DNA of 64,000 nt. It comes from Maridesulfovibrio hydrothermalis AM13 = DSM 14728. GTDB lineage: Bacteria > Desulfobacterota > Desulfovibrionia > Desulfovibrionales > Desulfovibrionaceae. Position 1 is the first letter of the stretch. Every line of letters starts with the position of its first letter. Both the position numbers and the translations under genes were made by a program. The stretch is from positions 1,768,370 to 1,832,369 of the forward strand of contig NC_020055.1 in NCBI RefSeq assembly GCF_000331025.1. The letters are read 5' to 3'. The notes beneath the pieces are model-generated. The model ran no database searches. It worked only from the letters and a program-made list of their open reading frames with translations, and was not told the DNA's origin. Positions 1-64,000 of the stretch are shown here, in pieces.

Positions 1-762
1 AAGGCCGTCGGGCTGGGGGTGGTTCTTCAGTATACGATTATGCCTGCACTGGCAGTGGTTCTATCTTCGCTTTTGGGACTGCCGCAAGAGGCTTTGATAG
101 GGATGGTCGTTGTAGGAGCCTGTCCCGGAGGTACTGCTTCTAACGTGATTGCCCATCTGGCTAAAGCCAATGTGGCTTTGTCTGTGACTATGACTATGGT
201 CTCTACATGTCTGGCCCCTGTTCTCACTCCGTTGATTATTTATGCTGTGCTCAATCAACAGATTGAAATCCCCTTGCTGCCTATGGTGAAATCCGTATTC
301 TGGATAGTCATTTTCCCATTGGTGGACGGGCTTATTTTAAGACGTTTTCTGCGCAGTAGAATTGATTCGGTCATCCATATCTTTCCCTCGGTATCCATCG
401 TGGTGATAGCTATGCTCATTGCCTGCATCATAGGTCTTAATCATGACATGCTGGCAACCTTTCCTCTGCTTATTTTTACCGCGGTGGTATTGCATAATCT
501 CGGCGGTCTTGCAGCCGGTTACGGAGCTGGAAGGATAGCCGGATTTCCGCACAGGGACTGTTTGACCCTTGCCATTGAAGTTGGCATGCAGAACTCGGGG
601 CTTGGCGTTGCATTGGCCGCAAAGTATTTCAGCGCGGCAAGTGCACTGCCTGCTGCTTTGTTCAGTCTCTGGCACAACATTTCGGGAGCGACTCTGGTCC
701 ATATGAACAGAGCAAATGCGGAAATTGAAAACTCTGCAGATGCTGAGGTTGCTCGGAATTAA
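1..762 (+). CDS. Bile acid:sodium symporter (BASS) family transporter, 5' truncated by the window
   Basis: The reading frame is open from base 1, so the true start lies upstream and only the last 254 codons are visible. The protein is very hydrophobic, with about seven membrane segments. It carries the BASS-type stretch VVGACPGGTASNVIAHLAKANVALS near the visible N-terminus and a second conserved region around GMQNSGLGVALAAKYF. Family members move bile acids, pantoate, pyruvate or other organic anions with sodium across the inner membrane; the substrate here cannot be read from sequence. The C-terminal tail after residue 230 is short and charged. A strong hairpin terminator follows 22 bases after the stop, so this is the last gene of its transcript. 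The family call is firm and the substrate is unknown. Confidence 0.85.
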   Translation, partial: KAVGLGVVLQYTIMPALAVVLSSLLGLPQEALIGMVVVGACPGGTASNVIAHLAKANVALSVTMTMVSTCLAPVLTPLIIYAVLNQQIEIPLLPMVKSVFWIVIFPLVDGLILRRFLRSRIDSVIHIFPSVSIVVIAMLIACIIGLNHDMLATFPLLIFTAVVLHNLGGLAAGYGAGRIAGFPHRDCLTLAIEVGMQNSGLGVALAAKYFSAASALPAALFSLWHNISGATLVHMNRANAEIENSADAEVARN

Positions 763-784
763 ATCAAATTAACAGCGAATATAA

Positions 785-825
785 AGCACCCCTTTTGTCT
801 ATAGCAAAAGGGGTGCTATTGTTTT
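785..825 (+). terminator. Rho-independent terminator after the BASS gene
   Basis: A perfect 13-bp stem (AGCACCCCTTTTG at 785-797 with CAAAAGGGGTGCT at 805-817) has a 7-base loop and is followed by ATTGTTTT. Confidence 0.85.
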
Positions 826-887
826 AAAAAATGAATATTGTTTCTTTGTTATGAAGGTTAAATTTTCCGGTGCGGAGGATTCTTTAG

Positions 888-1652
888 ATGGAAAGCAGGC
901 TTGAAGAAATTATCGACAGCTCTCTGGCTCATGCTTACGCTATGTTTGAAAAACATCCTGAAATGAAAAAGTGGTTGCGGGATATGAGCTTTGCTGTGTG
1001 TTCTGAACTAAGCGGAGTTGATCCAAGTCATAATTTGTTTCCACGGCTGCTGGCAGAAAAAGGTATAAAGTGCTTTGAAGATAATTTCAGCCTCATTGCG
1101 GAGCAGGTCAAAACTTTCGATTCCAGTTTTCAAGTGGCTTGTAGCACCGGGTGTTCATACTGCTGTTTTTCCCACATTACACTTATGCCGCAGGAAGCGT
1201 TCAATATAGCACTGCATCTTGCTCAGACCTGCACTGAAGAAGATTTTACCACATTAACACAAGGTTGTGTTCTAGGGGCTTCCGGTTTTGAAAGCGGAAA
1301 ACCTGCGGAGTTTGCAAAAAAATATTTCAGGCCCTGTCCCTTTTTACGGTCCGGCAAATGCTCCATCTACAAAGTGCGGCCTATTGTCTGCCGTAACTGG
1401 ATTTCAAGTGACCTTAACGCTTGTATAGCCAGTCACAGATCAAAAGATAAAGTCTCAGTGCCGCAAAATGCTCTAATCATGATTCAGAAGGATTTAATAT
1501 TTGCCGGACAGAAAGCCTATCTTTCCGGGCAGGGAATCAACGGATCAATTGCCTCTTTTCTGCCTCTTATGGAAGAAATTTTGACCGACTTTGAAGAAGC
1601 GTATGCAAAGTGGACAACAGGTGGAACTTTGCAGGGACAGATTTTGGAATAA
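888..1652 (+). CDS. YkgJ-family cysteine cluster protein (putative Zn/Fe chelating)
   Basis: This 254-residue soluble protein has the cysteine signature of the YkgJ / UPF0153 family. A cluster C85-x3-C89-x2-CC92-93 is followed around residues 147-165 by the CPFL...GKCSIYKVRPIVCRNW block. Family members are thought to bind zinc or an iron-sulfur centre, but no reaction is established for most of them. The start is well placed, with GGAGG about 10 bases upstream of the ATG. The gene stands alone between two strong terminators. Residues 1-80 and the C-terminal 60 residues are helical-looking and not recognised. The family call is good; function is not assigned. Confidence 0.8.
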   Translation: MESRLEEIIDSSLAHAYAMFEKHPEMKKWLRDMSFAVCSELSGVDPSHNLFPRLLAEKGIKCFEDNFSLIAEQVKTFDSSFQVACSTGCSYCCFSHITLMPQEAFNIALHLAQTCTEEDFTTLTQGCVLGASGFESGKPAEFAKKYFRPCPFLRSGKCSIYKVRPIVCRNWISSDLNACIASHRSKDKVSVPQNALIMIQKDLIFAGQKAYLSGQGINGSIASFLPLMEEILTDFEEAYAKWTTGGTLQGQILE

Positions 1653-1750
1653 AGACGACTTTCATGTATGATCATGTCTTTTAAAATCATCTCGCTTCCG
1701 AAGTGCAGAAGTGCTGACCTCCCTCCGCACTTCCTGTTCGTTATGTAAGT

Positions 1751-1798
1751 TAAAAATAAATCTCCTGCTGAACTGACTCAGCAGGAGATTTATTTTTA
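1751..1798. terminator. Bidirectional terminator between YkgJ gene and trpB
   Basis: There is a 21-bp perfect inverted repeat (751-771 with 778-798 of the 1 kb block) with a 6-base loop. A-rich and T-rich arms can serve both the plus-strand YkgJ gene and the minus-strand trpB. Confidence 0.85.
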
Positions 1799-1830
1799 GT
1801 TTGAATAAGCGTGTAATAGGCGCAGCAACA

Positions 1831-1884
1831 GCTTTTGGGAAAAGCCCGTCAGAACCTTTTTAAAAGGTTCTCTGGCCGCCGGAG
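1831..1884. repeat. Intergenic double-hairpin element
   Basis: Two adjacent small hairpins are visible: GCTTTT-ggg-AAAAGC (1831-1845) and AGAACCTTTT-t-AAAAGGTTCT (1851-1871), followed by GGCCGCCGGAG. It looks like a dispersed intergenic element of the kind common in Desulfovibrio genomes, but no second full copy is seen in this window. Confidence 0.4.
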
Positions 1885-1927
1885 ACAAACTGCCTATTAA
1901 AAAACAGAAAAGTGAATCAAGTCTTAA

Positions 1928-3139
1928 TTATGGAAGACTTAGCTCGCCTTTACTTATCATTTCTTCGATCTGTCCAACGTCTTTGTCGCCTCTTCCGGAG
2001 AGGTTGACAACAATGATTTTGTCTTTACCGAGCTGAGGAGCCAGTTTCATGGCGTGTGCCAGAGCGTGGGAAGATTCAAGCGCGGGGATGATTCCTTCGC
2101 TCTGGGAAAGTTTGAAGAATGCTTCTATTGCCTCTGAGTCGGAAGCGTGTTCGTACTCAGCTCTGCCGAGATCTTTGAGGTGAGAATGTTCAGGGCCTAC
2201 GCTCGGGTAATCAAGACCGGCAGATATGGAGTATACAGGAGCAGGTTCACCGGCCTCGTCTTGAAGCATATAGGAGTTGAAGCCGTGCATGATTCCGGGT
2301 TTTCCGAGGCAAAGCGTGGCAGCATGCTGGCCCGGTTCTAAACTGCGTCCGGAAGGCTCCACACCGATGAGCTTTACGCCTTCTTCATCGATGAAATCTG
2401 CGAACAGTCCGATGGCATTGGAACCGCCGCCCACACAGGCGATACAGACATCAGGCAGACGGCCTTCGTCTTCAAGGCACTGCTGCTTCGCTTCCTTGCC
2501 GATAACAGACTGAAAGTCGCGGACCATGACCGGATAGGGGTGCGGCCCGACAGCTGAACCCAGCAGGTAATATGTATCTTCAGCCTGTCCGACCCATGCA
2601 CTGAGTGCTTCATCTACAGCCTCTTTAAGGGTGCGCTGTCCTGATTGGGCGGAGATTACTTCCGCGCCCATCATACGCATGCGGAAAACATTCAGTTTTT
2701 GTCTTTCAACATCAACTTCGCCCATGTAAATGGTGCATTTCATACCCATGAGAGCCGCAGTGGCAGCTGTTGCCACACCATGCTGACCAGCACCGGTTTC
2801 TGCGATGATTTTCTTTTTTCCCATGCGTTTTGCCAGCAGAATCTGACCGATGGTATTGTTGACTTTGTGTGCACCCAGATGGTTGAGGTCTTCACGTTTA
2901 AGGTAAATTTTAGCACCGCCGAGTTCCTTGGTAAGGTTGGAACACAGATAAAGGGGAGTGGGGCGGCCGGAATACTTTGCAAGATAGTATTCGAATTCAC
3001 GTCTGAAATCAGGATCTTCTCTGAATTTATTATATGTGTCAGCCAGCTCGTTCAGGATAGGGATGAGCGGCTCAGGAACATACTGTCCACCGTATTCACC
3101 GAAAAAACCATTTGCATCTACAATTGTATTATCAGCCAT
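1928..3139 (-). CDS. trpB: Tryptophan synthase beta subunit
   Basis: TrpB condenses indole with L-serine to make L-tryptophan, using pyridoxal phosphate. The 403-residue protein has the expected full length. It shows the N-terminal FGGQYVPE-like segment ([12 protein letters not shown]), the PLP lysine K92 in [13 protein letters not shown], the GAGQHG segment and the phosphate-binding loop [10 protein letters not shown], with a SGRGDKD motif near the end. No trpA or other trp gene is adjacent, so this is a solitary trpB. Its 5' leader encodes a peptide with three consecutive Trp codons followed by an attenuator hairpin, which says that expression responds to charged tRNA-Trp. The ATG at 3139 has AGGAGTG just upstream on the minus strand. 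Confidence 0.97.
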
Positions 3140-3183
3140 TTTTCACTCCTGAATATTTTTTTGCGACAGTGCTCTGCGGGCAA

Positions 3184-3218
3184 TAAAAAAACCGCGAACA
3201 GTTTTCACTGTCGCGGTT
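3184..3218 (-). terminator. Attenuator terminator hairpin upstream of trpB
   Basis: On the minus strand, AACCGCGACAGT pairs with ACTGTTCGCGGTT (one bulge), with a GAAA loop and a following TTTTTTAT run. It ends about 44 bases before the trpB start codon. Confidence 0.85.
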
Positions 3219-3274
3219 TTTAAAAATGTAATTTGATTTCTACACGTTTTTTAAACGTAACCAACCGCGACGCA

Positions 3275-3328
3275 TTAGCTGCGCCACCACCAAGAATAAA
3301 GTGTGAAGTTGGAAATAGATACGTTCAT
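3275..3328 (-). CDS. trpL: trp operon leader peptide with three tandem Trp codons
   Basis: An 18-codon frame reads MNVSISNFTLYSWWWRS and then TAA. The TGG TGG TGG run lies just before strand 1/2 of the attenuator, exactly where a stalled ribosome would favour antitermination. No convincing Shine-Dalgarno precedes the ATG. A TTGACA box (plus 3362-3367) with a 17-base spacer to TAAACA (plus 3339-3344) would put the transcript start only a few bases before the ATG, so the leader may be translated from a nearly leaderless mRNA. That last point is inference. The peptide itself has only a regulatory role. Confidence 0.85.
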   Translation of the reverse strand: MNVSISNFTLYSWWWRS

Positions 3329-3338
3329 GATGCGTAAG

Positions 3339-3367
3339 TGTTTACCCATCTAACCAGAAATTGTCAA
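3339..3367 (-). promoter_or_regulatory. Candidate promoter for trpL-trpB
   Basis: On the minus strand TTGACA (perfect -35) is followed after 17 bases by TAAACA (weak -10). It faces trpL and is the only promoter-like pair seen directly upstream. Confidence 0.5.
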
Positions 3368-3571
3368 CTCTGAGTTGCGGGGGGAAATAGTATGAATAAT
3401 CAGGATGATAAAGTCGTAATTATGTAAGCTGGTGAATCAATCGGCGGGGTTAGACATAAGTTAATGAACCTGATTCGTTAAGTTGCGGTTATATTTAAAT
3501 ATAGTTCTTTTACTTGAGGTCATTTTATTATATGAAGGAGACAAACTATAGATATAAAAGGAGATGTATAT

Positions 3572-4216
3572 ATGGAGTTCTTTCTCGATACTGCGAATCT
3601 GGATGAAATACGAAAAGCTCAGGCACAGGGGCTTATGGATGGCGTAACAACAAACCCGACTCTGCTTTCCCGGGAGGGTGGTGACTGGCGCAGGCAGGCG
3701 CAGACCATTTGTAATGAAGTTGACGGACCGGTCAGTCTTGAAGTGGTAGGAACAACTGCTGAAGAAATGGTTCGTGAAGCTGAAGATCTTGCAACTTTCG
3801 GCGACAACGTGGTCATTAAAGTCCCCATTACCTCTGAAGGATTGATTGCTACCAAGGCTCTTTACAAGAAAGGCGTAAAGACAAACGTTACCCTCGTGTT
3901 TTCGCCGCTTCAGGCTCTTCTTGCTGCCAAGGCCGGAGCTACTTACGTGAGTCCTTTTGTAGGCCGCCTTGATGGAATATCGATTGATGGAATGGAGCTT
4001 ATTTCTCAGATCCGTACAATTTTTGATAATTATGAATTTCCGGCAAAAATTCTGGTTGCCAGCATCCGCAATCCCTTGCATGTGCTTGATTCCGCTTTGA
4101 TAGGTGCAGATGTGGCGACGATTCCATTCAGTGTAATCAGTGACCTTGCCAAACATCCTTTGACTGACAAAGGGCTTGAGCAGTTTAATGCTGACTGGGA
4201 AAAACTTACCAAATAG
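3572..4216 (+). CDS. fsa: Fructose-6-phosphate aldolase / short transaldolase (FSA/TalC type)
   Basis: The 214-residue length is typical of the compact TalC/FSA subfamily. [13 protein letters not shown] and the [12 protein letters not shown] segment are diagnostic. The Schiff-base lysine is K83 in NVVIKVPIT, and the later GRLDG and PFSVISDL regions fit the TIM barrel. The enzyme either transfers a dihydroxyacetone unit in the non-oxidative pentose phosphate pathway or cleaves fructose 6-phosphate; sequence alone does not separate the two. A strong AAGGAGATG lies 8-14 bases before the ATG. It is monocistronic, with no co-directional gene close upstream. The family call is firm and the exact substrate less so. 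Confidence 0.92.
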
Positions 4217-4391
4217 GAAGGCTGTACGGTCTTGCCTTGAATTGAAGCTTTTTTTTCCATCGTTTCGTACAACCCGTATAATCCTAGATATTTTACAATA
4301 GCTTACGATCATTATCCGCTGGCGCAAGGAGTTTGGAGTTTCATTTAAGCTGTACTGATATTTTATTGGCGATAATTATTTGAAAACAAAG

Positions 4392-4421
4392 AAAGGGAAG
4401 CTTACTGGAGTTTCCCTTTTT
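4392..4421 (+). terminator. Terminator downstream of the transaldolase gene
   Basis: The stem AAAGGGAA / TTCCCTTT has a 12-base loop and runs into CCCTTTTTCC. It lies about 175 bases after the stop. The stretch between stop and hairpin shows nothing else. Confidence 0.6.
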
Positions 4422-4577
4422 CCATTTATCAAGTGGTTTGGTGGGCTGCTATGGCTTAAAATTCGTGACGGAAAACATGCTTCTGCTAAATTGTTATTTA
4501 CAAGCGGCGCATTGTGGCAGTAAACAAAGCTCTATTCCAAATTTAAAATTATAGTAATATTGCGAGCGGAGCCGTTT

Positions 4578-5372
4578 ATGTCATGTTCTAAATTGAAGTT
4601 GATTTGTTTTTCACCAACCAGAACCACGAGAAAAGTACTTGATGCAATTGCTGAAGGTATTGAGGCAGATAGCGTTGAAGTCATTGATGTCTCACGTCTG
4701 GAGTCCATCCCTGACACTTATGAATGCGCAGATGATGATCTCGTCATAATCGGTGTACCTGTTTATTACGGACGGGTTCCGGTTCCCGCTGTAAAGAGAT
4801 TTGCTACTCTTAAAGGTTCAGGCGGTGCTGTGGTCCCTGTGGTTGTTTACGGCAATCGGGATTATGATGATGCTCTTATTGAGCTTACCGACATGACTGT
4901 CAGAATCGGTTTTACTCCTATAGCTGCAGCCGCGTTTATCGGCGAGCATTCTTTTTCCGGACCGGATACTCCTATCGCCGCCAACCGTCCCGATGAAGAT
5001 GATCTTGCCAAAGCCCGCAAATTCGGGCGTGATCTGGCTGAAAGATTAAACTCCATTGATCTTGAGAATGCCCCCTCTCTTGATATCCCCGGTAACAAGC
5101 CATACAAACCACTTCTAAATCGTCCTGCTGCTGCACCTATTTCTGTTGGTGAATGCCAGCTCTGCGGTTCATGTGAAAAAGTCTGTCCTGCCGATGCAAT
5201 TCAGGTGGGGACCAGAGTTGAAACCGATGCTATGAAATGCATTTTGTGCTGCGCTTGTGTGAAAATCTGTGCTTTTAATGCCCGTAAAATGAAGTTGGAG
5301 CGGATAATTCAGGCTGCTAACACTCTTTCGATAGACTGTGCCGAGCGCAAAGAACCTGAACTTTTTACTTAA
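4578..5372 (+). CDS. EFR1-family flavodoxin-ferredoxin protein
   Basis: The N-terminal ~150 residues form a flavodoxin-like fold with the FMN phosphate loop SPTRTTRKV at about residue 12 and a GVPVYYGRVP segment. The C-terminal ~75 residues carry two [4Fe-4S] ferredoxin motifs, CQLCGSCEKVCP near residue 194 and CILCCACVKIC near residue 221. This fusion matches EFR1-type electron-transfer proteins, a plausible cytoplasmic carrier in an anaerobe. An upstream TTG at 4560 would extend the frame, but the ATG at 4578 has GGAG six bases upstream and is preferred. It is a single gene with no obvious partner. The redox partner cannot be predicted. Confidence 0.85.
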   Translation: MSCSKLKLICFSPTRTTRKVLDAIAEGIEADSVEVIDVSRLESIPDTYECADDDLVIIGVPVYYGRVPVPAVKRFATLKGSGGAVVPVVVYGNRDYDDALIELTDMTVRIGFTPIAAAAFIGEHSFSGPDTPIAANRPDEDDLAKARKFGRDLAERLNSIDLENAPSLDIPGNKPYKPLLNRPAAAPISVGECQLCGSCEKVCPADAIQVGTRVETDAMKCILCCACVKICAFNARKMKLERIIQAANTLSIDCAERKEPELFT

Positions 5373-5664
5373 GTTCTGTGTGCAGTTTGAGTTTTTTTTA
5401 AGAGTAGTAGTTGTTATTCTCATTTCTTGATACCTGCGGTATTCTTAGTTTTATTTAGAAATTCCGGTAGCCGTCATTTATTTCATCTACTGAAAGTACT
5501 CATATTTTCTTCGATAATCTGTACATTTTTATGAGTTTGTGCGATGTAGAAAGTAAGAAGTACCATGCAAAACAGGCTGTATCTGCGGCCTTGAAGGTGT
5601 GAGTATGATGGGGATGTGAAGGGCTTTCGGGAGCGCAATGGTTACAAGTAACTGGGGATTTAAG

Positions 5665-6657
5665 ATGCGTAAATTTCTGTTATTTTTTATGGGATTTATT
5701 TTGGCGGTATCCACTGCTTTGATGCCGGGGTGTTCTCAAGATTCTCATGAAGTTGAAGTAAAGCCTTTACGCGTCGGCTGGTTTCCCTGGCCCGGGTGGT
5801 ATCCGATTGCCATTGCAAAAGAAAAGGGGTTTTTTGATAAGCATGGCGTGTCGGTTGATCCGATTTTATATACTACATACACTGCTATTTTTTCAGACTT
5901 CGCTGCAGCTAAAGTAGATTCTGTTCACGGCGGATTATATGAGCTTTTGAAAATCAATGTTCCGGGTATGAAAGTCGTGCTCGCCACAGACTATTCCGAA
6001 GGCGGGGAAGGTCTGGTTGTGACTTCGGATATTAACAGCCCTGCCGACCTTGCGGGGAAACGCCTCGGGATTCAGGGGGCTTTATCCGGAAGTGAGTTTA
6101 TCCTGACTACATTGCTGCGCAAACATGGTCTTTCAAGGACTGATCTGACACTTGTGGATGTGGGGCCGGAAATAGTCCTTGAAACAATGCCTGAACAGAT
6201 TCAGGGCGGCTATACATGGGAACCTTTTTTATCAAAGGCCAAGGATAAAGGATATAAGGTTCTTTTTACCACGGCCGATACTCCGGGAATGATTCCTGAT
6301 GTAATTGCATTTCAGGGAGAGGTTGTAAAAAAACGTCCCGCGGATGTGCAGGCGTTTGTGGACGCATGGTTTGAGGCTCAGCAGTACTGGCTGGCAAACC
6401 GGGAGGAATGCGACACAATTATTGCCAGAGCTATCGGGATGGATGCCGGGGATATTTCGCTGAAAGGATGCCGCATTCTGTCTCGTCAGGACAATCTGAA
6501 AGCTTTTGCCAAAGAGTCACAGCCTTCATCCCTTTTTGATGTCGGTGCCATGCAGATCGATTTCTTTATCAGTGTCGGTGATGCTTCAACTGCACCGAAT
6601 TTGGAAGAAATACTTGATCCTGTTTTTGTCAAAGGTGATGGGGACTTTCAAAAATGA
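5665..6657 (+). CDS. NMT1/TauA-like periplasmic substrate-binding lipoprotein
   Basis: A signal peptide MRKFLLFFMGFILAVSTALMPGC ends in a lipobox with the lipidated Cys. The mature part begins LRVGWFPWPGWYPIAIAKEKGFF, typical of NMT1/SsuA/TauA solute-binding proteins, and contains DLAGKRLGIQ in the second lobe. An in-frame ATG at 5638 also has a GGGAG upstream and is possible, giving nine extra residues. The stop overlaps the next gene by 4 bases (ATGA), so the protein is co-translated with a histidine kinase. No ABC permease or ATPase gene is nearby. I therefore infer that it presents a ligand to the kinase rather than to an importer. Confidence 0.85.
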   Translation: MRKFLLFFMGFILAVSTALMPGCSQDSHEVEVKPLRVGWFPWPGWYPIAIAKEKGFFDKHGVSVDPILYTTYTAIFSDFAAAKVDSVHGGLYELLKINVPGMKVVLATDYSEGGEGLVVTSDINSPADLAGKRLGIQGALSGSEFILTTLLRKHGLSRTDLTLVDVGPEIVLETMPEQIQGGYTWEPFLSKAKDKGYKVLFTTADTPGMIPDVIAFQGEVVKKRPADVQAFVDAWFEAQQYWLANREECDTIIARAIGMDAGDISLKGCRILSRQDNLKAFAKESQPSSLFDVGAMQIDFFISVGDASTAPNLEEILDPVFVKGDGDFQK

Positions 6658-9587
6658 TGTTAATACGTCTGCTCTCTTCCAGAATTAAGGCAGACGTCTG
6701 TGGTTTTATGGTTACTTTGTACATGCTGCTCGCTGCGCCGTCACTTGCAATTGCTTCAGGAGATGGTGCGTTCGTGTGGCCTGTTTCTGTTTCTGAGGGG
6801 ACTGTGTGGGCTTTATCGGCTATTGCGCTATTTGTGATATTCTTTGCGTTTTTTTCTTTTTTGCGGCCGGCAGGGTTATGCAAAAAGCTTGTCAGTGCTT
6901 TTTTGCTGGTTTCATTGTTGCCGATATGCGTTTTAGCCATTCTGGATCAGAAGGTGACCGCGCGCGCTCTTTCAGAAAACAGCCAGCAGGCCATGCTTTC
7001 CGCAGCCTCCCATACAGCGGGAGCCATTGATTCATTTCTTCTAGCAAATCTGTCCACTGTTCGTACTGAATCCACTATTCCGCAGTTTTCCATATACTTG
7101 CGCCTACCGCCAGATATGCGCTCTGGGTCACCTGAAGAGCAGGCCGTTATGGGCATATTAAATTCACTTAAAAGGCGTGATCAGGCAAATATTACCTCAA
7201 TTGCAATTCTGGATTTGAGAGGTCGTGCTGTGGCCGATACTTACGGGCCGGATATCGGTAAAGATAAATCTTGCAGGGATTACTTTACTTCTCCGATGAA
7301 AACCGGTCTCCCTTACGTTTCAGATGTGGGCCTTTCGTCAACCTCAAGGCAGCTGTCTCTTTATTTCAGCAGTCCTATCCGTGATACTGCGGGTAAAATT
7401 CTGGGTATTCTGCGCTTTCGTTACAACGCTGCTATCCTGCAAAAACTGCTTCTTCCGAGCGGTCTTTTGGGGGAACATGCATACAGTGCTGTACTCTTCG
7501 GCAACGAAGGGCTGAGGCTTGCGGATAGTGAGCGTCCAGATTTAGTGCTTGTTCCGTTTTTTTCACTGGGACAGGAGGCATGGAAGCGAATCGGGTTTGA
7601 TCGGCGTATCAACGTGGTAGATAAGAAACCCGTTGGCATCGGTATAAGTCGTAGTGAATTTGTCGATCCAGAAGTGACTTTTTTTAATACATCCCTTTAT
7701 GGTTCAGACGGTATGCCGACTTTAAACGTTAAATTTCCGATACGCTATGCCCCGTGGACACTGATATTAGGGTATTCTGAGACATCTAATCTAGCCAAAA
7801 TAGCCACGCAGTCCCGCTACGCACTTGCGGTTGTGTTATGTATTGTGCTGGGGGTTGTTCTTACGTCTCTGGCAGCCATACGCAGTATTATCCGGCCGCT
7901 GGAGACTTTGACCAAGGCTGTTCGTGAGCTGGGCAAAGGGAATGAGACTGTACAGGTTTCTATTAAATCAAGTGATGAGATAGGAGAGCTGGCAGCTACT
8001 TTTAACAATATGAGCAAGGCCCTTTATCTTTCTCACCAAAAAGTCATTGCTTCCTCTGAACGATTGCAGACGCTTCTCGATACTTTGCCTGACTCGGTGA
8101 CAGTTCATGATACCGAGGGTAATTTTCTGGATATTAATGACAGCTTTGAGGTTGGTTACGGTTATTCTGCTGATGAGCTGGAAAATCTTTCTATATCAGA
8201 TATCAGCGGTGCAGGTCTAACTCAAGAGCAGGCCAGTGAACGCGTTGCGGCATGTATAAAAGAGGGATATCAGAATTTTGACTGGGTGGCCCGCCATAAG
8301 GACGGAAGAGAGTTTCCTGTTCATATCAAATTGCGCCGCTTTGATTTACCCGAAGGTATCCGGGTTATGGCTTTGGTTTCTGATATAACTGAGCGCAAAC
8401 AGGCGGAACTTGAACTGTTGCAGGCCCGGAATTATATCGCTAATATTATTGATTCCATGCCGTCTCTTCTGGTGAGTGTTGATGCCGATGGAATGATTAC
8501 TCAATGGAATATTCAAGCTGAAAAGGTAACCGGATTGAAGAGGGAGATAGCTGTAGGACAGCCTTTTGAGAAGGTGATCCCCCGTCTTTCGGGTGAAATG
8601 AAACGGGTGCGTAAGGCCATGCAAAGCCGATCTTTTATTGGAGAGACCAAGCGTATTCATAATGTTGACGGCAAGGTCTGTTATGAGGATGTTTCGATTT
8701 TTCCTCTTGTGGCCAACGGGGTTGAAGGAGCTGTTATTCGCATAGATGATGTCACTGAGCGGGTTCAGCTTGAGCAGATGATGGTGCAGTCTGAGAAAAT
8801 GCTTTCTGTCGGTGGACTTGCAGCTGGTATGGCTCATGAAATAAATAATCCGCTGGCTGGTATTATGGGGAGCGTGCAGAATATCAGGAACCGTCTTTTG
8901 GAGGACGCGCCCAAGAACAGGGAAGCTGCTCAGAAATGCGATATTGTTTTAGAAAATATGCATGCTTATCTGGAAATGCGCGATATTCCGAAAATGATTA
9001 GCGGTATACATGAGTCCGGAGCCAGAGCAGCTAAGATTGTGAGCAATGTGCTTAATTTCAGCAGAAAAAGTGGCGGAGGATTTGCAAGCAACGATATTGC
9101 TGAACTTCTTGATAAGTCGCTGGAGTTGATTGGAAGCGACTATGATCTCAAAAAGAATTATGACTTTAAAAATCTTCGGGTGCAAAAGGATTATCAGCCC
9201 GGTCTGGGGCCTGTCTATTGTGAATCAAGTCAGGTGCAGCAGGTCTTTTTGAATCTATTTAAAAATGCCGCAGAGGCTCTGGCAGAGAAAGATTTTCAAG
9301 GTGAGCTTCCGGTTCTAAACCTTCGTGTCAGGAAAGAGGCTGGTATGGCCGTTGTGGAAATTAAAGACAATGGCCCGGGGCTGGATAAAAAAACCTGCAA
9401 GCGTATTTTTGAGCCGTTTTTTACTACCAAGCCCCCCGGAAAAGGTATTGGACTTGGGTTGTCTGTTTCATATTTTATTATTACCGATCAGCATGGTGGT
9501 AATATGGAAGTTTCATCGGAACTGGGCAAGTGGACGAAGTTTGTAGTGAAACTGCCCTTTGCAAACAGTTCTGATGAACAGGGATAA
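6654..9587 (+). CDS. Membrane histidine kinase with extracytoplasmic sensor, HAMP and two PAS domains
   Basis: This 977-residue kinase starts with a signal-like helix and two more hydrophobic segments up to residue 97. A large periplasmic (dCache-like) domain of about 250 residues follows, then a membrane helix near 380-400 and HAMP. PAS domains lie at about 465-580 and 590-705. The HisKA phosphoacceptor is in AAGMAHEINNPLAG near residue 725, and the HATPase has KDNGPGL and GKGIGLGLSV. It overlaps the binding lipoprotein by 4 bases, suggesting a binding-protein-dependent sensor. No response regulator is adjacent; the target must be elsewhere. A terminator follows 25 bases after the stop. Confidence 0.9.
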   Translation: MMLIRLLSSRIKADVCGFMVTLYMLLAAPSLAIASGDGAFVWPVSVSEGTVWALSAIALFVIFFAFFSFLRPAGLCKKLVSAFLLVSLLPICVLAILDQKVTARALSENSQQAMLSAASHTAGAIDSFLLANLSTVRTESTIPQFSIYLRLPPDMRSGSPEEQAVMGILNSLKRRDQANITSIAILDLRGRAVADTYGPDIGKDKSCRDYFTSPMKTGLPYVSDVGLSSTSRQLSLYFSSPIRDTAGKILGILRFRYNAAILQKLLLPSGLLGEHAYSAVLFGNEGLRLADSERPDLVLVPFFSLGQEAWKRIGFDRRINVVDKKPVGIGISRSEFVDPEVTFFNTSLYGSDGMPTLNVKFPIRYAPWTLILGYSETSNLAKIATQSRYALAVVLCIVLGVVLTSLAAIRSIIRPLETLTKAVRELGKGNETVQVSIKSSDEIGELAATFNNMSKALYLSHQKVIASSERLQTLLDTLPDSVTVHDTEGNFLDINDSFEVGYGYSADELENLSISDISGAGLTQEQASERVAACIKEGYQNFDWVARHKDGREFPVHIKLRRFDLPEGIRVMALVSDITERKQAELELLQARNYIANIIDSMPSLLVSVDADGMITQWNIQAEKVTGLKREIAVGQPFEKVIPRLSGEMKRVRKAMQSRSFIGETKRIHNVDGKVCYEDVSIFPLVANGVEGAVIRIDDVTERVQLEQMMVQSEKMLSVGGLAAGMAHEINNPLAGIMGSVQNIRNRLLEDAPKNREAAQKCDIVLENMHAYLEMRDIPKMISGIHESGARAAKIVSNVLNFSRKSGGGFASNDIAELLDKSLELIGSDYDLKKNYDFKNLRVQKDYQPGLGPVYCESSQVQQVFLNLFKNAAEALAEKDFQGELPVLNLRVRKEAGMAVVEIKDNGPGLDKKTCKRIFEPFFTTKPPGKGIGLGLSVSYFIITDQHGGNMEVSSELGKWTKFVVKLPFANSSDEQG

Positions 9588-9612
9588 TACTAGTTTACGT
9601 CCGAAAAATCAG

Positions 9613-9649
9613 AAAATCCCCGGTGCAGATGCGCCGGGGATTTTTGTTA
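9613..9649. terminator. Bidirectional terminator between kinase and ABC operon
   Basis: AAAATCCCCGGTGC and GCGCCGGGGATTTT pair with an AGAT loop and T-runs on both sides. It separates the plus-strand kinase from the convergent ABC operon. Confidence 0.85.
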
Positions 9650-9673
9650 TTTAATTAAATATAGTAAAAAACT

Positions 9674-10681
9674 TTACAACTGATCAGCCAAATGACAGCA
9701 GGTGCGGTGTCCCGGTGCAATTTCTCTATCTGCGGGAACTTTCTCTCTACAGATATCCATCGCCTGTGGACAGCGTGGGTGAAAATGGCAGCCGCTTGGC
9801 GGGTCCAGCGGTGAGGGGATTTCTCCTTTTAACGGAGCAAAATCCACATCTCTTTTGTCCAGTCTGGGAACTTCGTTCAGCAATGCCTGTGAATAGGGGT
9901 GAAATGGCGCACTGAAAAGAGTTTCAACCGAGGAGACTTCCACAACACGGCCCAGATACATAACTGCGATCCGGTCAGAGATATGCTCTACAACTCCTAG
10001 ATCATGACTGATGAACAGACTGGTCAGGTTCAGTTCTTTGCGCAGATTCATGAACAAATTCAGGATCTGGGCCTGAATGGATACATCCAGCGCAGCTACT
10101 GATTCATCACAGATAAGACATTCCGGCTGCATGGCCATTGCCCTTGCGATGCCTATTCTCTGCCTCTGCCCGCCTGAGAACTGGTGCGGGTAGCGATCTT
10201 TGTATGTCGGGTCCAGACCGCAGCGCAGCATTACATCAGCGAGGTACTGGTCAAAATCTTTTCTGGTAGTCAACCCGTGATAGAGCGGGGCTTCACCAAT
10301 GATTTGCTTAACTCTTTTACGCGGGTTGAGCGATGCATATGGATCCTGAAAAATCATCTGTACATTGCGTGCATAGTCCAGAGCTTCCTTAGATGACATA
10401 TCCTTTACGTTGCGGCCTTTGTAAAAAATATCTCCGCCGGAAGGGGGCAGAATTTCACAAAGCATGCGGCCCAGTGTGGATTTTCCGCAGCCTGATTCTC
10501 CCACCAGTCCCAGCACTTCGCCGGGCATGATTTCAAGATTGACTCCGTCCACGGCCTGAACTCTTTCCTCCCGGACATTCGAGCCGAGTTTTTGCGCTAT
10601 CTTACCAGCAAAGTCGAGCTTTTTCACAAAAACCCGGCTTAGGTTTTTACAGCTGATGAAAGGTGTTTTGGCTTCACTCAT
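9674..10681 (-). CDS. Dipeptide/oligopeptide ABC transporter ATP-binding protein (DppF/OppF type)
   Basis: The 335-residue ATPase has Walker A GESGCGKS, signature [15 protein letters not shown] and Walker [12 protein letters not shown]. It ends in the OppF-type C-terminal region with [14 protein letters not shown], a cysteine motif typical of peptide/nickel importers. Walker B shows CDES where most relatives have CDEP, a minor oddity. It would energise the DppB/DppC permease pair encoded upstream. It is separated from the sister ATPase by 281 bases, although these two usually abut or overlap, so it may depend on its own promoter or on readthrough. Confidence 0.9.
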
Positions 10682-10962
10682 ATATCAATCCTTCCGGAGT
10701 ATCCCTCCGGGGGCCAGAGACGTTATTCTGATTCATCCGTCCTGCGGATTTTTAAAAAAAAATCTCTGTACTCTTCAAAAACTTTTACGGGGCTTCGCTG
10801 TTATCGTAAGCTGATACCTGTCTAAAAAGAATCAGTCCCCCTTACGAAGGAAACAGTTTTTTTAGAACTGAGCAACTTCATCTCCCGACAGAAAGACAGA
10901 AAGGTTTAGCCTTTGTGCCTGCCGGAGTAGAAGTAATCTATCAAAATCGCGAAGCGCATCAA
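10682..10962. other. 281-bp spacer between the two ABC ATPase genes
   Basis: No coding frame with support, RNA gene or strong terminator is visible. An AAGGATTG precedes the downstream ATPase start. The spacer is unusual inside an operon of this type. Confidence 0.4.
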
Positions 10963-11925
10963 CTATAAAGGGTGATGGCAACGAACAATACGCCCGTTAT
11001 CCAGCTTGGTTCTTTCCGGCTGTTTCATACACTGCTCGTCGGCATGCGGACAACGCATTCTGAAAGAACATCCTTCAGGGATGTTGATGAGTGACGGAGT
11101 CATGCCCGGAATCTGATAAAGCGGTTCGCCTCGTTTATTGCGACTTGGAACCGACCCGATCAACCCGTGGGTGTATGGATGCATGGGGTGGTCGAGTATT
11201 TCTTCAACATTCCCCTGCTCAATGATCCTGCCAGCGTACATTACAGCAACTTTGTGGGCCAGACCTGCTACAACTGTTAAGTCGTGGGTGATCCATATCA
11301 GAGCCATGCCGGTCTTGCGGCAGAGGGCCTGCATTTCGGAGAGAATCTGCCCCTGAATGGTCACGTCCAGAGCTGTTGTAGGTTCATCTGCAATGATCAG
11401 ATCCGGCTTGTTCAGCAGGCCGATGGCGATAGCTACGCGTTGACGCATGCCTCCCGAAAACTGATGCGGATAAGCCTTGATACGTTCTTCCGGTGATGGG
11501 ATTCCGACCATTTCCAAGGCTTCAATACAGCGTCGTCTGGCTTCTGCTTTGCTGACCTTTTCATGGGCGGTGATGGCTTCCATCATCTGGGTGTCAATGC
11601 GAAGAACAGGATTCAGAGTCATCATTGGATCCTGAAAGATCATGGACACCTTTGCGCCCCGAAAAGACCGCCATTGTTCTTCGGTCTGACCGATAATTTC
11701 CTCGCCCTTGAACTTGATAGAGCCGCCGGCAATTTCTCCGGGAGGGTCCACAAGGCCCATGATTGAGAAGCCGGTTACGGACTTACCTGAACCGGACTCT
11801 CCGACAATGCCGACGATTTCACCTTTTTCAATATCCAGCGAAATACCGTCAACTGCCTTGGCAACTCCGGCGCGGGTATAGAAATAGGTCTGTAATTTAT
11901 CGATATGGAGTAATTTTTCACTCAT
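10963..11925 (-). CDS. Dipeptide/oligopeptide ABC transporter ATP-binding protein (DppD/OppD type)
   Basis: This 320-residue ATPase has Walker A GESGSGKS near residue 41, signature FSGGMRQRVAIAIG, Walker B LIIADEPT and the H-loop WITHDL. The C-terminal OppD extension has the cysteine motif CSFRMRCPHADEQC. It is expected to pair with the DppF-type ATPase and drive a peptide, nickel or opine importer at the inner membrane. The start overlaps the stop of the permease gene by 4 bases, so it is translationally coupled. The role is certain at family level; the substrate is not. Confidence 0.92.
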   Translation of the reverse strand: MSEKLLHIDKLQTYFYTRAGVAKAVDGISLDIEKGEIVGIVGESGSGKSVTGFSIMGLVDPPGEIAGGSIKFKGEEIIGQTEEQWRSFRGAKVSMIFQDPMMTLNPVLRIDTQMMEAITAHEKVSKAEARRRCIEALEMVGIPSPEERIKAYPHQFSGGMRQRVAIAIGLLNKPDLIIADEPTTALDVTIQGQILSEMQALCRKTGMALIWITHDLTVVAGLAHKVAVMYAGRIIEQGNVEEILDHPMHPYTHGLIGSVPSRNKRGEPLYQIPGMTPSLINIPEGCSFRMRCPHADEQCMKQPERTKLDNGRIVRCHHPL

Positions 11926-12866
11926 TTTTTCAACCTCGGATTCAATACATCGCGCAGTCTGTCACCAACAAGGTTGATGGATACGATAAGAACCAGCAGT
12001 GCTACACCGGGGTAGAAACTGATCCAGTAATACCCGCTTTGCAGATATTTAAAACCGTTGGCAATGAGCAGACCCAATGATGGCTGGGTGATAGGCATCC
12101 CCAGTCCTAGAAAGGACAGGGTTGCTTCCAGCGCAATGGCTCCGGCAACTTTAACGGTGGAGATAACGATAAGCTCCGGCGTACAGTTGGGCAGTACATG
12201 TCCGAACATGATCCTGCGCTGAGGCAGGGCCAGACACTTGGCGGCTTCAACATATTCCTTGCGCCGTTCAACCAGAACGTTACTGCGTATTGCTCTGGCG
12301 TAATAGGCCCATTGCACAATGACCAGCGAGAGGATAATTTTATCTACCCCCTTGCCGAGGATTGCCAGCAGAATCAGGGCCACCAGAATGGCCGGAAAAC
12401 TGAGCTGCAAGTCAACCACACGCATGATGAATGAATCTGTACGCCCTCCCACAAATGATGCCCACAGTCCGATAATGGAACCGGCTATGAGTGCCATAAT
12501 GGTACTGAGTACGCCGACCCCCAGACTGATGCGCAGTCCATAAAGAATGGAGCTGAGCATGTCACGGCCCTGACTGTCCGTTCCCAGCCAGTAGGTCGTG
12601 GACTCATCCAGGGACTTCTCACCCGGCTGAAGCTTGGAATCCATAATGTCGATAGTCATCAGATCATATGGATTCTGCGGAGAGATATACGGAGCCAGCA
12701 AGGCCACCACAATCATTACGGTCAGTATGATCAGACCGATGGTTGCGGTTTTGCTTTCAAAATATTCCTTGAGAGATTGTACCAGCAGGGATTCATCTTT
12801 TACAGGTGTTGTTTCATCCTGTGCTGGATTAATCTCCGGCTGTTTGAATTCTTTCGTGTCTGCCAT
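11922..12866 (-). CDS. ABC transporter permease (DppC/OppC type)
   Basis: The 314-residue integral membrane protein has an N-terminal OppC_N segment with the first helix near residues 40-60, then a periplasmic loop (LGTDSQGRDMLSSILYGLRISL). The binding-protein-dependent transport domain contains EAAKCLALPQRRIMFGHVLPN, the EAA loop that docks onto the ATPases. It pairs with the DppB-type permease encoded nine bases upstream. The C-terminus DRLRDVLNPRLKK is typical of the family. Confidence 0.92.
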   Translation of the reverse strand: MADTKEFKQPEINPAQDETTPVKDESLLVQSLKEYFESKTATIGLIILTVMIVVALLAPYISPQNPYDLMTIDIMDSKLQPGEKSLDESTTYWLGTDSQGRDMLSSILYGLRISLGVGVLSTIMALIAGSIIGLWASFVGGRTDSFIMRVVDLQLSFPAILVALILLAILGKGVDKIILSLVIVQWAYYARAIRSNVLVERRKEYVEAAKCLALPQRRIMFGHVLPNCTPELIVISTVKVAGAIALEATLSFLGLGMPITQPSLGLLIANGFKYLQSGYYWISFYPGVALLVLIVSINLVGDRLRDVLNPRLKK

Positions 12867-12875
12867 ATTTTGATC

Positions 12876-13856
12876 CTAGTTCTGGTCGCCCAGACGAACT
12901 CTGGGGTCCAGTATGGAGTAAATGATATCAACGATGAGGTTGATTATGATGAACATGGTCACGGTGATCAGCAGGTAGGCCACAATGACCGGACGGTCTA
13001 AAACTCCGATGGAGTCGATGACCAGTTTACCCATGCCGGGCCACGAGAAGATCGTTTCGGTAACAACTGCAAAAGCGATCAGCCCGCCGAATTCCATCCC
13101 CAGAACTGTAACGACCGGAATCATGATATTTTTCATGACATGCAGTCCGATGATTCTGGTGTTGGTCAAACCTTTGGCGCGGGCGAATTTGACGTAATCC
13201 ATTTGCAGGTTTTCCTGAACTCCGGCTCTGCTCAGCCTGATGGCCAGCGAGGTTTTGAAAAGGGCAAGGTTCATGGCCGGCAGAATAAGGTGTTGAATAC
13301 CGTCCCATGTGAGAAAACTAACCGGAACTCCGAAAAGATCCACTGTGGTCCCTCGTCCACCTGACGGCAGCCAGCCCAGATAGACGGAAAAAATAATAAT
13401 GAACATCAGCCCGACCCAGAAGGTGGGCAGACTGAATCCTAGAATCGAGAAACGCATGATACTTCGTCCCAGTAGCGTTTCCGATTTAATGCCTGCAATC
13501 ATCCCCAGCGGTATACCGAATACAACCGCCATGAACATAGCCGTAACCGCCAGTTCCATGGTAGCGGGCATGCGTTGCATGATCAGTTTAAGGGCTGGTT
13601 CGTTGTATACGAACGAGTTGCCTAAGTCGCCTTGTGCTGCGTCTTTTAAAAACCGCCAGTACTGTTCGGGCAGGGACTTATCCAGCCCCAGTTCTTTAAC
13701 AGCGCGATCTCTTTCTGCTGGTGTGGCATCAGGAGCGATAAGAATATCGATCGGGTTGCCGATGCAGAATACACCACCGAACACCAGTACAGACATGACC
13801 AGCAGAACGAGGACGCTTTGTGAAATTCTTCGAATCAAAAATGCGAGCATGAACAT
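12876..13856 (-). CDS. ABC transporter permease (DppB/OppB type)
   Basis: A 326-residue membrane protein with about six helices. It starts with the hydrophobic helix LIRRISQSVLVLLVMSVLVF and a DppB-type periplasmic segment. The EAA loop is VKFARAKGLTNTRIIGLHVMKN, followed by FSWPGMGKLVIDSI. It ends LDPRVRLGDQN, the usual ending of this subfamily. The gene is the first after the dppA-like gene but is separated from it by a terminator hairpin, so permease and ATPase levels are probably lower than binding-protein levels. Confidence 0.92.
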   Translation of the reverse strand: MFMLAFLIRRISQSVLVLLVMSVLVFGGVFCIGNPIDILIAPDATPAERDRAVKELGLDKSLPEQYWRFLKDAAQGDLGNSFVYNEPALKLIMQRMPATMELAVTAMFMAVVFGIPLGMIAGIKSETLLGRSIMRFSILGFSLPTFWVGLMFIIIFSVYLGWLPSGGRGTTVDLFGVPVSFLTWDGIQHLILPAMNLALFKTSLAIRLSRAGVQENLQMDYVKFARAKGLTNTRIIGLHVMKNIMIPVVTVLGMEFGGLIAFAVVTETIFSWPGMGKLVIDSIGVLDRPVIVAYLLITVTMFIIINLIVDIIYSILDPRVRLGDQN

Positions 13857-13866
13857 TGCTCCAGTG

Positions 13867-13900
13867 AAAAAAAAGGGGGGCGTTTTTGCACCCCCTTTTT
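13867..13900 (-). terminator. Partial terminator between binding protein and permease genes
   Basis: On the minus strand AAAAAGGGGG and CCCCCTTTTT form a stem followed by a run of eight T. It lies between the stop of the solute-binding gene (13922) and the permease start (13856), a common way to raise binding-protein stoichiometry. Confidence 0.75.
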
Positions 13901-13921
13901 ATTGGTTATTAAATTAATGGC

Positions 13922-15490
13922 TTAGTTGGTTTTTTTGATTTCGCGAGGCAGAGTGTAACCGTCTGTGCGTCCGTTGAAATCAAGACCTTTTTTCATGCCC
14001 CAGACGTTAACCTGATAGTGGATGGGGATAATTCCGAGATCACCGATCCCCATTTCTGTCGCACGGATGATAAGTTCATTGTGCTTTTCGGGGTTAACGG
14101 TAACCAGTGCTTCTTCGAGAGTAGCGTCAAGGTCGGGGTTGGAGTAGCGTCCACGGTTGGACGCGCCGAATCCTTTTTCTTTATCGTATGTGTGCAGCAG
14201 AGAAGCGATGCAGTTGGACTGTTCGCCGGTATCTGTTGCCCAGCCTACGAGCATGAAGCTGTATTGCAGCTTGGAAGCTGAAGGAAAGTAAACACTCTTG
14301 GGCATGGTGCTGACTTCAGTCTTGATACCTACTTTAGTAAGCATCTGAGCGATAGCCTGAGCAATGTCAGCATCATTTACATAACGATCGTTAGGACCGT
14401 GGATGGTCAGTTTGAAACCTTCGGGGTAGCCGGCAGCTTTCAGCAGTTCTTTTGCTCCCTTAGGATCGTAAGTTTCTGCTTTAAGTCTGGTGCTTGTCCC
14501 TTCGTATCCATCGGGAACCATCTGGCTTGCGGGTACTGCAAGGCCGTCCATGATGCGGGCGGCAATAGCTCTGCGGTTGATAGCTTTGGATATAGCTTTA
14601 CGAACGCGAACGTCTTTCAGAGGGTTTTTAATTTTTTCACCGTTGTTACCTGTGACAGTTGGGGAATCATCACGGTCAGTGTCGAGGTGAATGTAGATAA
14701 GACGGGTGGAAGGAGACTGGGAAAGGTGAAGTTTTTTGTCTTCGCCGAGATGTTCAACGTCTGCTGGAGGCACGAAGTTGATCAGGTCTACATCGCCGGA
14801 TTTAAGCGCGGCAACGCGGGTTCCATCGTTGGTGATGGGGCGAACGATAATTGTGTCCCATGGGAGTTTTTCACCCCAGTAGTCATCGTTGCGTTTGTAA
14901 GTGATTTTATCACCGCGTTCCCATTTAACCAGTGCGTAGGGACCGGTACCGATTGCTGCTTTGCCGGAGTTGAAGTCAGCAGTGGATGCACCTTCTGCGT
15001 TCTTTTTGGAAACAATGGTAAAAGCCGCCATCTGTCTGGGGAGAAGAGGGGAAGGCTTTTCAGTTGTGAAACGGATAGTGTGAGCATCGACAACATCAAC
15101 TTTGATCCCGGTCACAAATCCGGTAAAGGAGGATGGGCTATTTGGAACATTGGGGATACGCTCAAATGTGAATTTTACATCTTCAGCAGTGAACGGTGAT
15201 CCGTCATGAAATTTTACGCCTTTACGAAGTTTGAATTCCCATACGTTGTCGGAAACGGGTGTCCAGGATACAGCAAGGCCGGGCTGAAGTTTCTGTCTGT
15301 TGTCCTGACGGACCAGTTTGTCAAAGATGTACAGAGACATCATGTTGTTGGCTGATACGTTGTGAAAGTGAGGGTCGAGGGAGGTTGGTTCTCCTTTAAG
15401 ACCCATGGTCAGTGTTTCCGCATTGGCAAGGGTTGAGCCAAAGGCAAAACAAGCCACGATTGCAAGAGTCAGTAGTAATTTTTTCCGCAT
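13922..15490 (-). CDS. Peptide/nickel ABC transporter substrate-binding protein (SBP family 5)
   Basis: The 522-residue protein has a signal peptide ending ANA-ETLTMG near residue 25. The SBP_bac_5 start is GLKGEPTSLDPHFHN, and the body holds LRKGVKFHDGSPFTAEDVKFTFERI and VRKAISKAINRRAIAARIMDG. There is no lipobox, so it should be a soluble periplasmic protein. It delivers peptides or a related ligand to the DppBC-type permease encoded just downstream. A good AGGAG lies before the ATG. It is the first gene of the operon, with about 350 bases of non-coding sequence upstream. Confidence 0.93.
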   Translation of the reverse strand: MRKKLLLTLAIVACFAFGSTLANAETLTMGLKGEPTSLDPHFHNVSANNMMSLYIFDKLVRQDNRQKLQPGLAVSWTPVSDNVWEFKLRKGVKFHDGSPFTAEDVKFTFERIPNVPNSPSSFTGFVTGIKVDVVDAHTIRFTTEKPSPLLPRQMAAFTIVSKKNAEGASTADFNSGKAAIGTGPYALVKWERGDKITYKRNDDYWGEKLPWDTIIVRPITNDGTRVAALKSGDVDLINFVPPADVEHLGEDKKLHLSQSPSTRLIYIHLDTDRDDSPTVTGNNGEKIKNPLKDVRVRKAISKAINRRAIAARIMDGLAVPASQMVPDGYEGTSTRLKAETYDPKGAKELLKAAGYPEGFKLTIHGPNDRYVNDADIAQAIAQMLTKVGIKTEVSTMPKSVYFPSASKLQYSFMLVGWATDTGEQSNCIASLLHTYDKEKGFGASNRGRYSNPDLDATLEEALVTVNPEKHNELIIRATEMGIGDLGIIPIHYQVNVWGMKKGLDFNGRTDGYTLPREIKKTN

Positions 15491-15846
15491 TCAATACTCC
15501 TTGTTTCTCTATCTGGTAAAGTCGAATATACCTTACACAAACAAGGGTTAAAATCAAGATATACTGGTCTTGCTGCTGAGCAATGCGAAATAATTGCTTT
15601 GAAAAAAATGTGTTTGATTTATCTGGTGTATTGTATTTGGTTAAATAACCAAAATCAGACATTTTATATAACATAATAAGTGTGTTGTTATTTATATTGC
15701 TACTGAATGAATGATCGTTTTAAACGTCAGCCGCAGTAATGCACAAAAATACTACATTGAATCGTAATAATAGTGAAGAAGCGTTAATTAATTTCAATGT
15801 GTTAGTTTCAATACGGATTTATAATTAACGCTGCGCAGAAGGTTTT
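15491..15846. other. Upstream region of the ABC operon with an 11-bp inverted repeat
   Basis: This 356-base stretch contains no supported gene. It must hold the promoter of the minus-strand ABC operon. At 15780-15790 and 15822-15832 an exact 11-bp inverted repeat (AGCGTTAATTA / TAATTAACGCT) with a 31-base loop sits just after the stop of the kinase gene; it lacks a T-run. Its role is unknown. Confidence 0.45.
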
Positions 15847-18123
15847 TTACACTGATTTCTCAAGGTCGCCTCGCGGAAAAGTGATAGTGAAGCATGCTCC
15901 GAGATTTTCTCCGGCAGATGAGGCTTGGATCGTTCCGTTGTAGTCCTGTACTATTCCATAGGAGATAGACAAGCCGAGACCGGTTCCTTTTCCGACATCT
16001 TTAGTGGTGAAGAACGGTTCGAACAGTCGGGCCTGAATCGGTTCGGGGATACCCGGACCAGTGTCGCAGATTTTAATAATTACATGCTCATCTGTGTAGG
16101 TGGTGGATATACAGATTTTCTTATCATCAGCTATGGGAACACGGTTCGCCCAATGCTCTTCGATAGCGTCGCGGGCATTAATCAGCAGGTTGATAACGAC
16201 CTGCTCCAGTCTGTTGGAATCAGCCATGATAATGGGTACGTGGCTGTTCAAATCCATTTCTACACAAATATTGCGTACTGTGAGTTGTCTGCTGAAAAAT
16301 TCAAGGCCGCGCTGTAATACTTTGTTTACCTGTACAGGCATGGTTTTCAGGTCAGACTTGCGTCCGAATTCGCGCATGTGGTCGATTATTTTGCTGGCCC
16401 GGTTAACATGGGTATCCACACCTTCAGCCATTTCTTTGAGAATTTCAGGATCTATGGCCTGATCACGGGATACTTTGCGGATCAGCAGGTTGCTGATGGT
16501 TTTCAGAATTGCCAGCGGCTGGTTGAGTTCGTGAGCAACTCCTGAGGACATTTCACCGAGGGTGGACATTTTGCTGGCTTGAATAAGCTGCTGCTCAGCT
16601 TCAAGCTTTTGCGTTACATCGCTGCAAGTGATGATAAGGGTCTTGTTGCTGTCAAATTCCGCTGGGGAGATGCGCAGGACTACATAAATCGGGATGCCTG
16701 ACTTGGTTATCTGGGAACATGGTCCGATTTCTTTTTTGACCTTGACCAGATGGGCATAGTCTGATCGTTCTTCTTCCCTGAAAAGTTCCAGAAAGGACTT
16801 TCCATGAATTTCATCTCTTGAGTACCCGTAGGTTTGTTCAACCGGATCATTGCAGTTGATGATATTCAGGGTTTCAGCATCCAGAACAAAAATAGCACCG
16901 GGAATGGAATCAAATATTGCGTGGTAACGCTGCTCTGAGTCAGCAAGACGTACTTCAAGTTCTTTACGCTTGGTGATATCGATCATCATTTCCATAGCTG
17001 CAACGATTTGTCCGGATCTGTCCTTTATAGGTGAGGTGTAGACTATCCAGTGGATGGGATTGCCGTCCTTGGAAAGTCCGGACTCTTCACTCATGTGCGG
17101 GGCGAGATCGGAAAAAGTGCGTTCAACCGGACATTCTTCACATTTTTTGTCGCGGTCCTTGTTTATCTGGTAACACTGACGTCCGCGCGGTTTTCCGAAA
17201 TGTTCTTCATAAGCTCTGTTATGGCGGATTACTCTGAAATTAAGGTCAACAACGCTGACCAGACAGGGCACGTTGTCGAACAGATCGCGGTATTCCTCTT
17301 TTTGTTCAATGAGAGCTTTGTGCTTTTCCTGAACCTGTCTGCCCATCATGTTGAAAGCATCGGAAAGAGTTCCGATTTCATCTTTCTGATCAAGTTGAAC
17401 TTCCACAAAATCACGCGCTGAGCCGATGTCTTTCGTGGCCTTGATCAGAGTGCGGATGGGTTTGAAAATGAAATTGTAGGCATAGATGAAAAGGGCTGCA
17501 AATGTAGCTGAAAAAACAACCAGAGCGATGCCGAAGTTGGCCCGTTCAAAAGTCGCCAGCATGGATCTTTTTTTCTCAGTGGAAATTTCCAGATCAAGCA
17601 GCCCCAGAAGCCGTTCATCTTTTGAATGGACATGGCAAGGCCCCGGAGAGCAGCCTTCAGAGTTTGGAATCGGGGTCATGATCCCGATGAAATGTTGACC
17701 GTTGACGGTTTCAACCCGGCTGCGCTGGTGCAGTCCCATTGTAGAGGGAGGGGGATCAAAGCGATGACAGTTCCAGCACGAACCTGTTTTGATGTCGATT
17801 ACAGTATCAATTTCATCAGGGTTGTTGGAGAAAACAATGCGCCCTTTTTTGTTATAGATGCGGATTGATTTAATATCACCCTGTTTGCTGATATTTTTGA
17901 TGTCCTGCTCAATGTATTCTTCAGAATCGAGCATCATGGCGTAATGCAGGGAGAGAAGCACTGTGTCGGAGAGCATGGCGATGTCGCTCATGGCATTATC
18001 CGTGACATTTTTCTTAAAGAACAGCACGTTAAAGCTGGTCCAGAGCATTACGCTAAGGAGCAGGGTAATGCCTCCGGAAAGAATCATTTTCATGATGAGA
18101 CTTTGGCGGAATTTTTTAAACAC
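15847..18123 (-). CDS. Sensor histidine kinase with periplasmic c-type heme motifs and PAS domains
   Basis: The 758-residue kinase has membrane helices at about 13-33 and 190-212 around a periplasmic domain. That domain contains CWNCH (116-120), a canonical heme c site, and C158-SPGP-CH164, a CX4CH variant. HAMP follows near 215-270. A first PAS (about 275-390) carries the cysteines of CYQINKDRDKKCEECPVERTF, and a second PAS follows. The HisKA histidine lies in SSGVAHELNQPLA and the HATPase ends with GKGTGLGLSISYG. It closes the gene cluster below the hmc operon, which suggests it senses periplasmic redox state through heme. Heme attachment is inferred from motifs. Confidence 0.9.
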   Translation of the reverse strand: MFKKFRQSLIMKMILSGGITLLLSVMLWTSFNVLFFKKNVTDNAMSDIAMLSDTVLLSLHYAMMLDSEEYIEQDIKNISKQGDIKSIRIYNKKGRIVFSNNPDEIDTVIDIKTGSCWNCHRFDPPPSTMGLHQRSRVETVNGQHFIGIMTPIPNSEGCSPGPCHVHSKDERLLGLLDLEISTEKKRSMLATFERANFGIALVVFSATFAALFIYAYNFIFKPIRTLIKATKDIGSARDFVEVQLDQKDEIGTLSDAFNMMGRQVQEKHKALIEQKEEYRDLFDNVPCLVSVVDLNFRVIRHNRAYEEHFGKPRGRQCYQINKDRDKKCEECPVERTFSDLAPHMSEESGLSKDGNPIHWIVYTSPIKDRSGQIVAAMEMMIDITKRKELEVRLADSEQRYHAIFDSIPGAIFVLDAETLNIINCNDPVEQTYGYSRDEIHGKSFLELFREEERSDYAHLVKVKKEIGPCSQITKSGIPIYVVLRISPAEFDSNKTLIITCSDVTQKLEAEQQLIQASKMSTLGEMSSGVAHELNQPLAILKTISNLLIRKVSRDQAIDPEILKEMAEGVDTHVNRASKIIDHMREFGRKSDLKTMPVQVNKVLQRGLEFFSRQLTVRNICVEMDLNSHVPIIMADSNRLEQVVINLLINARDAIEEHWANRVPIADDKKICISTTYTDEHVIIKICDTGPGIPEPIQARLFEPFFTTKDVGKGTGLGLSISYGIVQDYNGTIQASSAGENLGACFTITFPRGDLEKSV

Positions 18124-18235
18124 TGCACTGCCTCCCAGTATTTAACCGTGTACCTCGGCTCGGTATGCCGGCGGCTCCGAAAGCCTTTTCTTGAAAATGT
18201 TTAATTACGTCCGGCAGGTTTGCCGAAGGTTTTTA

Positions 18236-18667
18236 TTATTCCGGTCTGTCCATGGGGCAGAGACGGGCATCTTTGACCAGATCGGACAGGGTGTAGGAAT
18301 CAAGCATTTTGTACATGGCCTGATTAGCATCATCCCAGATGGATCGGCGCAGGCACACTGCTGCACGCTGACAAGTGGTCACGTCACCTTCACAGTCCAG
18401 AACAGTGGTATCACCTTCAAGTATCTGGGTTAGTTTCCCGAGTGAGATATCTTCAGGTTTTTTGGTCAGCACGTTGCCACCGTTCGGGCCGCGTTTGCCT
18501 TTTATGTATCCGGCCTCTTTGAGGATCTTGAGGATTTTTTCCAGATACTTAAGTGAAATCTCTTCCCTGCGGGCCGAATCCTTGCTCGGAACCGGTCCGT
18601 TGGCAGAGTGCAGGGCAATATCAAGCAACAGCCTGGTGCCGTATCTGGATTTAGTGGTCAGTTTCAT
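18236..18667 (-). CDS. rrf2: Rrf2-family transcriptional regulator
   Basis: This 143-residue protein starts MKLTTKSRYGTRLLLDIALH, the hallmark of Rrf2/IscR/NsrR regulators, with a winged helix including REEISLKYLEKILKILKEAGYIKGKRGPNGGN. Three cysteines (DCEGDVTTCQRAAVC, near residues 94-108) match the Fe-S ligand loop of the family, with CX6CX5C spacing instead of CX5CX5C. Rrf2 was first named as a regulator encoded below the Desulfovibrio hmc operon, and this gene has that position. It probably represses hmc or related genes in response to redox or iron-sulfur status. Confidence 0.9.
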   Translation of the reverse strand: MKLTTKSRYGTRLLLDIALHSANGPVPSKDSARREEISLKYLEKILKILKEAGYIKGKRGPNGGNVLTKKPEDISLGKLTQILEGDTTVLDCEGDVTTCQRAAVCLRRSIWDDANQAMYKMLDSYTLSDLVKDARLCPMDRPE

Positions 18668-18775
18668 TAATTAGACTCAGATTTGGTTGAAATTATTTGA
18701 TTATCCTATTGTTAATAATAAGCTTATATCAGGATACAGAATATATTGAAAGTCGCAAAGCAAGGGCTTATGGCT

Positions 18776-20737
18776 TTAAATGTTATTGCAGCGAGGGGTA
18801 TCTCCGGAAGGCTTTTTAGAGCTTTCGGCGGTGCGTGGCAAGGATATTGTAAAGGTTGTTCCCTTGCCTGATTCTGATTCGACAGTGATTTTTCCACCAT
18901 GCTGTTCAATGGTCTGGTTGGATATGAAAAGTCCGATTCCGGTCCCTTTTTTGCCTTTGGATGAGAAAAACAGGGTAAAAATTTTATCACGGGTCTCGGG
19001 GTCCATACCGGTTCCGTTATCCGTGACGACAATGCTGAGACTATCACCGTTGTCGCGGGCGGAAAAGCCTATTTCGAACTCTTTGCCATCAACAGGAATT
19101 TCGCAGGCATCCACAGCATTTTCCAAAAAATTTACCAGAGTTGCCGACATTGCGCTGGTGTCGATAGTGACCGTTCCAAGGTCGTCAGGAATATCTATAT
19201 TAAATTTTATATTTGCAGCGGCGGCTTTAGGGGCAACGATGGCGGCCGTGTCGGTTAAGAAAGTGCTGGCTTCAATTTTTTCAACATCAATTTCTCTGGA
19301 TTTGGCGTAATAAAGAATGTCCAGTACCATTTTTTTGACCCTGCCGACTGTATTTTTGAGTACTTTGGCAGCTTCAGCAACGCGAGTTTCATCATTTTTA
19401 CGCAGACCTGATTCAAGACGGTAAATGCCTCCGTCCAGAGCGGTAAGCATTCCCTTCACTCCGTGGGACATGGACCCGAGCATGAAGCCAAGCGATGTAA
19501 GATGATCTTGCAGACGGCGTATTTCGGTAATATCGGTTGACATTTCCATAACCTGAATAACTTCACCATAGGCATTACGAATGGGAGCAGACCAGACCAG
19601 CACGTTTTTCTGGTCTCCTTTGCGGGTGGTGACAACAGTTTCCATCTGATGAGATTCACCGTCAGTAAAGGTGCGTTGAACGGGACATTCTTCGCAAGGG
19701 TTGTCACGGTGTTTGTATGCGGAGTAACAGGATGCACCTAAAGGATCATCAAAATCCTCTTTGAAGCGGCGGTTTACCTCCGCAATGGAAAAGTCTTTAT
19801 TCTGTACCGATATGTAGCAGGGGGATTCATCAAATAAACGCTGAAATTTATACTGGGTTTCGAGGAGTTCATCGCGTAGCCGTTTAAGTTCAGTCATATC
19901 AACGGAGATATCGAGAACCAGTTCTATGTCGCCATTCTGATTAGGGAGCGGGGCAGTATAAACTGTTACCGGAATTTCTTCGCCGTCTTTGCTGATGAAA
20001 GTCTCTTTGCTGCGCTGACCTTTACCCGTTTCAAATGTCAGTTGAACAGGACAGGCGTTTCCTGCGGAATTACGGTCAGAATAAATATCAAAACTGTTGT
20101 ATCCGACAACATCGCCGAGTCGTTCTTTGAGCAGCTTGTTGGTTGCAACAATTTCAAGATAACGGTTGTGGATGGAAACAAGACATGGCAGTTCATTGAA
20201 AAGTCCGCTTCCGGTTTCAACTTCATTGGCCGCGCTTGATAAAGCTTCACTTAAGCCTTCAACCACCTGGCAGGCTGCGTTTTGCCGTTCAAGTTCAATT
20301 ATTCTCTGAGTTTTTTCCTCCACCAGCCTTTCAAGGTTTTCAGTATGTTCTTTGAGCTGGTTTTTCATGTCGATTTTTTCCATCACCCGGCCGAGGGAGA
20401 TTTCTAAAACGTCATCGTTGATGGGCTTGGTAATAAAATCTGCGGCTTCGAATTTGAGAGATTCAATAGCCAGATCTAAATCACCATGCCCGGTGAGCAT
20501 GATTACTTCGACATGCGGATAGTCTGATTTTATTGCTTTGAGCAGGTCAATGCCGTCCATGCGGGGCATTTTTATATCGGTAAGGACTATTGCAGGCTGG
20601 AATGTTTCAAGAAGTTTGAGGGCAGCCTCACCATTTTCAGCTGTTTCAACTGAATATCCAAGATCTATAAGCGTGAGTCCGAGAAAGCGTCTAATTCCTT
20701 CCTCGTCATCAACCAGCATCAACTTCTTGTCACTCAT
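18776..20737 (-). CDS. Receiver-PAS-PAS-histidine kinase hybrid
   Basis: The 653-residue cytoplasmic protein begins with a receiver domain (MLVDDEEG; phosphoacceptor D near residue 55 in IVLTDIKMPRMDG) followed by a coiled coil at about 120-165. Two PAS domains follow, and both carry cysteine motifs: NACPVQLTFE and CEECPVQRTF. The HisKA region has the unusual GSMSHGVKGMLTALDGG around the histidine, and the HATPase has VTDNGTGMDPETRDKIF and GTGIGLFIS. It likely receives a phosphoryl group through its receiver and relays the signal to the two receivers encoded upstream. There is no membrane segment. Confidence 0.9.
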   Translation of the reverse strand: MSDKKLMLVDDEEGIRRFLGLTLIDLGYSVETAENGEAALKLLETFQPAIVLTDIKMPRMDGIDLLKAIKSDYPHVEVIMLTGHGDLDLAIESLKFEAADFITKPINDDVLEISLGRVMEKIDMKNQLKEHTENLERLVEEKTQRIIELERQNAACQVVEGLSEALSSAANEVETGSGLFNELPCLVSIHNRYLEIVATNKLLKERLGDVVGYNSFDIYSDRNSAGNACPVQLTFETGKGQRSKETFISKDGEEIPVTVYTAPLPNQNGDIELVLDISVDMTELKRLRDELLETQYKFQRLFDESPCYISVQNKDFSIAEVNRRFKEDFDDPLGASCYSAYKHRDNPCEECPVQRTFTDGESHQMETVVTTRKGDQKNVLVWSAPIRNAYGEVIQVMEMSTDITEIRRLQDHLTSLGFMLGSMSHGVKGMLTALDGGIYRLESGLRKNDETRVAEAAKVLKNTVGRVKKMVLDILYYAKSREIDVEKIEASTFLTDTAAIVAPKAAAANIKFNIDIPDDLGTVTIDTSAMSATLVNFLENAVDACEIPVDGKEFEIGFSARDNGDSLSIVVTDNGTGMDPETRDKIFTLFFSSKGKKGTGIGLFISNQTIEQHGGKITVESESGKGTTFTISLPRTAESSKKPSGDTPRCNNI

Positions 20738-20814
20738 CCTGCACCTCCGGAAAGCATAGAAAATATTCCGGTTTTTACGGAAATATTAAACAACATGAAA
20801 AGGGGAAATGCTAA

Positions 20815-21186
20815 TTACCCCAGATCGGCAGTGTCTCCTAATGCTTTTCTGACTATTTCTATAACTTCAGTTGGGTCAAAAGGCTTTTTGATTGTTGCAA
20901 CCGCACGTTTGATTGCCATATGAATACCGGGCAGTCCGCTGATTACAATAACCGGAATATCAGAAAATTGTTCTTCAAGTGTGAGTCTGCGATAAAATCT
21001 AGGCCCCCATTCATTGGGCATTTCCAGATCAAGCGTTATCAGATCGGGTTTTTCAGCCATGGCTACGTCATAGGCTGAAACTCCGTCTGAGGCGCGGCAG
21101 GTAAGGTATCCGTGATCTTCAAATACGTTGACGAGGTAGTCCACAATGTACGGATCGTCATCAACAACCATTATTTTTTTGGGCAT
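20815..21186 (-). CDS. Single-domain response regulator (Rrf1-like paralog 2)
   Basis: A 123-residue receiver-only protein with acidic pair DDD near residues 8-10, phosphoacceptor Asp in LITLDLEMPNEWGPRFYRRL, and the K of IKKPFDPTEV. It closely resembles the next receiver at 21327-21680, sharing the unusual EWGPRFYR segment, so the two are tandem paralogs. With no output domain it probably works in a phosphorelay with the adjacent kinases. A terminator lies between the two paralogs, so this gene starts a separate unit with the downstream hybrid kinase. Confidence 0.9.
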   Translation of the reverse strand: MPKKIMVVDDDPYIVDYLVNVFEDHGYLTCRASDGVSAYDVAMAEKPDLITLDLEMPNEWGPRFYRRLTLEEQFSDIPVIVISGLPGIHMAIKRAVATIKKPFDPTEVIEIVRKALGDTADLG

Positions 21187-21281
21187 GCTTTGTCACCTGT
21201 GAAATGATTTTAGGGAGTTATCTTCCCCCATTGGAGAAAAGCCTACACCTTACCGTTACACACTTTCAAGTTAAAAAAATC

Positions 21282-21312
21282 GGCCGGTCTGCGATAAAAT
21301 CGCGGACCGGCC
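21282..21312 (-). terminator. Terminator between the two receiver genes
   Basis: On the minus strand GGCCGGTCCGCGAT and ATCGCAGACCGGCC pair (one G-U) with a TTT loop, followed by GATTTTTTT. It ends the hmc-USP-receiver transcript. Confidence 0.85.
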
Positions 21313-21326
21313 TGATATTCTAGTGC

Positions 21327-21680
21327 TTAGCCGATTGTTTCTTTGACAATCTTGATCAGCTCTTCTGCATCGAAGGGCTTGGTCAAAGTGGCCACTGCTT
21401 TGGGAATTGCGTATTTATTAGCGTTCAGTCCGCTGATTACGATGACCGGAGTTCTTTTAAGCTCTTCGATCTGTGTAAGTTTGCGGTAGAAACGCGGTCC
21501 CCACTCGCCCGGCATTTCCAGGTCAAGTGTGATGAGGTCCGGCTTTTCTTTTTCAGCTATTTCTACAGCAACGCTTCCGTCTTCAGCCATAACGGTTTCG
21601 TATCCGTTGTCGCTAAAGAGTTCGCTTAAATAAGAACGTATATCCTGATCGTCATCAACGATTAAAATTTTCTTAGACAT
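21327..21680 (-). CDS. Single-domain response regulator (Rrf1-like)
   Basis: The 117-residue receiver domain has DDD at 9-11, phosphoacceptor D53-like in LITLDLEMPGEWGPRFYRKL, VIVISG and the conserved lysine in LTKPFDAEEL. In Desulfovibrio a receiver called Rrf1 follows hmcF; here a universal stress protein gene sits in between, and the two paralogous receivers at this spot may both derive from rrf1. It has no DNA-binding domain. The phosphodonor could be the PAS kinases encoded downstream. Confidence 0.9.
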   Translation of the reverse strand: MSKKILIVDDDQDIRSYLSELFSDNGYETVMAEDGSVAVEIAEKEKPDLITLDLEMPGEWGPRFYRKLTQIEELKRTPVIVISGLNANKYAIPKAVATLTKPFDAEELIKIVKETIG

Positions 21681-21724
21681 AATAAACTCCTCCTGATGAA
21701 GCTTTAATCTGTACCTTTTAATTT

Positions 21725-21755
21725 CCGCAGCCGGCCGGCAAAAGGCCGGCTGCGG
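21725..21755. terminator. Strong hairpin between USP and receiver genes
   Basis: CCGCAGCCGGCC and GGCCGGCTGCGG form a perfect 12-bp stem with a 7-base loop. The T-run on the minus side is poor, so it may act as partial terminator or as an mRNA stabiliser. Confidence 0.55.
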
Positions 21756-21796
21756 TGCATTGAGGGATTTCGATTCGCTTGTGACTTAGTTCAAGC

Positions 21797-22690
21797 CTAG
21801 ACTTTGTCTGGCTTGCTGACACTGACCACAGGACAGTTGGCCCTGAGGATTACCTGCTCAACAGTTGAGCCGATGCGTGCTTTTTCCGGATCAAGCTCAC
21901 GGGTGTGATGTGCGAGGCAGATGAGATCCACCCCTTTTTCACGGGCGAGTTTGACAAGCTCGACGTAGGGAGTTCCTTCCCATACTTCGATGTCATAGTT
22001 TTTGAAATCGCCCATGAGCGGTACGTATGTTTCACGGATACGCTTGCGGGCCACGATGAGGTTTTCCTCGATTTCATTTTGGTCCAGAACCTTGCCGCTG
22101 ATATCCAGAGCATGGAAGATGGTCAGATCGCAGTCGAGTTCACGGGCTGTGGACAGAGCGAATTTGAATGCGCTCTCAGCCTGCTTGGAGAAGTCGGTTC
22201 CAAAGAGGATATTGGAGAACCCGCCCCAGTAGGAGGCAGATTCGCGGTGTACAGAAAGAACAGGACAGCGAGCTGCCTTGGCTACTTTCTGCAAAGTGCT
22301 ACCGGGGTAGCCCTTGTGGTAGGATGCGTTTTCACCGGAGCTTGCAGCCATAACGATGAGGTCCGTATCCTGCTTGCGTGCTTCGCGAAGTATTTCGCGA
22401 GGCGGCGCACCGGTTGTCAGAACGATTTTAGCATTGTCAGCACCTTCGAACTGCTTGGCAAAGGTCGTTTTGAGTTCTTCCTCAACCCAGGCGAGGTACT
22501 CTTCATCAACCTCAATCTCTTCACCGGTGCGAACATCGTTGACAACTTGGGAAAATGCCTTGGTAGGCACACCCAGAACATGGAAGATAGTAACTTCAGA
22601 GCCATAGCGCTTTGCCATGTCAAAGGCTACACGGGCGGCTCCGAAGCTCGCAGGGGAGCCTGTTGTCGCCAAAAGGATTTTCTTAAACAT
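21797..22690 (-). CDS. Tandem universal stress protein
   Basis: The 297-residue protein contains two Usp domains. Domain 1 begins MFKKILLATTGSPAS and ends around residue 150 with the nucleotide loop GYPGSTLQKVAKAARCPVLSVHR. Domain 2 begins FSNILFGTDFSKQAE and ends with GSTVEQVILRANCPVVSVSKP. Both loops keep a G-x-S/T pattern typical of ATP-binding Usp proteins. It follows hmcF by about 60 bases and is probably cotranscribed with the hmc operon. A stress or energy-status role is inferred from family and context only. Confidence 0.92.
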   Translation of the reverse strand: MFKKILLATTGSPASFGAARVAFDMAKRYGSEVTIFHVLGVPTKAFSQVVNDVRTGEEIEVDEEYLAWVEEELKTTFAKQFEGADNAKIVLTTGAPPREILREARKQDTDLIVMAASSGENASYHKGYPGSTLQKVAKAARCPVLSVHRESASYWGGFSNILFGTDFSKQAESAFKFALSTARELDCDLTIFHALDISGKVLDQNEIEENLIVARKRIRETYVPLMGDFKNYDIEVWEGTPYVELVKLAREKGVDLICLAHHTRELDPEKARIGSTVEQVILRANCPVVSVSKPDKV

Positions 22691-22749
22691 GTGACACCTC
22701 GTTCATTGCGGATAATTTATCTGAACATCTGCCGATTTGGCTGATGTTA

Positions 22750-24138
22750 TTACCACTCGACGCGCATACCTTCGGGAACGTCCAGCATGCCGATGATCAG
22801 AGGCTTGAGGAACGACCAGCGGATGCCGATTTCATATTCTTCCTCAAGGTCACGAATTGCGTCCCAGCAGTTATGGCAGGGAGCAATAACCAGCTTACAG
22901 CCGGTATCAAGGATCTGGTCCATTTTGGTACGCAGAGCAACGTTGCGCTGTTCACGGTATCTACCGATTCCGTTGAATCCGCCACCACCGCCGCAGCAGT
23001 AGTTGTGCTCTTTATTCGGTGCCATTTCCACGAAGTAGCCTGGCTCTACAATGTAACTGATGATTTCGCGGGTAACGTCTTTAAGACCCTGATTGCGAAC
23101 ATAGTTACAGGAGTCCTGCAATGTCACAGGCTCTTTGATCCTTTTTGCGGGGTCAATTTTGAGCTTGCCTTCACGAAGAGCTTCAGCCAGCCATTCAACG
23201 TAGTGAATGTAGGGCTTGGGCGGCAGGCCGTCAGGACGACCGGCCCAGTATGGGCCTTCGATTACGGTTGCACGGTGTGCGTGACCGCATTCGGTTCCTG
23301 TTACCCTTGCCGGGTTCAGCTTTTCAATGGCATTATATACATTAAGAACATTGTCTTTACAGCATTCCCAGTCGCCTGCGAACATGGAAAGTGAGGTCTG
23401 CTCCCATCCTTCGGAAGGTACAGTCCAGTTTGTTCCGGCTACGTGGAAGAGAATTGCTGCTTCAGCAAGATCTTCGGGATAGTGTTTAGGTTCACGTGCG
23501 TTACAGGTATACATTATGTCTGCATCCTGCTTGTCCACGGGAATCTCAAGACCCGGCCATTCTTCTTCAGTTTCCTCTGCCATCCACTCGCATGTTTCTA
23601 CCCAGTCTTCAGTGGTAACGTCCATCTGAGCGCGATAGATGCGGTGCATGCCGGAACCGATTTTGAGTTCCCAGGGAACAAAGCCCTGTGAATAAAGAAG
23701 GCCGCGCAGGTAGCCGAACATGATGCCCATGTCGATTCCGTGCGGGCAGTACATGCCGCAACGGTTGCAGCAAGTACATTTGGACCATGCAACCTCCATG
23801 CAGTCACGCATGAATTCGTTGGATACCTGTCCTTTTTTCTTGACGATTTGACCCAGTGTGGACTGGATTTTATAAGATGGAACCTGCTCAGGAACGCAGT
23901 CGTTTACCTGATACAGAAAGCAGCTTTCTGCACAGAGTCCGCAGTGGGCACAGATTTCCAGCCAGGTCTTGAGCCTGGATTTCATGGTTTTCTGAATTGT
24001 GGACCACAGCAGTTCTGTGTCTACATTAAGCTCTTCCATCTCAGCATAATACTGCTGACCGCTTTTATCTGAGAGAGTCAGCTTGAGCTGTTCTTCAGTA
24101 TTGATCGGTTTTCTATTACAAAGCTTACCTTCGGGCAT
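22750..24138 (-). CDS. hmcF: Hmc complex iron-sulfur subunit HmcF (HdrD-like)
   Basis: The 462-residue cytoplasmic subunit has two [4Fe-4S] ferredoxin motifs, [11 protein letters not shown] and [14 protein letters not shown], followed by CCG domains of the heterodisulfide-reductase type. These are visible as the cysteine cluster around DSCNY, the YCCGGGGGF motif and CHNCWDAI. In Desulfovibrio the Hmc complex moves electrons across the membrane between periplasmic cytochrome c3 and the cytoplasmic side; HmcF is the cytoplasmic redox end. It is the last structural gene of the operon, 40 bases after hmcE. Length matches known HmcF. Confidence 0.93.
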
Positions 24139-24178
24139 TGTGCTTCTCCTCTATGTGGCTAGATTTAATCTGTTCCTG

Positions 24179-24856
24179 TTACCAGGACATGGAGGAGCCT
24201 TTCATGCCGCCACGCTTGATACCGTAATCCATTCCGAGCTGTGCACGGGAACAGAAGAACAGTACGCAATGGCTGAGCTTAGTGAAAGGCAGGCTCAATA
24301 ACCAGATTTCGCCAGTGATAATATGCGCCAGCAGCCAGAATTCGTAGTCGCCTGCGGAGTACCTTGCGATAAGGCCGGTCACAAACGGTGCTACAGCAAT
24401 CACGATCAGCAGAATGTCATAAGCTGAGGTGATGATTCTGACTTCCGGGAATGCAAAGCGGCGCAGTACCATTGCAAGGCATGCAACCACAACAGTCCAG
24501 GAAAGGATATCAGCTGCGTAAGCCGGAAGCTGCGGCAGGCTGAATCCGAGATTTTCCTGCAGCATGATATTATGCGCTGCGAGGAAGATCGGAGTTACTA
24601 GCAGTCCGATATGGAGTGCAAAGAATATAAGAGTAAAACCGGGACGTGTCCTCCAGCCCTGAGCGCCGAAAGGATTGAGCCAGCTAATAATCGAATTGAA
24701 TGCACCTTTCAGTCCGTAGGACAGATGGGGGCGGTATGCTACACGGTCAAGCTGTTGGTTCAGGCCCTTAAAATAGAGCACTACTCGAACCAGCAAGCCT
24801 CCGAAGCTGATTGCGAAAACCAGCCAAAGCACAGGCCCTGTCAGAATGTCGTACAT
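24179..24856 (-). CDS. hmcE: Hmc complex membrane subunit HmcE (NarI-like)
   Basis: The 225-residue protein has about five to six membrane helices and an N-terminal segment LTGPVLWLVFAISFGGLLVRVVLYF. Histidines such as those in FALHIGLLVTPIFLAAHNI and LLAHIITGEIWLL are positioned like the heme b ligands of NarI-type subunits; heme binding is inferred. It lies between hmcD and hmcF with short spacings and is one of the membrane anchors of the Hmc complex. Length agrees with known HmcE. Confidence 0.9.
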   Translation of the reverse strand: MYDILTGPVLWLVFAISFGGLLVRVVLYFKGLNQQLDRVAYRPHLSYGLKGAFNSIISWLNPFGAQGWRTRPGFTLIFFALHIGLLVTPIFLAAHNIMLQENLGFSLPQLPAYAADILSWTVVVACLAMVLRRFAFPEVRIITSAYDILLIVIAVAPFVTGLIARYSAGDYEFWLLAHIITGEIWLLSLPFTKLSHCVLFFCSRAQLGMDYGIKRGGMKGSSMSW

Positions 24857-24879
24857 TGTATTTCTCCTAACTTATCGGC

Positions 24880-25041
24880 TTAGTGGTGGTTGCCGTACGT
24901 CTTTTTGTTTTCATCACGGTGTGCTTTACCACCCATGAGGAACTGCCAGAACAGGGTAACGCCAACTAAGGCTCCGCCCATGAACAGGTATACTATCCCT
25001 TTAGTGAAAGTATAATATTCTTGCAGGTTATGCGCTTCCAT
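24880..25041 (-). CDS. hmcD: Small Hmc membrane subunit HmcD
   Basis: This 53-codon gene begins MEAHNLQEYYTFTKG, has one membrane helix (residues 16-38, GIVYLFMGGALVGVTLFWQF), and ends with a polar His-rich tail. It fits the position and size of HmcD, between the NrfD-like hmcC and hmcE, with a GGAGAAATC ribosome site before the ATG. It is easy to miss because of its length. HmcD is a known but poorly understood small membrane subunit of the complex. Confidence 0.88.
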   Translation of the reverse strand: MEAHNLQEYYTFTKGIVYLFMGGALVGVTLFWQFLMGGKAHRDENKKTYGNHH

Positions 25042-25061
25042 TTGATTTCTCCTTAAGCGGC

Positions 25062-26234
25062 CTAGTGGTCGCTTTTGTAGTCAGGGTGCTCATAGAAAAT
25101 GGGCATCCGGGTGGTAATGAAACGGAAAACAACAACGCCGATAGTCACAACAAATACAGAGATACCGATCTCCATCATGCTGGGGAAGTACCTTTCGGAA
25201 GACGGAAGGTGGTAGTTGAACGCGATCATGGAAACGTTGAACCTGTTGAAAATGATGCCGAGCACAGTGATGATGGCAGCTTTCTTAATCAGGCCGAGGT
25301 TTTTGTCGCGGACACCAACAGCGTAGAGGAAACAGGGCAGCGCAACAAAACCGAGCATTTCAGTCAGGAACAGCAGGCCGTATCCTGAAACAAGGTAATG
25401 CCAGTTATTGTCGTAGGCTACACCGATCATCTTAACGAAGAAGTATCCGAAGAGTACCAGAGAAGCGGCTTTACCGAATCCCAGAACGACTCCGTCGTGG
25501 TGCTTGAGGTATTCCTCATCCATCATGCGGTGCATCTTTTTGTGAGAGAGAGTTCCCTCGAAGATGACCATAGACATACCCGCGGCAATACTTGAAACAA
25601 AGAAGTAAAGCGGCATGTAGGTTGAGTACCACAGGGGATGAAGTTTAGAAGGTGCGATTGTGTACAGTGCGCCGAGTGATGACTGGTGCAAAGTAGAGAG
25701 AACAACACCGAAGATGGTCAGAGCAAGTGTCAGTTTAACAACAACTTTTCTGATTTTCTTCCAGCCCAGCCATTCGAACATAGCGGGGGTGAACTCAATA
25801 AAGAGTACAGTCAGGTACAGCATTACGCACAGACCGACTTCGAAGAGCAGAGAGGTTGTACCCTGCTGGTAGAAGACCGGGTAAGGCAGTCTCCAGGGAC
25901 GACCAAGGTCATATTGCAGAGCAAATACAACCAGAGCGTATCCGAGGAATGCTGTCAGGATTGCAGGACGTACTGCGGAGTGAAACCGTTTGAGTCCGAA
26001 GATGTAGCAGGCTGCGGAAGTTGTGTAACCACCGGCAGCAAGAGCAACACCGCAGAGCAGATCGAATCCGATCCAGATACCCCAGGGGTTGTTATCGTCC
26101 AGATTGGTAACAGAGCCGATACCCTGAGTGAATCTGATTACAGTGATAATCAGTCCGACAATAATAATAGCGGCGGCTACCAGATTAAACGTGTTGAAGG
26201 CCGATTTAGGCCCGTTGTTTCCGGGAGTGGACAT
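25062..26234 (-). CDS. hmcC: Hmc complex NrfD-like integral membrane subunit HmcC
   Basis: The 390-residue protein has about ten membrane helices and resembles NrfD/PsrC quinone-interacting subunits. Conserved features include NPWGIWIGFDLLCGVALAAGGYT in the N-terminal half and RFNVSMIAFNYHLPSSERYFPSMMEIGISV near the end. It couples quinone or proton chemistry to electron flow between HmcB and the rest of the complex. Start and stop overlap hmcB by one base, so the two are translationally coupled. Confidence 0.93.
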   Translation of the reverse strand: MSTPGNNGPKSAFNTFNLVAAAIIIVGLIITVIRFTQGIGSVTNLDDNNPWGIWIGFDLLCGVALAAGGYTTSAACYIFGLKRFHSAVRPAILTAFLGYALVVFALQYDLGRPWRLPYPVFYQQGTTSLLFEVGLCVMLYLTVLFIEFTPAMFEWLGWKKIRKVVVKLTLALTIFGVVLSTLHQSSLGALYTIAPSKLHPLWYSTYMPLYFFVSSIAAGMSMVIFEGTLSHKKMHRMMDEEYLKHHDGVVLGFGKAASLVLFGYFFVKMIGVAYDNNWHYLVSGYGLLFLTEMLGFVALPCFLYAVGVRDKNLGLIKKAAIITVLGIIFNRFNVSMIAFNYHLPSSERYFPSMMEIGISVFVVTIGVVVFRFITTRMPIFYEHPDYKSDH

Positions 26235-27295
26235 TAGGATTCCTCCTTCTCGCTGTTTTTGTCCTGTTCCTCTTCTTTAGGAGTCAGGGCTTCTTCTACA
26301 GCTTTTTTGACCTCAACTTCGATCTGGCGTTTGTTAGCAACGTCAGCTTTTTTAAGAGCTTCGGAGAGAGTTTTTTCAGCTTCCTCGCTGGCTCTTGCAA
26401 GTGCGTTTGCTACTGCTTCTTTGCGCTCTTCGTCGCCGACTTTGCGGTTACGCTGGGTAACTGCGTAGATGCCGCCGAGAAGTACGGGCCAGAGACCTGC
26501 AACCATAGGAACTGAAGCCAGAGCGCCGGCTGTGAGTTCCGGTGCGGACTTGGTTCCGAGATCTTCGCGCATGCCGATTTCGTTGAAAGGTACGCCGGAG
26601 AGATACATCCAGCTGGTTCCGCCCATTTCGTCTTCACCGTAGAGGTGGTCAACGTAACGGTCAGGGTTGCGCCTGATGCGCTGACGGGCGATCTTGATCA
26701 GCTCGTCTCTTTCGCCGAAAACAAGTGCTTCTTTGGGGCATTCTTCGACACAGCCGGGGATTTTTCCTTCGGCCTGTCTAGGAGCGCACATATTGCACTT
26801 CATGACTCTTGGAGTCAGTGGTTCATCATATTCATAAGTCGGGATTTCGAAGGGGCACGCTATCATACAGTAGCGACAACCTACACAAACCGACTCATCA
26901 TAAACAACTGCGCCGTTGGGCAGTTTCTTGAATGCTTTTACGAAGCATGCTGATGCACAGGCAGGTTCAAGACAGTGGTTACACTGGGATTTACGAAATA
27001 CAGGATTTTCCGGTCCTTTGTATTTGTTAACTACAGTGAAAGTCTTGGCATCTGTTCTGCGTTTGGTGTCCAGCACTGACAAGTCATCAAATTTCTTCTC
27101 GGGTACGGGAAGATTGCTGACTTTGTTGCAGGCTGCTTCACATTTGCGGCAACCGATGCAGCGGGTAGCGTCAAAGAGTACACCCTTACTTCCGGGATAC
27201 CCTTTGAACTCCTTACCGCCGGCCTCGACTCCTGCGGGGAGGGCTGCTCCCACACAGGTTGCGCCCAGCACTCCTAGGAATGTTCTGCGTAACAT
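26234..27295 (-). CDS. hmcB: Hmc complex iron-sulfur subunit HmcB
   Basis: The 353-residue protein begins [22 protein letters not shown], a signal-like segment, and then shows ferredoxin motifs for four [4Fe-4S] clusters: [36 protein letters not shown], and CNMC...CVEECP. A membrane helix ([18 protein letters not shown]) lies near residue 270. The C-terminal ~70 residues are a charged coiled coil rich in E, K and A. It transfers electrons between HmcA and the membrane subunits. It is encoded 29 bases after hmcA. Confidence 0.93.
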
Positions 27296-27324
27296 TTATC
27301 TGTTCTCCTTCAGGCTATCCGTTT

Positions 27325-28968
27325 TTATTTCTTCGCGTGACATGCGGTGCAGTCAGTTGAAGCAGGCTTTTCAAGGTTCATAGCGTCATGACAGGTCATG
27401 CACTGACCGTGATAGGCAGCCTTGAGAGCCGGACGTCCGTCCTGAGTTTTAGAGGTACTGCCGTGACAGCTTGCACAACTCGGAGGAGTTTTGCTGGCCG
27501 GGCTGTTATGGTGGCAGCTTCCACACACGGTAAGAGGTGTGCTGTGGAATGTGTTAGCCATGCTGTCATCTTTCATCTTGTCGATCATAGACATGATGAT
27601 CTTACGGTGAGGAAGTTTGCTGGCTTTGTACTCGTTCTCAATGACGTTGATGGTCACGAATTCAGGAATGTCAGACTCTGCAATCAGCTGTGGAGATGTG
27701 GGACGCTTCATGATCAAAGCCTTAGCGATGTCGGCCTTGGCGGAGGCTTCCATCTTGACGGGCTGGCTTGAAGTGGAGGTTGGGCCGTTATGGCATGCCA
27801 CACAAGTCTCTTCAGACTGGATTACATTTTTAGGCATCAGTTCGTGACAGCCTGCACAGTTAGGATCTTTCTGCTTGACTGCGTGGCAGCCGACACATGT
27901 TCTGGTGCTGTCAGCTTTGTGCATTGCCTGATCAAGAGTTACGAAATCACCTTCTTTGGAACCACGAACGGTGTGACATGAGGAGCATGACTTGTTCATA
28001 GTTTCGTGATGGCAGGAGCTGCAGGAGTCAGTGTAGTTTTCGTGGGCCTTATGGTTGAAAGCTACGGAAGCCATGGTGGCTTTTACTGCAGTTTTTTCGT
28101 CCACCGGAGCGGTGAGCAGAACAGCGTCTGGCTGATTTCTGGGAAGGCGGGGCAGATCTCCGCCCAGTTTTTTCAGAACAGCAGCGTTGTCTTCTTTGAT
28201 GTCTTCTACTTTCATTTCACCATGACAACCGGCACAGTCGACGGGACCGGTCTTTTCAGCTTTAGCGGCTTTCATTTCAAGGTGACAGGATACGCACTGA
28301 CCGTGGTAGGCTTCGGTGGTGGTCAGTTTTACGTCGCCTTCTGGAGTAGCGGTGTGACATACGCCACAGTTTTCTTCCTGTCCTTTTACATACTCAAGCT
28401 TATTGGAGAGCTTGTTGTACTGATGGTGACAGGCTCCACAGTTGGTGTCCTGACCGGCATCTTTTGCGATGAGCTTAGAATCCCAGTGACGGTAATGGAG
28501 AATGTTTTCCATTCCGGCAGAAGCTCTGTCCGCAGTAAGTTCCGGGTCAGCAACGTGACAGCTGCGACATTCACCGACTTGAGGTCCGGTTTTCTTGCCA
28601 GCCTTAGCGTCTGCGGCGTGGCAGCTGATACAACCGTTGTGGTAAATTTCTTTGAGCTGTTCAGGTTTGCCGTCTTCAAGTCTGTTGAACTTGTAAGACA
28701 TGGCATCTTTGTCTTTCTGGTGACAGGCAGTACAGTCTTTACCCTGCTCAGCCACCGCCTTTGTGTGTGTATCGTGGAGAAACACAACCGCAGGCAGTTC
28801 CAGTTTTTCCTGTGCGGCAATAGTGTCGATCATAATAAGATCCGGACGCTTATTACCTTCACCCTGCGGGGTTCCGACCATGCTCAGAGCTTCCATGTGG
28901 AAGCCGAGCACCCCTGCTAGGACGATCAGGATACCGGACAATCGCAATAATTTTTTTCCGTTTGCCAT
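27325..28968 (-). CDS. hmcA: Sixteen-heme high-molecular-weight cytochrome c HmcA
   Basis: The 547-residue periplasmic protein has a signal peptide (LLRLSGILIVLAGVLGFHMEALS) and exactly 16 CXXCH motifs, from CTACH near residue 80 to CTACH four residues before the end. This is the hallmark of Desulfovibrio HmcA, of matching length. Many spaced histidines (HDTHTK, HKAHENY, HRKIIM) are suitable distal ligands. It accepts electrons from hydrogenases and cytochrome c3 in the periplasm. It is the first gene of the operon. A nested palindrome region lies 160-220 bases upstream of its start. Confidence 0.97.
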   Translation of the reverse strand: MANGKKLLRLSGILIVLAGVLGFHMEALSMVGTPQGEGNKRPDLIMIDTIAAQEKLELPAVVFLHDTHTKAVAEQGKDCTACHQKDKDAMSYKFNRLEDGKPEQLKEIYHNGCISCHAADAKAGKKTGPQVGECRSCHVADPELTADRASAGMENILHYRHWDSKLIAKDAGQDTNCGACHHQYNKLSNKLEYVKGQEENCGVCHTATPEGDVKLTTTEAYHGQCVSCHLEMKAAKAEKTGPVDCAGCHGEMKVEDIKEDNAAVLKKLGGDLPRLPRNQPDAVLLTAPVDEKTAVKATMASVAFNHKAHENYTDSCSSCHHETMNKSCSSCHTVRGSKEGDFVTLDQAMHKADSTRTCVGCHAVKQKDPNCAGCHELMPKNVIQSEETCVACHNGPTSTSSQPVKMEASAKADIAKALIMKRPTSPQLIAESDIPEFVTINVIENEYKASKLPHRKIIMSMIDKMKDDSMANTFHSTPLTVCGSCHHNSPASKTPPSCASCHGSTSKTQDGRPALKAAYHGQCMTCHDAMNLEKPASTDCTACHAKK

Positions 28969-29124
28969 GATATCGATCCCCTCTCAATGCATTGGACCAT
29001 AAGCTTATGCTTAAGCCCTTTGTTGCCCCGTTCAGTGTAAGTCCTGTTAATCTTTATGGTTACTTCCTCCATGGAAAACCATGTAATAGAAAAACGGGAC
29101 ACACCGATCCGACGCGTCTCATTC

Positions 29125-29190
29125 CCCATCTGATAAGGAGGTATTAATACCTCCTCACTTGATGGGTTTTTATACCTGCTCGTTAGGTAT
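29125..29190. promoter_or_regulatory. Nested palindromes upstream of hmcA (candidate operators)
   Basis: At 29136-29155 there is a perfect 20-bp palindrome, AGGAGGTATTAATACCTCCT. It is enclosed symmetrically by CCCATC (29125-29130) and GATGGG (29161-29166), with a T-run to the right. A second inverted repeat with the same half-site, ATACCT-7-AGGTAT, follows at 29172-29190. Shared GGTAT/ATACC half-sites suggest a regulator such as the encoded Rrf2; alternatively the outer hairpin plus T-run is a plus-strand terminator. Confidence 0.55.
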
Positions 29191-29429
29191 GTTATTATTC
29201 AAGGTTACGTCAAGGGGAGTTTGCTAGAAAAGCAGTCATAAAAAACAACTTTATTCCAGAGTGTTTTTGTCTGTTATTTTAGGATGATGGGTTGGAAGGA
29301 GTACATTGGTAAGTCTCCTGAAATATTGGATTTAAATGGTATGATTTTTTTGAGAAATAGAAACTCGTTTTTGAATGGACAAAGTTTGATTTTTTATCCT
29401 GATCAGAAGTGATCCTGCTTTACATTTGC

Positions 29430-29451
29430 GGGCAGTTAGTTAGGGCGCAAA
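29430..29451 (+). repeat. Direct repeat copy 1 (IS left-end fragment)
   Basis: A 22-base sequence starting GGGCAGTTAG and ending GGGCGCAAA recurs exactly at 30515-30536. Both copies are preceded by a similar TGA(T)CCTG...ACATTT stretch, so the repeat extends to about 40 bases with differences. Confidence 0.8.
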
Positions 29452-29474
29452 CTTGACTTTTACAGGAGAAGCAA

Positions 29475-29960
29475 ATGACCAAACTAAAATGTCGAACTCA
29501 CGATCCAGAGGTTAAACGTGATGCAGCCCTTTTTAAGTGACGATCCGTCTCGTACACATTCTGAAGTGGCAGAAAGTCTCGGAATTTTTTAAACCATACT
29601 TAACCGCTGGCGACGCGAGCACTCTCGTAACGGATGATTTGTATTTTCTGGGCAGGGGAACGAAATTTTAACCGATGAAAAACGCAGAATAAAAGAGCTG
29701 AAGAAAAAGTTACGTGATGCAAAAACAGAGCGTGATTTCCTAAAAAAGCATTGCTATTTTCAGCAGAGCACCGAAATGAAATTTCAATTCATGGAAGCGA
29801 ACCGTTCCATTCTTTCGATGAAGAAGATGTGCCGAACTCTAGAAGTATGGTAATTCCACCAGAAGAGCATAGCCAACTTGATAAACGGCGTGATAAGAAT
29901 TTGCTTTTATTACAGCACTTAGAGGAATCTCACGAGCAAGAGCTGTTTATAGAAAAATGA
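29475..29960 (+). pseudogene. IS3-family transposase remnant (OrfA plus start of OrfB)
   Basis: An ATG at 29475 opens MTKLKCRTHDPEVKRDAALFK and then meets TGA. In another frame the OrfA continues as DDPSRTHSEVAESLGIF, then stop, TILNRWRREHSRNG, stop, and GNEILTDEKRRIKELKKKLRDAKTERDFLKK. This is followed by the OrfB start MKFQFMEANRSI...MKKMCRTLEV and a degenerate PPEEHSQLDKRRDK tail. Multiple in-frame stops and frame changes show a dead element; the catalytic DDE region of OrfB is missing. The 69-residue frame at 29751-29960 is part of this remnant, not a gene. Confidence 0.85.
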
Positions 29961-30070
29961 TATTGCTTTAAAGGTTGAGATGTCATATCTCTTTATAAGA
30001 TTACTTATGAATAGTGGTCTTTGCATATAGATCTGGCAATTCTGCCAAAGCAATAAAAAAGGAGATTTAA

Positions 30071-30367
30071 ATGGCACTATCACCGCTCGAAATGGCAAAT
30101 CAATTAGTCGAGATATATGGAGATCAAAAGCGTAGGTATTCTCTTGACGTTGATGACTTTAAGAGGCTTGCAGGAAAGAACAGACTAAAAGGCTCATATG
30201 TAAGTTATGTTCAAGAGGAGCTTGCTGAGAAAGGATATCAGCTCATAAATATGAGAGAGCAGGAGGATTCTTTTGGAGTTGTAAAGAGTGATCTTGTAAA
30301 TAATTGGCCAAAAGTTAAAGCGGACAATTATGCAGGCGACGTCGAAGACGATAGTGAGCAAGAGTAA
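30071..30367 (+). CDS. Small hypothetical protein of 98 residues
   Basis: The frame has a good ribosome site (AAAAGGAGATTTAA-ATG). It encodes a soluble, charged protein with helical character (LEMANQLVEIYGDQKRRYSLDVDDFKRLAG) and an acidic tail (DVEDDSEQE). I do not recognise a family. The middle segment KGSYVSYVQEELAEKGYQLINM might be a small winged-helix or DNA-binding-like fold, but this is a guess. It lies between two direct copies of an IS left end, which suggests acquisition with the mobile sequence. A very strong hairpin follows 40 bases after the stop. Confidence 0.6.
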   Translation: MALSPLEMANQLVEIYGDQKRRYSLDVDDFKRLAGKNRLKGSYVSYVQEELAEKGYQLINMREQEDSFGVVKSDLVNNWPKVKADNYAGDVEDDSEQE

Positions 30368-30406
30368 GTGTCTTATATGATATCCGCTATGTAGTTAGTT
30401 GTATTG

Positions 30407-30446
30407 GTATGATAGACGCATAGAGGACTCTATGCGTCTATCATAC
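30407..30446. terminator. 19-bp perfect hairpin after the 98-residue gene
   Basis: Arms 30407-30425 and 30428-30446 are exact complements with a two-base GA centre. There is no T-run, so it may be a terminator, a processing site or a cruciform-forming operator. Confidence 0.5.
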
Positions 30447-30514
30447 TTGTGTTAGTTCTGATTTGATCTGAACTTCCTCTTGAAACAGAAGGGGGTGACC
30501 TGTCACATTTTTCT

Positions 30515-30536
30515 GGGCAGTTAGTTAGGGCGCAAA
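30515..30536 (+). repeat. Direct repeat copy 2 (IS left-end fragment)
   Basis: This is an exact second copy of the 22-base sequence at 29430-29451, in the same orientation and preceded by TGACCTGTCACATTTTTCT. It looks like the left end of a related IS copy whose body is lost. Confidence 0.8.
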
Positions 30537-30735
30537 AATATTTTTCTGACAGTAGATTTTGAAGTAGCAGAACAGCCTATGGCAGTTTTTCGTTTATGGG
30601 ATTGTTGTATCTATTTATGTTGCTACCTACGTGTTTTATGCGCATAAATAGGGGCAGACGAGTGTATGAAGTACAATTTTGTTGTAAAGAAATATGTGCT
30701 CGTTTATAAATAAGAAAATGATTCAGGAGGCTGCT

Positions 30736-31182
30736 ATGACTGATTACGATATGAAATTTATGGAAGAAGCTTATAAGCTTGCGAAGAAGAGTTTTGATGA
30801 AGGAGGGCTGCCTATAGGGGCGGTTTTGGTCCGTGGCGGCGAGGTGATCGGGCGTGGTCATAATCGGCGTGTGCAGAACGGTGATCCCATTGCGCACGGG
30901 GAAATGGATTGTTTGCGTAATGCAGGGCGGCAGAAGACTTACAAAGATACAGTGCTTTATACCACTTTGTCGCCATGTATGATGTGTTCCGGCGCGGTCG
31001 TCCAGTTCGGTGTGCCACGCGTGGTTATCGGGGAAAATAGAAATTTCGGTGGTAATGAAGAATTTCTCCGATCACATGGTGTTGAGGTCGAAATTCTCGA
31101 TAACCGTAAATGCATTGATCTTATGGAAGAGTTGAAAGAATCAAAGCCGCAGCTTTGGGCTGAGGATATTGGCGAAGATTAA
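30736..31182 (+). CDS. Cytosine deaminase (zinc nucleobase deaminase, FCY1-like)
   Basis: The 148-residue protein has the zinc deaminase motifs AHGEMDCLR (catalytic Glu) and TLSPCMMCSGAVV. It strongly resembles yeast-type cytosine deaminase: GGLPIGAVLV, GRGHNRRVQ, YKDTVLYTTLSPC, GVPRVVIGENRNFGG and the C-terminal WAEDIGE. It should convert cytosine to uracil in pyrimidine salvage. An upstream ATG at 30694 gives a longer frame, but AGGAGG at 30725-30730 fits the ATG at 30736. It is a single gene with its own terminator. A guanine deaminase role is less likely given the C-terminus. Confidence 0.88.
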   Translation: MTDYDMKFMEEAYKLAKKSFDEGGLPIGAVLVRGGEVIGRGHNRRVQNGDPIAHGEMDCLRNAGRQKTYKDTVLYTTLSPCMMCSGAVVQFGVPRVVIGENRNFGGNEEFLRSHGVEVEILDNRKCIDLMEELKESKPQLWAEDIGED

Positions 31183-31229
31183 AGGCTCTATTTCGGAAAA
31201 AGGACGATGATCAAATTCAATAAAAAGAG

Positions 31230-31263
31230 AAGGCCCTTACAAATCTAGATTTGTAAGGGCCTT
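31230..31263. terminator. Bidirectional terminator after the deaminase gene
   Basis: A 34-base perfect palindrome, AAGGCCCTTACAAATCT / AGATTTGTAAGGGCCTT, separates the deaminase from the minus-strand tRNA-Thr. Confidence 0.8.
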
Positions 31264-31271
31264 TACACCGC

Positions 31272-31347
<76 letters not shown>

Positions 31348-31456
31348 ACCTGTATTAGATGGCTTTTTTTAGCGTTAATATCTGTTGGTCAGGTACGCTC
31401 AACTGTGTTGACAGGAGCTTCGTCAAAAGCCTTAGGTGACAATATTTGGTATAAGA

Positions 31457-31486
31457 AAAGGGCCGTAAATAATTATACGGCCCTTT
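31457..31486 (-). terminator. Terminator downstream of tRNA-Pro
   Basis: The arms AAAGGGCCGTA and TACGGCCCTTT form an 11-bp stem with a CTTTTCTTAT tail on the minus strand. Confidence 0.75.
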
Positions 31487-31501
31487 GGGGTGTTCTATTC
31501 G

Positions 31502-31578
31502 TGGTCGGGATGAGAGGAGTTGAACCTCCGACCCCTTGAACCCCATTCAAGTGCGCTACCAGACTGCGCTACATCCCG
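31502..31578 (-). tRNA. tRNA-Pro (anticodon GGG)
   Basis: A 77-base cloverleaf on the minus strand with acceptor CGGGATG / CATCCCG, encoded ACCA, anticodon stem CTTGA / TCAAG with loop ATGGGGT, and a T arm containing GGTTCAACTCC. The anticodon GGG reads CCC and CCT. Confidence 0.95.
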
Positions 31579-32058
31579 ACGTCACGGAGAGAAGATCTAT
31601 TTAATTGCCGTGGACAAGTCAATGCTTTTTTTGAGAAAATTAGATTTGCATACAAAATAACGGGGAAGTTTGAATAATTATTAGGAATGACAATTTTTAC
31701 GGTATAAGAATGGAACTTTTAAGTTGAAGCTTATTTTCAAATTACAAGTGTTGATATTGAATTTATTATAATGTATAGGTTCGATTGTTGTTAGTGTGCT
31801 ACTGTATTATGTTTGAACTTTGGGTAGTAAGTTTGGGTTTGGTCATTCGCTTTTCCTGTGAAAGTCAGAATAGGGACTTAAATATGTTTCAGTCAATATG
31901 TAACAGGATTAATTCTTTTATTGTTATTTAAAAAAAATATTTGACGTTGGATTGTGCATAATATAAGCTATATTGTAAGCAACTGATTAAGAGTATGTTG
32001 ATTCTTTGAGTAATCATGACATATCAATAACTACTAATTATCAGCTTGGAGAAAGAGC
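31579..32058. other. AT-rich non-coding region upstream of the radical SAM gene
   Basis: No gene is supported in these 480 bases. The sequence becomes markedly AT-rich. A possible promoter is TTGACG (31941-31946) with TATAAG 15 bases later; the spacing is short. The left copy of the 22-bp inverted repeat lies at 32022-32043. Confidence 0.5.
32022..32043 (+). repeat. Left 22-bp inverted repeat
   Basis: It begins TATCAATAAC and ends TAATTATCA. The layout AATAA-CTACTAA-TTATC resembles a tyrosine-recombinase core site with an asymmetric 7-base spacer. Its exact reverse complement lies at 36016-36037. Confidence 0.9.
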
Positions 32059-34113
32059 ATGAAGCCTTTATGGCTCCTTGGTGTAACAGGGTTATATCAA
32101 GAATTTTACCAGCCTGATACGCAGGCATTAGTATCCCCAGTAGATATAATCCAAAATAATGTATTAGATTCGGGAACTATCTTTTGGAAGAACTTGTTGC
32201 AGCCGGAAAGAGTGCTAAAAGTAGTCAATGCACTCGAGGAAAATATTCACAACCCAACGCATCAAATTCCTCAGTTTTTAGCTGTTGTTGCAAATAAAAG
32301 TAAATTTATTTCTTGTGTTCTTGATTATCGCGTAAGTATTTGCGACCAAGGAGTTGAAGATAGGCAGTTTTTTAATAAGCTAGAGACATTAGCCATATTA
32401 TGTGAACTATATTCACAGTTTGAGTTTTATCCGTTTAAACTGAGCATCCAAAATGGTTTTCTATTAAATGAAACATCGGCTAAAGAAATCATACATAACT
32501 GTCAAAGCATTTCACATAATCCGCACATTCCTTTTCTTAACGATGTAATTCTCCCATTAATATTAGACTATCATCCTGATGTTATTTTTTGCACAGGCAA
32601 AATTAGTTATTTCCATATTGCACTAGCTAAAATGATCAAAAAAGAATTTTTAGATGTGCATATATGTTTTACTCGTCACTCCTCAGAGTATTATTCTTTA
32701 AATAAAATAAAAAAATATTTGAAAAACAATTCCGAATTATTTTCAGTAGTCGACAGTATAGTTTTGGAATATTTTGATGAATCTGAGCAGAAGCTTCTAG
32801 AAAACTTGGAATTGAAAAATGATGTATCTAATCTATCCAATATTCTGACTTTAAATAAAGAAGATGAAACGAAAGAAATTAGACATCGGCCACCTCAAAA
32901 TACATCGGTTTCGATAGTTAATAGAAGGAAAAAACAAATTTCTGGGTTTAAAATATCACCAGAAAAAATTTATGACATTCACTTTGACCCTTATGTGAAA
33001 TGCTATTGGAATAAGTGTGTGTTTTGCGGAATCAATAAGAAGTATACACATGGAGATTGTGTTGAAGAGAATAGCCCAATAAGGGGAAAAATAAACAAAC
33101 TATGTAAAGAGCTATCTGACAAATCTTTCGTGTGGTTCATTGATGAGGCAATTCACCCATCTAAGCTCAGCAAAATAGCAGACTTTTTTATTGCTAATAA
33201 AAATCAATATACTTGGCAAGTCCGATGCCGAATTGACAATGGACTTCTCGCTAAGGGGCTTGCTGAAAAGCTTGCGCAGTCTGGATTAAAGGAGCTTCGC
33301 CTAGGCTTAGAATCTGCTTCCATTAGAATCCTTAAATTAATGAGTAAATTCGAAGACGGGTTCCAATTAAAAATGGTAGAACAAATTGTTAAGACGTATT
33401 CTGAACATGGTATATCTATACATTTCCCCATGATAATCGGTTTTCCAGGAGAAGAGGCCGCGGACAGACAAAGAACGTATGAGTTCCTCTCCTCCATACG
33501 CGAAAAATATCCTACGGTAACATTTAACATCAATATTTTTAATTTTGATGTTAGCAGCCCGCTATTTAAAATGTGGGATAACTACTCGATTTCGAAAATA
33601 AATTTCCCATGTTCTCCCTCAGACTTCATCGGTAATTCTGTCAGTTGGGACGATCAAGCAAAGACAGAAGAGATTATCTTAGATCGCGAGCGAAACTCGT
33701 TTATGCGCAACAAACTCTATCATTGGATGCCACGAGAGTCTTTCATCACGCCAACAATATTTTATAGATTGAGCGAGACAATTCGTAATACTCTTGTTTG
33801 GAAACAAAGCAACTCGATTCCCGAAAGTTATGATTTTTCGATGGATAGCCTTATCCAGATATCGCCCAATTTGGTCGTGCAAAAAAAGGCTGACGGAGAA
33901 TATCTAGCCTATAATTGGAACACACACCATTATATAGAAGGCGATGAAGTTATGTGCAATATTCTAGATACATGGGATATTCCAAAGAGTATTGAACAAG
34001 GCACTATAGAGCTAGGTCAAAAGAAGGACGAGGTGTTTGTTAGCAGCGACATTGTCATATTAATAAAAAAACTATTACACTATGGTCATTTTTTTATTGT
34101 AGATGAAGCCTGA
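32059..34113 (+). CDS. B12-binding-like radical SAM enzyme with C-terminal PqqD-like domain (putative RiPP maturase)
   Basis: This 684-residue protein has three parts. Residues ~150-270 resemble a cobalamin-binding fold (HPDVIFCTGKISYFHIALAKMIKK, then VHICFTRHSSEYY and VVDSIVLEYFDESEQKLL) but lack the DxHxxG histidine. Residues ~310-530 are a radical SAM barrel with the cluster ligands C-YWNK-C-VF-C (CX4CX2C, not the usual CX3CX2C), then FIDEAIHP, RLGLESAS and IIGFPGEE. Residues ~595-684 (SPNLVVQKKADGEYLAYN... LLHYGHFFIVDE) look like a PqqD-type RiPP recognition element. GGAG lies 8 bases before the ATG. A poly-Gly peptide gene follows after 87 bases on the same strand, which makes it the probable substrate. 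The chemistry is unknown. Confidence 0.8.
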   Translation: MKPLWLLGVTGLYQEFYQPDTQALVSPVDIIQNNVLDSGTIFWKNLLQPERVLKVVNALEENIHNPTHQIPQFLAVVANKSKFISCVLDYRVSICDQGVEDRQFFNKLETLAILCELYSQFEFYPFKLSIQNGFLLNETSAKEIIHNCQSISHNPHIPFLNDVILPLILDYHPDVIFCTGKISYFHIALAKMIKKEFLDVHICFTRHSSEYYSLNKIKKYLKNNSELFSVVDSIVLEYFDESEQKLLENLELKNDVSNLSNILTLNKEDETKEIRHRPPQNTSVSIVNRRKKQISGFKISPEKIYDIHFDPYVKCYWNKCVFCGINKKYTHGDCVEENSPIRGKINKLCKELSDKSFVWFIDEAIHPSKLSKIADFFIANKNQYTWQVRCRIDNGLLAKGLAEKLAQSGLKELRLGLESASIRILKLMSKFEDGFQLKMVEQIVKTYSEHGISIHFPMIIGFPGEEAADRQRTYEFLSSIREKYPTVTFNINIFNFDVSSPLFKMWDNYSISKINFPCSPSDFIGNSVSWDDQAKTEEIILDRERNSFMRNKLYHWMPRESFITPTIFYRLSETIRNTLVWKQSNSIPESYDFSMDSLIQISPNLVVQKKADGEYLAYNWNTHHYIEGDEVMCNILDTWDIPKSIEQGTIELGQKKDEVFVSSDIVILIKKLLHYGHFFIVDEA

Positions 34114-34200
34114 CAACTATTACAATTCATCTAACAACATAACGGTAGATGTTTATAAGGTAACGAGAGGTAAAAACCATTTTAAACAAAAGAGTAAACA

Positions 34201-34392
34201 ATGATAGAGTCCTCAAGTAAAAACGTGATTATTTTTGATGGAGAGAAAAAAGGGTATACACTAGATAAAGATTCTCAGATTTTCTCAGAACGCTATGGTC
34301 TCGTCGATCCTGCCACGAGCGGTGGAGGCGGAGGTGGAGGTGGAGGCGGAGGTGGCGGCGGAGGTGGCGGAGGTGGTGGCGGAGGCGGTTAA
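34201..34392 (+). CDS. Putative RiPP precursor: 40-residue leader plus 23 C-terminal glycines
   Basis: The 63-residue peptide starts MIESSSKNVIIFDGEKKGYT and continues to RYGLVDPATS, then consists only of glycine (residues 41-63) up to the TAA. The glycine codons are mixed (8 GGT, 8 GGA, 7 GGC, no GGG), so the tract is not a simple trinucleotide slip and seems maintained as protein. The 40-residue N-terminus has leader-like composition. The gene directly follows the radical SAM gene on the same strand; only a weak ribosome site (AAGAG) is visible. Microcin B17 also has a Gly-rich core, but heterocycle-forming Cys and Ser are absent here. No similar precursor family is recognised with certainty. 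Confidence 0.75.
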   Translation: MIESSSKNVIIFDGEKKGYTLDKDSQIFSERYGLVDPATSGGGGGGGGGGGGGGGGGGGGGGG

Positions 34393-34406
34393 TAGTTAAT
34401 ATTAAC

Positions 34407-34449
34407 AAAAAAGAGTTCCCCTAATGATCATCCTTCTTTAGGAGAACTC
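34407..34449 (-). terminator. Terminator of the pentapeptide-repeat gene
   Basis: On the minus strand TTAGGGGAACTC and GAGTTCTCCTAA (one mismatch) form a hairpin followed by TTTTTT. It lies between the convergent precursor and pentapeptide genes. Confidence 0.8.
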
Positions 34450-34467
34450 ATGTTAATTTCTGGTAAC

Positions 34468-36000
34468 TTAATCTTCTTTCATAATGGTTAATTCGCGAAA
34501 TTGTTTAGGGACGGATGCTTCACGCTTAGCATGCATCATAATGTTAACTGATTTCACACGCCTCTTTAGAGGTGTAGAGGGAAGAAATTTTTTTTTATTT
34601 TGTCTTGTATGCACGTGAGCCGGATGTTTTTGTAAAAGACGCTCTTTTTCTTCAATCTCCAACCGTTTATATTTATTATCTAACTTAACTCCTTCAGTTC
34701 GATAATATCCATCATATACCTTCTGCACCGCCATAACCGCAGATGTTGCTCCAAGAAACCCTTTTAATACGGCCAACGCTAGGTTTCCCAAAACGACAGC
34801 AGAATCACTTAGAATAAGTTCTATCAAATATGGCGAATTATGCCGAAAGATCATGTGATCAGAAGCTTGTGGTGCATACTCCTCAATCGCTTCATTTAAG
34901 TAACTAAACATCTCAGCGGTAACTGTAACTTCTTCGGGGTGAATATCTGTTGCAAGGGTGATTTTCATTTCTGGCAACCCAAATGGACTGTCAATCAACA
35001 TGCGTTTTATCCGGTCCAGTTCATAACTATATGCCTGATACTCATGCTCTGTCAGAATCTGAACAATTGAGTCTGACTTCAATCCCTCATACAGATTTCG
35101 CAATTGTTTTTTTGTAAAAAAAAGATTGAGTGATGCTAATTTGCAGTAATAGCCAATCATGCGAAAATCTTTTTGCGCAAGACTGTATCTTAAACCTTTT
35201 TTAAGATACTCGTATGCTAAGTCATGTTTTCCAAAATATATGTTTATGGTCGATAAAGTAAAAAAATCATTAGTTTTAGAGAAAAACGCCTGTATATCTT
35301 CTAGTTTAGAAACAAGTTCTGAGAATGTGATCTCAACATCACTTGCTGGAAATTTAAATAGAATATTATCAGAATTTTTTTCTGCGTTCTCTAAGCCCCC
35401 GAATGAATGGAGAATACCGACAAGTGGTAATTTTACGTTTTTAAATGACACATTTTCCATAATTGAAAAATCAATGTTTGTTCGTGACAAATCGATATTT
35501 TCAAATACAGAATTTTCGAAATGTGCATTTTCAAAACTGCAATCCCAACAATTACTATTCCGCAATGATGCATTTTTAAAGTATGAACTTTCAAAATTAC
35601 ATCCTCGGAAAGTTATCCCATCCAGATTAGACTTTGCAAAATTAGTATATGCAAAGCTACTCGCAGCAATATCTGCTTTTGAATGATCTGATTTGGTAAA
35701 ATTAGAAAAATCAAAACAAGAATTTTTAATTTGACAATTTTTGAGAACACACTCTTCAAAAGAGGATGAAGCTCCGGAGGTTCCTAGAAATGAAACTTCA
35801 TTAAAAAAGCATTTAGTAAAATGGGCTTTCTTTATTTTTGATCCATCAAATTCTTTACCATAACTTTGCTCACATGCTTGCATGCCGGAGTAGTCTATTG
35901 AATCAAATAAAGATGGATCAAATTGTCTCAAGAGAGACTCCGCTCTCATCAATTCTACATTAGAGAATTCGGCTATAATGTAATCGTTAGAGTTGCCCAT
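34468..36000 (-). CDS. Large pentapeptide-repeat protein
   Basis: The 510-residue protein has a central run of pentapeptide repeats at about residues 55-200 (SFAYTNFAKSNLDGITFRGCNFESSYFKN..., with F/L at the repeat centre). A helical region follows, then a segment with a likely membrane helix (LGNLALAVLKGFLGATSAVMAV, near 405-430), and a basic, lysine-rich C-terminus. Known pentapeptide proteins include McbG, the self-immunity protein of the Gly-rich microcin B17, and Qnr gyrase protectors; an immunity role is possible but inferred. It is convergent to the peptide gene. Its start codon is preceded, at exactly 15 bases, by the same 22-bp repeat found before the radical SAM gene. Confidence 0.75.
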   Translation of the reverse strand: MGNSNDYIIAEFSNVELMRAESLLRQFDPSLFDSIDYSGMQACEQSYGKEFDGSKIKKAHFTKCFFNEVSFLGTSGASSSFEECVLKNCQIKNSCFDFSNFTKSDHSKADIAASSFAYTNFAKSNLDGITFRGCNFESSYFKNASLRNSNCWDCSFENAHFENSVFENIDLSRTNIDFSIMENVSFKNVKLPLVGILHSFGGLENAEKNSDNILFKFPASDVEITFSELVSKLEDIQAFFSKTNDFFTLSTINIYFGKHDLAYEYLKKGLRYSLAQKDFRMIGYYCKLASLNLFFTKKQLRNLYEGLKSDSIVQILTEHEYQAYSYELDRIKRMLIDSPFGLPEMKITLATDIHPEEVTVTAEMFSYLNEAIEEYAPQASDHMIFRHNSPYLIELILSDSAVVLGNLALAVLKGFLGATSAVMAVQKVYDGYYRTEGVKLDNKYKRLEIEEKERLLQKHPAHVHTRQNKKKFLPSTPLKRRVKSVNIMMHAKREASVPKQFRELTIMKED

Positions 36001-36015
36001 GAAGCTAAGGACCTT

Positions 36016-36037
36016 TGATAATTAGTAGTTATTGATA
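36016..36037 (-). repeat. Right 22-bp inverted repeat
   Basis: This is the exact reverse complement of 32022-32043, so it reads identically relative to the gene it precedes. It lies in the 58-base gap between the recombinase stop and the pentapeptide gene start. Confidence 0.9.
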
Positions 36038-36058
36038 CCTCCATCCTCAGAGTGTTGT

Positions 36059-36982
36059 TTAGGCGAAGTCCTTTCTCGGGTGTTTCAGGTTCAATATTTC
36101 CCGTTGTGATGATAGGCTTACGTGGGTGTAGATTTCTGTTACCGACAGTGAGCTGTGGCCCAGTAAGGTTTGGATATTTCTGATATCGACACCGTTTTCC
36201 AGAAGCATGGTTGCTATGGTATGGCGGAACATGTGCGGAGTTACCCGTTCTGGAATTCCAGAAATTGCGCAGTGCTTGCTGATAATTCGGCGTACTGACT
36301 GGTCAGATATTGGGCGATGGTCCCTGTTCAGAAAAAATGCATCATTAACCGCTAGGTGTTCTGCGTATATATTTGCGTACTCTTTAAGAATTTTCAGCGC
36401 ACTTTGCGCACATAGCGGAACGACTCTTTCTTTTTTACCTTTTCCAAGTATCTTTATCTGTTCATTTTTCAAATCTATGGAGTTGCAAGTAATCTGACAT
36501 AGCTCAGAGACTCTAATTCCAGTCAGGAACAGGGTTTCAATAACCGCAATGTCTCTGGTCATTTCTTTGTAGCCACGGTGATCGGAATCGAACTTGCTTC
36601 TTTCTATATAAATGTTTTTAAGGAGCATGTTTATTGATGATCTGGAGATTGTTTTGGGCAGTATCTTTGAACGGTCAATTTTAAGGTGTATCTTTCTAAA
36701 AGGTGTAGTTGTGATAATATCATCACGTTCTAAAAAGTTAAAAAACGATTTTAATGTTGCAATTTTTCTTTTTACACTTCTAGGCTTGTAACTATTATTG
36801 AGCACTTGTAGAAAATTACGTATTATGAACTTATCTATTTGTTCAATATCCCTATTGTCTTCGGGGATATATTGCTTAAATTGTTCGAGATCTTTTTTAT
36901 AAGCTTTTAATGTTAGTTCTGAAAGGCTACGCTCTAATTTGCAGTGGTGAAGAAATGTCTCTATAGATTTATTAAGCAGCAT
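36059..36982 (-). CDS. Tyrosine recombinase / integrase (XerC/D-like)
   Basis: The 307-residue protein has an N-terminal SAM-like core-binding domain (SIETFLHHCKLERSLSELTLKAYKKDLEQF) and a catalytic domain. The catalytic residues are visible: Arg in LTGIRVSELCQI, Lys in the GKGKKERVVPL turn, HMFRHT, GHSSLSVTEIYTHVS with the final His and the Tyr. All appear intact, so it should be active. It ends 21 bases from the right 22-bp repeat and is co-oriented with the pentapeptide gene, possibly cotranscribed. It may invert the 32022-36037 segment or have inserted the island. Confidence 0.93.
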   Translation of the reverse strand: MLLNKSIETFLHHCKLERSLSELTLKAYKKDLEQFKQYIPEDNRDIEQIDKFIIRNFLQVLNNSYKPRSVKRKIATLKSFFNFLERDDIITTTPFRKIHLKIDRSKILPKTISRSSINMLLKNIYIERSKFDSDHRGYKEMTRDIAVIETLFLTGIRVSELCQITCNSIDLKNEQIKILGKGKKERVVPLCAQSALKILKEYANIYAEHLAVNDAFFLNRDHRPISDQSVRRIISKHCAISGIPERVTPHMFRHTIATMLLENGVDIRNIQTLLGHSSLSVTEIYTHVSLSSQREILNLKHPRKDFA

Positions 36983-37461
36983 TTATAACAGCCTCATATA
37001 TTATATTTAGTTATAAGAGTAGAATTAGAAAGCAGCTGCATACTACGTACAGTAAAAAAGTCACGACTTTTTCGTCAATTATAGAATGTGTGGGAAGTTT
37101 AAAGTGGATAAGTGTTAGATATATAGAAGGTCATGCTGTAATGGTAGGACTCTAGATGATTATATTTCTCGTTTTACTAACGTTCCTAATCGTTTTGATC
37201 AAATATAATCCGACCTGCGTTGATTAAAAGATTGTGAGATGCAGATTCTGATGTAGCGCGATTCTTGTTCAAGGGCGCAATCCATTATCCAACCGTGTGT
37301 TAACTTGAATTTCCGGCAGATGAGTAGTGGATTTACCTTCGGGTTTTAATTGCGGTCCTAATATGTTGAAGGGTATGGTGTGCTGGTAAAAGTGTAATTT
37401 ACTTCAAGCATGGATCAGCACTTGAAGCCGGATGGCCCTGCAAACATTGAGGATTGTCTTT
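36983..37461. other. Non-coding region between recombinase and PEP-synthase-like gene
   Basis: No gene is supported. A small AAAAAGTC-AC-GACTTTTT hairpin lies at 37055-37072. Sequence composition returns from AT-rich to the genome average across this stretch, marking the approximate right border of the island. Confidence 0.45.
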
Positions 37462-40041
37462 ATGAGTTTGTTAGACTGGATACCCTTTATAAATACAAAT
37501 AAAAAACCGCAGCTTGACCCTGAAGAGGCTAAACGCCTTCTCACCACTCGCTACAACCATTTTCGGCAACTTATTCAGGCCAACACCAAGACCCATGAAA
37601 ATATGGCAGAGCTTGAGGAAGCTCTGCGCGGTTTTCATCCTTACGGAATGCATTACGTGCGTGCTTTGTGTACTCGTATTTCTGTTTCCACTTATACTAT
37701 GGTCCGGCATTTGAATGAGCTTAATCCTGATGGATACGGTAATCTTTTTAAACAGTTTGAGCTTATTCAGGATAAGATTTCACCTCATATTGAATCAGTC
37801 CATTATTCCGGTGAGGGAGAACTTGTTCTGGATTTGAGCGAGGTGGGGCGTGATCAGGCTGATATTTGCGGTCCTAAGATGGCTATGCTCGGTGAAGCAG
37901 GGAAAAGTCTGGGACTTAAAATACCATCGGGCTTTGTTGTTTCAACTATCGCTTTTCGCAGATTTATGCAGCAAAACGGATTGCAGGGTGAAATTGACCG
38001 CCTCATACAGGCCACTGATTTTGATGACCGTGATGCAGTCTTTCAGATTTCATCCAGAGTGATGCAATTGATCATGCGTTCTGATCTTCCCTGCGAAGTT
38101 TCAGATACAATTCTAACGGCTTACGATAAACTCGTATCGCAGATCGGCAAAGATGTTAATCTTGCGGTGCGTTCCAGTGCACTGGGGGAGGATATAGAGG
38201 GTGCTGCTTTCGCCGGTCAATACCGATCTATATTAAATGTTGACCGCAGTTCTCTGGTTGATGCTGTGAAAGAAGTCATGGCTTCCAAATATTCTATGCA
38301 GGCTATGGCTTACCGCAATAATCGCGGACTTAAGGATGAAGATGTCGCCATGAGCGTCGGCTGTATTGAGATGATAGCCCCGGTCTGTGCGGGAGTGGCT
38401 TATTCGCGCAGTCCGGTGAATGTGCGTGACGAAAATATTTCAGTTTATTCTGTCTGGGGACTGCCTAAAGCTGTTGTGGACGGGACTGCTGAGACAGATG
38501 AATTCACGGTCAGCCGTATCCCTTCATTGCAGGTGGTGAAAAGCTTTATTGCGGATAAAGTGGAACGGTATGCCTGTGAATCTGATGAGGGGGTCTGCCG
38601 TATGGTGCAGCATGACGGGGTCAGGCATGAACCTTCTTTGACAGATGAGCAGGCTGTTTCCGTCGCGGATGTGGCCGCGCGCATTGAGGAGCATTTCGGG
38701 CCGCCGCAGGATATTGAGTGGGCCATCACGGAAGACGGTGAATTTTATCTTTTGCAGTGCAGGCCGCTCATGCTTATTGAAGACGGTCTTGATCATACTG
38801 CCGAGAATAAGTCTTTGCCGCCTGCAATTCTGTCCGGCGGTAGAACAGCAAGCCCCGGAGTAGGTGTCGGAGCTGTTTTTCCTATTCATAAAAGTGCAGA
38901 TAAGCTGTCCTTTCCCGAAGGAGCGGTGATGGTTTTGAAGCAGGCTTTGCCTGGTCGCGCGGCACTGCTTGATAAATGCAGCGCGGTCATCACCGAGCAG
39001 GGCGGCATGGCGGGACATCTGGCCAACGTGGCCCGCGAGTTCGGTGTGCCGGCTCTTTTCGGGGTTAAGGATGCTTTGAAAAAACTTGAAGCCGGACAGG
39101 TTGTAACCGTAGATGCGGATGGTCACGGTGTTTATCTTGGCACTGTTGAATCCCTGATCAGCGAAAAGCCGCGTAAACGGCTTATGAAGGGCAGTCCGGT
39201 TCAAGCTTCTCTGCGTAAGGCGGCAAGGCACATTGTCAGGTTGAACCTGACCAATCCGGATTCGCCTGATTTCCGGCCTTCGCATTGTAAGACGTATCAC
39301 GACATAATGCGTTTCTGTCATGAAATGGCAGTGCGGGAGATGTTCGGCTTCGGGATCAGTGATGAGTATATAAAGGCTGCATCGCGTCAGCTTATCTGCA
39401 ATGTGCCTAAACAGTTCTGGGTGCTTGATCTTGGTAACGGAGTCAGTCCTGAAGGGGATATTAATGACAAGTGCGTCTTTATGGAGCACGTAGAATCTAT
39501 CCCCATGCGTGCATTGTGGGCTGGAATGCAGGCAGTTCCTTGGGATGGCCCTCCGCCTATCCACGGCAGGGGGCTGATGTCAGTCATGTTTGAAGCTACA
39601 ATGAATCCAGATCTCAATGTAGCGTCACGTTCGCGCTATTCCCAGAAAAATTATTTCATGATCTCTAAGAATTATTGCTGCCTGCAATCGCGATTCGGGT
39701 TTCATTTTTGCGGTGTTGAAGCTCTTGTCGGCGAGCGCACTTCTGAAAATTATGCAAGCTTTCAGTTTAAAGGTGGTGCGGCCAATCCTGAGCGGCGTAT
39801 TTTGCGGGCAAGATTCATCGGCGGAATGCTCGATGAACTGGATTTCAGGGTGCGCATTCGCGAAGACAATATGTCTGCACGACTCGAAGGATTGACTCGT
39901 GAAGATATGGAGTATCATTTAAAAGTACTAGGTTATTTAATAACCCATACCCGGCAGCTGGATATGATTATGACTAACCCCGCGCAGGTGAAGAAGTATC
40001 GGCAGCGGTTTTTTGATGATTTCAAAAAGTTTGAGGGATAA
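37462..40041 (+). CDS. PEP synthase-like protein (PPDK ATP-binding plus PEP-utilizing mobile domain)
   Basis: The 859-residue protein has an unusual N-terminal ~130 residues. Then comes a PPDK-type ATP-grasp domain (LGEAGKSLGLKIPSGFVVSTIAFRRF, AVRSSALGEDIEGAAFAGQYRS, and DIEWAI...FYLLQCRPL). The phosphohistidine domain is ITEQGGMAGHLANVAREFGVPALFGV, with the catalytic His near residue 517. There is no pyruvate-binding TIM barrel; instead a ~260-residue C-terminal region follows that I do not recognise. It therefore is probably not a classical PEP synthase but a phosphotransfer enzyme with another acceptor. GAGG lies about 11 bases before the ATG at 37462. Its end overlaps the convergent glycosyltransferase by 20 bases. 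Confidence 0.75.
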   Translation: MSLLDWIPFINTNKKPQLDPEEAKRLLTTRYNHFRQLIQANTKTHENMAELEEALRGFHPYGMHYVRALCTRISVSTYTMVRHLNELNPDGYGNLFKQFELIQDKISPHIESVHYSGEGELVLDLSEVGRDQADICGPKMAMLGEAGKSLGLKIPSGFVVSTIAFRRFMQQNGLQGEIDRLIQATDFDDRDAVFQISSRVMQLIMRSDLPCEVSDTILTAYDKLVSQIGKDVNLAVRSSALGEDIEGAAFAGQYRSILNVDRSSLVDAVKEVMASKYSMQAMAYRNNRGLKDEDVAMSVGCIEMIAPVCAGVAYSRSPVNVRDENISVYSVWGLPKAVVDGTAETDEFTVSRIPSLQVVKSFIADKVERYACESDEGVCRMVQHDGVRHEPSLTDEQAVSVADVAARIEEHFGPPQDIEWAITEDGEFYLLQCRPLMLIEDGLDHTAENKSLPPAILSGGRTASPGVGVGAVFPIHKSADKLSFPEGAVMVLKQALPGRAALLDKCSAVITEQGGMAGHLANVAREFGVPALFGVKDALKKLEAGQVVTVDADGHGVYLGTVESLISEKPRKRLMKGSPVQASLRKAARHIVRLNLTNPDSPDFRPSHCKTYHDIMRFCHEMAVREMFGFGISDEYIKAASRQLICNVPKQFWVLDLGNGVSPEGDINDKCVFMEHVESIPMRALWAGMQAVPWDGPPPIHGRGLMSVMFEATMNPDLNVASRSRYSQKNYFMISKNYCCLQSRFGFHFCGVEALVGERTSENYASFQFKGGAANPERRILRARFIGGMLDELDFRVRIREDNMSARLEGLTREDMEYHLKVLGYLITHTRQLDMIMTNPAQVKKYRQRFFDDFKKFEG

Positions 40042-41263
40042 ACAGGCCGGCAGTTTTTCGGTAAACATTTTCGACTCTGGAAAAGATCTTTTTCCATGTG
40101 TAGGGCTGCGTAATTTTTAGGATATATTCCTGATCCGGTGTTGATCCCTGTTGCACTTCTTTGATTCCCTGCTTAAGCAGTGCAGCCAGTTGAGCTTCAA
40201 GTTCCGGTTCATCTTTTGGATGGGGCCGGTCTATGGTCATAAGTTGCGGCAGTTTAATCATGCTGATCATATCTGGGTGAGTCTCGGAGAACAGCTGTTT
40301 AGATCCGGGAAGACCTGTGGTGATTATTCGGCATCCGCAGGCCATAGCCTCTAATAAGACCAGAGGCAGACCTTCAAAAAAAGACGGCAGCACAAAAATA
40401 TGGGATGCGCGCATAAGTTCAGCCAGATTTTCATGAGAGAGAATTCCATGTACTGTTACTTTGGTTCCCAGAGGCTTTGCTAATTCCAGACACTGCTGTT
40501 TTTCCGGACCGCTTCCGCCTCCGACCAGATGCAGATGGAATTGGTCGGTGGAGAGCATGTTTAAGCTTTTGAGCAGCCATGGCACGCCCTTGCTTGCGTT
40601 AAGTTTCCCTGCATACAGAATTTGGACAGTACTCGGGGTGTCTTGTTTTTTTTCAAAGTAAAAACAATTTGGGTTGAACCCGCCGCTGATCACGTCAATT
40701 CTGTCGGGGTCAATTCCAAGTAAGTTTTGTATGTCTTCTTTTTGCTCTTGAAACAGCGCAATGAAACGATCAATCTTTGAAAGGGGGTTTTGAAGCGATC
40801 GGCCGAGGTCCGGACAAAGCCGGTGTTGCCGCAGGCAGGTGCCGTGGCAGGAGGTGACGATTGGAATATCTGGAACGGCATTTCGCGCAGCAGCCGAGGC
40901 CACCCATAAGTGGTTGGTATGTATTATGTCGGGAGAAAAATGTGCCGCGGCCTGTCTTATTTTTTTAAGAAAAACAGTTTTATATTGTTTTACCTGTTCC
41001 GGAGTCAGGCAGGAGCACACGGTGCTGGAGTAGGGCATGACATCACTCATGCCGACGATAGGAAAGTTCAGGTCTTTACCGAACCGTATGAATTGACAGT
41101 TCTCAGAGGAAAGAACGTGGTCAGGTAATGAAAAATCATCGCTTATTCCGGCAACAAGGTAGTTTTCGTTCTTTGATATTTTATTCTGCTTAATCATTTC
41201 CAGAACATATTTTCCGCTACCTGTGAAATCCGGAGTCTGGCTGATGATGTGTAGAACTTTCAT
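40022..41263 (-). CDS. Glycosyltransferase family 4 protein
   Basis: The 413-residue protein begins MKVLHIISQTPDFTGSGKYVLEM, typical of GT4 (GT-B fold) enzymes. It contains IHTNHLWVASAAARNAVPDIPIVTSCHGTC in the acceptor half and the GT4 signature EGLPLVLLEAMACG with the donor-binding E-x7-E near residue 300. It should transfer a sugar from a nucleotide donor to a cell-surface glycan or lipid. An in-frame upstream start at 41338 would add 25 residues, but the family start is the Met at 41263. It is a single gene. Confidence 0.88.
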   Translation of the reverse strand: MKVLHIISQTPDFTGSGKYVLEMIKQNKISKNENYLVAGISDDFSLPDHVLSSENCQFIRFGKDLNFPIVGMSDVMPYSSTVCSCLTPEQVKQYKTVFLKKIRQAAAHFSPDIIHTNHLWVASAAARNAVPDIPIVTSCHGTCLRQHRLCPDLGRSLQNPLSKIDRFIALFQEQKEDIQNLLGIDPDRIDVISGGFNPNCFYFEKKQDTPSTVQILYAGKLNASKGVPWLLKSLNMLSTDQFHLHLVGGGSGPEKQQCLELAKPLGTKVTVHGILSHENLAELMRASHIFVLPSFFEGLPLVLLEAMACGCRIITTGLPGSKQLFSETHPDMISMIKLPQLMTIDRPHPKDEPELEAQLAALLKQGIKEVQQGSTPDQEYILKITQPYTWKKIFSRVENVYRKTAGLFIPQTF

Positions 41264-41420
41264 TGTTTTTAAGGCCTTCTTTTCGCAAAAGGTCTTAGCA
41301 CCTTTGATTATATAATTATTTAAGCCGCAAGTTTGCATGCAATTTTAATTGTGTCAATTTACCAGAAGTATTTCAGGTCTCAGTGAATCTTTGCGTAATG
41401 ACTGCTCTGCACAAATAAAT

Positions 41421-41452
41421 AGAGACGGCGGATGGGGTAATCCGCCGTCTCT
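41421..41452. terminator. Strong hairpin between glycosyltransferase and zinc-ribbon genes
   Basis: AGAGACGGCGGAT and ATCCGCCGTCTCT form a perfect 13-bp stem with a GGGGTA loop. It probably ends the transcript of the small minus-strand zinc-ribbon gene. Confidence 0.75.
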
Positions 41453-41536
41453 TGGTCCCCGTTAGGGGTGTTGCTTTGGTCAACTTTGGGGGCTGTGTAT
41501 GTCGATCCAGGGCCAAATAATTTAAGGTTGCGGGTT

Positions 41537-41695
41537 TTAAATCTGTTCCTTAGGCGCAGGCAGGTTGTGTCCGCATTTTTCGCATTTTACGGTCTTTAAC
41601 TTGTTTTCAAGTCGGATAATCGTAATTTTACCGCACTGAGGGCATTTACGCTTACGATTAAAGGCCGATTTAAGGGCAGAATAAATTCCCCACAT
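41537..41695 (-). CDS. Small zinc-ribbon protein (52 residues)
   Basis: A 52-codon minus-strand frame begins MWGIYSALKSAFNRKRK. It carries two knuckles, CPQCG (18-22) and CEKCG (38-42), that would bind one zinc ion, and ends NLPAPKEQI. AAGGA lies eight bases before the ATG. The CX2C-16-CX2C layout is typical of small zinc-ribbon proteins; no specific role can be assigned. A terminator follows about 85 bases downstream. Confidence 0.75.
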   Translation of the reverse strand: MWGIYSALKSAFNRKRKCPQCGKITIIRLENKLKTVKCEKCGHNLPAPKEQI

Positions 41696-41891
41696 AATAA
41701 AAATCCTTATATTTAAGCATTAAAAAATGCCGCATTGCCGATTACAGCAACTGTAAAAAAACTAAAATTCTGAGAGAGTCCGGCTGCTTTTGGTCACAAA
41801 TCCACAGGACGGGTGACCCCGAATGATTTCTCCGTTCCCGGAGGTCTTTCCCGAAAACCTTCAAGCCGTGCAGGACTGCCGAAAGGCGTTA

Positions 41892-42287
41892 TTAAAGCAA
41901 GTCGTTATCAAGAATCAAGGATGAAAGTGTCACCATACCGATAATTTCGCCCATGTGTTCAACCGGTGCACGGTGGATACCTATGCGGTGAATCAGACGT
42001 ACAGCATAGCGTATATCCATCTGGGCTGGAACAGCTATGATGGGCTTGGTCATGATTTCGTATACGTAGACGGAATTTGCATCACGGTTCGGGACAACCA
42101 CGTCTTTAACGAGGTCGTTTACGGTTATGATTCCCCATGCATCGTCCTCATTACGTTTGCTGACCAGCAGTTCAGAAACTTTGGATGTGCGCATCATTTC
42201 GGCAGCTTCTTTAGCACTTGTCATGCCGTCGATGCTCAGCACATCAGGCTGCATCACATCGCGAACTCTAACTATCAGTGAATCCAT
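41892..42287 (-). CDS. CBS-domain protein
   Basis: The 131-residue protein consists of a CBS pair: VRDVMQPDVLSIDGMTSAKEAAEMMRTSKVSELLV and YEIMTKPIIAVPAQMDIRYAVRLIHRIGIHRAPV, with EIIGMVTLSSL. CBS pairs bind adenine nucleotides or related ligands and control partner proteins. It is the last gene of a minus-strand operon with a PII-like protein and two DUF1538 membrane proteins, so it likely senses cellular energy for that system. Confidence 0.9.
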   Translation of the reverse strand: MDSLIVRVRDVMQPDVLSIDGMTSAKEAAEMMRTSKVSELLVSKRNEDDAWGIITVNDLVKDVVVPNRDANSVYVYEIMTKPIIAVPAQMDIRYAVRLIHRIGIHRAPVEHMGEIIGMVTLSSLILDNDLL

Positions 42288-42339
42288 TTATATTCTCCTT
42301 GAAATGCGGGATGGGATTAATTGCCCATGATTTGATAAT

Positions 42340-42687
42340 TTAGAAATAGCTGTCGCGCACTTTTTCTTTAAAAGCTTCGATCTGGCTTTCCATGCCGAAA
42401 ACATTTTCAACGGGCAGCACAAAGGCGATGCCGGTTCCCGGCTTGTGGAATTCTCCGGCGGTCTGAATGGCTTCCATAACCGGCTCAACGAGGTGTTCCT
42501 CCAAAAGGAAAAGCACAATGTCGGTCTGGTCTTCCAGAGTGAGACCGAAAAAAGTTTTGGCCTCGCGCATACCAGTTCCTCTTGCGGGGATGATGGTTGC
42601 ACCTGTTGCGCCGACTTTTTTTGCTGCGTCCACAATGGGGTCAGTCTTGTCGGGCTTGACCGGGGCCAGAATAATCTTGAATTTCAT
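42340..42687 (-). CDS. PII-like nitrogen-regulator family protein
   Basis: The 115-residue protein has the ferredoxin-like pattern of PII trimers: MKFKIILAPVKPDKTDPIVDAAKKVGATGATIIPARG, then an ILLFLLEEHLVEPVMEAI-like helix region and GTGIAFVLPVENVFG. It lacks the GlnB uridylylation tyrosine loop, so it belongs to the wider PII-like group that regulates membrane transporters. It is encoded between two DUF1538 genes and a CBS gene, suggesting direct regulation of those membrane proteins. Confidence 0.85.
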   Translation of the reverse strand: MKFKIILAPVKPDKTDPIVDAAKKVGATGATIIPARGTGMREAKTFFGLTLEDQTDIVLFLLEEHLVEPVMEAIQTAGEFHKPGTGIAFVLPVENVFGMESQIEAFKEKVRDSYF

Positions 42688-42739
42688 TTTTTACTTCTCC
42701 CTGATGTTGGTTTAGGGGCCAAACTTATATGCTGCGCAC

Positions 42740-43582
42740 CTAAGACGCAGGGTCTTGCCTTTGCGATGAATTGTTATAAGCGGGATTGCCTGCCTTTTTT
42801 GTCTTGGCAGCAGTTTTGGCTTTGCGGCCCGCTTTAAAATGGGTGTACTGAGCGTAACCCATGACCGTGATAATGGGAAACAGGCTGGCAAAAGCGATCA
42901 GGCCGAATCCGTCAAGAGCCGGGTTGCGGCCCGGTACGGATTCAGAAAGGCCCAACCCGAGGGCCGCTACCAGCGGCACTGTTACCGTAGAGGTTGTAAC
43001 ACCTCCTGAATCATAGGCCAATGCTATGATTTTTTTGGGTGCGAGGAAAGTCTGAATGATGACGATCACGTACCCTGCCAATATATAAATGTAGAGTGGA
43101 GTGCCGGTTACGATACGAAATGCCCCGAGAGATATTCCGAAAGCTACCCCCACCGCTACAGTGATTCTTAATCCCCACTGGCTGATAACCCCGCCGGAAA
43201 CTTCTTTGGCTTTTATGGCTACAGCCAGAAGTGACGGTTCAGCAATGGTGGTGGAAAATCCGATCATGGCTGCGAATAAATATACCCATCCGTAGTCTGT
43301 CCAATCAAGCTGGGCGGCGACCCCGCCTTCACCCGCCAGCAGTGAAGGCGCGGAGAGTTGGGTCGCCATGATCTTGCCTACTGGAAATAGCGCTTTTTCC
43401 AGGCCGATCAAAAACATTGCCAGCCCCAGAACTACATATATGCCGCCGATTATAAGACTGCGTAGATTCGGTATGGACTGGCGCAATACGAAAAGCTGAA
43501 AGCACGTAATCAGAATCAGAATCGGTAAAATATCCCGAATCGTTGCAAGAAATACCATTCCGAATTCTATCAAAAAGGCCAT
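42740..43582 (-). CDS. DUF1538 membrane protein (second copy)
   Basis: The 280-residue protein has about seven membrane helices. It carries the DUF1538 core [49 protein letters not shown], followed by a basic cytoplasmic tail. It is clearly paralogous to the next gene. DUF1538 proteins have no established function; neighbouring PII-like and CBS proteins suggest a regulated transporter or channel. Confidence 0.88.
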   Translation of the reverse strand: MAFLIEFGMVFLATIRDILPILILITCFQLFVLRQSIPNLRSLIIGGIYVVLGLAMFLIGLEKALFPVGKIMATQLSAPSLLAGEGGVAAQLDWTDYGWVYLFAAMIGFSTTIAEPSLLAVAIKAKEVSGGVISQWGLRITVAVGVAFGISLGAFRIVTGTPLYIYILAGYVIVIIQTFLAPKKIIALAYDSGGVTTSTVTVPLVAALGLGLSESVPGRNPALDGFGLIAFASLFPIITVMGYAQYTHFKAGRKAKTAAKTKKAGNPAYNNSSQRQDPAS

Positions 43583-43616
43583 ATCTGTGCTTTCCTTTTA
43601 GTAAAAATTATATAGA

Positions 43617-43648
43617 CAGGCTGTCCGCCAACGCAGCCGGACAGCCTG
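43617..43648. terminator. Hairpin between the two DUF1538 genes
   Basis: CAGGCTGTCCG and CGGACAGCCTG form a perfect 11-bp stem. No good T-run is seen, so it may be an attenuator or mRNA stabiliser. Confidence 0.45.
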
Positions 43649-43652
43649 CCCG

Positions 43653-44420
43653 TTATCCAAAAACGGTCAGTCCGTATCCCATTACAAAGATCATCGGCAG
43701 AAGGGAGGCAAAGGCAATCAGTCCGAAACCGTCTAAAAGCGGACTGCGCCCTTTGATGATTGAAGCCAGACCTACTCCCAGAGCCGCAACAAGGGGGACG
43801 GTGACGGTGGATGTGGTGACACCGCCGGCATCATAGGCAATACCTACAATCTCTTTAGGAGCGATCAGGGTCATGAGCATAACAAGCACATAGCCGCCGA
43901 TGATCAAGTAATGTACAGGCCAACCGCGCAGTATACGGAGTACTCCGATTAAAATGGCCACCCCGACGGAAAAAGCTACGGACAGCCTAAGTCCGAGGGC
44001 ATAGCTGTTCAGCGAGTCTGCTCCCGGTGCGATCAGATTGCCTTGCGCGGCAATGCTGGCAGCCTCCGCAGCTACAGCGATTAATGCGGGTTCTGCAACC
44101 GTGGTTGAAAAGCCGAGTAAAAAGGCGAAGGTCAGCAGCCAGAACAGGCTTCCCTTTCGGGCCAGCGCACGGGCCATTTCTTCCCCTATAGGGAAAAGCC
44201 CCATCTCCAGTCCCTGAATGAAAAGCATAAGCCCGAGCACGACAAGAAGGCCGCCGAAAGCCACTTCGCCCAGATTAGGCAGAGGCTGCCTGAGAACAAC
44301 AATCTGGAAAAATGCGATAACCAGAATGATAGGCAGCAGATCTTTGAAAGAACTCCATAGTTTCTTAAGGACTGCCAGTATGATTCTGTTTGCGCAGGAT
44401 GCTGTTTTATTGCTGCTCAT
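43653..44420 (-). CDS. DUF1538 membrane protein (first copy)
   Basis: A 255-residue membrane protein that is a close paralog of the downstream gene. It shares [38 protein letters not shown] and [23 protein letters not shown]. The N-terminus has [29 protein letters not shown]. The two paralogs may form a heterodimeric transport unit. It follows a receiver gene by 34 bases in the same direction. Confidence 0.88.
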
Positions 44421-44454
44421 AGTTCTGATAAATTCCAGTTACTTAATGTTTACT

Positions 44455-44868
44455 TTATGCCGGTCTGGCCAGTTCGGTTTCTCTGCAGCTCATTTTCATT
44501 TTTGCTGCTTTGGCTGCATCATTAATCCTGTATATAAGGATCTCGGTATTGGCCGGTTTGAGCAGAAAGTCGAAGGCTCCGGCGGTCATGGATTCAAGGG
44601 CATTATCCATGTCTGCATGGCCGGTAAGAAGAATTACTTCAACCTGCGGATAGCGTTGCTTGATGACTTTAAGCACCTGCATACCGTTCATGCCGGGCAT
44701 TTTTACATCCAGAACCACTACATGAAATTGTTCGGTACTGAGAAGCTGTAAAGCCATTTCTCCGCCCGTTGCTATCCGGACATTAATTTTGCGTTTGCTC
44801 AGCCTTTTGGACAGTACTGAAGAGAATCCCTCTTCATCATCTACAAGTAGTACTTGAACATTGTTCAT
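44455..44868 (-). CDS. Single-domain response regulator
   Basis: A 137-residue receiver begins MNNVQVLLVDDEEGFSSVLSKRLSKRKINVRIA. The phosphoacceptor is in HVVVLDVKMPGMNGMQVL, followed by VILLTGHAD and LLKPANTEILI. The longer frame from 44955 is not used: GGAGGAAGG precedes the Met at 44868. It resembles the three receivers encoded at 47178-48416. It heads the DUF1538 operon and lies divergent from a histidine kinase that is a likely phosphodonor. Confidence 0.9.
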   Translation of the reverse strand: MNNVQVLLVDDEEGFSSVLSKRLSKRKINVRIATGGEMALQLLSTEQFHVVVLDVKMPGMNGMQVLKVIKQRYPQVEVILLTGHADMDNALESMTAGAFDFLLKPANTEILIYRINDAAKAAKMKMSCRETELARPA

Positions 44869-45468
44869 AACCTTCCTCCATAACAATGTATCAGGTACTA
44901 CAATGAATATGCCAAAACCTACCTTATTACGAGGATAAGTGTGTATGCTTACCATGCACTGACTGGTTTAAATCCTGTATTTTAAATATGTTAGATGTTT
45001 ATTTAAAAGAATGTTTTTTTTGCCATTCTGTTGTTTCGAAATAAGTTTTTCCATAAAAAAACGGCTGTAATCCTAAAACATGCCGGCGGGGAATTTCTGG
45101 CGGGGCGTTTCGCCCCACCTTGATGTGGCTAAGTACTCATTGCTTTGTGAAAAAGGTAACAGACATGGGGGATGACCCTTTTTAGATAAAAACGGGGCAT
45201 TTTGTATCGCCGGGGTGAAACGTACCGGTTCGACGTGAATCGTCAGTGATATTTCTTTTTTGCTGCTAAAACTTTTTCCCCTACATTACTAAAGGACTAT
45301 TTCTTTTTTTTAGCAAAATTCTCAATATTACACGTGGTTAAGGAATCGGGGTAAAGATGCTCATCTCAGTCAGTACTTGCAGTTATGGCACACCACTTGC
45401 TCATGGAGGTATACGGGCGTTGCGATTTCGCGGAGCGCAAAAACTTAAACGGACATGAGTGGAAAGAT
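44869..45468. other. Divergent control region between the receiver and the kinase
   Basis: About 600 bases hold the promoters of both divergent units. A small GGGGCG-TTT-CGCCCC hairpin lies at 45102-45116. No sigma-54 site or other known operator was identified, and no gene is supported. Confidence 0.45.
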
Positions 45469-47175
45469 ATGCAGACTGATAACAGAAAATCCTATGACAG
45501 GCTTTCACGCAACATCGCATTGACCGTAATTACGGTTTCAATCGCACCGCTGATTCTTGTGGGTGGGCTTATTTTTGATCAGTTCAGATCTATCTACCGC
45601 GCAAAGGTCTACGCCCATCTTGCTGAGGTTGTGGATAAGCACAAGCATAACGTGAATACCTTTTTAAGTGAGAAGCTCAGTGAGGTTCAATATCTTAACA
45701 AAGCCTTTACTTACGAGCAGCTGACCGAATCAGATTTTCTGGAGCAGACCCTTAAAGGAATGCAACAGCAATACGGGCGCATTTTTGTCGATCTCGGCGT
45801 TATCGATAAACGCGGACGGCAGGTTGCATATGCAGGACCGTTTGACCTGCTGGGAGCCGACTATTCTATGGCGGACTGGTACTTAAATTCCCGAGATAAG
45901 GTTACCGGCATCAGTGACGTGTTCATGGGGCTTCGGCAGTCACCTCATTTTATTATTGCCATCAACAAGGATGAGCAGGGAAGGAAGTGGACCCTGCGTG
46001 CAACTATCGATTTTCTGGCTTTTTCCAATCTGGTTGAAAATATCCGCATCGGTGAGACCGGATATGCATACATCTTAAATAAGAACGGTGTTTTTCAAAC
46101 TAAGCCGCCTGTCACCCGCAATAAGGATCTGGTTCTTACACCATTTGAGACCATTCAAAATTCATCTTCGGCAGAAGGTGTGACCATTCAACTCTCAGAC
46201 GGCAGCGACGGCGAGATTTATATAACTGTTTCATCGCATATCAAAAACGGAGACTGGAAGCTGGTCTATCAGCAGAACTCCTCAGACGCGTTTTCAGCCA
46301 TGATTCGCAGTGAATCTTTCACACTGGTAATTTTTCTGCTCGGCGGACTCGGGATAGTCGGCATGGCTCTGATTCTTTCTAGAAAGCTGGTTACCCGATT
46401 CAAAGTGATTGATCAGGAAAATGAGATGATGAACAGGCAGATGGTTGAGACCGGTAAGCTGGCTTCCATCGGTGAACTGGCCGCAGGAATTGCCCACGAA
46501 ATCAACAACCCTGTCGCCATCATGATTGAAGAAGCCGGCTGGGTGAATGATCTGATGGAAGATGAGGGCAGGGAAATGTCCTGCTATCAGGAAATCACCC
46601 GCGCTCTGGAGCAGGTGCGCACACAGGGCGGTCGTTGCAAGGATATCACCCACAAGCTGCTCAGCTTTGCGCGCCAGACCGATTCAAGGGTTGCCGAAGT
46701 ATCTCTGCCCGCTTTGATTGAGGAAGTTGTGGAGATTTCAATGCAGCAGGCCAAATATGCACAGGTCGTTCTGTCTCTGGATATGGACAGGAATATGCCT
46801 CTGGTGCGTGGGTCCGTTTCCGAATTGCAGCAGGTTTTTTTGAATCTGATCAATAACGCAATTCAAGCCATGGAAACCAAAGGCGGCAAGCTGACAATCA
46901 CCTGCCGTGCTGAAGACGGGCAGGCATATGTTTCGGTGGCGGATACCGGCCCCGGTATACCAGCCGCGAATTTAAGTAGAATTTTCGATCCCTTTTTCAC
47001 CACTAAGCCGGTGGGTAAGGGAAGTGGACTCGGCCTGTCTATCTGTTTCGGGCTTATCCATCAGATGGACGGTGAGATTGAAGTTGAAAGCGGAGTGGGG
47101 CAGGGCGCCAAGTTTATAATCAGGTTGCCTTTTCCACCTACAGGTAATGATCAAGAACTCGAAAAGGGAGATTAA
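45469..47175 (+). CDS. Membrane histidine kinase with dCache-like sensor
   Basis: The kinase has a membrane helix near residues 18-40 ([21 protein letters not shown]) and a periplasmic sensor of ~260 residues with [24 protein letters not shown], a dCache pattern. A second helix ([21 protein letters not shown]) precedes HisKA with [19 protein letters not shown] and HATPase with VADTGPGIP and [10 protein letters not shown]. The Met at 45469 is preferred over the upstream ATG at 45385. Two bases later the first of three receivers begins. Its signal is unknown. Confidence 0.9.
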
Positions 47176-47177
47176 TC

Positions 47178-47609
47178 ATGATGGATGCAAACATTCTTTT
47201 CGTCGACGATGAGGAAGCTTTTGTTGATGCAATGGCTAAAAGGCTCACTAAGCGAAACATGACCATCCACAAGGCTTTTGACGGGGAAGAAGCCCTGCGT
47301 CAGCTGGAAACAATTAAAGGTATTGAAGTCGTAATTCTCGACATGAAGATGCCGGTTAAAGACGGACTCAGTGTTCTGCGTGACATCAAAAGAGACTTTC
47401 CCATTGTGGAAGTGATCATGCTCACCGGACATGCAACAGTGGAATCTGCCATAGACGGTATGCAGAACGGTGCTTTTGATTATCTCATGAAACCTTGCAG
47501 CATTGATGAACTGACAGAGAAGATTCGCAAAGCTGTTGAGCAGCATCGCGCTCATGAAGGTGAAGAGGTCGAGGCGAGAATAAGCGATATTACACACCGT
47601 ATGGTGTAG
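47178..47609 (+). CDS. Single-domain response regulator A
   Basis: The 143-residue receiver has DDEE near residue 10, phosphoacceptor in EVVILDMKMPVKDGLSVL, HATVESAIDGMQNGAFDYLMKP and a short C-terminal tail. It starts two bases after the kinase stop and is almost certainly its partner. AGGGAG precedes the ATG. There is no output domain. Confidence 0.92.
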   Translation: MMDANILFVDDEEAFVDAMAKRLTKRNMTIHKAFDGEEALRQLETIKGIEVVILDMKMPVKDGLSVLRDIKRDFPIVEVIMLTGHATVESAIDGMQNGAFDYLMKPCSIDELTEKIRKAVEQHRAHEGEEVEARISDITHRMV

Positions 47610-47632
47610 CCGCTAACCCCTGCGAGTTTAAA

Positions 47633-48049
47633 ATGAATGATGGCGATAAACAAATCAAACTGCTCATCGTTGATGATGAAAAAGGTTTTGCCGAAATACT
47701 TGGCAAGCGTTTTGGCAGGCGGGGTATCCACGTGGAAACAGCCTATAGAGGCGAAGATGCGGTCCGGATGCTTCGTGAAAAAGAATTTGATGTTGCTGTA
47801 TTGGATTTAAAGCTTGAAGGGATGGACGGAATTGAAATTTTAAAAGTTTTCAAGATGCTGGACCCGGACCTGCCGGTCCTGATGCTTACCGGTCACGGTT
47901 GTGAAAAGGCCGCTGCCGAGAGCATCAAATTAGGGGTCGCAGACTATCTGTCCAAGCCGGTTGATTTCAGTCTGCTGCTGGAAAAAGTAAAGCAGGTTTG
48001 CAGTCAGAAGGGGGGTGTCCATGAAAGGGATAAGAGTTCTTCTGGTTGA
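47633..48049 (+). CDS. Single-domain response regulator B
   Basis: The 138-residue receiver has VDDEKGFAEILGKRFGRRG, phosphoacceptor in DVAVLDLKLEGMDGIEIL and YLSKPVDFSLLL. It follows receiver A by 23 bases and overlaps receiver C. Three similar receivers in a row suggest a multi-output relay or a phosphate sink. Confidence 0.9.
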   Translation: MNDGDKQIKLLIVDDEKGFAEILGKRFGRRGIHVETAYRGEDAVRMLREKEFDVAVLDLKLEGMDGIEILKVFKMLDPDLPVLMLTGHGCEKAAAESIKLGVADYLSKPVDFSLLLEKVKQVCSQKGGVHERDKSSSG

Positions 48050-48416
48050 TGATGAAATTGATTATTCCCTGATTTTGGCCAGAAGGCTTGAAAAACGGGG
48101 ACTTAGTGTCAGCACCGCTCCCGGAGGGTGCGAGGCTATGACGACACTTGAAGGCGAAAAGATAGATGTTGTTCTGCTGGACATCAAAATGCCCGGCAGG
48201 GATGGAGTTCAGTTGCTTGGGGAAATAAAGAGGTTGTATCCGCATATAGAGGTCGTGATGCTCACGGCCCACATCAACCCGGATATTGTAATATCCAGTC
48301 TGGCTATGGGGGCCTTTGATTACCTCCTGAAACCGGCAGATGTTGATGAGCTTGTAAGCAAGATTGGGGATGCTAACCAGCGTAAGATGAAAGATTCGGA
48401 CAGCAAGGGCTGCTAG
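48021..48416 (+). CDS. Single-domain response regulator C
   Basis: The 131-residue receiver begins MKGIRVLLVDDEIDYSLILARRLEKRG, has its phosphoacceptor in DVVLLDIKMPGRDGVQLL, and LLKPADVDELV. It overlaps receiver B by 29 bases; a GTG at 48015 is an alternative start, but AAGGGGGGT fits the ATG at 48021. It precedes the TSUP carrier gene. Confidence 0.9.
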   Translation: MKGIRVLLVDDEIDYSLILARRLEKRGLSVSTAPGGCEAMTTLEGEKIDVVLLDIKMPGRDGVQLLGEIKRLYPHIEVVMLTAHINPDIVISSLAMGAFDYLLKPADVDELVSKIGDANQRKMKDSDSKGC

Positions 48417-48471
48417 CCTCATAGCTTTCGGATTTTATCACAATAACCAAATTGAATATGTGAGGATAACC

Positions 48472-49752
48472 ATGGGTTTTTTCAATCAATGGGGTAAGTT
48501 TATGATGGCGGGGGCCGGTTACATGGCCCGGTGGGAAATCGATAATGCCAAGGCAATTATGGGCAGTAAGAAACTGCGCGCGGTACTTGGTCTTATGCTC
48601 ATTCCCGTCATTCTCGGCGGTATCGCTTTTGCCAGTGATATTGCTCCGGTACTTCCTGACCTGCTTGGCGGTAAGAAGGCATACAGCCCTGCTTTTTACA
48701 GTTTAGGCATTTTTATAGTTTCGATCGCCATCGGTATGGGCGCGGGACTTATCACAGGCTGTATCGGTGCAGGTGGTGGTTTTATCATTGCTCCTGCATT
48801 AATGAGTGCCGGAATTAAAGGTATTCTAGCCGTTGGTACTGATCTTTTCCATATTTTCGCCAAGGCGATGATGGGCAGTGTTATTCACCGTAAAATGGGT
48901 AACGTTTCTGTTCCGCTTGCAGGCGTGTTTCTGATCGGCGCAATTGTCGGTGCAACCGCCGGCGGAGTTATCAACCGTGTATTGTACGAAATCAATCCCG
49001 TACTTTCTGACGCATTTATTACTACTGTATATTCCCTCATGCTCGGTTTTCTCGGAACATACGCGATGATGGATTACCTGAAAGCCCGCAAGTCCGGTTT
49101 CAGCGGTGATGCACACGGCGGCGGTGAAGGTACTGAGCTGGGCGGCGTGGCTAAGTCTCTACAATCCATCAACTTTCCCCCTATGGTGAAGTTTGATCAG
49201 GATCTGACCCCCGGCGGACGCCAGATCTCATGGATCTTTCTGGTGCTTTCCGGTGCTCTGGTCGGCCTTGCAGCGGGTATCATGGGTGTCGGCGGTGGAT
49301 TTCTGACCTTCCCGATCTTTGTATATGTACTCGGCGTATCGTCTATGACCACCGTAGGTACTGACATCTTCCAGATTGTTTTTACCGCAGGTTTTGCATC
49401 GATCAGTCAGTATGCAATTTACGGGTTTATCTTTTACACACTTGCAATGGGCATGCTGCTGGGATCTCTGCTAGGTATTCAGATTGGTGCTTTGGTCACC
49501 AAGGTTGTCCCCGGTGTTACCATCCGCGGCTTTTACGCAATGGCAGTACTTGCAGGTTTTGTTAACCGTATCTTTGCCTTGCCGGGTAAGCTGGGTGAAA
49601 TGGGATATATTCCTATATCAGCGTCACTTGGAGATACTCTTAATACCATAGGTATCTGGGCGTTTTTCATAGTAATCGGCGGATTCTCCATATGGGTAAT
49701 CGGAACTTTCCTGAAGAATCTAAAGAATCTCAAGGTTGAGGAGGCACACTAA
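48472..49752 (+). CDS. TSUP-family (TauE/SafE) anion permease
   Basis: The 426-residue protein has about nine membrane helices. The two TSUP repeats show the paired motifs AGLITGCIGAGGGFIIAPALMSAGIKG and AGIMGVGGGFLTFPIFVYVLGVSSMTTVGTD. Members move sulfite, sulfonates or related anions; in a sulfate reducer a sulfur oxyanion is plausible but not shown. GAGGATAACC precedes the ATG at 48472. The following gene begins one base after its stop, so the two products likely work together. Confidence 0.9.
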   Translation: MGFFNQWGKFMMAGAGYMARWEIDNAKAIMGSKKLRAVLGLMLIPVILGGIAFASDIAPVLPDLLGGKKAYSPAFYSLGIFIVSIAIGMGAGLITGCIGAGGGFIIAPALMSAGIKGILAVGTDLFHIFAKAMMGSVIHRKMGNVSVPLAGVFLIGAIVGATAGGVINRVLYEINPVLSDAFITTVYSLMLGFLGTYAMMDYLKARKSGFSGDAHGGGEGTELGGVAKSLQSINFPPMVKFDQDLTPGGRQISWIFLVLSGALVGLAAGIMGVGGGFLTFPIFVYVLGVSSMTTVGTDIFQIVFTAGFASISQYAIYGFIFYTLAMGMLLGSLLGIQIGALVTKVVPGVTIRGFYAMAVLAGFVNRIFALPGKLGEMGYIPISASLGDTLNTIGIWAFFIVIGGFSIWVIGTFLKNLKNLKVEEAH

Positions 49753-49753
49753 A

Positions 49754-50440
49754 ATGATTGTCAACAAGAAAGAATTCACAGGCGGTCTGGCCCTTCTCGG
49801 ACTGTTCTTTATAGTCCTTTTTATAATGTTTCAGCCCATGTTCGATGGTAAAAATTCCATGGCCTACCTTGATGCCATGTACAACTCGATTTCCAAAGGA
49901 TCTGTTTATTACATCCCCGCTATGCGTGAAGATGTTAAGGAATTAGATAATAAAGAACTCACTCTCAAGCTTGAATACAGCTCGGCTATACAGGCGCAGC
50001 AGTCTGAAAAGCTTTTCAAGACTGCCGGAGTAAAGACCAGCCTTAACGGCAAGACTCTTGATGTCAGCGGCTCTATTGCGACCATACTAAATGCCAGCCT
50101 TGATGATGCGGACCTCATGTACCACAACGACGCGCAGGGCATTACTGATAAGTATGGAATCGAAGCCAAACGAGCCACCTTTAACTGGTGGACCAGCCTC
50201 GGACTGATAGAAAAGGCTCTTAACGCTCAGGAAGAGTTTAAGACCGGCAAAGTAACCTCCACCGTTTTGAAGAAGGCCGTTGAGACTGCATATAACTATT
50301 ATGAAATTGAGCCTATGCAGATCATGGATAAGCTCGGACTGGTTATCTTCTCACTGGCATTCTATGTGTTCTACACTTTGTGGTACGGTTTCGCCATCCT
50401 GTTTGTCTTCGAAGGATGGGGACTTAATATAGGTCATTAG
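49754..50440 (+). CDS. Membrane protein paired with the TSUP permease
   Basis: The 228-residue protein has an N-terminal membrane helix (GLALLGLFFIVLFIMFQPMF) and a hydrophobic C-terminal helix (LGLVIFSLAFYVFYTLWYGFAILFVF). Between them is a ~150-residue extracytoplasmic domain with acidic and polar character. I do not recognise the family. Strong GAGGAGG before the ATG and a one-base gap to the TSUP gene suggest an accessory subunit of the permease. Confidence 0.75.
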   Translation: MIVNKKEFTGGLALLGLFFIVLFIMFQPMFDGKNSMAYLDAMYNSISKGSVYYIPAMREDVKELDNKELTLKLEYSSAIQAQQSEKLFKTAGVKTSLNGKTLDVSGSIATILNASLDDADLMYHNDAQGITDKYGIEAKRATFNWWTSLGLIEKALNAQEEFKTGKVTSTVLKKAVETAYNYYEIEPMQIMDKLGLVIFSLAFYVFYTLWYGFAILFVFEGWGLNIGH

Positions 50441-50760
50441 CTGATCTATTACTGTACCCCCTAACAAGTGGACGGTCCGGCTACCTCCAGTGCCGGACCG
50501 TCCATTCTCTTAAAATCAGAACCCATTCAATGGGCCTACGCGTTAAGTTGAATTAAATTCCGAGACCGGAAAAAGCGGCATATCTTTTTTATACTTAAAC
50601 GGGAATTCTGGGTGGTTGGAATCAGTTCCAACTGTGTAAAAATATTTTGATTTTAACGCGGAACGTCTCCCCAATTCTGGCTGCATATTTTACTTGCCTT
50701 TTACGGAAATAGTTTACTCGTTTATGATTTCACTCTATTCTTGAAAATGAGGTAATTACA
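50441..50760. other. Intergenic region between the permease unit and the second kinase
   Basis: It contains the terminator at 50470-50503 and otherwise no supported gene or known operator. Confidence 0.4.
50470..50503 (+). terminator. Terminator after the TSUP pair
   Basis: GGACGGTCCGGC and GCCGGACCGTCC form a perfect 12-bp stem with a 10-base loop, followed by ATTCTCTT. Confidence 0.7.
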
Positions 50761-52257
50761 ATGAACCTTCAGGAATATTACGACACTATAATGCAGCTCA
50801 GCCACGGCATAGTGGTTACTCTCGATTTAAATGGAGAGATTATTCACGGCAATTCTCGATTGGAATCCCTTACCGGTTATTCCATGAAAGAGCTTGCCGG
50901 ACAGGATTGGTTTGAGACTTTTGTATCGTCAGAGAAGCGTAACGAATCTCGCAAGGAAGTCTTTGAAAAGAGCAGAGACAAAGATATATCCAAGGTCTCA
51001 GGGGCAATCAGTACCAAAGACGGGGATAAAGTTTATATAGACTGGAATCTTAAACCGCTGACTGATTCCAATGGCAGGATTATCAGTATCCTTTGTGTAG
51101 GTCAGGACGTGACCGCGCATATGCTGCGCCAGAAAGGACTTCTGCGTGAAAGGTTTACCCTTATCGAACGTAATAAGGAGCTTAACTGCCTTTACGAGAT
51201 AAGCAGGCTGGGCGGTGACATGAAGCTGGGGCTTAAAGAAACTTTGAAAAACATAGTTAATCTTCTGCCGTCCGGTTTTCAGCATCCGGATAAAACGCAT
51301 ATCCGGTTACGCATGGGAAGTTTAAGCTGGCAAACGGAAGGTTATAAAAAGACAGAGGATATTCTGGTTGAACCTATTTATACCAGCAAGGATATTCGCG
51401 GGGCTTTGACTGTTGCAGTTGAATCGCAGGGAGACAACCGCAAGGGGGAGTCTGCTTTTATTGATGATGAAAAAGATCTTTTGACCACAGCTGCGCAGCA
51501 GATTGCAATCATTGTTTCTAAAAAGGAAATTAAATCCGCAAAACTGGAGCTTGAAAACCAGCTCCGTCAGGCGGACCGGTTGGCAAAAATAGGGCAGTTT
51601 TCAGCCGGGGTGGCTCATGAAATCAATGAACCTCTGGCAAATATTCTGGGCTATGCCCAGCTTGCCTTGCAGACACCTGAACTGCCGGATCAGGTACAGA
51701 TGGACTTGGGAAATATTGTAGATTCCTCGTTGCATGCACGTGAAATTATTAAAAAGATAATGTTTTTCAGCCGCCAGTTACCGCCGCAGTTGTTGCCTAC
51801 TAATCTTAATGACACCATCAGTCAGGCTTTGCGGATTACTGAAACGGCAGCTAAACGGAACAGTATTAATATTATCTGTGATTTTGATGAAAACCTCCCT
51901 CCGGTTCCGGCTGACCCGCAACACATCAAGCAGGTTATTGTGAATCTGGCTGCCAACGCCATTCAGGCTATGGGAGAGGGAGGGACTTTAACAATAAAAA
52001 CCCTCAATAATAAAAATGATGTCTATGTCATAGTGGAAGATAATGGACCGGGCATTCCGCCGGAAGAGCTGAAACAGATTTTCAATCCTTTTTATACAAC
52101 TAAAGATGTAGATAAAGGAACAGGACTTGGCCTTTCAGTCGTGCTTGGGATTGTGAAGGCCCATAAGGGATTCATTCAGGTTCATAGCGAGCCGGGTGAA
52201 GGAACGCGTTTTGAAATTGTTTTTCCCTGCTTGCAGAATAACTTAACGGACGATTAA
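50761..52257 (+). CDS. Cytoplasmic PAS-GAF-like histidine kinase
   Basis: The 498-residue kinase has no membrane helix. Residues ~8-120 form a PAS domain (SHGIVVTLDLNGEIIHGNSRLESLTGYSMKELAG). A GAF-like region follows at ~135-260. HisKA has IGQFSAGVAHEINEPLANILGYAQLAL, and the HATPase has VEDNGPGIPPEELKQIFNPFYTTK and GTGLGLSVVLGI. Its stop overlaps the start of an NtrC-type regulator by one base, so the two form a cognate pair. Confidence 0.93.
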   Translation: MNLQEYYDTIMQLSHGIVVTLDLNGEIIHGNSRLESLTGYSMKELAGQDWFETFVSSEKRNESRKEVFEKSRDKDISKVSGAISTKDGDKVYIDWNLKPLTDSNGRIISILCVGQDVTAHMLRQKGLLRERFTLIERNKELNCLYEISRLGGDMKLGLKETLKNIVNLLPSGFQHPDKTHIRLRMGSLSWQTEGYKKTEDILVEPIYTSKDIRGALTVAVESQGDNRKGESAFIDDEKDLLTTAAQQIAIIVSKKEIKSAKLELENQLRQADRLAKIGQFSAGVAHEINEPLANILGYAQLALQTPELPDQVQMDLGNIVDSSLHAREIIKKIMFFSRQLPPQLLPTNLNDTISQALRITETAAKRNSINIICDFDENLPPVPADPQHIKQVIVNLAANAIQAMGEGGTLTIKTLNNKNDVYVIVEDNGPGIPPEELKQIFNPFYTTKDVDKGTGLGLSVVLGIVKAHKGFIQVHSEPGEGTRFEIVFPCLQNNLTDD

Positions 52258-53588
52258 TGAGCGAAAAAATAAAAATACTTGCAGTGGATGACAGCAAAAG
52301 CACTCTGGAAGTGCTTAAAAGAAATCTTGAATCAAGCGGTTACGAGGTGCTTACCTCTTTGCGGGTTGATGAGGCCCTGCCGCTGCTTGATGAATACGAT
52401 ATAGATATTGTCATTACTGATTTCCGGATGCCTCAGGCTACCGGTCTGGATTTGATCAAACATGTACGCGATAATCATCGCGACGTGGAAATAATGATGA
52501 TCACCGGCTATCCGTCAATATCCGGTGCGGTTGAGGCTATTAAGGATGGTGCAGGGGAATACCTGCCCAAGCCTTTTACCGCCGAAGAGCTGCTCACCGC
52601 AATGGACCGTATTGTGGCGCGGGTTAACAGGCGTAAAGTCGTAAAATCAGCTGAAAGCAGTGAAGAGAATTACGGAATTATCGGCAATTCACCGGAAATG
52701 CAGCTTGTGTTCAGACGTATCGGCAAGGCTGCCAGCACCAGTGCCAATGTGCTTATCACCGGGGATTCCGGAACTGGTAAAGAGCTGGTTGCGCGGGCTG
52801 TGCACTATCACAGTGATCGCAGGGCGGCTCCTTTTGTCCCGGTTAACTGCGCGGCTATTCCTGATTCGTTGGTTGAAAGTGAACTTTTCGGGCATGTAAA
52901 AGGAGCTTTTACCGGAGCGAAGGATGCGCGTGCAGGGTTCTTTGAAATCGCCAATGGCGGCACGGTTTTTCTTGATGAAATAGGTGATGCCAGTCCGAAC
53001 ATGCAGGCCAAGCTTTTGCGGGTTTTGCAGTCCAAGGAATTTTGCAAAGTCGGCTCAAGCGTGGTCCATACCGTGGATACCCGTATTCTGGCCGCAACAC
53101 ATAAAAAATTGAAAATGCTTGTTGATGAAGGTTCATTTCGTGAGGATCTTTATTATCGTTTGAATGTCGTTGATATACCGGTTCCATCCCTCGCAGGGAG
53201 AGGTGATGATATTCTGACTTTGATCAGAGATTTTCTGGTTAAATTCTCCACTTCCATGCAGCGGCCCACACCCGGAATAACTGATGAAGCTCTGCAAGCG
53301 TTACGTAAGCATTCGTGGCCCGGAAATGTACGTGAACTGGAAAATCTTATTCAGCGGCTGGTCGTGATAGTAGATCATGATCCTATCGAAGTAACAGACC
53401 TGCCCGAAAGCATGCGTTTTAGCCTTCCCGTAGATGGGCGGGTTGACCGGTCTCTTGCAGAGATGGAACGCGATCATATCAAAAACGTGCTCGCCATGAC
53501 CAACAACAATAAGACGCGCGCTGCCGAGATACTTGGAATCAACCGCAAAACACTGCGTGAAAAGTTAAAGCGGATGGGGGCGAATTAG
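52257..53588 (+). CDS. Sigma-54-dependent response regulator (NtrC family)
   Basis: The 443-residue regulator has a receiver (VDDSKSTLEVLKRNLESSG; Asp in IVITDFRMPQATGLD), then an AAA+ domain with Walker A GDSGTGKE, the sigma-54 contact motif GAFTGA, GGTVFLDEIGDASP and the R-finger segment. A Fis-type helix-turn-helix ends it (NNNKTRAAEILGINRKTLREKLKRM). It activates RNA polymerase sigma-54 at distant enhancers. No clear -24/-12 promoter was seen nearby, so targets are unknown. Confidence 0.95.
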   Translation: MSEKIKILAVDDSKSTLEVLKRNLESSGYEVLTSLRVDEALPLLDEYDIDIVITDFRMPQATGLDLIKHVRDNHRDVEIMMITGYPSISGAVEAIKDGAGEYLPKPFTAEELLTAMDRIVARVNRRKVVKSAESSEENYGIIGNSPEMQLVFRRIGKAASTSANVLITGDSGTGKELVARAVHYHSDRRAAPFVPVNCAAIPDSLVESELFGHVKGAFTGAKDARAGFFEIANGGTVFLDEIGDASPNMQAKLLRVLQSKEFCKVGSSVVHTVDTRILAATHKKLKMLVDEGSFREDLYYRLNVVDIPVPSLAGRGDDILTLIRDFLVKFSTSMQRPTPGITDEALQALRKHSWPGNVRELENLIQRLVVIVDHDPIEVTDLPESMRFSLPVDGRVDRSLAEMERDHIKNVLAMTNNNKTRAAEILGINRKTLREKLKRMGAN

Positions 53589-53762
53589 GTGGTTTGTGAT
53601 CCGGAACAGGTCACAAGCTTATCGTTTTACAGTTAAAATTGATGAATGAATATGAGTTAGATGAATAAATTGTAATGAATTATGAGATTAGTTCGTGACT
53701 GCGCATGTGTATTCAAGCATAATTTCAGGGAGGGGCGGCTATAAGTTTGTGAGGTAGGTTAA

Positions 53763-54377
53763 ATGATGAAGATTTCTTACGCAATTTTTCTGATTACAGT
53801 TTTTATTATGCAGAATGTTTCGGCGCATGCAGGTTTTACGCCTTATGGCAGGATCTATAAAGCAGCAAAAGATGACCGCGCATATTTGACACAGGCGCAG
53901 GACAGCCGGCTGCAACTGAAACTGCGTAAATCACTGTTCCTTAAAGATTCATCTACTTTGATGAGCATAAGCAGCTATGTTTTTCTCGGGCACGGTTTTC
54001 TAGTGGGAGAGACTGAAAGTGAAACCGTGCGTGAAGAGTTGATCGAATCAGCTAAAAAGGTATCCGGGCTTAGCGGGATAAGTTTTTATCTGCCTGTGAA
54101 GAATGCAGATCAAGCTGTATCTGAAACCTCATCTGCTCTTGAAATCAAACTGGGCGGGATGTTTGAACCGGATTATCCTTCATCGAAGTTGACCATAAAA
54201 GTAGTACAAAATGCTGTTGTTGTCCTCGGGATTCTTGCGCCCGAAGAACAGAAGAAGGTCTTAGAATCTTTAAAAAAAATATCCGGCTCAAACAAAATAA
54301 TCAATTTTCTTCAAGCCCCTGTCCCGGGGGAATCCAAAAGGCAGCGCAGAAGGCCGCTTCGAGATCTGTTTAACTAG
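53763..54377 (+). CDS. Secreted BON-domain protein
   Basis: The 204-residue protein has a signal peptide (MMKISYAIFLITVFIMQNVSAHA). A BON domain follows, visible as DSRLQLKLRKSLFLKDSSTLMSISSYVFLGHGFLVGETESETVREELIESAKKVSGLSGI, and then a weaker second repeat in VVQNAVVVLGILAPEEQKKVLESLKKISG. The C-terminus is strongly basic (KRQRRRPLRDLFN). BON proteins attach to phospholipid or outer-membrane surfaces. It is a single gene. Confidence 0.8.
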   Translation: MMKISYAIFLITVFIMQNVSAHAGFTPYGRIYKAAKDDRAYLTQAQDSRLQLKLRKSLFLKDSSTLMSISSYVFLGHGFLVGETESETVREELIESAKKVSGLSGISFYLPVKNADQAVSETSSALEIKLGGMFEPDYPSSKLTIKVVQNAVVVLGILAPEEQKKVLESLKKISGSNKIINFLQAPVPGESKRQRRRPLRDLFN

Positions 54378-54526
54378 GTGGATGAACAAATGAACGCTGT
54401 TTATCTTTTTTGCCAGACCTGACAGCGTCCATCAAAATCATCTGATTAAAAAGACACTCTTTATGACTTTCTAATGGTCCCTTAATTGTGGGGGATCTTA
54501 GTGACATACTTGATAACTGCATCATT

Positions 54527-54844
54527 CTATTCTTTTTCATTAATATATTCGCGCAGGGCGCAGCACAGCTGGTCCGGACATGATGTGCTCTTTTTGCCAC
54601 AGGTAATGCCGCTTAATTTTCTGATGATATCCTCCAGTTCCATCCCTTCAGTAAGTGCTGACACAGCCTTGAGATTTCCATCGCAGCCGCCTGTAAAGTT
54701 GAGGTAGCTCAGCTTTCCATCTTCAACTGCAAAGTTGATCTGCTTTGCACATACACCTTTCGGGATGAAAATTTCTGTGCCTGCTGGAGTGGTGAGGCTT
54801 TCGGGAGGAGTCATAATGTTTGGCTGTATGGTGATATTTTCCAT
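54527..54844 (-). CDS. TSCPD-domain protein (TIGR03905 type)
   Basis: The 105-residue protein shows the TSCPD domain: a beta-rich start, FTGGCDGNLKAVSALTEGMELEDIIRKLSGITCGKKSTSCPDQLCCALREYI. The conserved Cys and Pro of TSCPD are present. The domain occurs in the C-terminus of some ribonucleotide reductases and in stand-alone redox proteins of anaerobes. AGGATCAAAC precedes the Met at 54844; the longer frame is not supported. Its role is unknown. Confidence 0.85.
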   Translation of the reverse strand: MENITIQPNIMTPPESLTTPAGTEIFIPKGVCAKQINFAVEDGKLSYLNFTGGCDGNLKAVSALTEGMELEDIIRKLSGITCGKKSTSCPDQLCCALREYINEKE

Positions 54845-55098
54845 GTTTGATCCTGTGTGTTGATTTAAGTCATGTCCGCGGTATTTGTTTACGGATAAGA
54901 TATTATTCAGATTAATGAAAAGTGCGTTTGCAACGTTGTATTTTCCATCATGAAAATGAAGCATGGTCAACAGGGGTACTCGCTGTTATGTTCTGTCTAC
55001 CGGCTGTTCTGCTTGATGATATAGGGGTGCTGTTTTAATTAAGAAGCATCTTTGGGTTGCTGAAATTAGATTATGAGGAAAAGGATCGGAAAATATAT

Positions 55099-56463
55099 AT
55101 GCCAGTCTCCATAGAAATTCAGGGTGAAAAAGAGAAAATGAAAGATTTGATTGCTCCTGCAAAGCTGTCTTATCCAACCAGATTGCAGGTCGAAGTTACC
55201 ACCCGCTGCAATATGCGGTGTGCGATGTGTGTTAAATCAGCCGCAGGCAGCGATATTGTTGAAGATAATTTGAATTTCGAGATGTTTAGAAAATTAGGCC
55301 CTGCTTTGGAGCATTGCGAGGCCCTTGTTTTGAACGGTATAGGGGAGCCGCTGCTTAACCCTGAACTGGCTGAGATGGCTGCTTTTGCGCGTAAACGTAT
55401 GCCGGATAATGGCTGGATTGGGTTTCAGACTAATGGGCTTTTGTTTACTGAAGAAGTTGCAGAGCGGCTTGTCTGTGCGGGGGTGGATACGTTTTGTATT
55501 TCAGTTGACTCCCTCGAAGCCGGTGGTAGCGGGGGCGAGCTTCACGGGCAGACCAGTGTGGAGCGTCTGGCCCGGACTTTTGCTCTGCTGCGGGGGGCCG
55601 GTGAAAAATGCGGGCGTAAAATAAACCTAGGTGTTGAGTTTGTTTTGATGGCTGAAACCGCAGCTCAGTTGCCAGCGGTTATCGATTGGGCGGCAGGGCA
55701 GGGAGCCGGATTTGTGATCGGTTCGCATGTTCTTGCTCATGATAAATCCATACAGGGACAGTCTCTTTTTAATCCCAACACCCGTAAGGCCACGGCCATT
55801 TTTGATAAGTGGCAAAGTCGTGCTAAAGAGTCGGGCCTTGATTTGCATGATTATTATAAAATCGTCTGGAAATTTTTGAAAACAGAACCGGAAAAGATAC
55901 TTGCCGGACTGGTCAAGAGGATGCTGACCGAGGCAAAGGAGCAAGGTATCTGGGTGCATTTTCGCAGTTTACTGGATTGGGATAAACGGGGTCGGTCCGG
56001 TGACGGCAATGCCATATCTGACATTTTTCAGCGTGCTGAGATATTGGCAGTGGAGCTTGGTGTTGAGTTACGCCTTCCGCCGCTTATGGCTTTGGATGAT
56101 TTGCATTGTCGTTTTGTTGAGGGGGGAGCTGCTTTTGTCACTTCGCAGGGTGATGTCAGTCCCTGTCAGTTTTTATGGCACGGCTACACCTGTTATCTGG
56201 ATGGCAGTGAAAAGCAGGTGAAGTCCCGTCTTTTCGGGAACCTTGCAGAAAATGATTTTGCTGAAATATGGCGCAGTGCTTCCTACGCAGATTTCCGCAG
56301 TGCAGTGCTTGAATATGATTATCCGTACTGTTCAAACTGCCCGCTTGTGCCTTGTGATGATATCAGGGGCAGCTCATATGATTTTGAAGCTGACTGTCAT
56401 GGGGCTGTTGTTCCTTGCGGACATTGTCCGTGGGCTATGGGAGGATTACAGTGTTTGCTGTAA
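55099..56463 (+). CDS. Radical SAM protein with SPASM-like C-terminal cysteines
   Basis: The radical SAM cluster motif is CNMRCAMC (TTRCNMRCAMCVKS), followed by NGIGEPLLNPEL and a TNG motif. The C-terminal third has a SPASM-like set of cysteines (CQFLWHGYTC, CSNCPLVPC, CHGAVVPCGHCPWAMGGLQC) that should bind additional Fe-S clusters. This architecture is that of peptide or cofactor maturases, including those linked to tungsten enzymes; a specific call is not justified. The start is uncertain: the frame extends to a TTG at 55057, and ATGs at 55099 and 55138 are alternatives. No precursor peptide was found nearby. Confidence 0.75.
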   Translation: MPVSIEIQGEKEKMKDLIAPAKLSYPTRLQVEVTTRCNMRCAMCVKSAAGSDIVEDNLNFEMFRKLGPALEHCEALVLNGIGEPLLNPELAEMAAFARKRMPDNGWIGFQTNGLLFTEEVAERLVCAGVDTFCISVDSLEAGGSGGELHGQTSVERLARTFALLRGAGEKCGRKINLGVEFVLMAETAAQLPAVIDWAAGQGAGFVIGSHVLAHDKSIQGQSLFNPNTRKATAIFDKWQSRAKESGLDLHDYYKIVWKFLKTEPEKILAGLVKRMLTEAKEQGIWVHFRSLLDWDKRGRSGDGNAISDIFQRAEILAVELGVELRLPPLMALDDLHCRFVEGGAAFVTSQGDVSPCQFLWHGYTCYLDGSEKQVKSRLFGNLAENDFAEIWRSASYADFRSAVLEYDYPYCSNCPLVPCDDIRGSSYDFEADCHGAVVPCGHCPWAMGGLQCLL

Positions 56464-56777
56464 TGGCCTGTCCAGATTGATAGAAGAGAGACAATAATTT
56501 CTTTTGCGATATTTAGCATCTTGCACTATTGCTTCCGTTGATGACTGACAGTTTAAATTTGATGAACGGCTGTAAAAACGGCTTGCTGAAATAAGTCTAT
56601 GCGGTCATGATCATTGCCTCTGAAAATAGGACGATGTCTGTCCGGAATCAGAGCCGGATTTTCTCAACTGGTGATTCCTTTTTACGGACACCTTGATGAC
56701 GTTCTGGATATTTAATTGCGGCTGAGACGGAATTTCCTCCTTCCTTCGAACCTTTCTATTTCAATGGCAGTCAGTTT
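56464..56777. other. 314-bp non-coding stretch before the S41 protease
   Basis: No gene, RNA or clear regulatory motif is visible; it presumably holds the protease promoter. Confidence 0.4.
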
Positions 56778-58268
56778 ATGAGCCTAATGCAAAATACATT
56801 TAAAAACGTATTATTCCCAAGGCGGCATGTTGTAATTCTTTTTGCCTGCATGTCGTTTTTTTTACTTAGCGGCAATACCGGGTGTGGAACCAATTATGAG
56901 CTTCCCCCTTTTAAGCTTCCAAGTGACGGTGATTATACTAACATGAGCTTTTTAGGGGCTTATGATGCCTTTCATGCGCAAATCTCAGAGCAGTATGCCT
57001 TTGGAGAGTGGAAAAATGTAGACTGGAGCGGGATAAATAATAGCATCCGGCCTAAAATAGTTCTCGCTGACGCTGCCAATAGTGAAGACGACTATGTTAC
57101 AGCACTGCTTGAATATACCAGATCCATACCGGATGGACATGTTCACTGGGGTGATAAGATGGCATTTTTTATTAGTACTATAAATAATGCCAGTTATGGG
57201 TTTGGGATGATCGGTCTTGATAATGGTCAGGTGATTGCTAATGTTGTTACCGCTGGAGGGCCGGCTGCGCTTGGAGGGATGAGTGTTGGCGATGTGATTT
57301 TAGAGTGGAATGACGTTCCTATTGCAACTGCTTTAACACAGGCTTCAAATCTGTGGCGTCCTAACCCTGCATCAATTGCAACAAATGAGCTTTCACTTCT
57401 CGAAAAATATAGAGCACTTGTCCTTGATCCTGTGAATACAGTGAGCAAAGTAAAATTTTCAAAATCAGACGGATCGGGAACGGTTACAGCAGTACTGACA
57501 GCACTGGCCGATGGCAATGCTATTTTAAATACCACTAAATTGTGGAACGAAGTTGATGGAGCAAACCTGATTACATACAAAGTGCTTCCTAGCGGATACG
57601 GCTATATTATGGTGGGCGCACTGGAAGATGAAAATGTTTCTGAGAAGGAGCTTTCTGCCAAATTCAAAGAAGCAATGGTCTACTTAACAGATAGGGACGT
57701 TCCGGGATTGATCATTGATCTTCGTGGGAACAGTGGAGGATCTGATGATCTGGCTGCCGAAATTTCCGGCTATTTTTATTCCCAGAGAACCATCTATGAG
57801 TATCAAAGTTTTTATAACGCTCTGACCGGACAATTTGAAGTTATTGTTCCCAATGCTGCCGGTGATGGTATTATCGATAGAAATAGGCCTTTATATATTG
57901 TTCCGCAGCTTCCCCAGTTCACTCGTAATGTAGTGGCTATTGTGAACCCTGACAGTGTCAGCTCGGCAGAAGGTGTTGCCATGACAATTAAAAATCTGCC
58001 ACAGGGACATGTGGTAAGCATCTATGGCACTAACGGGTCTTTCGGTATGACAGGTGGAAAGGCGTTGATGCCCCGTAGTTATGAAATTGAATTTCCTCAC
58101 GGCCGCTCCCTTGATAAAAACGGGGAGATTCAACTGGACAGCAAAGACGGAATCGGCGGTGTAACTCCGGATATCCTTGTTCCACGTACTTCTGCTAATA
58201 TGATTGATTATGCGAACAGAGTAGATGTAGAATTGAAAGCTGCTGTCGCATATCTGCAAGGGTTGTAA
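56778..58268 (+). CDS. S41-family (tail-specific/CTP) protease, lipoprotein
   Basis: The 496-residue protein has a signal peptide with a lipobox ending near Cys36 (LSGNTGC). A PDZ-like domain lies around residues 140-190 (VANVVTAGGPAALGGMSVGDVILEWNDVPI). The S41 catalytic core has LIIDLRGNSGGSDDLAAEI and NPDSVSSAEGVAMTIKNL, where the Ser of SSAEG is the expected nucleophile; TPDILVPRT ends the domain. It should cleave proteins or act as a C-terminal processing protease at the cell envelope. It is a single gene with terminators downstream. Confidence 0.85.
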   Translation: MSLMQNTFKNVLFPRRHVVILFACMSFFLLSGNTGCGTNYELPPFKLPSDGDYTNMSFLGAYDAFHAQISEQYAFGEWKNVDWSGINNSIRPKIVLADAANSEDDYVTALLEYTRSIPDGHVHWGDKMAFFISTINNASYGFGMIGLDNGQVIANVVTAGGPAALGGMSVGDVILEWNDVPIATALTQASNLWRPNPASIATNELSLLEKYRALVLDPVNTVSKVKFSKSDGSGTVTAVLTALADGNAILNTTKLWNEVDGANLITYKVLPSGYGYIMVGALEDENVSEKELSAKFKEAMVYLTDRDVPGLIIDLRGNSGGSDDLAAEISGYFYSQRTIYEYQSFYNALTGQFEVIVPNAAGDGIIDRNRPLYIVPQLPQFTRNVVAIVNPDSVSSAEGVAMTIKNLPQGHVVSIYGTNGSFGMTGGKALMPRSYEIEFPHGRSLDKNGEIQLDSKDGIGGVTPDILVPRTSANMIDYANRVDVELKAAVAYLQGL

Positions 58269-58306
58269 TTAAAGTCCTTTACCACAGCAGAATGTAGTGG
58301 CTTTCA

Positions 58307-58331
58307 AACTAAGTCAGAGCCTGACTTAGTT
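58307..58331 (+). terminator. Small perfect hairpin after the S41 gene
   Basis: AACTAAGTCAG / CTGACTTAGTT form an 11-bp stem with an AGC loop; there is no T-run. Confidence 0.45.
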
Positions 58332-58433
58332 AGCTCAATTTCCTATAGCGAAATCACCATTTCGTAGTTTTTTTTGAGATTCAAGCGCATATTTAAAAAA
58401 AGTAAAAGTATAGCCAATCATGATTCTATATCC

Positions 58434-58464
58434 GGGCCGGCCTCAAACGAGGCCGGCCCTTTTT
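58434..58464 (+). terminator. Rho-independent terminator before the AraC unit
   Basis: GGGCCGGCCTC and GAGGCCGGCCC pair with an AAAC loop and are followed by TTTTT. Confidence 0.85.
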
Positions 58465-58606
58465 GGGGCTTAAATTACAGGTCGTTTGAAGTGGATATTT
58501 TTATGTTCCGGGAATTATTTAGATTGGTGGTAAATTTACTACACGGCGTTGTAATTTTACAAAAAACAGTATATCAATAAATTATATGTTAATAATTATT
58601 ATTTTA

Positions 58607-58621
58607 GCGTAATTATTACGC
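58607..58621. promoter_or_regulatory. Palindromic candidate operator upstream of the AraC gene
   Basis: GCGTAAT-T-ATTACGC is a perfect 15-base palindrome about 50 bases before the AraC-type start. It lies in a very AT-rich promoter region and could be an autoregulatory site; this is inference. Confidence 0.4.
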
Positions 58622-58670
58622 ATGTATAACAGATAGTTGTTTGAATAATTATATAAGGAAGGACAACGCT

Positions 58671-59072
58671 TTGCCCAGATCTCTTACTCGCCTACCGTCG
58701 GCAGATACGCTTAGCCCATATGTGCTTGCAGCTGTTGATCATATCTTGGAACATTTTTCGACTATTTACTCCATTGAAGAGGTCTCAGGGGCTATTGGTT
58801 GTAATTATCACACCTTACGGGGACGTTTCCGCCGTGAAACTGGTTTGACGATGAAAAAATATCTCAGTTTAGTGCGTCTGGAAAAATCTTGTGAGCTTCT
58901 GCAAGACCCTGTAATTCAAGTCAAAGAGATCGCATGGAAGGTCGGCTATAATAATGAAAGCCATTTCACGCAGGTTTTCCGCCAGACCTTTGGGCGTCAA
59001 CCCTCTATATACCGCTCAATTCTTCTCAGCAGACGTCTTGCGACTGTTTTTGGTGAGATTCATTCTGAATAG
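58671..59072 (+). CDS. AraC-family DNA-binding regulator without a sensor domain
   Basis: The 133-residue protein has both AraC helix-turn-helix motifs: YSIEEVSGAIGCNYHTLRGRFRRETGLTMKKYLSLVRLEKS and IQVKEIAWKVGYNNESHFTQVFRQTFGRQPSIYR. It lacks the N-terminal ligand domain. The most likely start is TTG at 58671, preceded by AAGGAAGGA at a good distance; the longer frame begins at a TTG at 58641. It lies directly upstream of the vWA and tubulin-like genes on the same strand and probably controls them. Confidence 0.85.
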   Translation: MPRSLTRLPSADTLSPYVLAAVDHILEHFSTIYSIEEVSGAIGCNYHTLRGRFRRETGLTMKKYLSLVRLEKSCELLQDPVIQVKEIAWKVGYNNESHFTQVFRQTFGRQPSIYRSILLSRRLATVFGEIHSE

Positions 59073-59161
59073 CTCAATCAATTTTTTTAATCAGAAATTG
59101 ATACCAAAAACAGTTTATTTATATTTATAAATTTGAGAACCTCTGCTCAAGGAGGATTTTC

Positions 59162-61102
59162 ATGTACAAGACAGTTATCTTCACCTTTGGAGTTATGATA
59201 TTGCTCCTTGGCTTTACTGCATCTGCTTTTGCCAAACAAAATAGTGGCGGTTGCAGCAAAGCGGTTATTGTTTACCTTGATGTCTCCGGTTCTATGCTGG
59301 AGAAACGTAATATGACTCCTTCCGTTAAAACCGGGGAGCGGATTTCTCTTATGCAGGCCATGGGAGAATTATTTGAGGCTCTTCTTAGTAAGGAATCTGA
59401 GATTGTCAGTCCTAATGACTATTTCGAACTGAAAGGATTTTACAGCAAAGTTGCCCCTCTTGCTTCTCAGGCCACTCGGTTTAAATACGCCCAGAAAGAT
59501 ATCCTTAAAACGGCTGCTGTTTTACAAAAGAACGGCTTACAGCCAAAAGACACGCAAAAGTTCCTCGGCCCCTTAGGAGAGAAAACGTCCTTTGTTGAGG
59601 TTCTAAGTGATATGGATAAGACGAGCAGGCGTCTTATGGAATCTGGGCGTTCCTACAGGCAGGTCGTATATATTATTCTGACTGATGGTCTTGATGATTC
59701 CGGAAATTCTGAGCGTCTGGAAAAAGCATTTGAAGAAAACATAATAGCTGCAGACAGTCGATTAAGAAGTAAAATAAAGGTTTTGATGTTTGGCCTGCCT
59801 AACAATCAAAGGCAAACTCAAAATGAGATCAGTGTACAGGGAAATTTTGAAAAATATCTGGAAGGGATATTTTTCCCCAGCGGAAAAGAGCTGGATACAA
59901 ACATGATTGTTCAAACCATCAAGGAACAGACCATTCCGGCCGTTGAAGTCCTTCAAATCGGCGATCCTGTACCTTCCAGCAATTCAGAAGAAATTAATAT
60001 TCCTATCAGTTTTACAAATGATTCATGCATGGATTTGGCACTAAAGACCTTCTCCTGGTCTATCACCTGTTCTAAAAAACAGGATGAAGATCCTTTGGTC
60101 TTGAAGAATGTTGAAATACCGAGACAAAATTTCATACTCACCAGCCAGAATGATAAGGGAGGCATTAAAGAGTATATCTTGAAAATTCGGGATTTTCTTC
60201 CAGATGGAAAAACAATTATTTCCATCCGCCCTGAAACTAAGGGTGGCGGTCATGGACGGGAAAAGGAAGTTTCCGTTCTTATCAAGCCTTATATTTTATT
60301 GCGGAATACATCAGTCAGATTTTCCAAAGAGCGAGACCGGATGATCCTGAATACAATGCTTGTAAACAAGTTCAACAGAGAGCTTAAGCTGGACTCCCTG
60401 CATGTCAATGTCACACGAATCTCTCCTGACGGGCTGCGTAGAAATAAAATCATCCAAAATCAAGTCATTGCCTTTGACGAACAGCAGGTTATTCCAGCGT
60501 CAAGCTCGACCGATACCAAATACAAGCGGATTTCTTTTAATCTGGACCTGCCGGATGCTTTGCCCGGAGAGTACATTGTAGAAGTGTATGCCCATGAAAG
60601 TTATTTAAATGGTGATGGAAATACTGCTCAAGTGAGTACATCAATTCCTTTATCCGCTTATATTGAAAATCTCTCAGAAGCTGAAAGCAAGTCGAAAGAT
60701 ATGGTTGAAATGCAAATGACTTTAGGAAACCGCTGTAATCAGCCTGTTTTTGTGGATGCAATTCGAATTATAGAAGCAAGTAATGTTTCTTCGCAAGAAA
60801 TACGGCAGGGAGGAGACTGGGAAGAGTTAAGCTCAGATGTAATCCAGCTGCCTGACCCGATAAAGCTGGCAGCAGGAGAATATGGGCGCACCTCTTTTGC
60901 ATTCAGCAAAAAGTATTTTCCCGCAAATTCGAACTCTTCCTTACTTTTTCAAGTCATGAATATGCGCAATGGAACTGACTCATCAGCATATGTATTTAGA
61001 TTTATTAATGAAGAAGGTTCATCAGTAGGCTTTATCATTTTGCTATTAGGGTTGGGGATACTTTTTTATATTGGTAAATCTATAACAAAAAAGAGGGGTT
61101 AA
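59162..61102 (+). CDS. Secreted or membrane-anchored von Willebrand factor A protein
   Basis: The 646-residue protein has a signal peptide (MYKTVIFTFGVMILLLGFTASAFA) and a vWA domain at about 30-240. The MIDAS motif DVSGSM lies at residues 40-45, with the later acidic motif ILTDGLDDSG. The rest is beta-rich with no recognised domain, and a C-terminal membrane helix (GFIILLLGLGILFYIG) anchors it with the bulk outside the cytoplasm. AAGGAGG precedes the ATG. The next gene begins immediately after its stop, so it forms an operon with a small membrane protein and a tubulin-like protein. Confidence 0.85.
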   Translation: MYKTVIFTFGVMILLLGFTASAFAKQNSGGCSKAVIVYLDVSGSMLEKRNMTPSVKTGERISLMQAMGELFEALLSKESEIVSPNDYFELKGFYSKVAPLASQATRFKYAQKDILKTAAVLQKNGLQPKDTQKFLGPLGEKTSFVEVLSDMDKTSRRLMESGRSYRQVVYIILTDGLDDSGNSERLEKAFEENIIAADSRLRSKIKVLMFGLPNNQRQTQNEISVQGNFEKYLEGIFFPSGKELDTNMIVQTIKEQTIPAVEVLQIGDPVPSSNSEEINIPISFTNDSCMDLALKTFSWSITCSKKQDEDPLVLKNVEIPRQNFILTSQNDKGGIKEYILKIRDFLPDGKTIISIRPETKGGGHGREKEVSVLIKPYILLRNTSVRFSKERDRMILNTMLVNKFNRELKLDSLHVNVTRISPDGLRRNKIIQNQVIAFDEQQVIPASSSTDTKYKRISFNLDLPDALPGEYIVEVYAHESYLNGDGNTAQVSTSIPLSAYIENLSEAESKSKDMVEMQMTLGNRCNQPVFVDAIRIIEASNVSSQEIRQGGDWEELSSDVIQLPDPIKLAAGEYGRTSFAFSKKYFPANSNSSLLFQVMNMRNGTDSSAYVFRFINEEGSSVGFIILLLGLGILFYIGKSITKKRG

Positions 61103-61369
61103 ATGGGAGCTTTAAAAGGAATATTCAATGCGTTCGATTTCTCTACTTTCCATGCGGCTCCATTTCTAATGGCACTTCTGAGCGCACCTGTTGTGTTTGT
61201 AATTATATATTTTGCGCTCAAAAAGAAATGCTCTGAACGTCTGTACACCGAGTTTGAACAAAAAACGAGCATTATACTGGGCCAATGCAAAAAAGAAATA
61301 AGAATATATCCTGTTCTTTTTGCTTTGGGTGCATTTGCCATCGTCTGGGCCGTAGCCAAATATTCTTAA
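61103..61369 (+). CDS. Small membrane protein between vWA and tubulin-like genes
   Basis: The 88-residue protein starts right after the vWA stop (TAA ATG). It has two membrane helices (HAAPFLMALLSAPVVFVIIYFAL near 19-41 and YPVLFALGAFAIVWAVAKYS at the end) around a charged loop that contains a C and an EQKTS segment. It is not recognised. Its position suggests it links the extracytoplasmic vWA protein to the cytoplasmic tubulin-like protein. Confidence 0.7.
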   Translation: MGALKGIFNAFDFSTFHAAPFLMALLSAPVVFVIIYFALKKKCSERLYTEFEQKTSIILGQCKKEIRIYPVLFALGAFAIVWAVAKYS

Positions 61370-61383
61370 GGAGAAGATCCGTA

Positions 61384-64000
61384 ATGAAAAAGAACAAGAT
61401 GCTCAATCCGATTCATAAAACAATGGTTATTGGTTTGGGGGGAACCGGCAAGGAAACGCTGGTTCAGGTCAAGCGTCGTTTGTACGAAGAAGGCTATGAC
61501 GAAACAATGCTCCAGCCTTATATAAAGCTGCTTAGTCTGGACTTTGACCCCGCACTGATCAGGACAAGAACTCTTGATTCCGAATCAGTCGATATCACTC
61601 TGGATACCAGCGAAGAAACAGCTATAAGTTCTGCTCAAATCTTCGAGCGAATTAAGAATCTTCAGGAGCCAAGTAATAAAAAATACTTTGAAAGCTGGTA
61701 TCCTGACATGGAGAACTCATTTATCCGTATGGGGGCACATCGCGCCGGCGCAGCACAATGGCGTCCACTGGGGCGGATTGGATATTTTGAGCATGTGAAG
61801 AAAATTCAACAGACTCTGGATGGCACTCTCAAGGCTCTGCAGGAAGATTCCAAAGATGACACCAGACAGGTAAATTCAGAGGTTGTTGTTTACATAGTCA
61901 GCTCTCTTTCAGGCGGTACAGGGGCTGGTTTGCTTCTGGATGTTGCTTATTTCATGCGTTCTCTTAACCCTAATATGCGCATTGTCGGCATGCTTCTGTT
62001 GCCCGGTGTTTACAGTGAACATGATATTCAGGGACGTCTGTATTCTAATACTTATGCAATGCTTAAAGAATTGACTGCGTTTATGGGACAGTCTCATGAA
62101 TTCAGAGCCAGTTATCCTACTGGGCGGCCTATTAAAGGACAGGTTCTTAAAAACTCACCCTTTGACCTTGTTTTTCTTCATGACGCGACTCTAGGCCCTG
62201 ACCGGGTTGCATCGAATCCGCAAACTATGGCCGAACTCATTGGTGAATCCATTTACCTTGAAATCGGTAATTCCTACCTTAATCAGTCTCAGTCTTCGGC
62301 TTTGACTAATATGGTTCAGTATTCGGGCGGTCAGGCTATGGATGAGATAGCGGGGAAAACCTTTTTCAACACAATGGGCAATGTAACCTTTCAATTGCCT
62401 TCATTTAATGAGCTGTATGCATACTGGGCCAACAGGGCCGTTCTTGAAATTTTTTCGCCCGACCAGTTGCAGGAAATTCAAAAAGATAAAACAAATCAGC
62501 TGGAAAGTGATTCTGGGCATATTAATGATTTTCGGCCAGCTTCCTCGTCGAAGCTGGAGGTTGAAAAAGATATACTGAAAATTGTGGATATGGCCGTAAA
62601 GAAGTCAATCGCTTTTACAGAGTCTTTTATAATTCATGCGGGAAAAGAAATGGGCGCATCCATGTATGAGCATTCGCCGGACGTGGTGAGTCAGGATGTC
62701 GAAAAGTACGTGACAGCTTTTTTAAATCCTCAATGGCACAGCAAAGGGGAAATGCCTTTTGCTCCATACCGTCTGCCCGACAACATGAATAAGGGGGAAA
62801 ATGATAATACAAACCCCTCTCGTGCTCTTTCCGCAGTCTTGGATGAGGTTGATGAAGTTGTTTCTGCGTTGCTGGATGAGGTTCAGAATCCATTTCAACT
62901 TGATCAGGCGAAAAGACTTATCACTTGCCTTGAAAACTGCACCGCTGTTTTTGATAAAAAAGCGGAAAAGTTCGACGAAAATGCTAAAGAGCGCACTCTC
63001 GGAGTAGGGGGAGTGCTGGAAAAATCCAAGGCGGAGCTTGAGGAGTTTATTCATGAAGTTTCAGCAGGAGTCCGGAAAGATGCATTGTGCCATTGGGCAG
63101 TAAGGTTTTTTCAAAAACTATCCTATATTTATGATGATGAGATCGGTCCGCTTCGTATTTACAGACTAGTTGCGGGAAGCCTCCGTGAGCAACGTGATAA
63201 ATTGCAACAGATCATCAACAATAAGGAAACAAAGCTGCAGGAGGCAGACGGCCTTCAGGAGCAAGTCCGGGTTGAACTTAAAGAACAGGCTCGGAGTGAA
63301 CTTGAGTCATTCAAGCGTAATTGCTCTAACCGGAGTACTCTGGTTTTGCGCACTATGGTGAATGAAGCTTTTCTCGAAAGGACGTGGAAAAAGATTGCTC
63401 CGGAACTGCAAAAGAAAACAGGAACGTATACAGCAAGACTCAGGCAAGTTGTATCCGGTCAGGATTTTGGCGGGCGGGAGATTTACTTAGCTGCCAAAAC
63501 AGTCATTTTCGGTATTCTCAAAGAACTCAAAAAAGAGTTTAGAAATTCACCTAAAGCCCGTCTTGGGTCAGATATTTTCGACCTTTGCGGATACATAGAT
63601 TACGGTGAACTCAAAGCTGAATTAGGCCGGGCGCGACATGACCATTTCATTGTCAATACTGTGGAGAATGAAAGTTCTCACAATATTGTATATGCATTGC
63701 TGCCGACATATGGTCCTGCCTCCTCAAAGCAGGAAAGCGGAATTTTCTACAAACGGTTCAGGGATTGTATAAATAATAACATGGAGTCCGTGGGCGGCAG
63801 TTCAGATACCTATTCCATGGAGGAAATGGGGCCTGATGAGCCGGGACGCATTGTTGTACGACACATTTCCATGAACCATCCTTCATATAATCTCAGGGAT
63901 ATCGGCTATTACTATTCTGCCTATTGCAAACACGGCAAAAATAAGGCTCTGGCTCATATCCACAAAGAATATGCCAGACTGCCGGAAATCGTTCTGGATT
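61384..64000 (+). CDS. Tubulin/FtsZ-like protein, 3' end beyond the window
   Basis: An open frame of at least 872 codons starts at ATG 61384 with AAGGAG upstream and runs to the window end. The N-terminus has a nucleotide-type VIGLGGTGKETLVQVKRRL segment. Near residue 176 there is SSLSGGTGAGLLLDVAY, the GGTGxG signature of the tubulin/FtsZ GTPase superfamily. A coiled coil (EQRDKLQQIINNKETKLQEADGLQ) follows around residue 600. The protein is much larger than FtsZ and belongs to the divergent tubulin-like group often encoded with vWA proteins and proposed to act in membrane remodelling. Here it directly follows a vWA gene and a small membrane gene. Confidence 0.85.
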   Translation, partial: MKKNKMLNPIHKTMVIGLGGTGKETLVQVKRRLYEEGYDETMLQPYIKLLSLDFDPALIRTRTLDSESVDITLDTSEETAISSAQIFERIKNLQEPSNKKYFESWYPDMENSFIRMGAHRAGAAQWRPLGRIGYFEHVKKIQQTLDGTLKALQEDSKDDTRQVNSEVVVYIVSSLSGGTGAGLLLDVAYFMRSLNPNMRIVGMLLLPGVYSEHDIQGRLYSNTYAMLKELTAFMGQSHEFRASYPTGRPIKGQVLKNSPFDLVFLHDATLGPDRVASNPQTMAELIGESIYLEIGNSYLNQSQSSALTNMVQYSGGQAMDEIAGKTFFNTMGNVTFQLPSFNELYAYWANRAVLEIFSPDQLQEIQKDKTNQLESDSGHINDFRPASSSKLEVEKDILKIVDMAVKKSIAFTESFIIHAGKEMGASMYEHSPDVVSQDVEKYVTAFLNPQWHSKGEMPFAPYRLPDNMNKGENDNTNPSRALSAVLDEVDEVVSALLDEVQNPFQLDQAKRLITCLENCTAVFDKKAEKFDENAKERTLGVGGVLEKSKAELEEFIHEVSAGVRKDALCHWAVRFFQKLSYIYDDEIGPLRIYRLVAGSLREQRDKLQQIINNKETKLQEADGLQEQVRVELKEQARSELESFKRNCSNRSTLVLRTMVNEAFLERTWKKIAPELQKKTGTYTARLRQVVSGQDFGGREIYLAAKTVIFGILKELKKEFRNSPKARLGSDIFDLCGYIDYGELKAELGRARHDHFIVNTVENESSHNIVYALLPTYGPASSKQESGIFYKRFRDCINNNMESVGGSSDTYSMEEMGPDEPGRIVVRHISMNHPSYNLRDIGYYYSAYCKHGKNKALAHIHKEYARLPEIVLD

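Follow-up and report, generated by a model that had tools for sequence, protein, structure and literature searches.

An inverted repeat bounds two convergent transcription units

The window, by which we mean the whole 64,000-nt stretch of Maridesulfovibrio hydrothermalis AM13 = DSM 14728 (NC_020055.1) that was analysed, contains a radical SAM gene and a pentapeptide-repeat gene that face each other between two copies of a 22-bp repeat (Table 1). The G+C content of this segment, the cassette, is 35.7%, versus 40.7-50.2% in other segments of the same size along the stretch. The original prediction described a perfect inverted repeat ahead of both genes and next to a tyrosine recombinase, and its sequence details proved exact. 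The copy at 36016-36037 is the precise reverse complement of that at 32022-32043, which makes the two sites identical. Fifteen bases (32044-32058) separate the distal site from the ATG of the radical SAM gene (32059), 15 bases (36001-36015) separate the proximal site from the ATG of the pentapeptide-repeat gene (36000), and a further 21 bases lie between the right copy and the end of the XerC-like recombinase gene beyond it. Both sites have the AATAA-7-TTATC layout, in which CTACTAA is the presumed 7-bp crossover region. With up to three mismatches allowed, no further copy was found within the window, where 100 shuffles gave an expectation of 0, or across the 3.71-Mb genome. The sites do not overlap the nearby tRNA genes. 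Two other repeats were noted in the window: a perfect, intergenic 19-nt inverted repeat with a 2-nt loop (30407-30446) and a 27-nt direct repeat (29425-29451 and 30510-30536), 93% identical and 1085 bp apart.

Table 1. Features of the cassette locus (positions in the window).
Feature	Coordinates	Strand	Basis and remarks
tRNA-Thr and tRNA-Pro genes	31272..31578	-	ARAGORN; conserved distal flank, outside the cassette
Distal recombination site (inverted copy)	32022..32043	+	TATCAATAACTACTAATTATCA; core AATAA-CTACTAA-TTATC; exact inverted repeat; relatives share consensus and position
Cassette of two convergent transcription units	32044..36015		Exchangeable and invertible (from relatives), low G+C
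Radical SAM protein, 684 aa	32059..34113	+	Pfam PF04055, 1.3e-8
63-aa ORF with polyglycine C-terminal tail	34201..34392	+	Sequence; 3' of the radical SAM gene
Pentapeptide-repeat protein, 510 aa, long C-terminal region	34468..36000	-	Pfam PF00805, 3.2e-14
Proximal recombination site	36016..36037	-	21 bp past the recombinase stop codon; exact inverted repeat; recombinase-adjacent site conserved in relatives
XerC-like tyrosine recombinase, 307 aa	36059..36982	-	Pfam PF00589, 2.1e-41

The window cassette may encode a modified peptide and its partner protein

The radical SAM protein showed weak similarity to the B12-type enzymes PhpK, ApyD and rSAM_ocin, and its NCBIfam matches were far under the cut-offs. 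Its AlphaFold model had a mean pLDDT of 40 and was unusable. Scanning the protein against the genome contigs and searching it in plasmids gave no match, and 395 genomes sampled from the phylum yielded a single partial match (28%). A homolog with 35-36% identity was present in L004, where an ORF running into polyglycine also follows the radical SAM gene. In L004 (1-3363), these two genes adjoin a different tyrosine integrase, and the contig is too short to reveal any pentapeptide gene. The exact version of the radical SAM/polyglycine cassette was not detected at any other locus of the window recombinase's family. Judged from its sequence, the 63-aa polyglycine ORF, which the original prediction did not mention, may encode the peptide that the radical SAM enzyme modifies.

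The other, convergent half of the cassette is the pentapeptide-repeat protein. Its AlphaFold model, usable mainly for this part, contained a beta-helix at about residues 40-190, and Foldseek matched the protein to pentapeptide-repeat proteins including AlbG, Qnr and MfpA. Homologs were found in the L079 and L107 cassettes, and in L036, L064, L079 and L107 a pentapeptide protein of the window type has a radical SAM or ATP-grasp gene as its partner. These pairings support the earlier suggestion that the pentapeptide gene is tied to a peptide system. Microcin B17 with McbG likewise combines a glycine-rich peptide, a modifying enzyme and a pentapeptide-repeat protein, and by analogy the content of the window cassette may be comparable. 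The modifying enzyme of microcin B17 is a cyclodehydratase, whereas the window encodes a radical SAM enzyme. In contrast to McbG, the pentapeptide protein of the window continues into a long additional C-terminal region, and the cassette is without export genes. A role of this protein in immunity to the peptide would be an analogy. PADLOC detected no strong known defence model for the window proteins or for the STAND NTPases of relatives. Plausibly, the window cassette yields a modified peptide, with the pentapeptide protein serving for self-protection against it or for the response to it.

The recombinase belongs to a family of its own

We compared the recombinase with the housekeeping Xer proteins. 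It scored 255.7 bits against a XerC cut-off of 335.15 and 248.1 bits against a XerD cut-off of 329.6, and the genome encodes a separate XerD (357 bits) and another Xer protein elsewhere. IQ-TREE split the recombinase family from 12 reference Xer rows (XerC/XerD) with a support of 100/99, although the position of a few long-branch rows is uncertain. Thus, neither the scores nor the tree place the window recombinase among housekeeping XerC/XerD. The genus and family of the window organism contain homologs at 53-74% identity, and the recombinases of the window, L035 and L036 form one clade in the tree. A scan of named genomes detected relatives in Desulfobacterota, Campylobacterota, Bacillota, Bacteroidota, Cloacimonadota and Lentisphaerota; loci of the family, both chromosomal and plasmid-borne, are spread over several phyla. 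We know of no recombination assay for this recombinase family.

The site accompanies the recombinase gene in relatives

In the homologs from the same genus and family, a site of the form TATCRATAACTANNAATTAT lies past the recombinase stop codon, within ~40 bp or overlapping the gene end. Of 109 family members, 66 had a GATAA-N7-TTAT-type motif following the stop codon, versus 2% of random windows and none of the 12 clear reference Xer genes. In some members of the family, most of them Lachnospiraceae, no recognisable site follows the stop codon. The window and the Aliarcobacter plasmids carry a variant in which A replaces the first G of GATAA, and in Streptococcus plasmids the site is located upstream of the recombinase instead. 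A second, inverted site was found 1.6-6.7 kb away (1.6-5.5 kb in the homologs of the genus and family), with unrelated genes in between, and the recombinase lies outside the inverted site pair in the members examined. The variable central bases (GG, AA, GA, AG or CT) differ between loci, but those of the proximal and the distal site agree in all listed pairs. A tyrosine recombinase depends on such agreement, as the crossover regions of its partner sites must match. Among individual loci, L054 (G078, ~10001) has a recombinase 38% identical to that of the window, with the same site adjoining and an inverted site 2.3 kb off. L049 (3598-9976) contains two tandem cassettes ~80 bp apart; each is bounded by a separate inverted site pair, and the central sequence is TTGGAAA-type in one pair and CTGAGAA-type in the other. 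In L037, the first cassette is succeeded by another recombinase copy (13595-15304), which is broken but has a site and cargo of its own, and the site is present twice near the distal end.

These results also bear on whether host enzymes catalyse the exchange. The site resembles dif half-sites (ATAA...TTAT) and the genome encodes XerD and another Xer protein, so that housekeeping XerC/XerD might act here as host Xer does in Acinetobacter dif modules; homologous recombination might act as well. The site co-occurs across phyla with this recombinase clade and not with reference Xer genes, however, and the genome contains no other copy of it, while homologous recombination would require longer repeats. 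We therefore consider catalysis by either route unlikely, and the window recombinase is presumed to act on both sites.

Homologous loci occur in both orientations

The original prediction proposed that the segment between the repeats may invert and called for a comparison of strains for both orientations. Such a comparison was provided by two plasmids of Aliarcobacter cryaerophilus, pACRY43158 from the United Kingdom and pM830MA from New Zealand. Their recombinases are identical and their flanks are 99.85-99.9% identical in the same direction, but a 3458-bp segment, 99.91% identical, runs in the opposite direction, with the switch exactly at the sites (loci L143 and L057). Homologous gene pairs in both orientations were found in many taxa, e.g., L048/L070, L093/L116, L040/L142 and L056/L139. 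Inversion at such loci is thus strongly supported by homologous loci; the window strain and species are represented by one closed genome, which has a single orientation and a single cassette.

Assembly breaks in relatives point to the same sites. In 28 of 80 relatives a contig ended within 300 bp downstream of the recombinase, versus 5 upstream (sign test, p 7e-5), and several of the downstream ends coincide precisely with the site. G114 and G296 each have two contigs, one of them from the recombinase side, that stop right at the site, and the second contig of G296 matches the distal flank of its relative G078. A repeat of 20 bp would not by itself be expected to interrupt an assembly, so these breaks, which could partly reflect strain mixtures in metagenomes, suggest that more than one arrangement was present in the sequenced material of relatives.

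Whole cassettes are replaced between conserved flanks in relatives

The original prediction considered inversion only. Sequence comparison of relatives shows that, in addition, the segment as a whole is swapped for other, unrelated pairs of genes, with the same sites as boundaries. Near-identical plasmids of Streptococcus salivarius/equinus carry three unrelated gene pairs between inverted repeats of 26-39 bp, and on either side the repeats mark the point where homology sets in again (99.1% across 5.1 kb in the case of L141/L142). Plasmid pAFAEC of Aliarcobacter faecis shares its flanks, but not its cassette, with both A. cryaerophilus plasmids. In the Desulfovibrio-type genomes, four locus pairs (L035/L036, L044/L045, L045/L046 and L050/L051) have flanks that are homologous up to both sites and cassettes that are non-homologous. 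The window locus is orthologous to L035/L036 at its distal side (tRNA-Pro, tRNA-Thr and tadA), its tRNA-bearing flank being homologous to theirs, and the three cassettes found at this position are all different. In L035 (12351-13209), the tRNA-Pro/tRNA-Thr pair is tandemly duplicated at the distal flank. Relatives therefore combine the same flanks with unrelated content, with breakpoints at the sites.

Three other explanations were weighed. An integrated mobile element, simple or decayed, would have the 22-bp ends as its termini and the recombinase as its integrase, and the low G+C content, the nearby tRNA genes and the presence of a tyrosine recombinase fit this. On the other hand, the recombinase lies outside the inverted pair in the members examined, the sites are inverted rather than direct and are without tRNA overlap, and flank homology covers the recombinase and the distal flank, only the part between the sites changing. 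We rejected an element with terminal repeats, since the recombinase is outside and the flanks stay, and regard this origin as very unlikely. Alternatively, the repeat could be an operator at which a shared transcription factor regulates the two genes, with no role in recombination, in keeping with the position of both copies 15 bp ahead of start codons. For relatives we rejected this operator-only reading because the inversion and replacement breakpoints coincide with homologous sites, and the site tracks the recombinase gene and no single gene family; we consider it highly improbable, the least probable of the explanations weighed.

The third explanation is a dedicated phase-variation switch, in which a fixed 4-kb segment is inverted to choose the expressed gene and replacement is rare and incidental. 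The natural inversion in relatives and the homologous pairs in both orientations agree with it. So does a terminator-like hairpin between recombinase and site, found in Bacillota members at 9 of the 27 loci whose site is 30 bp or more past the stop codon of the recombinase, versus 0.2% in shuffles, as it would block read-through from the recombinase into the proximal gene. In some Bacillota, orientation should matter for expression, since the hairpin separates the recombinase from the site. The window, in contrast, has no terminator hairpin or long spacer between recombinase and site, and the unrelated cassettes in sister genomes and in near-identical plasmids indicate that replacement is common. 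A dedicated switch is possible, but we regard it as doubtful.

Cassette halves are paired across phyla

Among 43 segments bounded by an inverted site pair, 42 are strictly convergent. One half typically encodes a STAND-like NTPase, which may carry a nuclease domain, or a TIR, SIR2 or pentapeptide protein. The other half typically encodes an ATP-grasp ligase, a glycosyltransferase, a methyltransferase, a PLP enzyme, a radical SAM enzyme or others, the glycosyltransferases and methyltransferases being assigned by inspection or record annotation. Homology extended to both halves in 25 pairs of cassettes (10 in the same and 15 in the opposite orientation), versus 1.2 when the halves were shuffled (maximum 7 in 1000); the pairs counted are not independent of one another. 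The sequences compared thus indicate that gene partners travel together across phyla. The cassettes look like competition or defence genes. In L076 (8974-11111), a TIR protein and Thoeris ThsA (5e-104) form a convergent pair between sites; this is one cassette of many, and the window cassette is not Thoeris. Many cassettes have a STAND NTPase, TIR or nuclease half whose partner enzyme has, to our knowledge, no known defence role.

A proposed platform for invertible and exchangeable gene pairs

We propose, with a probability of roughly 85%, that the locus is a fixed platform made up of a dedicated recombinase, dif-like sites and an invertible and exchangeable convergent cassette. Building on the site, inversion, replacement and pairing observed in relatives, this explanation would have the XerC-like recombinase cross over within the 7-bp centre of the sites, in the window strain as well. 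Recombination between the two resident sites would invert the segment, and two crossovers between the resident pair and the same site pair on incoming DNA would replace it as a whole. An inverted pair cannot leave as an excised circle, so the transfer of single cassettes probably involves a double crossover, or a cointegrate and its resolution, a route that has been proposed for dif modules (PMC13141974). Since the start codons adjoin the sites, the cassette genes are probably transcribed from promoters outside the cassette. Most often, the cassette pair would be a co-adapted unit of an effector or sensor and an enzyme whose substrate is a peptide or another small molecule.

The nearest known system is the dif modules of Acinetobacter, and integrons are close in logic. 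In dif modules the dif-like sites are inversely oriented, identical spacers go with inversion, and single modules are replaced (PMC13141974). Inversely oriented dif-like sites are also present here, with identical centres in the window and the listed relatives. Host XerC/XerD are thought to act on dif modules, whereas the sequences here point to a dedicated recombinase of its own clade outside one site. Dif modules have a 6-bp spacer and distinct XerC and XerD arms and form arrays on plasmids, whereas the present sites appear to have a GATAA-N7-TTATC layout with similar arms and nearly always bound one convergent pair, in several phyla and on both chromosomes and plasmids. Integrons share a fixed tyrosine recombinase beside a site and exchangeable, apparently promoterless cassettes. 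They differ in their integrase, as the window recombinase scored 99.4 bits with the integron-integrase model TIGR02249 (cut-off 265); in their sites, which here appear to be short and inverted instead of attI/attC; and in cargo, which here is usually one invertible two-gene cassette per site pair. In fim-type invertases and PsrA/hsdS systems, a recombinase also adjoins inverted repeats and both orientations occur, but these systems act on fixed promoters or partial genes, whereas the segment described here is also swapped for unrelated pairs. The window recombinase reached 54-69 bits with the fim-type invertase models, against cut-offs of 221-222.

We found no description of this system in the open-access literature searched; subscription papers and preprints fell outside the scope of the search, which makes its novelty provisional. 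On balance, we favour the view that these loci represent an undescribed, cross-phylum form of natural recombinase-mediated cassette exchange, in which a dedicated XerC-like enzyme would keep a socket for two-sided, promoterless effector/enzyme pairs and which would be a reservoir of new defence or competition systems, including the radical SAM/polyglycine and pentapeptide cassette. The order of recombinase stop codon, GATAA-N7-TTATC site, convergent pair and inverted site provides a sequence rule that picks exchangeable gene pairs in unrelated bacteria. With partners moving as pairs, every cassette points to a two-gene system worth testing, and one of them already matches Thoeris. The platform also offers a reason for the assembly breaks at these points, and it opens natural cassette exchange and the inversion of gene pairs to direct testing. 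Bacteria thus appear to own a little-noticed socket for trading apparent competition and defence genes.
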